From Crenothrix polyspora (GTDB lineage Bacteria > Pseudomonadota > Gammaproteobacteria > Methylococcales > Methylomonadaceae), in the NCBI RefSeq assembly GCF_900163745.1, contig NZ_FUKJ01000017.1:1-34726 (forward strand): 34,726 nt of DNA. Reading direction: 5' to 3'. Position numbers and translations under genes: made by a program. The notes below the pieces were generated by a model. The model saw nothing but the letters and a program-made list of their open reading frames with translations. It searched no databases and had not been told where the DNA came from. Below are positions 1 to 34,726 of this stretch, one piece after another (positions within the stretch are counted from its first letter, which is position 1; every line of letters begins with the position of its first letter).

Positions 1-1967
1 TGGGTGTCTGGATCGAACACAGGTCGGTTTAGCGGATGCGCCGCTACGCCCACTAATTGTGAGACGACTCCCATCGGCAGCTTGGTGCCCGCATCAAGGG
101 TAATAACATAACAAACACCAGAAGGAGTAACGGCAGGTTTGCCATCAACAGGTAAAAAAGAGGTGTCCGTAGCACCCCGTAACAACCGGTTAAATTCGTG
201 TAGCTTACCGCGTTTTCGTTCCCAGCCCATCCACTTGCCTTCACCTGGATTCCATAAGCGTTTACGGTGGAATACAAAGAAGCGTTGTTCAGCGTACTTG
301 GCATTGAGCGCACTCACAGCGGCAATAGCTGTACTCAGCAGCTTATCGTCATTGGGCATTTTTTCCTGCTCGGCATCGGTCCAATCGGACAATAGCGCAA
401 AGCGCACATGACTGTCTGGATTAGCCAAATAACGGATCTCCATCTGCTCGACCTGCTCTTTTACGCCGATGATATTGACAAACAGCGTCGGTACGACCAC
501 GAAAGTACTGAGTGTTTCCGGCACACCGTCTTTGAGTTCTAACCGTGGTATATGACGTGGAGGCAGACCGCCAATAATAAATCGGTTCATGACTCCGACG
601 GCGATGTCTGAAGCAGGAAACACAACGAACAATGCCAGCAGGAACAAGTGAAAATCGCTAATGCCAACCGCTAAACTTACGCTCAACGGAAGGGCAAGCA
701 GTAATAGCGTCAACAGGCCAATACTACCCACATACGCAAGTCCAGCGTGGGCAACATAGGTACGCAGTAGCCGCTGTTTAAACGAAGGCTGAAATTTCAG
801 CTCCCGTTCAAAGGCATATCTGCCCTCGCCAATCAAGTAGTGACCGGGTTCTTGCTGGCGTTCATTAGTAATAGACTGTTCGCTGATGACATGAACTTTG
901 TCGATCACCCTGTGAGCAATTTCCAGCTCCGAATACGTTGAGCGCCTGGCAAGATCTTCGATGGCATGGCGATAACGGTCTCGCGTTAAAAAATCCATCG
1001 CAGTATAGCCCTCGTGAGCACGCAGGCACTGATCCACTAAGCTTACATCCTCGACAAACTGTGACCAATCAAACACGGAAATGGCCCGCATACTGGTAAT
1101 AATATTGCGAACCGTCAGGTTACCCGCAATCTGGGTGGCGTGTTCCCGCTGCACAATTTCATCAATGCTAACGCCCTGCTCATTCAGCCAGTCATTGAGA
1201 AAATCAAGGGACAGGGTGGCACCGGGGTGCGGGTCGTGTAAACGTTGTAGAATCTGTACCGCGTAGGCTTGACGCAGAGGAGCTGCCGGCAATATCCCCG
1301 CAGAAAATGACTGCTCTGATTTATCGATTTGAGCGGAGATATGTTCGATATTATCAACGAACTCGTCCGCCAGCAGGCGGCCTGCTTGAGAACGCATGAT
1401 ACGAACTGCCAGGCGGCGAAGATTCTCTATCAGCAAGATGCGCAGAGTAATCGGTATCGCCCAGAGTTCACCGATCGTCAGGGGTTCGATGCTTTGATAG
1501 GCTCGTACGAAATGTGTTAACAACTCTGTGGCGAAACGGCTGTCCGTATGTGCGACCAGTGCCCAGGCAATGCCGTAAACACGGGGATAACCTGCAAGTA
1601 CACCATCGGCCAACTTAGGCAACTCCAAATAATAACTTTCCGGCAAATCAACTACGATGTTGCTGACTTGCTCGTCGATCACATGAAAGTTATCCAGTAG
1701 CCATTCCGCAGCGGGGGTAATAGCATGTTGCTCATGTGCGGCCTTGGCAACGGCTTGATAGGCTGCAAGCAATACACGGGCGTTTTCACTCACCCTTGGG
1801 ATCAGTTTTTGTCCGTCTTTACGATCAGTCACTTTTTGTGCTTGCGCCAAACTTACTGCATGTTGCGCTAGCCGTTCGATGCTAAATAATTCGAACCGAA
1901 TAGGTGTTTCTTCACCCCCTGGATGGTCGACTCTACTGTGTCGTCTTTGTTCTCGACGCTTCGCCAT
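1..1967 (-). CDS. ndvB: Cyclic beta-1,2-glucan synthase, N-terminal part (runs off left edge)
   Basis: The frame is open from the ATG at 1967 to base 1, giving 655 codons of a protein that is normally over 2,800 residues. GGAGA lies 8 bases before the ATG. Residues 80-200 carry the family's N-terminal signature (FHVIDEQV, LPKLADG, AGYPRVYGIAW, HTDSRF). Membrane segments lie near 412-437 and 440-462, followed by the start of the GT84 glycosyltransferase domain (TFVVVPTLF). The family makes cyclic periplasmic beta-1,2-glucan from UDP-glucose at the inner membrane; the C-terminal GH94 part that sets ring size is outside the window. The metal-binding DxD motif of the family (DADT) reads Asp625-Ala-Gly627-Thr here, so the second Asp is lost. 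The surrounding AHPLNRP is intact. Family assignment is firm; activity is uncertain. Confidence 0.88.
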   Translation of the reverse strand, partial: MAKRREQRRHSRVDHPGGEETPIRFELFSIERLAQHAVSLAQAQKVTDRKDGQKLIPRVSENARVLLAAYQAVAKAAHEQHAITPAAEWLLDNFHVIDEQVSNIVVDLPESYYLELPKLADGVLAGYPRVYGIAWALVAHTDSRFATELLTHFVRAYQSIEPLTIGELWAIPITLRILLIENLRRLAVRIMRSQAGRLLADEFVDNIEHISAQIDKSEQSFSAGILPAAPLRQAYAVQILQRLHDPHPGATLSLDFLNDWLNEQGVSIDEIVQREHATQIAGNLTVRNIITSMRAISVFDWSQFVEDVSLVDQCLRAHEGYTAMDFLTRDRYRHAIEDLARRSTYSELEIAHRVIDKVHVISEQSITNERQQEPGHYLIGEGRYAFERELKFQPSFKQRLLRTYVAHAGLAYVGSIGLLTLLLLALPLSVSLAVGISDFHLFLLALFVVFPASDIAVGVMNRFIIGGLPPRHIPRLELKDGVPETLSTFVVVPTLFVNIIGVKEQVEQMEIRYLANPDSHVRFALLSDWTDAEQEKMPNDDKLLSTAIAAVSALNAKYAEQRFFVFHRKRLWNPGEGKWMGWERKRGKLHEFNRLLRGATDTSFLPVDGKPAVTPSGVCYVITLDAGTKLPMGVVSQLVGVAAHPLNRPVFDPDT

Positions 1968-2102
1968 GGATTAATTCTCCGAACCCAAATAAAATGTGAG
2001 TTGCTACCGGCGATAGAGGTCGAAACTTCCTGGTCTCCAAAAGCAACTCGTTAATATGAAAAACATAAAAACCCGATCCTGATGTCGAGTGTGAATCTTA
2101 AA

Positions 2103-2120
2103 ACTGCTGTTTTGTGCAGT
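2103..2120 (-). terminator. Weak hairpin with T-run after the DUF3309 gene
   Basis: On the minus strand a 5-bp stem (ACTGC/GCAGT) with an 8-base loop is followed by TTTTAA, just past the DUF3309 stop. The stem is short, so this is only a candidate terminator for the two-gene small-protein unit. Confidence 0.3.
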
Positions 2121-2131
2121 CGACACTGTGG

Positions 2132-2290
2132 CTAGATTCTGCCCATTAAAACCAGTACCAGTAAAATGATTAAAACCAGCCCAAGCCCGCTACTGGGGCC
2201 ATAACCCCAGCTCCGGCTGTGTGGCCAGGTGGGGATGACACCAACGAGCATCAGGAGGATAACGATAAGTAATATTGTGCCAATTGACAT
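2132..2290 (-). CDS. DUF3309 small membrane protein (52 aa)
   Basis: A 52-residue protein starting MSIGTILL, with two hydrophobic segments (about 3-20 and 36-50) on either side of a conserved centre with TWPHSRSWGYGPS and a C-terminal GRI. This is the DUF3309 pattern at its usual length. The start at 2290 is set by AGGAA 7 bases upstream. An in-frame extension to 2563 exists but overlaps the DUF3096 gene in another frame and looks non-coding. The function of the family is unknown; it is often found with small stress-related membrane proteins, as here. It lies 41 bp after the DUF3096 gene and is probably co-transcribed with it. Confidence 0.85.
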   Translation of the reverse strand: MSIGTILLIVILLMLVGVIPTWPHSRSWGYGPSSGLGLVLIILLVLVLMGRI

Positions 2291-2331
2291 GGAAGTATTC
2301 CTGTTAAAGAAAAACGTTAAACTGAGATTGT

Positions 2332-2490
2332 CTAAAAATGTCCTAGCCTTAAAGGCAGATGCATTAGTCCCAAAACACCCATCGCAATTAAATAAATAGC
2401 GACGAAATAATTTAAAAATCTGGGGATCAACAAAATTAATATGCCCATCACAAGAGCCAGTATGGGTTCGATTGCAAAATTTAAGTTCAT
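2332..2490 (-). CDS. DUF3096 small membrane protein (52 aa)
   Basis: A 52-residue hydrophobic protein starting MNLNFAIEPILALVMG, with LLIPRFLNYFVAIYLI in the middle and a GLMHLPL tail. This matches DUF3096: two short membrane helices around a (I/M)PRxLNYxVAIYLI core. The start at 2490 is chosen because GAGGAG is 7 bases upstream; the ATG at 2496 is only one base from the same ribosome site. It is the first gene of a pair with the DUF3309 gene. Function is unknown. A near-perfect palindrome (GTACGGTATCGTAC, 2548-2561) lies 58 bp upstream of the start and could be an operator, though nothing else supports this. Confidence 0.8.
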   Translation of the reverse strand: MNLNFAIEPILALVMGILILLIPRFLNYFVAIYLIAMGVLGLMHLPLRLGHF

Positions 2491-2761
2491 AGTCATGCTC
2501 CTCAAATAGGGGAGATAAAAGTTTAACCATAATGTGGTGTTCAGTCTGTACGGTATCGTACATAAGACAGCTATCTACGATAGAGAGGCGATGAAATCGG
2601 GGAAATTCATTACACAGTTATCTTGCCATCTGAGTAATTGAGAATGTTTGGAGGGGGTACGAATTACTGAAAGCTATCTCGCTTTAGTGGCAAGCCATTT
2701 GTGTATTGGTTCAGTCTCCATTTTTCAAAGGAGGAGGGGAATACTTAAAATGGCTTTAGAC

Positions 2762-5700
2762 CTAATCGCCATCAAACTCGTAATTCAATTTAATGCGTTG
2801 CGATGTGCCGGTTTGGGTTTCAACATTAATGGTGTTGGTCAGTTTGCGCTTGAGTACCAGGGAGGCTTGTTTGTTAAACATGCCAATCTTGGTGCCGATA
2901 TAAAAATCGGGGGTCAGGTATTGCCCCATAACCAGCAGGGTATCCTGTAGCGTATTGCCCTCCTCCACCTTGAATTCGTTGATCCCCAATTTTTCGGCCA
3001 GCCAGGATGTTTGTCCTGCACCGTAAGATAGGGCGGCACTGGCCAGCATGTTGCTGTCTTTTTTGCTGACTTCATTTAAAGGCCCACCCGTGACCAAATA
3101 AGCCAGTGCCTCAGATTCCGGTAAGGCGGGTTCAGAAGAAATAAGCGTTTGCGGGGCTTTCAATGATCCGGTCAGTTTAAGGATGGCGGTTACCTTTTTA
3201 CTTTTGGAGAGTCGTATGGCTTCCACAGCCAGCCAGGGATTATCAACAGGGCCATTGAATAACAGCTGGCCTTTACGGACAGTTAACGCTTGACCAAAGC
3301 GTTTGTAACTGGCTTTGTCCATATCAACATTGCCCTGCATGGCCATTTTTGCGCCGGTCTTGATGATCTTTAGATTACCCAGCAGATTGGTTTGCAGCCC
3401 CTGTCCCGTAAAACTGACTTGCTTGCCGAGTTTAACGTCTATATCGGCATTGATGTCAGGGGCTGGCAGTGTATTGTCTTCAGGTTTTTCTTCGCCGATG
3501 ATAATTTCATCAGCACTGACTTTTACCGCATTCTCAGGGATGTCCTGAATTTTTAGGATGGCTTTGGGTACGCCTAACTGACCGCTGATGTGTTTTTGTT
3601 GCCCGGTCAACGCGATTTTTAAATCGGGGGACACGGCAATTTGGGCTTCAGGTAGTTTGGCAATTTCAAAATCTTTTCCTGTTAGTGTCAATGCGATGGG
3701 ATAGTGCTTCTCGGGCTGTAGACCCATTGTGCCATCGACTTTAATCAGCCCGTCGCCGGATTTTGCAGTGCCCTTTATCTGGAGAATATCTGATTGACCG
3801 AGTGCTGTCATGGCTTGCAGGCTGACATCATGAATGCCAAGACCCAATTGATCCACATCGGCAGCGCCGTTGCTAAGCTGTATGCCGCCATTGGCCAGAG
3901 GGTTTTGCGTCGTACCTGTTACCGTCAGATCGGCTTTCAACAGCCCCTTGACATGGGATAATTGGGGGGCAAACGGCTCAATGAAGGTAAAGTTACCGAT
4001 TAAAGCGGTAGCTTGGCCGGATAAGGCTTGCGTCTTGCCCGTATTTATTTGCAACTTCCCGCGTACATAATCCGAACCGGTTAACGCAACCTCCAAATTC
4101 GCTGAAATTAATTCGCCATGAATGTTCCCAGTCAGTGAAGATGCCCCTAATACGATTTCGTGGCGGGCTTCTTTGCTGACCAATGACAGGCTTGTGTTAG
4201 TCGGCATGACCAGATGAAAATTTCCAGCCAGTCCATTATCTTGTTGCAGATCGGCATCAAAATTAATAATGCTTTTGATATTCAGTGTTTCGGTTGCGTT
4301 GGGTTTATTGATGGCGACAGGTATTGCGGAACCTTGCAGTTGAAGACGATGCCCCGTTGTAACGGCATGAAAATCAATACTGCGTAAACCCATTTGCCCC
4401 GCTTCAGCTTGACCTATGTTGACAGCGCCATTGCTAAGATCAAAATAACCGGTTATCAACGGCTTTTTTAGCGAGCCTTGCAAGTCTAAATCGGCTTTTA
4501 ACAGCCCTTTGATGTCGGACAACTGCGGGACAAAAGCCTGTAGTAGCAAAAAATCAGCGAGTGATGCGGCTATTTTTCCTGACAAAGCCTGAGTTTTACC
4601 CGTATCCATGAGTATGTGCCCCTGCAAATAATCGTGGCCAACCAACAGCAGGTTAATATCCGCCGAAACCTTGTCGCCATTAAGAGTGCCTGATACGGAT
4701 GATGCACCTAAATTAATTTCACGTTTGGTTTTCTGGGTAGTCAGGAAAATCTGCGCGGGAGTCATATCAACACGGTAACGACCACTCAATGTATTTTTTT
4801 GCCGTTGAATGTCAATATTGCCATTAATCAGGCTTTTTACCGTCATTTGTCTGGGCAGATAGGCCTGTATCAACGCAGTTGGTAGCGATTTTGCGATTAG
4901 CTGTAAGTTAAGGTCGCTATTCGCCAGATAGGAAGCCTTTGTACACAATGATGCAGATTGTCGCACCAAACAGCCTTCATCGATGGCGACATCAAAGCCC
5001 AATGGTTTCTTGCCTACGTGTAGCGCCATCGTATTTTTCAGCAACCATCTGTTGTTATCCTGATCGGTCACCGCCAATTTAGAAATAGTGCCTTTCCAGG
5101 TAGTTGCTATCAAGCCGCCTGTTAATGCAGTCGACACGTTACCTTGCGGTGAAGATATGTCGGCTTTAAAGTCATGCTGCTTTAATGTGCCTTTGCCTGC
5201 AATGGACAGTTTTTCTATTGGCGTTGTGCCGATTAGCAGATTGTTGGCTGATAAATTAACGGCAGATATTTTTTGCTCATCGTGCTGATAGTCAAGGTTT
5301 AGCGCTATATTTTCTGATTTGTAGTCGGCAAATTGCAGGTGCTTGCCTTGGGCTTCGAAGTTTACTGTCGGTTTTTTCCAGCTGCCCTGAATGCGGCCAT
5401 TGCCCTTTAGACTGCCGTCCAAAGTTGGCCATAATGTGGCTAACGTTGGCATATTGATAGACAATACCAGAATTCCATCACCCTGCTCCACTTGCCCATC
5501 AACGGCAATTTTGTTGTCACCTGATGCAATGCGCAGTGCATCAACTTTGAGCTGCTCGCCGTGCAAAACCAGTTTGCCATTGGCGTTGACTGGGTAGTTG
5601 CGTAGTTGGCCGGTCAGTTTATTGATCTCGGCGGTAATTTGTAGGGCTTTTGGGTCGAGTTTACCTTTAAGGTGGCTACCAAAGGTCAGACTGCCTGGCA

Positions 5701-6772
5701 GTTGCGGGTTAAAGATAGCTGGATTAAATTTTTGCCCGGTGGCGGTTAGATCGAACATAGGGGCATCCCCCCAGGAAGCGTTACCTGCCAGTTGAAATAA
5801 GCCAGTGGTGGATTTTAGTTCCAGTTTTTTAATGGCGATCGCCTCCAAACTGCCTTTGCCGTCAAAAGACAGCTGTGCTTGTGGCAAATATTGCTGAATT
5901 AACTGGCCGTTTAGCTTAAGCTGATACGCATTGAGCAAACCGACCATTTCAAAATGTCCCTGTGGGCTTTGTATTTGTGGTGGAGTGGCAGATAATGGCC
6001 AAGTCAAATTGTGCCAGTCGCCTTGGGCTGTTATGCGCGGCGTTGTCAGCACCTCTTCTACACTGCCGTGCAGTGCCAATTTGAACGGGGAAACTAGCTG
6101 ATTATCGAAAACTAGCTTGCTAAAATCGCCAATGATTGTGGTTACGCCTTGCCATAGGCCATTTTTATTAGCCTTGATCTGCCAATTCGCTTGTAGATTG
6201 AGAGGGAAGCCTTTGTCCAGCATTACAGCGCCTTTGGCTGTAGCAGTGAGGGTATCGGAATTAATTGCCAAAGAGGTTAGCTTGAATTGATTTGCTTCAG
6301 TCTTTGCAGACAGTTGCAGCTTGTCAAAAGTCTGTAACTGACCATCACTGGTAAATTTCACATCCGTTATCAGGATATTGCTAATATCAAGTTGAAATGG
6401 CAACTGGATTCCGGTTTCAAAATCAGTCGATTTTTTTTCTGGGTCTTTTGTCTGTGTAACATTTATATCTAAACCATCAACCGTAAGATTATCAACTTTT
6501 AGAATACCTGAGAATAATTGGTAAGGCTGCCAGGTTAAGAAAACTTTTTTGATGGTTACCGTTTCAGTATCGGTTTTGACGTTAAACCCCGTTAGTGTAA
6601 GTCGGTCAATTAGACGACCTTCGGTAGCATCAATAGTAATTTGTGCGGGAATGAACGAGAAAACGCTTTGCAACAGCCAGCGACTGCCACTTTCACTGCT
6701 AATTAGGCCAAACAGAGTCAGCGGTATTATTAGCACCAAGATCAGGAAGAATATGCCCCAACGCTTTTTCAT
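2762..6772 (-). CDS. tamB: Translocation and assembly module inner-membrane subunit TamB
   Basis: A protein of 1336 residues (E. coli TamB is 1259). An uncleaved N-terminal membrane anchor spans about 5-24 (GIFFLILVLIIPLTLFGLI), followed by long beta-rich periplasmic sequence and a C-terminal TamB/DUF490 domain over roughly the last 350 residues, including MDKASYKRFGQ, GQLLFNGPVDNPWL and EALAYLVTGGPL. TamB spans the periplasm and works with TamA in outer-membrane protein insertion; related AsmA-like proteins carry phospholipids between membranes. Its ATG overlaps the tamA stop (ATGA, 6769-6772), which implies translational coupling. Two segments beginning at GKTQALSG (residues 725 and 912) are clearly related to each other, a 187-residue internal duplication of the beta groove. 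Confidence 0.93.
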   Translation of the reverse strand: MKKRWGIFFLILVLIIPLTLFGLISSESGSRWLLQSVFSFIPAQITIDATEGRLIDRLTLTGFNVKTDTETVTIKKVFLTWQPYQLFSGILKVDNLTVDGLDINVTQTKDPEKKSTDFETGIQLPFQLDISNILITDVKFTSDGQLQTFDKLQLSAKTEANQFKLTSLAINSDTLTATAKGAVMLDKGFPLNLQANWQIKANKNGLWQGVTTIIGDFSKLVFDNQLVSPFKLALHGSVEEVLTTPRITAQGDWHNLTWPLSATPPQIQSPQGHFEMVGLLNAYQLKLNGQLIQQYLPQAQLSFDGKGSLEAIAIKKLELKSTTGLFQLAGNASWGDAPMFDLTATGQKFNPAIFNPQLPGSLTFGSHLKGKLDPKALQITAEINKLTGQLRNYPVNANGKLVLHGEQLKVDALRIASGDNKIAVDGQVEQGDGILVLSINMPTLATLWPTLDGSLKGNGRIQGSWKKPTVNFEAQGKHLQFADYKSENIALNLDYQHDEQKISAVNLSANNLLIGTTPIEKLSIAGKGTLKQHDFKADISSPQGNVSTALTGGLIATTWKGTISKLAVTDQDNNRWLLKNTMALHVGKKPLGFDVAIDEGCLVRQSASLCTKASYLANSDLNLQLIAKSLPTALIQAYLPRQMTVKSLINGNIDIQRQKNTLSGRYRVDMTPAQIFLTTQKTKREINLGASSVSGTLNGDKVSADINLLLVGHDYLQGHILMDTGKTQALSGKIAASLADFLLLQAFVPQLSDIKGLLKADLDLQGSLKKPLITGYFDLSNGAVNIGQAEAGQMGLRSIDFHAVTTGHRLQLQGSAIPVAINKPNATETLNIKSIINFDADLQQDNGLAGNFHLVMPTNTSLSLVSKEARHEIVLGASSLTGNIHGELISANLEVALTGSDYVRGKLQINTGKTQALSGQATALIGNFTFIEPFAPQLSHVKGLLKADLTVTGTTQNPLANGGIQLSNGAADVDQLGLGIHDVSLQAMTALGQSDILQIKGTAKSGDGLIKVDGTMGLQPEKHYPIALTLTGKDFEIAKLPEAQIAVSPDLKIALTGQQKHISGQLGVPKAILKIQDIPENAVKVSADEIIIGEEKPEDNTLPAPDINADIDVKLGKQVSFTGQGLQTNLLGNLKIIKTGAKMAMQGNVDMDKASYKRFGQALTVRKGQLLFNGPVDNPWLAVEAIRLSKSKKVTAILKLTGSLKAPQTLISSEPALPESEALAYLVTGGPLNEVSKKDSNMLASAALSYGAGQTSWLAEKLGINEFKVEEGNTLQDTLLVMGQYLTPDFYIGTKIGMFNKQASLVLKRKLTNTINVETQTGTSQRIKLNYEFDGD

Positions 6773-8514
6773 ATCCTTGCCCCGGCGGCAAAATGGATTT
6801 GAAAGGACGAGTCGGATTCATCCAGGGGTATCGCAAAATCAACCCGCACTGGCCCTATCGGCGAATACCATCGTAACCCCAAGCCCAAGCCGGTTTTAAA
6901 TTTGATGCTATCGAGATTAAAGGCGTTACCGGTATCCACAAACGCCGCGATAGCCCAGTTATCAAAAATGGCCTGTTCGTATTCTGCACTGAACACACTT
7001 AAAAACTTGCCGCCTTCCACATTGCCTAAGCGGTCTTTTGGCCCCAACTCTTTATAAGCGTAACCACGCACACTGTTAATGCCGCCTGCATAAAACCGGT
7101 AACTGGTCGGCAGATCGGTTATTTGATCGACCAGCGTAACCCCTTGTAGGGTACGCCCGATAAATTTCCCCTCTAAAGGCAGTTTGTGCAGCCAGATGGC
7201 CGACAGATAGCCTTGGGCAAAACTGGCCGTGGAAATCGGATTTTTATAACTGCCTTTAGCTTCAATCTCAATGCGATAGCCTTGTGTAGGCCGCAACGGG
7301 TTATTGGAAACGGAACGCAACCAGTTGCCGCCCGGAACCAGTAACAGGCTATGGCCGGACGTTGATCCTGTCGTAAAGTCTTCATAACTGTAATCAAGAA
7401 ACAGCGTCTGTTTCCAACCACTGGCATAAGCATGTTTAAGGCGGGTGGACAGCGTTGCCGTGGTCGATTTAAAGGTGCTGGTATCTTCGTGTTTAAAACC
7501 ACCGCCAAAACTTAAAAAGTCAGTAGCTGGATTTGCCAGAGGGATGGTGTACTCAGCTTCCGCAACCGAAAGTACGGGTGAAAGGTCAATATTGGCGGTA
7601 AAGAAATGCCCTTGTTGATTGATGAGGCGGTTGATGTAGGTGGCATTCAATAACGGCCCTACATCGGTATCGTAGCCTATGCCGAAGCCGTAATGGGCTT
7701 TCTTTTTTGCCGACAGTTTAATGGTGATGGGCACGCGCTGGTGTTGGGCGTGTTCAAGATCGGCGCGAATATCCACGGTTTCAAAATAACCGCTTTGCGT
7801 GAGCGCGTTGTGGGTTTTGGCCAGTTGTTCGCTGGTGTAGAAATCACCGGTTTTTATCGACAGGTATTTTTTTACGAATTCAGTGTCCAGCACATTTTGC
7901 TGTAGGGTCACATCGCCAAAAACTAAACGCTTACCCGCATCAAACACCAGCTTGATTTGTGCGGTATTATTTTGTTTGTTAATAAGCAGTTTTTTTTCGG
8001 TAAACGTGTTGTGCAGATAGCCATTTTCCATCGCTAACGATTCAATCCGGCTTTTCATAGCTTCGTAGTGGCCATGGTGTAGCGGACTGCCCTTTTTGAG
8101 CGGCAGTTTTTTTAGCAGGGCTATAAAATCCGGATCGCTGCTGGCATCACCATTAATAACAATATTGACATCACTCACCACAACCCGCTGGCCGGGGGTA
8201 ATGTCAAAACTGGCCTTCCAGCAGCGTTTATTCAAAGCCAATGATTTATTGACGACAGCGTGGTAATACCCTAAAGCGCGTAGTGCCTGATCTATTTCCT
8301 GATCTGAGTTTTCAAACGCGCCTTGTATTTTCCATTGTGGTGCGTCACATTTTTCTTTCTCAATAGACAGTGTCAGCCTGACGTTATCTTTTGCTTGCCC
8401 GTAAATTCCTGAAACGGAGATTTCGGCAAAGCTTTCCTGCACGGCAGAATAAAGCACCAGCATTACCCATACTATGCCTACCCACCCTCTAACGGGATTT
8501 CTTAAACAGTGCAT
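6769..8514 (-). CDS. tamA: Translocation and assembly module outer-membrane subunit TamA
   Basis: A protein of 581 residues, the normal size for TamA. An N-terminal signal sequence (WVGIVWVMLVLYSAVQESFA) is followed by three POTRA domains to about residue 265, then a 16-strand Omp85 barrel. The L6 signature appears as GGINSVRGYAYKELGP, and the barrel end (WYSPIGPVRVDFAIPL) and terminal beta signal (FQIHFAAGARI) are typical. It acts in the outer membrane with TamB. The N terminus has several residues before the hydrophobic core, so an internal start cannot be excluded. It is first in the tamAB unit; 66 bp separate it from the end of the oleate hydratase gene upstream, so read-through from that unit is possible. 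Confidence 0.93.
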   Translation of the reverse strand: MHCLRNPVRGWVGIVWVMLVLYSAVQESFAEISVSGIYGQAKDNVRLTLSIEKEKCDAPQWKIQGAFENSDQEIDQALRALGYYHAVVNKSLALNKRCWKASFDITPGQRVVVSDVNIVINGDASSDPDFIALLKKLPLKKGSPLHHGHYEAMKSRIESLAMENGYLHNTFTEKKLLINKQNNTAQIKLVFDAGKRLVFGDVTLQQNVLDTEFVKKYLSIKTGDFYTSEQLAKTHNALTQSGYFETVDIRADLEHAQHQRVPITIKLSAKKKAHYGFGIGYDTDVGPLLNATYINRLINQQGHFFTANIDLSPVLSVAEAEYTIPLANPATDFLSFGGGFKHEDTSTFKSTTATLSTRLKHAYASGWKQTLFLDYSYEDFTTGSTSGHSLLLVPGGNWLRSVSNNPLRPTQGYRIEIEAKGSYKNPISTASFAQGYLSAIWLHKLPLEGKFIGRTLQGVTLVDQITDLPTSYRFYAGGINSVRGYAYKELGPKDRLGNVEGGKFLSVFSAEYEQAIFDNWAIAAFVDTGNAFNLDSIKFKTGLGLGLRWYSPIGPVRVDFAIPLDESDSSFQIHFAAGARI

Positions 8515-8580
8515 TAGCGATATATCTTGATCCCCAAAAACAGGTTTTCAACTATGGCAAATTTAACCGCGTTTAGCGAA

Positions 8581-10209
8581 TTATCTGTGCATCGTTTTCA
8601 ATGCGTTGAAAAGCACACCCACATCATACTGTCCCTTAAACACGGGAGGAACTTCCTTCTTGATATCAAGCAGTGTATAGACAGCCATTAGCGCGGATCT
8701 TACCGAATATTCAACAGTAAACACCACATCATCGGGGATTTCGCAGAACTGTCCGATAAACGCGAAATTTTTTGCTCCAGCAGGCACTACATCTGGCCGA
8801 TCGCCTTTCACTCTGGGCATAAATTGACTGGTGATGAACGGCATCATACACGGAATACAGTTGGCCGCAGCCATAACGTCCTGCGTTTTATCACCCAGTT
8901 TGAGATGCTGGAATAACTCGACCAGAATCTCTTCACCGGTACATTCGGACATGGATTTTTTAACGAAGTTGCCGATTCGGTCAGGGAACAGAGCATAGCC
9001 CCAAAATACGAAAATATTTTCGGGTTGGTTAATGAAGTGTGGCTGATGCGCCAGCACCATACTCATAAACCAGTTTGAATCGACCAAAGTGAACATGCCA
9101 CCGGTACCCGCCTCATTGCCAGTAAAATCTTCTATAAACTGAAAAAATACAGGGTCATTTAAAGTCACGGTAAACGACATCCACTTGGTTTGGTCAATAT
9201 GATCGGCAAATACAGCGGGGTGTCCAAAGCCTGGACGGCCATTGGCAATGTCTTCCCATAAACTCCACGCACCGCCTGATTTTTTTGAGTTCAGTACAGC
9301 AGGCGATGTCATCGAGCCGAGACTGGAAGCCTCTGTCATACACCCCAGGGTAACGAACACCAGATCATCCGGCGCAACGGCAATGTCTGTGGATTCACCC
9401 TCGCGAGCACAATGGATACTCTGCACCGCCCGCTCGCCACCGCCTAAGTCAAAATCAAGACCGGTAACCTCAGTGTTCAGCGAGAATTGTACACCTTGTG
9501 CCTTAAGCCAGGTAACGAGAGGCAAAATCATCGAGTCATACTGGTTATACGGTGTACGCCAGACACCGCCCATTTTATTGAAATCAGGAAACAATTGAAT
9601 AAATCGCAGCAAATAACGTTTAAGTTCAACCACACTATGCCAGGGCTGGAATGCGAACATTGTTGACCACATCAACCAGAAATTATTTTCAAAAAATGTT
9701 GGCGAAAACCAGTCTTCAATGCGCTTAGCCCCCAGAGAATCTTCAGAATGGGCAATCAAGGAAAGCAAATCCAGGCGGTCTTTTTCACTCAAACCAAACG
9801 ATGAGACATCAACTTTTTGGCCATCCCTGACCAAACGGCATCGGGATAAGCTGACGTATTTATGGCTAAATTCAAAAATTTCGTCTTTGACACTTTTGGC
9901 AGAGTCAGTCAGTGAAGGAATGGTCTCAAAAAGATCGTAGGTGCAGACATAGTGTTCTTCAAGCATCCGGCCACCTCGAATAACATACGCATTGTCTTTT
10001 GAGCTAGCGCCATCCAAACTGCCACCGGTGATTTTAAGTTCTTCGAAAATGTGAATATTCTCGCCAGGGATATGGCCATCACGTATCAAAAAAGCCGCGC
10101 CAGCAAGTGCTGCGATACCGCTGCCGACAAAATAAGCCTTTTTATTGTGCTGCATAGCGACCGATTCGATTGAAATGTCGGTTGTATTGCTTTGATCTGT
10201 GTGAGGCAT
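8581..10209 (-). CDS. ohyA: FAD-dependent oleate hydratase, catalytic-Glu-lacking (RGGRM) type
   Basis: This 542-residue protein adds water to the cis-9 double bond of unsaturated fatty acids to give 10-hydroxy acids. It has the family's FAD fold (VGSGIAALAGAAFLIRDGHIPG, residues 28-49; TGGSLDG, 61-67), MWSTMFAFQPWHS, YNQYD, DSNWFMS and ITSQFMPRVKGDRP. In the best-studied enzymes the motif is RGGRE with a catalytic Glu; here it is RGGRM, so Met82 takes the Glu position, and the Thr before DSNW is Val. That Met/Val pair is, as I recall, also found in the Rhodococcus erythropolis enzyme, so this looks like that branch rather than a dead enzyme. The start at 10209 is preferred (AAGGG 8-9 bases upstream); a start at 10245 would overlap the preceding gene. 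It follows the 166-aa membrane protein by 10 bp. Confidence 0.9.
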   Translation of the reverse strand: MPHTDQSNTTDISIESVAMQHNKKAYFVGSGIAALAGAAFLIRDGHIPGENIHIFEELKITGGSLDGASSKDNAYVIRGGRMLEEHYVCTYDLFETIPSLTDSAKSVKDEIFEFSHKYVSLSRCRLVRDGQKVDVSSFGLSEKDRLDLLSLIAHSEDSLGAKRIEDWFSPTFFENNFWLMWSTMFAFQPWHSVVELKRYLLRFIQLFPDFNKMGGVWRTPYNQYDSMILPLVTWLKAQGVQFSLNTEVTGLDFDLGGGERAVQSIHCAREGESTDIAVAPDDLVFVTLGCMTEASSLGSMTSPAVLNSKKSGGAWSLWEDIANGRPGFGHPAVFADHIDQTKWMSFTVTLNDPVFFQFIEDFTGNEAGTGGMFTLVDSNWFMSMVLAHQPHFINQPENIFVFWGYALFPDRIGNFVKKSMSECTGEEILVELFQHLKLGDKTQDVMAAANCIPCMMPFITSQFMPRVKGDRPDVVPAGAKNFAFIGQFCEIPDDVVFTVEYSVRSALMAVYTLLDIKKEVPPVFKGQYDVGVLFNALKTMHR

Positions 10210-10219
10210 GGTGCGACCC

Positions 10220-10720
10220 TTATTTTGAAGATGGCAAATCAGCATGGCGGTCTAATTGGCGACCGCCATATCGAAGTGATAAGGCATGACCATTCACGCC
10301 AAAAAGAAAGAATACGATGATGCCCAGGATAAAAATAAATGCCTGGGCTAGCTGTAACTCATGGGGTATTGGGTTGACGCTCAGCAGTAACGCCAACACC
10401 ACAAGCGATGGCACTAAGCCAAACACAATAATCAGTGCAATGATAAAGACAGGTTGTTCTGCGCCAGAGGGTTTGGTGTGTGCAAAACCAGAAACAACTT
10501 TAATGATGGTTTGGCCAAATAACACGGCTGAGCCAAATGATAATTCCGGCGATTCAATAATCGCAAACAGTGATCTGCCGACACTGACATCTACAATTGA
10601 AATCACTACCAGCGGCAGCACGATAAACAGCAGATCCCCCATTAAGGCATACATTGCGGCTTTATGATGCGTCTTATGTGTTTCATCGATGTTTCCATCG
10701 ATGAATGTGTTCTTATCCAT
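10220..10720 (-). CDS. Unknown four-helix membrane protein ahead of oleate hydratase
   Basis: A 166-residue protein I do not recognise. A polar N terminus with several His and Lys (about 1-22) is followed by hydrophobic segments near 25-48, 60-78, 90-113 and 127-145, ending in a basic, His-containing tail (SLRYGGRQLDRHADLPSSK). There is no cleavable signal sequence. It lies 10 bp before the oleate hydratase start and is surely co-transcribed with it. By position it could help handle fatty acids or hydroxy fatty acids in the inner membrane, but nothing in the sequence shows this. The coding frame is supported by its spacing and by a strong hydrophobic pattern rather than by homology I can name. 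Confidence 0.7.
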   Translation of the reverse strand: MDKNTFIDGNIDETHKTHHKAAMYALMGDLLFIVLPLVVISIVDVSVGRSLFAIIESPELSFGSAVLFGQTIIKVVSGFAHTKPSGAEQPVFIIALIIVFGLVPSLVVLALLLSVNPIPHELQLAQAFIFILGIIVFFLFGVNGHALSLRYGGRQLDRHADLPSSK

Positions 10721-10803
10721 TTAACGAAGCGCCTTTTTCAGATCGACAAACATTGCCAACGTGGGATGCTGCGGCTATTACTGCTCAATTTAGATTAAAG
10801 GCG

Positions 10804-10830
10804 AGCCTGTAAACTAACTGTTTTCAGGCT
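10804..10830 (-). terminator. Hairpin downstream of the lmo0937-like gene
   Basis: Six-bp perfect stem AGCCTG/CAGGCT with a 15-base loop, 38 bp past the stop of the lmo0937-like gene on the minus strand. It is followed by CGCCTTTAA, not a clean T-run, so the call is tentative. It also falls in the upstream region of the oleate hydratase operon. Confidence 0.35.
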
Positions 10831-10867
10831 ACCTAATTTTGTGCCATGCGACTAAATTTAAAAGCGG

Positions 10868-11017
10868 TTATAGGACTCGTCGGCCTTGAATAACCCGCAG
10901 AACAACTACGATGACCGCAATAACCAGTAGAATATGAATGAATCCGCCCAATGTATACGAGGAAACCAATCCCAGTACCCAAAGAATAATTAGAATGATC
11001 GCAATACTTTCAAGCAT
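10868..11017 (-). CDS. lmo0937-family small membrane protein (49 aa)
   Basis: A 49-residue protein with two helices (about 4-22 and 26-42) in the pattern MLESIAIILIILWVLGL, SSYTLGGFIHILLVIAVIVV and a basic tail QGRRVL. This matches the lmo0937/DUF5670 family of very short membrane proteins, whose function is unknown. GGAGAAG lies 6-7 bases before the ATG at 11017, which decides the start; a longer in-frame reading to 11161 has no family support. It lies 183 bp downstream of the CsbD gene on the same strand, in a group of small stress-type genes. Confidence 0.82.
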   Translation of the reverse strand: MLESIAIILIILWVLGLVSSYTLGGFIHILLVIAVIVVVLRVIQGRRVL

Positions 11018-11200
11018 GTGTGCTTCTCCGTAACAGGCCGTCAATTGACGGCGATTGAACCACAGATAAAAATATAAAATATGCCCAAAGTTCCGGTGTA
11101 CTTTATGTTCATCTGCTGTGAAAAAGTTTATAAGAGCATCTTGTAGAGACTGTGCAACCAAGCCTGCTTAGACTCGATTGCACAGTGAGCAGCGCTCGTT

Positions 11201-11377
11201 TTAGTTGCCTTTTTTAATATCTTCCTTGATATTGCCAAGGCCTTCTTGAACCTTGCCGACGTTCTTTTGGATATTGCCTTCTACCTCCATGCCCTTATCA
11301 TCCAGTATTACACCGGCAGCTTCCTTAACTTTACCTTTGACTTCTTCAATTTTGCCTTTTACTTGATCTTTGTTCAT
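11201..11377 (-). CDS. CsbD family stress protein (58 aa)
   Basis: A 58-residue, highly charged protein beginning MNKDQVKGKIEEVKGKVKEA, with two copies of the family's GK(I/V)xE(V/G) helix pattern and a KKGN tail. CsbD-like proteins are small, soluble and usually induced by general stress; their molecular role is not known. AGGAG is 7 bases before the ATG at 11377, which fixes the start; the longer reading to 11509 is rejected for lack of a ribosome site and family match. It is likely monocistronic or co-transcribed with the lmo0937-like gene 183 bp downstream. Confidence 0.88.
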   Translation of the reverse strand: MNKDQVKGKIEEVKGKVKEAAGVILDDKGMEVEGNIQKNVGKVQEGLGNIKEDIKKGN

Positions 11378-11835
11378 GTGTTTCTCCTGATATTTAATTA
11401 ATATGACCAGAACGCAGGATGATATTTCCCACCGATCAGTTATAACGATACACGCAAAACTGAACGTAGTCGGTGCGGTAACGAACACAGGCGAATTAAG
11501 TCTGCACAACTGTTCTTAAGTTGGTGGAAGGATATTTAGGGATCTTCGGCGGATAGCGGGGAGAAATATGTTTTAACGAATATGAAATGAGTCCAATCAC
11601 TAAGTGCGACACCGCACGGACTGAATCACTTGTGCTGTTTATGATTTATTTAGCTCAATTATTGAATTTTGGGATTTGTGACTGAGCCGAAAATGTGGGT
11701 ATACCGCATTGGTTGACCAGAACGTTGAGCCAGTTAAACACCCGGCTAAGATAGAAAATCAACACAATATTTCTATTGGAATTGCTTTCCAAGATAAAAC
11801 TGACTCCACTTAAGCTTTTAATAAAGGAAATCACT
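11378..11835. other. Intergenic region between csbD and the EF-hand gene
   Basis: 458 bp between divergent genes, presumably holding both promoters. A nested stem-loop lies at 11590-11622: outer arms AGTCC/GGACT, inner arms GTGCG/CGCAC around ACAC. AATCACT occurs at 11595-11601 inside the loop and again at 11624-11630. I see no FNR box or consensus sigma-70 promoter here. Confidence 0.45.
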
Positions 11836-12300
11836 ATGAAAACTAGAAAAATCACCCACGAAATATCTAATGGTATAAGTTTCAATAAATTAGATGTATC
11901 TAACCTGCGATGTACTGAAAACTTATTTCAGCCAATCTGGGTAGCTGTAGTTATGAGTATTAGCCTGGGGTTTGTTACACCTGTAAGTGCAGAAAATACT
12001 GGGGCTGTAGACATCCAGCATTATCGAAATACTAATGAATCCACTTCTGCACAGGACAAGAAAGTTGAAAATTCAATTTCCCTTGATAAAAGCTCAAAAA
12101 CTGAGTCTGTCAAAAGACCCGAAGATGGTACATTTCCAGCATTTGCTCAGGTTGATATAGATGACGATCACTACCTCACCAAAGAAGAATTGAAAAATTT
12201 TCCTTATATGCTAAAAGTATTTGATCTGATAGACGCAGGTAAAGATGGTAAATTGGAACAACATGAATACCAAAATTTAGAAATGGAAACCAAACGGTAA
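11836..12300 (+). CDS. Exported EF-hand protein
   Basis: A 154-residue protein. The start at 11836 follows AAAGGA by 7 bases. A polar 30-residue N terminus precedes a hydrophobic stretch (about 34-50) ending VSAEN, which looks like a signal peptide with an unusually long n-region. The central part is polar and Ser/Lys-rich. Near the C terminus are two EF-hand loops: DIDDDHYLTKEE, with acidic residues at positions 1, 3, 5 and 12 (canonical), and DAGKDGKLEQHE, with Gly at position 3 (weaker). It probably binds calcium in the periplasm. No enzymatic domain is visible. It is low in GC and convergent with the cold-shock gene. Confidence 0.75.
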   Translation: MKTRKITHEISNGISFNKLDVSNLRCTENLFQPIWVAVVMSISLGFVTPVSAENTGAVDIQHYRNTNESTSAQDKKVENSISLDKSSKTESVKRPEDGTFPAFAQVDIDDDHYLTKEELKNFPYMLKVFDLIDAGKDGKLEQHEYQNLEMETKR

Positions 12301-12373
12301 GGAATGATGCAGATTCCGTTTTCGACTTGGAATCTATTCTTGGAAGGATGTGAATGTTTTATGAGAAAGCCGT

Positions 12374-12393
12374 GCCCCCCCACGCGAGGGGGC
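12374..12393. terminator. GC-rich hairpin between convergent genes
   Basis: GCCCCC (12374-12379) pairs with GGGGGC (12388-12393) around an 8-base loop, midway between the stops of the EF-hand gene and the cold-shock gene. No clear T-run follows on either strand, so it may slow or end both transcripts but is not a textbook terminator. Confidence 0.5.
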
Positions 12394-12410
12394 AACGTGT
12401 TAACTATGTA

Positions 12411-12623
12411 TTAGATAACGGTTACGTTTTCAGCTTGTAGGCCTTTTTGGCCTTGCGTTACGCTGAACTGTACTTTTTGGCCTTCATCCAGTGATTTGTA
12501 ACCACCAGCGTTATTGATTTGTTGAAAATGTACGAAAACATCGGGGCCTGATTGCTGTTCGATAAAGCCGAAGCCTTTCTCTGAATTAAACCATTTAACA
12601 GTGCCTGTAGTGATTGTAGACAT
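12411..12623 (-). CDS. CspA-family cold-shock protein
   Basis: A 70-residue single cold-shock domain with RNP1 (KGFGFIE) and RNP2 (VFVHFQQI), [14 protein letters not shown] near the N terminus and QAENVTVI at the end. It binds single-stranded RNA and DNA and acts as an RNA chaperone or antiterminator. AGGA lies 6-7 bases before the ATG at 12623. The gene has a strong promoter about 155 bp upstream and so a leader of roughly 147 bases, the arrangement through which cspA-type genes are usually controlled by RNA structure and temperature. Which csp paralogue it is cannot be told from the sequence. Confidence 0.95.
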
Positions 12624-12776
12624 AATGAGTCCTATAAATATATAAATAAAAACCTTAAAAAGGCGGGTCTAGCTGGTAAATTTGGAAATTACAAAATGAT
12701 AAACAGGACGAGGAACTACAGAAGATACATCGAAATGGTAAGCATGAAGGTAAATCATATTTTCTAGCTAGGCGCT

Positions 12777-12804
12777 ATTATAAGCCGATTATAACTATTG
12801 TCAA
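12777..12804 (-). promoter_or_regulatory. Sigma-70 promoter and long leader of the cold-shock gene
   Basis: Minus strand: TTGACA (12804-12799), 16-base spacer, TATAAT (12782-12777), both hexamers perfect. The start site should be near 12770, giving a leader of about 147 bases (12624-12770) before the cold-shock ATG. This is the best housekeeping promoter I found in the window. Confidence 0.8.
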
Positions 12805-12942
12805 CACCTAAACTAAATGAATCTGATAAAAGCTTAAGCCTCGTTCATGATAGGAAAATAAATCTAATCATGCACATAAATGACTTAAAAATAATTAGAG
12901 TAATTTTTAACCGGCTTTAATAAAGCCACAGCCTCAATTTTA

Positions 12943-12956
12943 TTGATTAATGTCAA
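12943..12956 (+). promoter_or_regulatory. FNR/ANR-like box upstream of the P1B ATPase run
   Basis: TTGATTAATGTCAA matches the FNR consensus TTGAT-N4-ATCAA at 9 of 10 bases. It lies 141 bp before the ATPase ATG at 13097. The downstream -10 is weak (TGTTAT at 12976-12981 would put the box near -38.5). It could govern the six-gene run that follows. Confidence 0.5.
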
Positions 12957-13096
12957 CAACGGCATTACATTGCAGTGTTATTTTGTACTCTAAATTTACG
13001 GGCAAACGGCACTCACAGCTTTAAAAAGCAGATTGATAAATAGAGCCTTTCTGTCGATTGCTGTACACCTGTTTCACTGTTAAAAAAATTATCAAT

Positions 13097-15049
13097 ATGG
13101 CCAAAACCAAGCAAGTAACGACACCTGCCGTAAAATCCGAAAGTATCATCGCCATTTTGAGCCTACTGGGTATCGCTTGCTATCTGATATTGCGCTATGC
13201 GCTCGATATTGGCCATGATGCCTATAGCTTATCGTTAAATGCGGCTCTAACGTCAGCGGCTACCAGTGTCTATCAAGGCCACTGCACACTGTCCATTACG
13301 CTAGTGCAACTACCGCTGATAATGCTATTAATCTTTGGCGGAATCCCCCTGGTTTATCAACTTGCTACTAAATTATTGCAAGGCGATTTTGGTGCCGACC
13401 TGCTGGCGGGAATATCCATCGTCACTGCGGTAGCACTGGATGAATATCTGGCAGGCAGCTTGGTGGTGTTAATGCTATCCGGCGGTGCGGTGCTGGAATC
13501 TTACGCGGTACGTAAAGCTTCCTCAGTGCTGGAAGCGTTGGCTAGCCGTATGCCATCCATCGCGCATAGAACATCAGCCGATACACTCATCGACATCAGC
13601 ACCGAACAGGTCGTTATCGGCGACACTTTATTGATTATGCCCCATGAGCTTTGCCCCGTTGATGGCACGGTTCTGGAAGGTTCCAGCACAATGGATGAAT
13701 CCTATTTGACCGGCGAGCCGTATATGATGTCTAAAGTCAGCGGTTCCACCGTCATGTCTGGGGCTATCAACGGTGATTCGGCCTTAACCATTCGTGCCGA
13801 TAAGCTGGCGGTGGATTCCCGTTATGCCAAAATCATGGAAGTGATGCACTCATCCGAGCAGTACCGGCCAAACATCAGGCGATTAGGCGATAAGCTGGGC
13901 GCGGTTTATACGCCTTTGGCCATTATTATTGCCGTGATTGCCTGGTCGGTCAGTGGCGATGTCATCCGCTTTTTGGCGGTGCTGGTTATTGCTACGCCCT
14001 GCCCTCTCTTGATTGGTATTCCTGTGACCATTATCAGCTCAATTTCACTGGCCGCCCGACGGGAAATCATCATCAAGAATCCGGCTATTCTGGAAACCAT
14101 CGGTACTTGCCGTACCGCCATTTTTGATAAAACCGGCACGCTGACCTATGGCCGCCCTTCCCTAACTGCCTTGATTCCCAGCAAAGATCATAATAAGCAG
14201 GAAGTGCTGGGCTTAATTGCCAGCCTGGAGAGTTATTCCAAACACCCGCTCTCCAGCGCCATTGTTAAAGCCGCAGAAAAAGCCTCTCTTGCGCCGCTGA
14301 GCGTTAACAACATTACCGAGTTGCCCGGTGAAGGGCTTAAAGGCAATGTCGCTGGAAAACAGGTGCAGATTACCAGTCGCAAACAGTTTGTTGACCAATC
14401 GCATCCAATGACTGAGGAGGCATTGCCACCTGTAACAGGTGGTCTGGAATGTATTGTTCTGATTGATAATGCTTACGCGGCAACCCTGCAATTTCGTGAT
14501 GAAGTCCGCACGGACAGTTCATCGTTCATTAATCACTTACAGCCAAACCACCTGTTTGATCGGGTGCTGTTGGTGTCTGGCGACAGGGAGTCAGAAGTCC
14601 GCTATCTGGCCGAACAAGTCGGTATTGAACATGTTTTTTTCAGCCAAAGCCCCGAACAGAAACTGGAAATAGTGCGCCATGAAACCAAAACAGCAAAAAC
14701 AGTGTTTCTGGGTGATGGCATTAATGATGCCCCAGCGCTTACCGCTGCAACTATCGGCATCGCTTTTGGTCAAAATAGTGATATTACCGGTGAATCGGCT
14801 GATGCCGTCATCATGAACAGCTCCTTGTTAAAAGTTGATGAGCTTTTTCATATCGGTGCCAGGATGCGTAAAATAGCCTTGCAAAGCGCCATAGGTGGCA
14901 TGGCATTAAGCCTGATTGGTATGGGTTTTGCCGGATTAGGCTATCTTACACCGGTCGCAGGGGCGGTTACCCAGGAGATTATTGATGTGTTGGCGGTGTT
15001 AAATGCCTTAAGAGCAGCTATCCCCCCAAAAACGCTTTCAGACTATTAA
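13097..15049 (+). CDS. Heavy-metal P1B-type ATPase with CPL motif
   Basis: A 650-residue ATP-driven metal pump of the inner membrane. Visible motifs: TGEP in the actuator domain, CPL in the sixth membrane helix (ATPCPLLIG, Cys302-Pro-Leu304), phosphorylated Asp344 in DKTGT, His383-Pro384 in the nucleotide-binding domain and GDGIND (539-544). There is no N-terminal CxxC metal-binding domain. Copper pumps normally carry CPC, zinc/cadmium pumps also CPC and cobalt pumps SPC; CPL leaves the metal open. The ATG at 13097 has no clear ribosome site, and a TTG at 13058 would add 13 residues. It heads a run of six same-strand genes through 20837 with gaps of 5-87 bp, consistent with one operon. Confidence 0.88.
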
Positions 15050-15136
15050 CACTATCGGTTCATAGCACACGTAAAAACCAAACCTTGCAAGTTATGTTTT
15101 TAACAGCGACACTCACCTAAACTATAGGAACAGATC

Positions 15137-16537
15137 ATGATAAATCTTACTTTTTGGGGTGCTACCGGCCAGGTTACCGGCTCTTGTTATCTACTGGAAA
15201 CTGCAAAGCATCGTGTTTTGCTGGATTGTGGCATGTTCCAGGGTTCCAGAGAAACGGAAAAGCAAAATGCGCTTGATTTTCCGTTTGATCCGGCCAGTAT
15301 TGATGCCGTGGTGTTATCTCATGCCCATCTGGATCATTGCGGTCGTCTGCCCAAGCTGGTTAAGGATGGCTTTAAAGGCTCGGTGTTTTTGACCGAAGCC
15401 AGCTTTCCCTTACTGGATTTAATGCTCAGAGATGCAGTACACCTGCAACTTAAGGATACCGAATGGGAAAACAAGCGCCGCGAACGTGCCGGTAAAGAAT
15501 TGCTGGAGCCGCTTTATGAGCTTGAAGATGTAGAAGCTTTGCTAGCGCTGAGAGTTGCAGTCGCCTATAAAACCCCCACAGACATATTGCCCGACATCAG
15601 CATTTCTTTTCATGAGGCGGGGCATATTCTGGGGTCATCGATTGTACAACTGGTTATTAAGGATGGATCGAACACTAAAACCTTAGTTTTTTCAGGTGAC
15701 CTGGGCAATCCTAATTCACCGCTATTGCGCGATGCCGAAATCATACCTCATGCGGATGTCTTGTTGCTGGAATCTACCTACGGTGACCGCGATCACAAGC
15801 CCCTGGAAAACACCCTGGTTGAATTACGCGAAGCCCTTGCCGCCGCTGCGCAAAGTGGCGGCAATGTCATTATCCCCGCCTTTGCCGTGGGTCGAACCCA
15901 GGATTTGATTTATTGGCTGGGTAAACTCCAGCGTCAAGGCGGCCTTCACCAGCAACAGATTTACCTCGATAGCCCTATGGCTATTAAAGCCAGTAAAATT
16001 TATGCACAACATACTCGCCTGTTCAATATTGATGATCCCGAATTTACCAAGTTAGCCCCGCAAGGCTGGCAGGCCTGGCTTAAAGGTCTGGTTTATTCGG
16101 AGACAGCGGAAGAATCTATGGCGGTCAACCGCATCACGGGCGGAGCTATTATTATTGCAGGCAGCGGCATGTGCAATGGTGGACGTATTCGCCATCACCT
16201 CAAATACAATTTATGGCGGCGTGATGCCCATATCATTATTGCTGGCTTTCAGGCACAAGGCACTTTGGGTCGGATGCTGGTTGATGGCAACAAGAAAGTG
16301 CTGAAAATTTTAGGTTCTGAAGTGAATGTCGCCGCCCATATTCATACCCTGGGTGCATTAAGCGCCCATGCCGATCAATCTCAGTTACTGCAATGGGCAG
16401 GTCATTTTAATGAGCCTAAACCGCGTTTATATTTGATACACGGTGAAAAAAACGCGGCCTTATCATTGCAAACCTGTTTTAACCGCCGAGGCTGGCAAGC
16501 CAATGTTCCTAAAGTGGGCGACCGTATCAACATCTAA
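15137..16537 (+). CDS. Beta-CASP metallo-beta-lactamase-fold RNase
   Basis: A 466-residue member of the CPSF/RNase J-like group of zinc-dependent nucleases. The zinc motif HAHLDH is at residues 62-67, a second metal ligand region at EAGHILGSS, SGDLG and TYGDRDH follow, and the beta-CASP half shows AFAVGRTQD, DSPMA, GSGMCNGGRIRHHL and the final SAHADQSQLLQW. Bacterial and archaeal homologues of this length cut or trim RNA. It sits 87 bp after the P1B ATPase and 35 bp before ppsA. In several bacteria similar genes appear in hypoxia or stress clusters, which fits the neighbours here. The substrate is not visible. Confidence 0.9.
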   Translation: MINLTFWGATGQVTGSCYLLETAKHRVLLDCGMFQGSRETEKQNALDFPFDPASIDAVVLSHAHLDHCGRLPKLVKDGFKGSVFLTEASFPLLDLMLRDAVHLQLKDTEWENKRRERAGKELLEPLYELEDVEALLALRVAVAYKTPTDILPDISISFHEAGHILGSSIVQLVIKDGSNTKTLVFSGDLGNPNSPLLRDAEIIPHADVLLLESTYGDRDHKPLENTLVELREALAAAAQSGGNVIIPAFAVGRTQDLIYWLGKLQRQGGLHQQQIYLDSPMAIKASKIYAQHTRLFNIDDPEFTKLAPQGWQAWLKGLVYSETAEESMAVNRITGGAIIIAGSGMCNGGRIRHHLKYNLWRRDAHIIIAGFQAQGTLGRMLVDGNKKVLKILGSEVNVAAHIHTLGALSAHADQSQLLQWAGHFNEPKPRLYLIHGEKNAALSLQTCFNRRGWQANVPKVGDRINI

Positions 16538-16572
16538 GTATTACCCATAATCACTCTAAGGGAGAAAGCCGC

Positions 16573-18987
16573 ATGTCTGAGCAAAAAAGCTATATCCGTT
16601 GGTTTAACGAACTCACACTCGATGATATTCCCCTGGTAGGCGGTAAAAACGCCTCCTTGGGTGAAATGTACCGTGAGCTAATACCGCAAGGCATCAACAT
16701 CCCCAATGGTTTCGCCGTTACCGCCGAAGGCTATCACTACATGCTGGATGAGGCAAATGCCTGGCCTGAACTGCATAAGGCCCTGGATGATTTTGATGCT
16801 GACGATCTGGCCGATCTGGCTCAACGTGCCCGAAAAGCCAGGGAAATCATTTATGCGGCATCCATTCCCGATCTGCTGGAAAAGCAGATTGTTGGCGCTT
16901 ACCACCAGCTTCAACAACAGTATGGCGACACCTTAAGCCTTGCCGTGCGCAGTTCTGCGACCGCCGAAGATTTACCTACTGCCAGCTTTGCAGGGCAACA
17001 GGATACATTTTTAAATATCCGTGGCGAGCGAGCTTTACTGGAAGCGTGTAAACGCTGCTTTGCCAGCCTGTTTACTGACCGTGCCATTCATTACCGCATA
17101 GATCAGGGCTTTGACCACTTCAAGCTTGGCCTTTCCATAGGCATCATGAAAATGGTGCGTTCCGATTTGAACGCCAGCGGGGTCATGTTTTCATTGGATA
17201 CTGAATCGGGATTCAATGATGTGGTGTTTATTACCGGCGCTTACGGCCTGGGTGAAAACGTTGTGCAGGGCGCGGTCGATCCCGATGAATTTTACGTGCA
17301 TAAACCAACTTTCGAGCAGGGTTTTCGTGCAGTTTTGAAACGCACACTGGGTGCCAAAAAAATTAAAATGGTCTACAGCGAAGGCCGCACCCGCGAACCC
17401 ACCCAAAATATTGTCACCTCAGAAGAAGAGCGCAGTCGTTTTTGCATTAATGATCAGGACGTACTGACGCTGGCCGATTATGCCATCAAAATAGAAAAAC
17501 ATTACAGCGGCAAAGCCGGACAACCCAGACCAATGGACATGGAATGGGCCAAAGACGGTGTCGATGGCCTGTTATATATCGTGCAGGCACGGCCTGAAAC
17601 GGTGGTGTCGCAGCGCAACAGCATGATTATGGAAAACTATGTCTTGAAAGACAAACGTGCGCCGATCGTCACCGGTCATGCGGTTGGCAGCAAGATTGCA
17701 ACCGGCAATGCCCGCATCATAGAACATCTTGGCCAGTTGAGCGATTTCAAACCGGGTGATGTCCTGGTTGCCGACATTACCACCCCCGATTGGGAGCCGG
17801 TAATGAAAATAGCGTCTGCCATTGTCACCAATCGGGGTGGTCGCACTTGTCATGCGGCAATTATTGCCCGTGAACTCGGCGTGCCTGCCGTCATCGGCTG
17901 CGAGAATGCCACGACCGCCATTCAGAACAACACACCGGTAACCGTGTCCTGTGCCGAAGGCGATGCGGGAAAGGTGTATGGAGGGCTGCTTGATTTTGAA
18001 TTGAAGACCACCGATTTGTCAGGTTTAAAACGACCCAAAACCAAAATCATGCTCAATATCGGCAACCCTGAGCTGGCCTTTAAAACATCTTTCCTGCCGA
18101 ACGATGGCGTAGGTCTGGCACGCATGGAATTCATCATTGCTGAATATATCAAGGCACATCCTTTGGCTTTGATTCACCCAGAACGTGTGCAGGATGCGGG
18201 CGTACTTGATCAACTCAAACAGCTGACCTGCACGTATGAAAAACCGGAAGATTTTTTTATCGAACGACTGTCTGAAGGCGTAGCCACTATTGCGGCTGCG
18301 TTTTATCCTAAACCTGTTATTGTCAGGATGACGGATTTTAAAACCAATGAATATGCAGCGCTGCTCGGTGGTCGTGATTTTGAGTTTGACGAAGCCAATC
18401 CCATGATAGGGTTTCGCGGAGCCTCGCGTTATATCCACCCAGCTTATGCGGAAGGTTTCGCGCTGGAATGTGCAGCGATGAAACGGGTACGTGATGACAT
18501 GGGCTTAAGCAATGTTATTTTGATGATTCCGTTTTGCCGCCGTGTGCAAGAGGCGGAGCTCGTGCTTGAGGCGATGGCAAAACTCGGCCTAAAGCGTGGT
18601 GAAAACGGTCTGCAAATTTACGTCATGTGCGAAATTCCCAATAACGTTATTCAGATTGATGCGTTCGCACAGGTTTTTGATGGCTTTTCTATAGGCTCTA
18701 ACGATTTGACCCAGCTCACGTTAGGTGTGGACAGGGATTCTGCTATCGTCGCCAATGATTTTGATGAACGCGACCTTGGTGTTAAAGAGATGATCCGCCT
18801 GGCGGTTACGGGAGCGCATCGCAATCACAAACACATTGGCTTGTGCGGACAAGCGCCTTCAGATTACCCTGATATGGCGGAGTTTCTGGTTGAACTCGGC
18901 ATAGATTCGATAAGCCTCAATCCTGATAGCGTGTTACAGACGACACAGACAATATTGGCGACTGAGCAACGGCTAACGGGTTTATAA
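16573..18987 (+). CDS. ppsA: Phosphoenolpyruvate synthase
   Basis: An 804-residue enzyme (E. coli PpsA is 792) that makes PEP, AMP and phosphate from pyruvate, ATP and water. The N-terminal ATP-binding domain begins VGGKNASLGEMY and has RSSATAEDLPTASFAGQQ. The phosphohistidine domain has GGRTCHAAIIARELG, with the swivelling His at 427. The C-terminal TIM barrel has GFRGASRY, EIPNNV, GSNDLTQLTLGVDRD and the catalytic Cys in GLCGQAPSD. All key residues are present. GGGAG precedes the ATG by 9 bases. Its place between stress genes suggests use under energy or oxygen stress rather than routine gluconeogenesis, but that is inference. Confidence 0.96.
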   Translation: MSEQKSYIRWFNELTLDDIPLVGGKNASLGEMYRELIPQGINIPNGFAVTAEGYHYMLDEANAWPELHKALDDFDADDLADLAQRARKAREIIYAASIPDLLEKQIVGAYHQLQQQYGDTLSLAVRSSATAEDLPTASFAGQQDTFLNIRGERALLEACKRCFASLFTDRAIHYRIDQGFDHFKLGLSIGIMKMVRSDLNASGVMFSLDTESGFNDVVFITGAYGLGENVVQGAVDPDEFYVHKPTFEQGFRAVLKRTLGAKKIKMVYSEGRTREPTQNIVTSEEERSRFCINDQDVLTLADYAIKIEKHYSGKAGQPRPMDMEWAKDGVDGLLYIVQARPETVVSQRNSMIMENYVLKDKRAPIVTGHAVGSKIATGNARIIEHLGQLSDFKPGDVLVADITTPDWEPVMKIASAIVTNRGGRTCHAAIIARELGVPAVIGCENATTAIQNNTPVTVSCAEGDAGKVYGGLLDFELKTTDLSGLKRPKTKIMLNIGNPELAFKTSFLPNDGVGLARMEFIIAEYIKAHPLALIHPERVQDAGVLDQLKQLTCTYEKPEDFFIERLSEGVATIAAAFYPKPVIVRMTDFKTNEYAALLGGRDFEFDEANPMIGFRGASRYIHPAYAEGFALECAAMKRVRDDMGLSNVILMIPFCRRVQEAELVLEAMAKLGLKRGENGLQIYVMCEIPNNVIQIDAFAQVFDGFSIGSNDLTQLTLGVDRDSAIVANDFDERDLGVKEMIRLAVTGAHRNHKHIGLCGQAPSDYPDMAEFLVELGIDSISLNPDSVLQTTQTILATEQRLTGL

Positions 18988-19039
18988 GTACGACCCAAGA
19001 TACCCGATTGATTGTGGCACTAAACAAACAGGCGTTAAT

Positions 19040-19996
19040 ATGCAATATAAAGATTACTATAAGATCATGGAGCTTGCCCGCGATGCCAGCCAGGATGAAA
19101 TTAAACGCGCCTATCGTAAACTGGCGCGTAAGTATCATCCCGATGTCAGCAAGGAAGCCGATGCCGAAGCAAAATTCAAGGAGTTGGGCGAGGCTTATGA
19201 AGTCCTCAAAGATCCTGAAAAAAGGGCAGCTTATAACCAGCTAGGTGAGAACTGGAAATCAGGACAGGATTTCCGGCCGCCGCCAAATTGGGATGAAGGC
19301 TTTGAGTTTAAAGGTGGTGGTTTTACCGGTGGCGATGCCGGTGATTTCAGTGATTTTTTTGAACAACTGTTTGGTGGTGCAGAAGGCTTCAGGTCAGCAG
19401 GAACCGGACATCGCCACCACGGTGAGCATCTGCGTGGACAGGATAGCCATGCCAAAATCCATATTGATCTGGAGGACAGTTATCACGGGGCGACACGTAA
19501 TATTTCCCTGAGTGCGCCTGAAATGAATGCCCAAGGTCAAGTGCAAGTGAAGCACAGAAGCCTGAACGTCAAAATTCCCAAAGGTATTAAGCCAGGACAA
19601 CATATCAAACTGGCGGAGCAAGGTAATCCTGGCTTGGGTAATGGCCAGGCCGGCGATTTGTTCCTTGAAATAGCGTTTAACACCCATCCGCTTTATCGCG
19701 TTGCCGAATCCGATGTGTATCTGGATCTTCCTGTTACTCCGTGGGAAGCGGCGTTAGGGGCTAAAATCAAAGTGCCTACGCCGGAAGGCCATGTTGATCT
19801 GAAAATACCGCCCAATTCCAGGCAAGGTGGTAAACTGCGTCTGGCGGGTCGTGGCCTGCCTACCAGGACACCGGGCGATTTTTTTGTGGTGCTACAGGTT
19901 GTCCTGCCACCGGCAAACACAGAGCAAGCTAAGGCCGTTTACCAAAATATGCAGCAAGTGCTTGATTTTAATCCGCGCCTGTCTATGGGAGGCTAA
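19040..19996 (+). CDS. cbpA: J-domain co-chaperone CbpA
   Basis: A 318-residue class II Hsp40. The J domain (1-70) starts MQYKDYYKIM and has the DnaK-activating HPD at 33-35. A Gly/Phe-rich linker (about 85-120) follows, then two beta-rich substrate-binding domains without the zinc finger of DnaJ (KIPKGIKPGQHIKLAEQG, GDLFLEIAFNTHPLYRVAESD, GGKLRLAGRGLP). It works with DnaK and, in E. coli, is nucleoid-associated in stationary phase. The next gene, 5 bp on, encodes its modulator CbpM, as in other bacteria. It is 52 bp after ppsA. Confidence 0.95.
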   Translation: MQYKDYYKIMELARDASQDEIKRAYRKLARKYHPDVSKEADAEAKFKELGEAYEVLKDPEKRAAYNQLGENWKSGQDFRPPPNWDEGFEFKGGGFTGGDAGDFSDFFEQLFGGAEGFRSAGTGHRHHGEHLRGQDSHAKIHIDLEDSYHGATRNISLSAPEMNAQGQVQVKHRSLNVKIPKGIKPGQHIKLAEQGNPGLGNGQAGDLFLEIAFNTHPLYRVAESDVYLDLPVTPWEAALGAKIKVPTPEGHVDLKIPPNSRQGGKLRLAGRGLPTRTPGDFFVVLQVVLPPANTEQAKAVYQNMQQVLDFNPRLSMGG

Positions 19997-20001
19997 ATAC
20001 A

Positions 20002-20328
20002 ATGAACGCACTCGATCTATCATTAGTCCACACCGGAACGATTATTGAAGAAGATATTTTGACACTGGGGCAGTTGTGTCGTGCTTGCGGTGTTCATGCC
20101 GACTGGGTTATCACGCTGGTTGAAGAGGGTATCATTGAACCTGACGGAAGAGAGCTGCATTTATGGCGCTTTTCGGGTGGCAATGTCGTGCGTGTTCGGT
20201 CGGCACTCAGGTTACAACGTGATTTGGGTGTTAATCTGGCAGGTATCGGTTTGGCACTGGATTTGATGGAAGAGCTTGACTTGTTACGTGCGCAGTTAAA
20301 CACAAGGGGGGCATGTCCAAGCGAATGA
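20002..20328 (+). CDS. cbpM: Chaperone modulator CbpM
   Basis: A 108-residue MerR-like helical protein with TLGQLCRACGVHADWVITLVEEGII at the N terminus and a leucine-rich helix (GIGLALDLMEELDLLRAQL) at the end. CbpM binds the J domain of CbpA and blocks its action on DnaK. GGAGG lies 9 bases upstream of the ATG, inside the end of cbpA; the stop-to-start gap is 5 bp, so the two are translated from one message. The length matches the family (about 100 residues). Confidence 0.92.
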   Translation: MNALDLSLVHTGTIIEEDILTLGQLCRACGVHADWVITLVEEGIIEPDGRELHLWRFSGGNVVRVRSALRLQRDLGVNLAGIGLALDLMEELDLLRAQLNTRGACPSE

Positions 20329-20393
20329 GATTTAACAGCTTTACACCCCTAAAATTAATATAAAAAGTACAATTTTCCTAGGAGGAAATAATC

Positions 20394-20837
20394 ATGAAAT
20401 TAACCTGGATACTCGTTGCTGATAACACGCAGGCTCGCATTTTTACTGCTGATTCACCGTCTTCTGCTTTGGAAGAAATAGATGGGCTGGCGCATACGGA
20501 AGGCCGTTTACACGATCGAGAAATAACAACTGATCTACCCGGAAGAATTAAAAGCGCTGACGGCAGTAGACATGCGCTTGAGCAAGCCACCGACCCCAAA
20601 AAACACGAGGCTGACAACTTTGCCCATCAGGTTGCTCAACATCTGGAAGCTGGACACAACGCCAACAAATTTGAACAATTGTTGATTATTGCCGAGCCCT
20701 CTTTTCTTGGGTTATTGCGTTTGTGCTTACCGGAACAAGTTAAAAAACACGTCTGTTTCGAACTTGATAAAAATATTGCTCCGCAAAGCGCCGTAGATAT
20801 TCGTAAACACCTTCCACAGTATTTGCCGCATCTTTGA
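20394..20837 (+). CDS. Host_attach / baeRF-type (eRF1-like) protein
   Basis: A 147-residue protein of the family named after an Agrobacterium factor for host attachment and later linked to the archaeal-eukaryotic release-factor fold. Visible features: WILVADNTQARIF at the N terminus, GRLHDREI and the polar stretch with KHEADNFAHQVAQHLEAG, LLIIAEPSFLGLLR and the end VDIRKHLPQYLP. AGGAGG is 8 bases before the ATG at 20394. It is 65 bp after cbpM. Its task is unknown; ribosome-linked stress work is suggested by the fold and by the chaperone and nuclease neighbours. A hairpin 25 bp past the stop closes the run. Confidence 0.85.
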   Translation: MKLTWILVADNTQARIFTADSPSSALEEIDGLAHTEGRLHDREITTDLPGRIKSADGSRHALEQATDPKKHEADNFAHQVAQHLEAGHNANKFEQLLIIAEPSFLGLLRLCLPEQVKKHVCFELDKNIAPQSAVDIRKHLPQYLPHL

Positions 20838-20861
20838 TTGGCATTGGTCATCTGTCTTAAA

Positions 20862-20882
20862 AGCGCTGATTAATTCAGCGCT
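20862..20882. terminator. Bidirectional hairpin between Host_attach gene and mlaC
   Basis: Perfect 8-bp stem AGCGCTGA/TCAGCGCT with a 5-base loop. On the minus strand it is followed by TTTTAAG, a fair terminator for mlaC; on the plus strand the tail is only GTTAT. A mobile element (20889-21065) now separates it from mlaC. Confidence 0.65.
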
Positions 20883-20888
20883 GTTATG

Positions 20889-21065
20889 CATAGGTATCTA
20901 CACAACTTTTCAGGCCAATAAAAACAATAAGTTAAAAGACCGGCGAACTCCCTCTCCTGCTGGAGAGGGTTGGGGTGAGGAGAATAAAATCAACAAGTTA
21001 TATTTCCCCTCATCCCAGCCTTCTCCCGCTGGAGAAGGAGCTTGAAACTTGTGTAGATACTTATG
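20889..21065. mobile_element. MITE-like palindromic element, 177 bp, with 9-bp target duplication
   Basis: The ends form inverted repeats: CATAGGTATCTACACAAC at the left and, read on the other strand, CATAAGTATCTACACAAG at the right (two mismatches). The flanks are direct repeats, GCTGTTATG at 20880-20888 and 21066-21074. The inside is also an imperfect palindrome, with CTCCCTCTCC...GGAGAGGGTTGGGGTGAGG answered by CCCCTCATCCCAGCCTTCTCC...GGAGAAGGAG. No coding frame. It therefore looks like a non-autonomous element that moved by a cut-and-paste transposase supplied elsewhere. Confidence 0.75.
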
Positions 21066-21096
21066 GCTGTTATGCGGATGCTATGCCAAGAACTAT

Positions 21097-21732
21097 CTAT
21101 TTTGCTGAAAGTGCGTCCGCATTACGTTTAGCCAGCGTGTCAATAACGGCACTTAATGAACCTTTGCTTTGAATTTCATCACTGAAAGTTGAGCGATAAG
21201 TGGTTACCAGACTCACGCCTTCAATGAGTATGTCGTAAACCTTCCATTCGCCATTACTCAGAAACATGCGGTAATTGACTTCAATAGCTTGAATACTGGG
21301 TTGCATAACTTTTGTCTTTACGATGACTTTTTTGGCATCACTCGCTGTTTCAACAGGCAGGTAGCTTATTGTCCAATTGTTGTATTCAACGAAGGCTCTG
21401 GAATAGGCTCTTATTAGCAGGGTTTGAAACTCTTGTTTAAAACCTTCCTGTTCCGTTGGTGTTGCGGTTTTCCAGTGTTTTCCCAAAACCAGGGGTGATA
21501 TTTTGTCAAAATCCGTATGTGGATCAATGACGGTTTTAACAAACTGCACAACGCTTGCAAAATTCTGGGTAAACGATTTGTCCTGTAGTTTTTTCTGTAG
21601 GGTGTCTGAAATATTTTGTATGACTTGCTGAGGTTGTTGCAAGCTTTCGGCTGCGCCTTTAGCCATGCCTATTACGCTGAGCAGTATTACCAACAACCCA
21701 TAAACTGCATGTTGCTGAATTTGCTTTTTCAT
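21097..21732 (-). CDS. MlaC/Ttg2D-family periplasmic lipid-binding protein
   Basis: A 211-residue protein with a signal peptide (AVYGLLVILLSVIGMAKGAAE) and the MlaC fold: early helices with QQVIQNISDTLQKKL, the FDKISPLVLGKHWKTATPTEQEGFKQEFQTLLIRAYS core, then VNYRMFLSNGEWKVYDILIEGVSLVTTYRSTF. MlaC ferries phospholipids between the outer-membrane MlaA complex and the inner-membrane MlaFEDB complex. No other mla gene is near, so it is an orphan copy; such copies are often linked to hopanoid or toluene-tolerance transport. It is convergent with the Host_attach gene, with the 177-bp element between. Confidence 0.9.
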   Translation of the reverse strand: MKKQIQQHAVYGLLVILLSVIGMAKGAAESLQQPQQVIQNISDTLQKKLQDKSFTQNFASVVQFVKTVIDPHTDFDKISPLVLGKHWKTATPTEQEGFKQEFQTLLIRAYSRAFVEYNNWTISYLPVETASDAKKVIVKTKVMQPSIQAIEVNYRMFLSNGEWKVYDILIEGVSLVTTYRSTFSDEIQSKGSLSAVIDTLAKRNADALSAK

Positions 21733-22034
21733 TACTATCCCCTTTCAAAATAATCAATATATTACAGGCCGTACATGCGTTAAAGACTGAGTGACGTTCA
21801 ACGAATCAGTACAATCTATATCCATTCGACTAAAGGCTTGCCACATAGTTTCCTAGCTTTCAACCCGACTCCTGTTGATTCGGAAATAAAGTTTAATTGC
21901 CTTGACGCAATGACGCGCTATCAGTTAGTGTTAGCCTTAATAGTAATGCAGCCATTGTGTCTATCGCCATCTTACAGAATACGCATTACAGCGTGGCCTG
22001 CCCATTTTTCTACTCAAAACCATTGAGGAATATC
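21733..22034. other. Intergenic region between mlaC and the stress membrane protein
   Basis: 302 bp between divergent genes. I see no repeat, RNA gene, FNR box or consensus promoter; a 62-codon reading frame within it has no ribosome site or family match. Confidence 0.4.
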
Positions 22035-22547
22035 ATGCACAATAAACACAACTCAGCCATTGGAATCTTTCACACTCACCAAGATGCTGAAAATGCCGTC
22101 AAGGAATTACAAGAGTCCAACTATGATATGAAAAAACTGTCCGTGGTAGGTAAGGATTATCACACTGAAGAAAACGTCGTCGGCTATTACAACATTGGCG
22201 ACCGTATGGCCACCTGGGGAAAGTACGGTGCATTTTGGGGCTGGATCTGGGGTCTTCTGTTCGGTTCGGCATTTTTCTTTGTGCCGGGTATAGGTCCCAT
22301 CATGATGGGTGGCCCATTGGTAGGCATGGTGATCACCGCCCTTGAAGCGGCTGTCGTTACGGGTGGCCTGACTGCCTTGGGCGGCGCACTTGCAAGCATT
22401 GGTATTCCTGAAGACAGTATCGTTCTGTACGAAACTGCGCTCAAGGCTGACAAGTTCTTACTGATTGTCCACGGAACCGACCAGGAAGTTGAAAAAGCCA
22501 AAGCTATTTTGGTACAACATAAAGCTGAAGTAGCCGTGCATAATTAG
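22035..22547 (+). CDS. General-stress membrane protein with glycine-rich central helices
   Basis: A 170-residue protein. The N-terminal 60 residues resemble the heat-induced stress protein YflT/GSP17M domain (GIFHTHQDAENAVKELQES, KKLSVVGKDYH). A Gly-rich membrane section (about 70-130: YGAFWGWIWGLLFGSAFFFVPGIGPIMMGG, ALGGALASIGIP) and a C-terminal soluble part (DSIVLYETALKADKFLLIVHGT, VEKAKAIL) follow. Such proteins are annotated as DUF1269-like or general stress proteins of unknown action. GAGGAA lies 4 bases before the ATG at 22035. A longer frame starting at 21957 lacks a ribosome site. Confidence 0.8.
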   Translation: MHNKHNSAIGIFHTHQDAENAVKELQESNYDMKKLSVVGKDYHTEENVVGYYNIGDRMATWGKYGAFWGWIWGLLFGSAFFFVPGIGPIMMGGPLVGMVITALEAAVVTGGLTALGGALASIGIPEDSIVLYETALKADKFLLIVHGTDQEVEKAKAILVQHKAEVAVHN

Positions 22548-22575
22548 CCCACACTGAAAAATCACAAGTATTCAC

Positions 22576-22609
22576 CTCCCCTTTTGAAAAAGGGGGATCG
22601 AGGGGGATT
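22576..22609. repeat. Dispersed C-run/G-run intergenic repeat, copy 1
   Basis: CTCCCCTTTTGAAAAAGGGGG followed by a second G-run (ATCGAGGGGGATT). It forms a CCCCTTTT/AAAAGGGG hairpin just past the stress protein gene. Related copies are at 29645-29665 and 31634-31656. Confidence 0.7.
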
Positions 22610-22706
22610 CTATCTAATAAATTTCGTTTCCTCTGTGATGTACACAATTCAGTAAGCGAATTGTGAGCATCCTCATACCAACGGCTGTACCCAAACGCCT
22701 TTAATT

Positions 22707-22977
22707 CAGCAATTCTCATTATGGAGTTTTAATAAGAATCAATGACTTGAAATTTATTAAAAGTGAATTTTCATCAGTTATTGAAAAAACAGTCGTATCA
22801 GTAAGAAATGTCGATTCCCAGAATGTAGGATTCATGCGGCTTTCATTCATAATGACTAAATGTTGAATGTGCTAACCATAATGGATCGGCAATATCTACG
22901 ACGAAAAATATCAAAACTGAAAATAAATTACTTTTATACCATTGAATTTAAATTGTTTTCCATAATGAGAATTGCTG
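22707..22977. mobile_element. MITE-like element, 271 bp, perfect 19-bp inverted ends and 9-bp target duplication
   Basis: Left end CAGCAATTCTCATTATGGA (22707-22725) and its exact reverse complement at 22959-22977. The flanks are perfect direct repeats CCTTTAATT at 22698-22706 and 22978-22986. The 233-bp interior is AT-rich, with no long reading frame. The right target copy includes the first two bases of the P-type ATPase stop codon (22985-22987), so the element landed exactly at the end of that gene without changing its protein. Confidence 0.85.
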
Positions 22978-22984
22978 CCTTTAA

Positions 22985-25663
22985 TTACGCATTCACTTTA
23001 GCTGCTAGCCATTTGCGTAACTCTTCCAATAACAGCATTCCCAGCGCAAAAGGGAGGATAAACAACCACACCTCCGCTGCCAGAGGGTGCGTACCAAAGA
23101 GTGTATTACCCCAGCGTGTGTAATCAATCAGTCCAACGAGCGTAATTTCCAAGGCAATCCCCCAAAGGATGATCGGGTTATCAAACAATGCGGCACTGAA
23201 CAGGCTACGTTTTGGGCTTTTACACAGGAATACATTCACGATTTGCGTGATGATAATAGCGCTAAAACAAGCCGTCGTCGCTTGCAGATAGAGAGGGGAT
23301 TGACTAGCCAGTTGCTCTCCCCATTGCCAACCGCCGGTGTGTAGCACGAAGAAATAAGCTGCCATCAAGACAATGGCTTCCAACACCCCTAAAAACAAAT
23401 AAGCACGTAACAGCAATGGCCAATCAAGCAGGCGTTCCTGGCGTGAACGAGGCGGCTTGTTCATACTGTCCGCTTCCGGCTTTTCTACGCCTAATCCCAA
23501 AGCGGGCAACATATCAGTTCCTAAATCAACCGCCAGGATTTGAATAATGGTCAATGGCAAGGGTATTTTAAGCAACGCAAATACCAGATAAGGTAGAATC
23601 TCCGGGATATTGGAGGTCAGGATGTAAGCCAAAAATTTACGGATATTGGCATACACGGCACGACCTTCTTCAATGGCGGCAATAATACTGGCAAAATTAT
23701 CATCCAGCAAAATCATATCCGCCGCTTCTTTTGCGACATCTGTGCCAGCTATACCCATGGCGATACCAATATCTGCCAACTTGAGCGCTGGTGCGTCATT
23801 TACGCCATCTCCCGTTACCGCGACAATTTGTTTTTTCTTTTTTAATGCCGCTACGATGCGCATTTTCTGATCGGCACCTACTCTGGCAAAAATAATATCG
23901 GGTGCATCCAATGCCAGGCGCAATTGGATTTCAGACAACTTACGCAACTGGTCACCGGTAATCACCACCGGATGTTCCGATTGAATTTGGCCAATTTGTC
24001 GACCAATTGCCAAGGCCGTATGCGGGTGATCGCCAGTCACCATAATCACTTTAATGCCTGCGGCGCGGCATAGGCGCATGGCTTCTGGTACTTCTGGTCT
24101 GAACGGATCCTCCAGACCAACCAAGCCGCTCAAAATTAAATCCTGTTCCTGAGATTCACTGTTATGACCCTCGGATAATTTACGCCACGCAAAGGCCAAT
24201 ACCCGTAAACCCTGACTGGCCATTTCTTCCTGACTATGCAAGTAGGCTTGCTTAAGCTCTGCGGTTAGAGGGATTATTCCGGTACTGGTTTGTACCTGCT
24301 GACACAGGGGTAACAGCATTTCCAGGGCCCCCTTGCAATACAGCATGATACCGTGTGGGGTTTGATGGATAGTCGAAAGTCGTTTGCGGTCGGTATCGAA
24401 AGGGACTTCGTTGATTTTTGGGTAGCTAATATTTTCGCCCAGACAATTTTTGGCCATACGCACCAAAGCAATTTCCATAGGGTCACCCAAAGCTTGCCAT
24501 TTGCCCTCGTTTACTGTTTCTTTTAGATTATGGCAGAGCAGGGCATCTTCAAAAAACCGTCGATGCAGGTGGGCAAGTTCTGGCTGGCGTTGTATTTGCG
24601 TCGGTGTAGTTAGTTGGCCATCCAGATACAGGCTACTGACTGCCATTCGATTTTCGGTTAAAGTGCCAGTTTTATCGGTACAAATAACTGTCACTGCTCC
24701 TAACGTTTCCACTGACGGTAAATGCCGAATCAGAGCTTGGCGTTTGGCCATACGTTGTGTCGCCATCGCTAGAGCTAGCGTGACGGTAGGTAACAAACCT
24801 TCTGGAACGTTAGCGACAATTATACCAATGGCAAAGATGAAGTTGTCCCAGAACGATAAGCCCATGCTGTGGCCGATAAAGAAAAATGCTAGGCCGAGTG
24901 CTATCGATAGACCCGCAATGATACGGCTGAGGCGGATGATTTCGGTTTGCAGGGGCGAGCTACCTTTAACGGCAGTTTGCGTTAAATGCGCAATTTTGCC
25001 AAATTCCGTGTGCATCCCCGTTGCAAACACCACCGCCTTGCCTTCACCAGAGACTATCGAGGTGCCAGCCAATAAGGTGTTACGGCTGTGTTCCAGATTT
25101 TCTTCCGAAGACCGTAGTGCATCGCGTGCTTGGGGTAAAGATTCGCCGGTAACCGTGGCGTTATTAACCCGTAGCGTAAAGGCTTCCAGCAATCGGCAGT
25201 CAGCGGGTACATTGTCGCCTTCTTGTAACAAAACGACATCGCCAGGCACCAGTTGCGCAACCAGTATCTGTTCTAATTTGCCATTACGCACCACCTTGAC
25301 ATAATGCGGCAACAGCTTTTGTAACGCATTAATGGCATGTTCTGCACGATACTGTTGCCAGAACGAAAATAGGCCATTAATCAGGATAACACCCAGCACC
25401 GCATAGCCTAAAGTATCCATGCCGCCACCGGGTTGTCGATATTCGGCAAAAAAAGCCAACCCCGCTGCAAGCCACAAAATCAAGGCAAAGAAGTGTGTGA
25501 ACTCTTTTATAAAGCGCAATAACAGTGATTCGGTTTGCACCTCATCAACCTGATTCAATCCGTACTCATGTAAACGACCGATAACTTCAGCTTGATTCAG
25601 GCCATCGAGGCGACTGTGGAGACTGGCGAGAGCTTCTTCCGTGTTAAGTTGATGAATTTTCAT
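22985..25663 (-). CDS. P2-type cation ATPase, Na/K-ATPase-like (P2C signature)
   Basis: An 892-residue inner-membrane ion pump. It has an N-terminal cation-ATPase domain, TGES in the actuator, phosphorylated Asp330 in DKTGT, KGALEMLLP in the nucleotide domain and GDGVND (618-623), followed by four C-terminal helices. The fourth membrane helix reads IIVANVPEGLLPTVTLALA (Asn285-Gly289), which is the Na/K- and H/K-ATPase form rather than the AAIPEGLP of calcium pumps. Bacterial P2C-like pumps of this sort are known, and they lack the beta subunit. AGGAGAAACC precedes the ATG. It follows the glycerophosphodiesterase by 30 bp, so the two form an operon. The ion is not certain; sodium or potassium is the family guess. 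Confidence 0.9.
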   Translation of the reverse strand: MKIHQLNTEEALASLHSRLDGLNQAEVIGRLHEYGLNQVDEVQTESLLLRFIKEFTHFFALILWLAAGLAFFAEYRQPGGGMDTLGYAVLGVILINGLFSFWQQYRAEHAINALQKLLPHYVKVVRNGKLEQILVAQLVPGDVVLLQEGDNVPADCRLLEAFTLRVNNATVTGESLPQARDALRSSEENLEHSRNTLLAGTSIVSGEGKAVVFATGMHTEFGKIAHLTQTAVKGSSPLQTEIIRLSRIIAGLSIALGLAFFFIGHSMGLSFWDNFIFAIGIIVANVPEGLLPTVTLALAMATQRMAKRQALIRHLPSVETLGAVTVICTDKTGTLTENRMAVSSLYLDGQLTTPTQIQRQPELAHLHRRFFEDALLCHNLKETVNEGKWQALGDPMEIALVRMAKNCLGENISYPKINEVPFDTDRKRLSTIHQTPHGIMLYCKGALEMLLPLCQQVQTSTGIIPLTAELKQAYLHSQEEMASQGLRVLAFAWRKLSEGHNSESQEQDLILSGLVGLEDPFRPEVPEAMRLCRAAGIKVIMVTGDHPHTALAIGRQIGQIQSEHPVVITGDQLRKLSEIQLRLALDAPDIIFARVGADQKMRIVAALKKKKQIVAVTGDGVNDAPALKLADIGIAMGIAGTDVAKEAADMILLDDNFASIIAAIEEGRAVYANIRKFLAYILTSNIPEILPYLVFALLKIPLPLTIIQILAVDLGTDMLPALGLGVEKPEADSMNKPPRSRQERLLDWPLLLRAYLFLGVLEAIVLMAAYFFVLHTGGWQWGEQLASQSPLYLQATTACFSAIIITQIVNVFLCKSPKRSLFSAALFDNPIILWGIALEITLVGLIDYTRWGNTLFGTHPLAAEVWLFILPFALGMLLLEELRKWLAAKVNA

Positions 25664-25693
25664 GGTTTCTCCTATGGGCTCATATTACATGCT

Positions 25694-26623
25694 TCACAAA
25701 GTGAAAACCTGGGTAACATCGGCTGTCATTATTTCACGCACTCGATTCGGGTAATCAGATACCAGGCCGGTTACACCAGCAGCCAACAAATACTTTAACT
25801 CTTCGGGGTCGTTACACGTCCATATATTGACACCGAAACCTGCGTTACGAACCTTATTGATGTGGGCAAGATAACGCTTGCCAGCCAAATCACCAAAACC
25901 ATTGCGCTTTAAATCCCTGTAACACTCCAGATTGTAAGCATTTGCTTTAAGTGTGCGTAAATAGCTTAACGGCGCTTTAATAGGCATTTCACTGAGAACA
26001 GCCGTCGCTATTTTTGTTGATTGCCGCCGCACCTGTCGTAATAAATCATGCTCAAAGGAGGAGATTAAAATTTGATCCTCCAGTCTCATTGTTTGTACGG
26101 TTTTTAATACGGCAGCAACCAGTCCCGACTCAGTACCCTTCTGAGCTTTGAGTTCTATATTAACCATCAGTTCAAGGTCTTTAGCCAGGGATAATGTGTC
26201 GGCAAGCGTTGGAATTTTTATGCTGCCGGAAGCATAAAGCTTGCGTTCGGATGGACTGATAAATTCAGCTATTTCAGCATCCGTTAAACTTTGCAGAAAG
26301 GCTTGTCTTGCGTGGTTGGGTAGAGTCAACTGCTCAATATACCAACTTCCCGCATCTAAACGGTTAAGCTCCGCAATAGTAAAATCTGCAACCGCATAAC
26401 TGCTGCGACCAGGGAATTTGCTTTCAACATCCGTACATCGGGTCAGTTGTTCATCGTGATGAACAATAACCACACCCTCTTTCGATAGGCGTACATCCAT
26501 CTCGAACATTTGGCAGCCAAACGTTTTAGCCTTGGCAAAGGCCACCAGTGTATTTTCAGGGGCATAAGCCCTGGCACCACGGTGGGCGATATTTAAGATA
26601 CTGCTTGATGTTGCTGATACCAT
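25694..26623 (-). CDS. Glycerophosphodiester phosphodiesterase
   Basis: A 309-residue metal-dependent enzyme that splits glycerophosphodiesters into glycerol-3-phosphate and an alcohol. The TIM-barrel motifs are clear: NIAHRGARAYAPENT (catalytic His14, Glu23), FEMDVRLSKEG (Glu41, Asp43), VIVHHDEQLTRCTD (His56), IELKAQ and LISSFEHDLL, ending GVTGLVSDYPNRV. There is no signal peptide at the chosen start, so it should be cytoplasmic. The ATG at 26623 has GGGGG about 4-5 bases upstream; a TTG at 26722 would add 33 hydrophobic residues resembling a membrane segment, so an anchored form cannot be ruled out. It is divergent from the ABC gene and leads into the P2 ATPase. Confidence 0.88.
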   Translation of the reverse strand: MVSATSSSILNIAHRGARAYAPENTLVAFAKAKTFGCQMFEMDVRLSKEGVVIVHHDEQLTRCTDVESKFPGRSSYAVADFTIAELNRLDAGSWYIEQLTLPNHARQAFLQSLTDAEIAEFISPSERKLYASGSIKIPTLADTLSLAKDLELMVNIELKAQKGTESGLVAAVLKTVQTMRLEDQILISSFEHDLLRQVRRQSTKIATAVLSEMPIKAPLSYLRTLKANAYNLECYRDLKRNGFGDLAGKRYLAHINKVRNAGFGVNIWTCNDPEELKYLLAAGVTGLVSDYPNRVREIMTADVTQVFTL

Positions 26624-26775
26624 CGCTGCCCCCGATTTAATATTGTTGTTCCAAAAGAATCCGTAAAACGATAAGCTACCACTAACGATAATACGATAGA
26701 AAATTAAGTAGTCAAATATCAATGAGTTTGATTGGTGAGTGCCGTATTTTTTCGATTTTTCGACAGGGGGTGACG

Positions 26776-28470
26776 ATGTGGGGACAAGACAACTTTTTAA
26801 TGCAGTTTGTAAAATTGGCCGGGCCTTTTTGGAATTCTGAAAATAAGTTTGTAATCCGCAAGAATACGCTGTTACTGATTGCGCTTACCGTGGCGCAAAT
26901 CGGTATCGCCGTTATTATTACCGAGTGGAATGCGGCTTTGTTTGATGCACTCGAACAACGATCAATGACGGGCTTAATGACTCAGATAGGGTCGCTCGTA
27001 CTCATCTTTATTGCCAGCATCACGATAACAACGATGCACCTCATCGTTAAAAGACGTTTGCTTATCGACTGGCGTTTATGGCTTACCGAAAAGGTTATTG
27101 CTAAATGGATGCATAAAGGTCGACATTACCAGATTACCTTTATGTCTAAAACCGATCATGACAATCCTGACGGTCGCATAGCCGAAGATATTCGCATAGC
27201 CACCGAAGAAGCTATCGCAATGGCACATTCCCTGTTTTATAGCGTATTACTGCTGGGCAGCTTTACTAAAATTCTCTGGACCTTATCGGATACCGTTGTT
27301 TTCGATATGGGTTTTGGGTCGATTTCAGTCGCTGGCTATTTGGTTTGGATTGCCGTTATTTATTCGGTTTTTGCCTCGATATTAGGTTGGTGGATGGCTA
27401 AACCATTGACAGCGGCAACCAATTTTCGCCAGGCTGAAGAGGCCAATTACCGGTATGATCTGATAAAGGCACAAGAAAATTCCCAGGCGATCGCTTTAAT
27501 TCAAGGTGAAGATAACGAACAAAAGCGCTTTCTGAACGCCTTCCAGGCCATTATCGACACCTATCAACAGCAAACTGCCGCTTGGAAACAAATTCAGATA
27601 TTTACCTCAGGTTACTCGGTAGCATCAATGGCGCTGCCCATTTTAGTGGCGGCACCGCGTTATATTGTGGGTGCAATTAGCCTGGGTACGTTGATGCAAT
27701 CTGTCCAGGCTTTTGGGCACATGGTTTCTGCGTTGTCTTGGCCGGTCAACAATATGGCTCAAATCGCCAAGTGGCGAGCTTCAGTTGAACGGGTTTTGGG
27801 CTTGGTTAAAGCGCTTGATGAGCTGGATTTTGATATAGCGTGTCTTAATTCACATCAGATTTGTGTCGAAAAGTCTGAAAAACCGGTATTAAAGCTTGAT
27901 AACGTCACCATCGCCAATTTGGATGGCGAAACCATTTCATCAACCATCAATGATGAAATTAAAATCGGTGAGCGGGTATTGATTTCCGGTGAAACCGCTA
28001 CCGGTGCAAAACTGTTTCAGGCGATTGCCGGTTTATGGCCTTGGGGTTCCGGTCATATCGAAGTTCCAGCTGATGAAGCCCTGTTTTTTATGCCGCCTCG
28101 GCCTTATTTACCAACGGGGTCGCTCTATGCCGCTATTTGTTACCCAAAAAACATAGCATCATGCAGCCGAACTGATTTGGAAAAATTGTTAAAAAAAGTA
28201 GAGCTTAAATATTTGGTGAAGCAGCTTGATCAGGTTGAATCATGGGGACAGCTACTTTCTCGTGAGCAACAGCAACGTTTGGGTGTCGTGCGCGTTTTAC
28301 TGCATCGACCCGACTGGATTTTTATTCAGGAAGCACTGGATTCTTTGACACCGGACGGCGAAATACAGATGATGACATTATTGGATAAAGAACTTCCGCA
28401 ATCGGCTATTTTGAGCATTACCAATCAGCCGACCGCTGAAGCCTTTCATCAACGTAAACTGAACATTTAG
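26776..28470 (+). CDS. SbmA/YddA-like ABC membrane protein with degenerate nucleotide-binding domain
   Basis: A 564-residue fused half transporter. The membrane domain (about 1-340) has the family's WNAALFDALEQR, DWRLWLTE and DNPDGRIAEDI, with about six helices. The C-terminal nucleotide-binding domain keeps its fold (AIAGLWPWGSG, RPYLPTGSLYAAICYP, LLHRPDWIF) but its motifs are broken: Walker A is GETATGAKL (405-413; no Lys-Ser/Thr), Q-loop Gln is Pro441, the signature is LSREQQQR (Gly to Glu497), Walker B Asp is Gln518 and the switch His is Asn550. Only Glu519 survives. The frame is uninterrupted, so the gene is kept. SbmA and BacA lack this domain and use the proton gradient; this protein may do the same. 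AGGGGG precedes the ATG. The GH5 gene follows by 37 bp. Confidence 0.88.
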   Translation: MWGQDNFLMQFVKLAGPFWNSENKFVIRKNTLLLIALTVAQIGIAVIITEWNAALFDALEQRSMTGLMTQIGSLVLIFIASITITTMHLIVKRRLLIDWRLWLTEKVIAKWMHKGRHYQITFMSKTDHDNPDGRIAEDIRIATEEAIAMAHSLFYSVLLLGSFTKILWTLSDTVVFDMGFGSISVAGYLVWIAVIYSVFASILGWWMAKPLTAATNFRQAEEANYRYDLIKAQENSQAIALIQGEDNEQKRFLNAFQAIIDTYQQQTAAWKQIQIFTSGYSVASMALPILVAAPRYIVGAISLGTLMQSVQAFGHMVSALSWPVNNMAQIAKWRASVERVLGLVKALDELDFDIACLNSHQICVEKSEKPVLKLDNVTIANLDGETISSTINDEIKIGERVLISGETATGAKLFQAIAGLWPWGSGHIEVPADEALFFMPPRPYLPTGSLYAAICYPKNIASCSRTDLEKLLKKVELKYLVKQLDQVESWGQLLSREQQQRLGVVRVLLHRPDWIFIQEALDSLTPDGEIQMMTLLDKELPQSAILSITNQPTAEAFHQRKLNI

Positions 28471-28507
28471 TTTCAGTGGGTATCGATAATTTAATAGGGA
28501 AATGATC

Positions 28508-29635
28508 ATGAACCAGATGCTAATGCATAACAAAGGCAAAAAACTGCGCGGTGTCAATCTTGGTGGCTGGTTAGTGCTGGAAAAATGGATGACCCCCAGT
28601 CTGTTTGAAGGACTGCATGCGGTGGATGAAACCAGTTACTGTGTTGAACTGGGAACTCAGGCCGCGTCAAGGTTACGGCATCACTGGCAAACGTTTATTA
28701 CCCAGGATGATTTCGCCTGGCTTGCCAGTATCGGCATTAATGCGGTACGTATCCCGATTGGACACTGGATTTTCGGTGCCAATTATTCCTACCACAGAAC
28801 CTATGGTGAGTCTCGCCATCCTTTTGTTGAAGGGGGAATTGAAATTCTTGATCAGGCATTCTACTGGGCAGAAGAGTATGGCTTGTCGATAATGCTGGAT
28901 TTACATGCCGCGCCAGGCTGTCAAAACGGTTTCGATAATGGCGGCATTAAAGATGTTTGTGAATGGCACACGGATAAGAGCTATATCGAACATTCGTTGT
29001 GGGTACTGGAAAGCTTGGCAGAACGCTATCATGGACGTTCCGCATTACATGCGATTGAGGTCTTAAACGAACCGCGTTGGGATATCGACACCAACCTGTT
29101 AAAAAAATATACTACGGACGGTTATTCTCGTATCCGTAAACACTGTAAGCCTGATGATACGGCGGTTGTTTTTCATGATGGTTTTCGATCTTATCGAGAC
29201 TATGTGGGATTTTTAACCGCACCTGAGTACGACAATGTGATATTGGATATTCATCGTTACCAATGTTTTGTTCGGGAAGAAATTGATTTGGATATTTTCG
29301 GGCACATCAAAAAAACAATCGTTGACTGGAATCAGGAAGCCGATGGGATTGCTCATGAAATAGAGTACGGGGCTTATGTCGGTGAATGGAGTTTAGGCAT
29401 GGATTTAAAAGTGGTGTCGCTGTGGGCGAATGGGCCTTTTAATCATGCGCTGGAAACTATGGATAAATTTCAAATGGACGTGGCTTATCGTGCGTATGCA
29501 TCTGCGCAATTAGCGACTTTCGAAAAATATCAGGGCTGGTTTTTTTGGAGTTACAAAACTGAAACTACGCCAGCCTGGTGTTTTCGTGATTGCGTTAATA
29601 ACGGCTGGTTACCGAACAGGTTTGGGTTCAAATAA
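28508..29635 (+). CDS. GH5 glycoside hydrolase, exo-beta-1,3-glucanase-like
   Basis: A 375-residue TIM-barrel hydrolase. It opens LRGVNLGGWLVLEKWMTPSLFEG, as in fungal exo-1,3-glucanases, and has INAVRIPIGHW, IMLDLHAAPGCQNGFDNGG, the acid/base Glu188 in EVLNEPRW, DIHRYQCF and the nucleophile Glu293 in VGEWSLG, plus GWFFWSYKTE near the end. Both catalytic residues are present. There is no signal peptide, so it should act in the cytoplasm, which is unusual for a glucanase and implies import or turnover of an internal glucan. The ATG at 28508 is 7 bases after AGGGA; the ATG at 28502 is too close. It follows the pseudo-ABC gene by 37 bp, so the two likely share a message. Confidence 0.88.
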   Translation: MNQMLMHNKGKKLRGVNLGGWLVLEKWMTPSLFEGLHAVDETSYCVELGTQAASRLRHHWQTFITQDDFAWLASIGINAVRIPIGHWIFGANYSYHRTYGESRHPFVEGGIEILDQAFYWAEEYGLSIMLDLHAAPGCQNGFDNGGIKDVCEWHTDKSYIEHSLWVLESLAERYHGRSALHAIEVLNEPRWDIDTNLLKKYTTDGYSRIRKHCKPDDTAVVFHDGFRSYRDYVGFLTAPEYDNVILDIHRYQCFVREEIDLDIFGHIKKTIVDWNQEADGIAHEIEYGAYVGEWSLGMDLKVVSLWANGPFNHALETMDKFQMDVAYRAYASAQLATFEKYQGWFFWSYKTETTPAWCFRDCVNNGWLPNRFGFK

Positions 29636-29644
29636 TTTTCAGTA

Positions 29645-29665
29645 CCCCTCTTTGAAAAAGGGGGA
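29645..29665. repeat. Dispersed C-run/G-run hairpin repeat, copy 2
   Basis: CCCCTCTTTGAAAAAGGGGG, forming a hairpin between the stops of the convergent GH5 and multicopper oxidase genes. It may serve as a two-way terminator, although neither strand has a T-run directly after it. Confidence 0.6.
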
Positions 29666-29695
29666 AGTGAATATATACATTTTCGAAAATAGGCG

Positions 29696-31345
29696 TTATT
29701 CAACCAAAAACTCACGCATCATGCCCATATCTTCATGTTCAAGGTTGTGGCAATGGAACATGAACAAGCCCTTATAATCCTGAAACGGCTTGATGATACG
29801 CACCGTTTCTCCCGGCATCACCAACACCGTATCCTTAAGGCCGCTATTAATGAAGCCCTGGTTTACCGTGGCATAACCGCCTTCGTTAGCAGAACCGATA
29901 CTACGGCTGACAATCTGAAATGCCTGCCCGTGCAAGTGTATGGGATGTGCCATTGCCATCATACCGCCCATCATTCCCATGCCGCCGCGACCCATTCCAC
30001 CCATACCTCGACCCATTCCCATTCCACCCATGCCATGCCCACCGCTCTGCTCATGGGAAATTTCCATTAATTGTATGGTGTTTAAGGGGATACGTTCGCT
30101 ATCTTGAACATCATTATAGGCATGGGGACGACCATTGAGCAGCATTTGCATGTGGCCTTCGGAAATGGTGATAGGCACAGGCTTGTTAGGATTATGGGTA
30201 TCGCCGATGCTGTATCGGCTTATTTTTGATAAAGTTGAGGGTAGTTTGGGGCTGTCAGTCACTTTTTTGGTGATGCGTGCAGTGAAAATAGCATAGTCAC
30301 TGCCCACCGGTAAGCCATAAGCCTCGGAACTCATCATGCCCCTGCCCATTGCTGGCACAACACCGGAAAAAGCCAGGCTACGCATCACCAACTGTGAACC
30401 CACGCTACGGTTACTAAAATCCGCCCATACATCCAGGCGCTCACCGGGTGCGAGCATCACGTAAGGCATGTTTTCGGGTTGTTCCAGCAAGCCGCCATCG
30501 ACACCCAGCACGGTAATCGGTGTGCCATCATCCCAGGCCAACTTATAAATACGCGCGGTTGAGCCATTGAGAAAACGTAATCGATAAGCGCGACTCGCAA
30601 CGTCCAGTTGCGTCTCAGGGTGGCCATTTACCAGAATCCTGTTGCCATAAAACCCAAACATGCTGCCGTGCATACCAGGCGAATAGATCAGCTGATTTTG
30701 GCCATCAAAAAGTTTGTCCTGAATAACAATGGGGATCTCAAATTCGCCAGACGGTAATCCCAGAGCGGTCTCTTCCTCATCATTAACAATGATGGCACCG
30801 GCAAGACCATGATAAACCTGGGTTGCGGTAGCTTCGTGCGGATGTGGATGATAAATAGCCATACAGGCGCGATTAACCACTTCAAATTCATAGACAAACG
30901 TTTGCCCAGGACTGATGGCATACATAGGATGGCCGTCAACTTCGGCAGGGACATGCAAGCCGTGCCAATGGGTAATCGTATTTTCGGACAGTTGGTTATG
31001 CAGGTGAATCCGCACTTTCTGGCCTTTCTGCAACCGTATGACGGGCCCTAAAAAAGAACCGGGTATTGTTGTCAGAGTTTGCTCTGGGCCGTGCAAAAGT
31101 TTGGCGGAATATTGTTGTACACGGGTCTTCTGGCCTACCAAAACGGGTACTTCGGTCTCTTGACAAAACAGATCAAGCTCAACATCCGGTTTAAAGTTTG
31201 CCGATGCCTGTCTGGGGGGCAATATCGGCATTCCGTGCATACTTTCTGCGGCTGTCAACCAGCTGGGCATAGTGGCCAGGGTTAAGAAGCCGATGCCGCT
31301 TTGTTTTAAGAAATGACGGCGTGATTGAAATTTTGTAGTGGACAT
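29696..31345 (-). CDS. Tat-exported multicopper oxidase with Met-rich insert
   Basis: A 549-residue laccase/CueO-type oxidase. A twin-arginine signal (SRRHFLKQ, Arg9-Arg10) is followed by WLTAAES, so it is exported folded. The copper ligands are all present: HWHG (126-129), YHPHPHE, HPIHLHG (467-473) and HCHNLEHEDMGMM (531-543), with type 1 ligands His467, Cys532, His537 and Met542. Directly before HPIHLHG lies a Gly/Met/His-rich stretch of about 30 residues, comparable in make-up to the Met-rich copper(I)-binding insert of CueO though at another site. The family oxidises Cu(I) or organic substrates with oxygen. It is divergent from a Met/His-rich exported protein across a spacer with two FNR boxes. 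Confidence 0.93.
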   Translation of the reverse strand: MSTTKFQSRRHFLKQSGIGFLTLATMPSWLTAAESMHGMPILPPRQASANFKPDVELDLFCQETEVPVLVGQKTRVQQYSAKLLHGPEQTLTTIPGSFLGPVIRLQKGQKVRIHLHNQLSENTITHWHGLHVPAEVDGHPMYAISPGQTFVYEFEVVNRACMAIYHPHPHEATATQVYHGLAGAIIVNDEEETALGLPSGEFEIPIVIQDKLFDGQNQLIYSPGMHGSMFGFYGNRILVNGHPETQLDVASRAYRLRFLNGSTARIYKLAWDDGTPITVLGVDGGLLEQPENMPYVMLAPGERLDVWADFSNRSVGSQLVMRSLAFSGVVPAMGRGMMSSEAYGLPVGSDYAIFTARITKKVTDSPKLPSTLSKISRYSIGDTHNPNKPVPITISEGHMQMLLNGRPHAYNDVQDSERIPLNTIQLMEISHEQSGGHGMGGMGMGRGMGGMGRGGMGMMGGMMAMAHPIHLHGQAFQIVSRSIGSANEGGYATVNQGFINSGLKDTVLVMPGETVRIIKPFQDYKGLFMFHCHNLEHEDMGMMREFLVE

Positions 31346-31405
31346 AATAACTCCTCAGTGGGATTCGTTATGCCATGCTCTCCATCGTTTGTCGTTACAA
31401 AAAAA

Positions 31406-31451
31406 TAGGGCTATCCATTTAAATAGATTTTATCTAAATAAGCCAGCCCTA
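31406..31451 (-). promoter_or_regulatory. Stem-loop in the multicopper oxidase leader
   Basis: Arms TAGGGCT (31406-31412) and AGCCCTA (31445-31451) form a 7-bp stem, with an AT-rich inner part (ATTTA/TAAAT) that can extend it. It lies inside the predicted 140-base leader, 61 bp before the ATG. Confidence 0.45.
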
Positions 31452-31493
31452 CAGATGGGATATGGAGGATGTCATAATGTTATCGACGAGACT

Positions 31494-31534
31494 ACTATGA
31501 CATGTTTAGATTAATGGGCTTTGATATGAATCAA
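31494..31534 (-). promoter_or_regulatory. FNR-type class II promoter for the multicopper oxidase
   Basis: TTGATATGAATCAA (31521-31534) matches the FNR/ANR consensus in all ten fixed bases. On the minus strand a -10 like hexamer CATAGT (31499-31494) puts the start near 31486-31487, so the box centres at about -41, the usual class II activator position. The leader would be about 140 bases. Confidence 0.68.
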
Positions 31535-31574
31535 GATGGAGAATAATAATCCCCGATGGGATTGTGAAATTAAT

Positions 31575-31602
31575 GTAGAGACGCAAGATTTTGCGTCTCT
31601 AC
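31575..31602. repeat. Perfect 28-bp palindromic repeat unit
   Basis: GTAGAGACGCAA and TTGCGTCTCTAC form a perfect 12-bp stem around GATT. Palindromes of this kind are known as dispersed repeats in several bacterial groups; only one copy is present here. It lies between the two FNR promoters. Confidence 0.7.
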
Positions 31603-31633
31603 GGTTTAAATCATTCATCGGAAACCACCGGCA

Positions 31634-31656
31634 CCCTCCCCCTTTGAAAAAAGGAG
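31634..31656. repeat. Dispersed C-run/G-run repeat, copy 3 (degenerate)
   Basis: CCCTCCCCCTTTGAAAAAAGGAG, related to the copies at 22576 and 29645 but with a shortened G-run. It lies in the spacer between the copper genes. Confidence 0.5.
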
Positions 31657-31820
31657 ACTGAACGATTACCATCAAGGCATGATGAACCTAACTTCGCAGA
31701 TTATTCGCCTTCAATTTCAGATGCCCACTCTTTGGAAAAGATCACAGGCTTACACGATAATAATCAATTGGATAAAACACGACTGCCGAGTTGACTATTA
31801 CACTTTCTGGTTAATCAGAT

Positions 31821-31863
31821 TTGATTTGAATCAATAAAGCCACACATTGAAAAATGTTATAGT
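31821..31863 (+). promoter_or_regulatory. FNR-type class II promoter for the Met/His-rich protein
   Basis: TTGATTTGAATCAA (31821-31834) is a perfect FNR/ANR box. Downstream is an extended -10, TGTTATAGT (31855-31863), giving a start near 31870 and placing the box centre at about -42. This is the textbook class II layout. The leader to the ATG at 32056 is about 186 bases and holds the hairpin at 31905. Confidence 0.72.
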
Positions 31864-31904
31864 TAAATGAATGCTATGATGATCATGGTAGCAAAGTGCC
31901 GTGT

Positions 31905-31931
31905 AATCCTAAGCCTATCGAAGGATTTTTT
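31905..31931 (+). terminator. Terminator-like hairpin in the leader of the Met/His-rich gene
   Basis: AATCCT (31905-31910) pairs with AGGATT (31922-31927) and is followed directly by TTTT. It lies about 35 bases after the predicted start site and 125 bp before the ATG, so it could act as an attenuator or end a short RNA of about 60 bases. The stem is only 6 bp. Confidence 0.45.
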
Positions 31932-32055
31932 AGCTGACTTGTTTAGCTGCAACGTAATCAAAAATTCCATCAACGGCGTTTCGATTATTACCAAACGTCT
32001 GTAGTTTGTAGGCGTTTAATTACTGTCTTTTTCAATCATTAATGAGGTGATTTCA

Positions 32056-32448
32056 ATGAACACTAGTTATCAATCAATTGCAGCACTGATTTTATTTGCG
32101 GTGATGACTGCAACAAGTAGCGCAGAAAGTGTACAAAAACCGGAAACCATGCCTATGAAAGGTATGGGGATGGGAATGCATCATGGTATGGGTGGCATGG
32201 GCGGCATGATGGCTGGCATGACCGAAGAACAAAAAGACCAGCACATGCGCTCCATGCAAGAGCACATGTTAGCTATGCACGATCTATCCAATCAAATACT
32301 GGCCGAAAAAGAGCCTGCCAAAAAAGAACTGCTTAAGACACAACAACTACAGCTGATGAAAGCGCATCATGCCCAGATGATGGAAAGTCACCACAACATG
32401 AAGGGAGCGGCAGCGCCTGCGACACCGGCTGCACCTGCCAAAAAATAA
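32056..32448 (+). CDS. Exported Met/His-rich protein, probable copper binder
   Basis: A 130-residue protein with a signal peptide (MNTSYQSIAALILFAVMTATSSAES). After it come a Met/Gly/His-rich block (about 29-56, with MKGMGMGMHHGMGGMGG), an acidic helical part with many Met and His (QHMRSMQEHMLAMHD, KAHHAQMMESHHNMKG) and a Pro/Ala/Lys tail. Met and His clusters of this kind bind Cu(I) and Cu(II) in periplasmic copper proteins. GAGGTG is 5 bases before the ATG at 32056. It is divergent from the multicopper oxidase, whose Met-rich insert it resembles, and both have FNR-type promoters. I know no exact family for it. Confidence 0.82.
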   Translation: MNTSYQSIAALILFAVMTATSSAESVQKPETMPMKGMGMGMHHGMGGMGGMMAGMTEEQKDQHMRSMQEHMLAMHDLSNQILAEKEPAKKELLKTQQLQLMKAHHAQMMESHHNMKGAAAPATPAAPAKK

Positions 32449-32490
32449 TCAAACCCGTTTGCGGGTAAACCCATACTGAATGCTAGACCT

Positions 32491-32533
32491 CATTAACGCA
32501 CAAAGTGCCTTTATTGATCTTTGTGCGTTAATG
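32491..32533. terminator. Perfect 15-bp stem-loop after the Met/His-rich gene
   Basis: CATTAACGCACAAAG (32491-32505) and its exact reverse complement (32519-32533) with a 13-base loop, 42 bp past the stop. No T-run follows, but the stem is strong. A mobile element inserted with its target duplication starting at the very next base. Confidence 0.6.
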
Positions 32534-32541
32534 AAAGCGGG

Positions 32542-32734
32542 GTAACTACCTCAGTAGATATTAAAAAGTCCACGGAAACCAAAAGTAGGCGCTTTTAAGC
32601 GGCACAAAAGACACAAAAAGTTTTCGGTAATAATTCTTTTTACGGCAAAATATCCGCACTTTTCCGTGTTTTTTGTGCTTTCCGTGGATAGATAAAAACC
32701 TTGTACTCTATCTTTTGGACGGCTGAGTAGTTAC
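32542..32734. mobile_element. MITE-like palindromic element A, copy 1, 193 bp, with 8-bp target duplication
   Basis: Ends GTAACTACCTCAG and, on the other strand, GTAACTACTCAG. The flanks are perfect direct repeats AAAGCGGG at 32534-32541 and 32735-32742. The inside carries a second inverted repeat (CCACGGAAA...CACAAAA against TTTTGTGCTTTCCGTGG), with about 20 extra bases in the left arm compared with copy 2 at 34586. No coding frame. Confidence 0.85.
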
Positions 32735-32751
32735 AAAGCGGGGGCAATCGA

Positions 32752-33471
32752 TCAAAGCAATCTATTTATTCCAAAATAACTTTGATAGGCCTTAACAATA
32801 GCAACACTGGATAACAGCAAAAAGATAACGCCGCCGATTTTGTGCAACAGCTCCAGGGGTATTTTTTGTAAGAGTTTCCGACCCGCCAAAACTCCCAATG
32901 CTGATGTAGCACCCAGTGCTAATGTAGAGCCTAGCCATACGCCAACAGGGCTACTAGTGCTACTGAGTGCAACAACAGCAAGCTGGGTTTTGTCGCCAAA
33001 TTCAGCGACGGTAATCAATAAAAATGTAGTAAAGAAAATACCATGCCCAGTTTTTTCCTTGATGTCCTCGTCAGAATCTTCAACAGAAGTACGTAATGCC
33101 TGAATGCCAAAGACAATAAACAACAAGGCAACTGTTGCGGCAATGACATAGTCAGGCAACCAGCTAGCGATAGCCGTGCCAAAGCCAACCGCTAACGCAT
33201 TCAACAATGCAAATGCACCAATTGCACCCAATAGCACAGGAACAGGTCGATGCTTTGCTGCCAGGGTCATACAGACAAGTTGACTTTTATCCCCCATCTC
33301 AGCAGCAAAAATTAAAGCAAAACTGGTCGCCGCCGAGGTAATAATGGCTTGAACTTCGCCTAGCGGGAGGTTTGAAAAAAACAGGGATAATCTAGCGAAT
33401 AAATCATAAAGGCTATCTGTTGATTGCAATGATGCGACAAAAGATGTGAAGTCAATTTGTAGTTTTTCCAT
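32752..33471 (-). CDS. GDT1/TMEM165 (UPF0016) family cation exporter
   Basis: A 239-residue membrane protein with two copies of the family motif: EMGDKSQLV in the first half and EFGDKTQLAV in the second, each on a helix in a pseudo-symmetric pair of three-helix repeats. The acidic Glu and Asp of the motifs bind the cation. Eukaryotic members exchange Ca2+ or Mn2+ for protons, and bacterial ones (such as MneA of Vibrio) export manganese. It begins 31 bp after the ZIP gene and is co-transcribed with it. No clear ribosome site precedes the ATG. Its stop is 10 bp past the right target copy of the mobile element. Confidence 0.9.
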   Translation of the reverse strand: MEKLQIDFTSFVASLQSTDSLYDLFARLSLFFSNLPLGEVQAIITSAATSFALIFAAEMGDKSQLVCMTLAAKHRPVPVLLGAIGAFALLNALAVGFGTAIASWLPDYVIAATVALLFIVFGIQALRTSVEDSDEDIKEKTGHGIFFTTFLLITVAEFGDKTQLAVVALSSTSSPVGVWLGSTLALGATSALGVLAGRKLLQKIPLELLHKIGGVIFLLLSSVAIVKAYQSYFGINRLL

Positions 33472-33502
33472 ATTTATTGTTAGGTTATTTTTAGAAAAAT
33501 CA

Positions 33503-34453
33503 TTAACCTAGCGCGTTATCAAGAATCATCATGACAATAAAGCCGATCATTAAAGAAAACGTCGCATAACGTGAACGGCCTTTTGCATGGGTTTCTGGAA
33601 TAATTTCTTCACTGATCACAAAAAGCATTGCACCGGCTGCAAATCCCATAGCAATCGGCAAAATGGGTTGAAACAGAGTAACCATAGTAACGCCTAACAA
33701 ACCGCCAACAGGTTCAACCAGTCCTGTTGCCAGAGCAATGCCCACAGCACGCCAGCGATTGTAACCCAAACCGACTAAGGGTAAGGCGACTGCTAGCCCT
33801 TCCGGAATATTTTGTAAGGCGATGGCGATGGCCAAAACCAGGCCATTTTTCATTTCGCCCGAACCAAAACTGACACCTACCGACATACCTTCCGGAAAAT
33901 TATGGATGGTAATAGCGATAATAAACAGCCAGACTTTTCTTAAGGAATTGATCTGGGTATCCACAACGGCATCAAAATGCACATGCGGTAACTGTCGGTC
34001 GGCATAATGCAGAAACAATGCACCTATTAACATACCTACCGATACCACATAAATCCCTTCGCCAGGCCATAGGACGTTACCAAAAGCCATACCCGGCACG
34101 AGCAGGGAAAATGCCGTTGCCGCTAGCATAACGCCAGCTGCCGCCCCCAGCATACTGCTAAACAACTTGTCTGAAATATTCCTGAAATAAATAACCGGCA
34201 AAGCACCTAAACCCGTCGCCAAACCAGCAAGAATACTGGCAAAAAATCCGATCACCACCAGTTTGCCGAAAATAAGATACAAACCGCCAAATACGATCAG
34301 CTGCGAAAGCAAAAATAATCCCGCTATCCTTAACCAGCGTTGCAGTGGCGGTAAAGCCATCAACGTAACGTATTGCTCACTGCTTTTAAGTCGTGTGACC
34401 TGGGCTTCGAAGGCGCTTTGTAGTTTTGCGAAATTTTTTGTTAGGGCTGTCAT
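33503..34453 (-). CDS. ZIP-family divalent metal transporter
   Basis: A 316-residue protein with a polar N terminus (about 1-35), a hydrophobic helix (42-62) and then the eight ZIP helices. The metal-site motifs are present: HNFPEGMSVGVSFG on helix 4 and QNIPEGLAVALPL on helix 5, followed by EPVGGLLGV. A His-containing loop (HYADRQLPHVHFDA) precedes helix 4. The family moves Zn2+, Mn2+ or Fe2+ into the cytoplasm. The ATG at 34453 has AAGGTG 9 bases upstream and is preferred to a GTG at 34465. Paired with a GDT1-type exporter, it suggests control of manganese or a similar ion. Confidence 0.9.
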   Translation of the reverse strand: MTALTKNFAKLQSAFEAQVTRLKSSEQYVTLMALPPLQRWLRIAGLFLLSQLIVFGGLYLIFGKLVVIGFFASILAGLATGLGALPVIYFRNISDKLFSSMLGAAAGVMLAATAFSLLVPGMAFGNVLWPGEGIYVVSVGMLIGALFLHYADRQLPHVHFDAVVDTQINSLRKVWLFIIAITIHNFPEGMSVGVSFGSGEMKNGLVLAIAIALQNIPEGLAVALPLVGLGYNRWRAVGIALATGLVEPVGGLLGVTMVTLFQPILPIAMGFAAGAMLFVISEEIIPETHAKGRSRYATFSLMIGFIVMMILDNALG

Positions 34454-34585
34454 GATGGTATTCACCTTTTAAAACAAGTCTGAGAAGGCAGCGTTGGCTG
34501 TGATGTGGCATCACTTGTAATATTACCGGATTCGGCCTGGCGACGTGTTGATCGTTATCAAATTCAGGCAAAATGAAAAATCGCC

Positions 34586-34726
34586 GTAACTACTCAGTAG
34601 ATGTTAAAAGAGTCCACGGAAAGCACAAAAGACACAAAAAGTTTTCGGTAATAATTCTTTTTGCGACAAAATATCCACACACTTTTCCGTGTTTTTTGTG
34701 CTTTCCGTGGATAGATAAAAATACTG
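34586..34726. mobile_element. MITE-like palindromic element A, copy 2 (cut by window end)
   Basis: Starts GTAACTACTCAGTAGATG, as copy 1, and shares its interior (GTCCACGGAAAGCACAAAAG, AGTTTTCGGTAATAATTC, TTTCCGTGGATAG) in the same orientation. The left arm here is uninterrupted. The right end lies beyond base 34726. The 8 bases before it are AAATCGCC, which should recur just after the missing end. Confidence 0.8.

Follow-up and report, generated by a model that had tools for sequence, protein, structure and literature searches.

ATP-driven and proton-driven relatives

The closest described systems share a homologous membrane domain that is driven in different ways. YddA and BclA place a transmembrane domain (TMD) of family PF06472 before a nucleotide-binding domain (NBD) and have intact ATP motifs, and BclA is described as unable to work without ATP hydrolysis (PMC12003926). 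SbmA and BacA, the SLiPT transporters, have a homologous TMD and no working ATPase. SbmA has no NBD, and instead carries TM0 helices and a ladder of six glutamates (E193, E203, E269, E276, E287, and E378). According to a 2026 study, SbmA is driven by protons through this ladder, with E193 as the proposed switch, and is speculated to come from a YddA-like TMD that was separated from its NBD (PMC13316013). The passage from primary pump to secondary transporter has thus far been argued for SbmA from such present-day end points. The Methylococcales are not mentioned in the excerpts retrieved by our limited literature search.

The window considered here is the whole 34,726-nucleotide stretch from the methanotroph Crenothrix polyspora, and the protein of its frame 26776-28470 on the forward strand, called P0001, serves as the reference for all identities below. 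As far as its sequence tells, P0001 is neither an SbmA, since an NBD is present and the ladder is incomplete, nor any longer a normal ABC transporter. Its nearest intact relatives by tree are of the YddA/BclA kind, at 23-36% identity; these keep their ATP motifs, whereas the clade of P0001 has lost them and carries an H88xxxK92R93 motif in the membrane domain. The reading preferred here, to which we give a probability of roughly 0.6, is that P0001 would be an ATP-independent, probably ion-coupled carrier of the YddA/BclA/ABCD group, with a type IV ABC fold and a dead NBD kept as a scaffold.

A half-transporter with a dismantled ATP site

The gene encodes a half-transporter of the ABC_membrane_2/SbmA_BacA type followed by a dead NBD (26776..28470, forward strand, 564 aa). 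The frame runs uninterrupted for 564 codons to a stop; an alternative in-frame ATG lies at 26722, and orthologue alignments begin near 26776. The TMD takes up approximately residues 1 to 350 (26776..27825) and matches Pfam PF06472 (ABC_membrane_2) at 1.3e-32, with 113.7 bits over a cut-off of 24.4, and PF05992 (SbmA_BacA) at 1.1e-17, with 64.9 bits over a cut-off of 24. The degenerate NBD covers approximately residues 369 to 564 (27880..28467), and ABC_tran is absent from the Pfam matches of P0001 at E <= 1e-3. The nearest solved structure by sequence is Rv1819c (6tqe, 2.5e-61), followed by ABCD proteins. An identity as the peroxisomal acyl transporter of TIGR00954 (ABCD) was rejected, as P0001 reaches 139.6 bits against a curated cut-off of 918.9. 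Named records at 64-73% identity come from two Methylococcaceae MAGs, a gammaproteobacterial MAG, Crenothrix polyspora, and Methylobacter luteus, and a second copy of the transporter, at 74% identity and with identical motif losses, is present in the genome of P0001 itself (3.5 Mb, 88% complete). Elsewhere in the window, a 166-codon frame at 10220-10720 on the reverse strand has no Pfam match at E <= 1e-3.

Each motif of the ATP site is altered in P0001. The Walker A segment, GETATGAKLF (residues 405-414, 27988..28017), aligns as GETATG-AKLF with the GPSGSGKSTLF of intact relatives; it is one residue shorter and has no lysine at the canonical place, with a lysine displaced by one place to K412. 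In the Q-loop, FFMPPRPYLPTG (residues 437-448, 28084..28119), the stretch FFMPPRPYLP has Pro441 in place of glutamine. The signature reads LSREQ (residues 494-498, 28255..28269) rather than LSxGE. The Walker B motif and D-loop, DWIFIQEALDSLTP (residues 513-526, 28312..28353), contain IFIQEALDSL, in which Gln518 replaces the aspartate and Glu519 is retained. Finally, the switch loop LSITNQ (residues 546-551, 28411..28428) has Asn550 in place of histidine within SITN. The alignments of Rv1819c and the ABCD proteins show the Walker A lysine, Q-loop glutamine, and Walker B aspartate, all three of which P0001 lacks. The first-pass annotation, made from the window alone, had listed these losses and the surviving catalytic-position Glu519, and every one is as it described; the displaced lysine is a detail added here.

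The losses are common to the orthologues. A set of 49 distinct orthologues, P0001 included, was drawn from 101 genomes and the named loci at >50% identity and >=500 residues, without regard to motif, and spans 53-81% identity to P0001. Identical sequences were merged and one overlapping fragment (a frame of L006) was dropped; the motif table omits L059, which has no NBD, and includes L058, a protein of 505 aa cut by a contig end. Neither a canonical Walker A nor a Q-loop glutamine occurs in any of the 49, the latter being proline throughout, which in a set chosen blind to motif is more than chance. The Walker B aspartate is likewise absent (Gln in 44, Glu in 5), and the signature glycine survives in one and the switch histidine in six, while the catalytic glutamate is kept in 45. 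A wider family search added 18 orthologues (17 distinct), in none of which a canonical Walker A, Q-loop glutamine, Walker B aspartate, or signature glycine occurs; the switch histidine is kept in one. All 66 distinct sequences thus lack a canonical Walker A and Q-loop glutamine. The same search found a match at E <= 1e-40 in 165 of 237 genomes, a count that includes a few fragments and a few genomes with an intact copy as well. More distant rows were classed by eye on their motifs as 31 intact, 3 intermediate, and 7 of a second degenerate type, and also took in 3 NBD-less proteins and SbmA. That all 31 intact rows carry every motif is partly by construction because they were sorted by motif, and so serves as description and not as control. 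The motif loss is far broader than one strain, old, and shared, and the ATP site has been dismantled across the whole clade.

It is possible, if unlikely, that the dead NBD still binds a ligand, such as ATP without hydrolysis, another anion, or a second messenger, through the shortened P-loop and K412, and so serves as a switch or sensor instead of a motor. Residue 412 is basic in 48 of the 49 orthologues (K in 45, R in 3), Glu519 is kept in 45, and every one of the 49, like the 18 additional orthologues and four intermediates, has a loop shortened by one residue, as if fixed once. Set against this, the canonical Thr/Ser after the lysine, the Q-loop glutamine, the Walker B aspartate, and the signature glycine are gone, one member has leucine at 412, and three (L098, L127, and L059) have no NBD at all. 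Some residual binding of an anion or nucleotide may persist, given the conserved K412, which counts against the preferred reading.

Membrane residues that might replace ATP

All 56 aligned clade members (55/55 and L168) carry an H88xxxK92R93 motif in predicted TM2. Among the 31 intact relatives, H88 and R93 are never found and K92 is found once, a comparison that is not by construction; none of the three occurs in the seven rows of the second degenerate group. H151 is present in 53/55 and in L168, against 1/31 intact rows. All four residues occur in the 18 further orthologues and are retained in the NBD-less members. Three other candidates failed the wider comparison: H128 is also found in the intact L169 and L174, W322 in 8/31 intact rows and all four rows added later, and R295 in 11/31 intact rows while it is missing from L168. 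The claim of clade specificity is for this reason restricted to H88, K92, R93, and H151, which we regard as the likeliest candidates to couple ions or to bind an anionic substrate. The full-length AlphaFold model reached a pLDDT of only 45 and was left unused, so H88, K92, and R93 are placed in the membrane by hydropathy and homology.

The glutamate ladder of SbmA is only partly shared. E137 and E222, which align with SbmA E193 and E276, are invariant (55/55) in the clade. They are the sole invariant ladder matches, and their equivalents are often present in intact relatives too (22/31 and 21/31, respectively), which counts against the preferred reading. By sequence alignment of the 49 orthologues, the position of E203 is Ile, Val, or Leu, that of E269 is Thr, that of E287 is Arg, Gln, or His, and that of E378 is a mixture of E, Q, K, N, and S (Lys332 in P0001). 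The idea that the clade completes the ladder was dropped, since four of the six positions are not conserved glutamate. The clade further differs from SbmA in keeping its NBD, and no N-terminal extension is apparent in the alignment; in the stop-to-stop frame of E. coli SbmA, residue 99 is the one paired with residue 30 of P0001, which would make the stretch before TM1 about 70 residues shorter in P0001. The likeness to SbmA is probably that of an ABC-fold transporter working without ATP drive.

The protein could instead be a passive or regulatory membrane protein, such as a facilitated-diffusion pore, a lipid scramblase, or a receptor, that is not energised at all. The sequence holds no proof of energy coupling and the ladder is missing at four of six positions, as this explanation would allow. 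We nevertheless consider it improbable, because 131 of 345 TMD positions are conserved at >=90% and predicted TM2 carries invariant charged residues, a degree of conservation that seems to go beyond the needs of a simple leak.

ATPase partner and oligomeric form

ABC exporters with one degenerate half exist, and heterodimers such as TM287/288, TAP, and CFTR keep one canonical composite site, so degenerate NBD motifs can be found in a working protein. By this precedent P0001 could be the inactive partner in an ATP-driven heterodimer, and two dead-copy genomes (G006 and G055) do carry an intact YddA-type relative. Among the matches listed (at most 13 per genome, some genomes being incomplete), however, no such relative appears in the other 35 of the 37 dead-copy genomes. 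The genome of P0001 has two strong matches, both dead, and 10 of the 37 carry two full-length dead copies. A single chain carries the damage to Walker A as well as to the signature, so that neither composite site would be whole whatever it paired with; even an intact partner would not restore a canonical site, which makes such a heterodimer very improbable. The carrier proposed here would therefore be expected to pair with itself or with a second dead copy.

Selection and fold of the dead domain

The dead NBD is held by purifying selection. Twenty-six dead-clade pairs were drawn from 13 sets, of which the L096/L097 set belongs to an intermediate group and yielded no ratio; the figure obtained for an NBD-less pair has no meaning for this domain and was disregarded. 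By the Nei-Gojobori method, NBD dN/dS is 0.03-0.16 in 21 of the 26 pairs, the other five being saturated. These values are close to those of the TMD and of intact control pairs (0.04-0.22, 9 of 11 measurable), and far from the ratio of about 1 that would mark recent decay. One feature of the domain tells against the preferred reading, as the mean identity in the dead clade is lower for the NBD (0.56) than for the TMD (0.64), unlike the intact relatives, in which the order is reversed (0.43 and 0.38).

Modelling indicates that the ABC fold is retained. An AlphaFold model of the NBD built from six rows has a pLDDT of 72.6, with values below 50 confined to residues 1-3, the surroundings of the P-loop, and the C-terminal end. 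Foldseek ranks Rv1819c first among its matches (6tqe; E 1.5e-16, TM 0.77), and its best Z-score, 16.0, is to ABCD1 (7vx8) over 197 residues at 3.6 Å; Rv1819c and the ABCD proteins, at Z 15-16, are therefore the best relatives by NBD fold as they are by sequence. A conserved domain has a job, and the simplest one for this NBD would be as a dimerisation and gating scaffold. The first-pass annotation had offered a dead domain with a new role as one alternative, with which this constraint is compatible, and its view that the open frame is not a simple pseudogene is borne out by the intact orthologue frames and low dN/dS. Neither of the two outcomes that it had named as refuting, orthologues with whole motifs beside a single degenerate strain or a ratio near 1 over the domain, was observed. 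Pseudogenisation or strain-specific decay, seen in one genome (G024) with only fragments of the transporter and its neighbouring GH5 gene, can be set aside for P0001 given those frames and ratios and the matches in 165 of 237 family genomes.

From part-dead to NBD-less relatives

Four part-dead intermediates (L096, L097, L129, and L168) come from two other lineages. Members in G216 and G331, found among 369 genomes of the class, have lost the Walker A lysine and switch histidine and kept the Q-loop glutamine and signature glycine, with a Walker B of IDEATNALD in one and IEEATDALN in the other. A relative in G468 has lost the Q-loop glutamine, signature glycine, and Walker B aspartate as well. 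The member in G790, which belongs to another class and was found among 398 genomes of the phylum, has lost Walker A, the signature glycine, and the Walker B aspartate and kept the glutamine and histidine. G790 also has an intact YddA/BclA-type copy elsewhere in the genome (L175 and L176).

Among the clade members examined, the NBD is absent only in L098, L127, and L059. L098 (386 codons) and L127 are TMD-only genes in G234 and G466, which belong to a single genus. The third is a TMD-only second copy in G052 (L059:4670-5770) that lies inside the methanotroph clade; tblastn found no NBD remnant in its flank. Its TMD is still constrained, more weakly at residues 226-260, an odd and faster stretch. 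A conserved neighbourhood was looked for around the intermediates and NBD-less genes and none was seen, and viral contigs scanned with the family alignment yielded no relative.

Two trees, both built from the TMD only, join the intermediate, NBD-less, and dead proteins in one clade, with the intact relatives standing beside it. The clade has SH-aLRT support of 100 in the first tree, which has long branches, and of 100/100 in a more careful tree with L168 added that used 29 of the 49 orthologues and omitted SbmA, YddA, and six more rows that were long or odd. The two NBD-less kinds separate in both trees, so the NBD was deleted at least two times. By sequence, then, one part of the tree holds a living series of intact, part-dead, dead-but-conserved, and NBD-less members. 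In the first tree the single SbmA row, from E. coli, has a very long branch and stands outside the clade, apart from the NBD-less members, which lie inside it; the careful tree is silent on the place of SbmA because it was omitted. The first-pass annotation had seen in P0001 a step between the YddA/Rv1819c type and SbmA. As a type of path this stands, with part-dead, dead, and NBD-less proteins in one clade, but as the actual road to SbmA it is not supported, given the outlying E. coli branch and the four ladder glutamates that are not conserved. The dead clade is best read, from these alignments and trees, as a parallel to the proposed origin of SbmA and not as its established ancestor.

A second degenerate YddA-type group is found in a different family (f4) within the same order (L082, L084, L086, L087, L088, L089, and L124). 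All seven rows have a Walker A of GxxxxAK[VQ]A, glutamate for the Q-loop glutamine, and arginine for the Walker B glutamate. The group forms its own clade, sister to the intact L081/L083/L085, and has a higher NBD dN/dS of 0.34-0.36 in two of three pairs.

The adjacent GH5 enzyme and other neighbours

Downstream of the transporter, on the same strand, lies a gene for a 377-aa enzyme with a GH5 domain match of the exo-beta-1,3-glucanase type (28502..29635). It shares this domain with the fungal exo-beta-1,3-glucanases XOG1 and ExgA, and matches glucan 1,3-beta-glucosidase A at 3.3e-61 and an XOG1-type entry at 1.7e-56. Its orthologues have Asn-Glu-Pro in 28/28 and the Gly-Glu-Trp pattern in 24/28. 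It differs from the fungal enzymes in sitting beside a transporter and in its N-terminus, as no hydrophobic stretch was seen by eye in the 28 GH5 N-termini, and the enzyme is probably cytosolic to judge from these sequences. Two GH5 copies contain one internal TGA each (G013:C43:50785-51873 and G041:C71:73-1197).

The GH5 gene is the next same-strand gene in 27 of 50 loci (the 49 orthologues and L059), and under a stricter distance test it adjoins the transporter in 25, with gaps of 5-168 bases. Of the 37 dead-copy genomes 31 have it, compared with 2 of the remaining 64 (Fisher tests, which ignore kinship), and it is missing from all 273 additional genomes sampled from the class. This co-occurrence speaks for a common pathway, and a first guess at the substrate would be a molecule that contains sugar. 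The enzyme need not define the substrate, because it was not found in 6 of the 37 genomes, nor beside the intermediates and NBD-less genes. Among the 101 relatives, the GH5 gene is found in the family to which the genome of P0001 belongs and in one genome of a second family (G061). The gene is of fungal type and was possibly acquired from elsewhere. In G024 (L090 and L091), one of the 2 of 64, the transporter and GH5 gene survive only as fragments and apparently are decaying together. On the other side of the transporter, a divergent gene on the reverse strand (25694..26722) matches glycerophosphodiester phosphodiesterase; 11 of the 50 loci have a homologue no more than five genes away, and in 8 it is the divergent upstream neighbour.

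Proposed mechanism and meaning

As an ion-coupled carrier, the protein would work as a homodimer or as a dimer of two dead copies, with the NBD pair forming a cytosolic scaffold for dimerisation and gating. Gradients of substrate and ion, most likely the proton by analogy with SbmA, would drive conformational cycling, and coupling would proceed as in SbmA, though some of the residues involved would differ. A glycan-like molecule or glycoconjugate may be the substrate, imported for the neighbouring GH5 enzyme, which is probably cytosolic; export of a GH5 product would be less likely. A fuller history can be sketched tentatively, and we hold it at somewhat short of even odds. It sees an ABC transporter becoming a secondary transporter apart from SbmA: the breakage of Walker A came first, erosion of the remaining motifs followed in varied orders, the dead NBD was kept as a scaffold across the methanotrophs and shed at least two times, and ATP drive was replaced by means of the TM2 HxxxKR motif and H151, in the service of a cytosolic GH5 glucanase pathway.

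What this means for the family is that a methanotroph lineage keeps an ATPase-dead transporter under strong selection. Because some relatives have dropped the dead NBD entirely, the drive is probably something other than ATP. The series makes testable the role of a dead NBD, the residues that stand in for ATP, and the order in which the motifs are lost.
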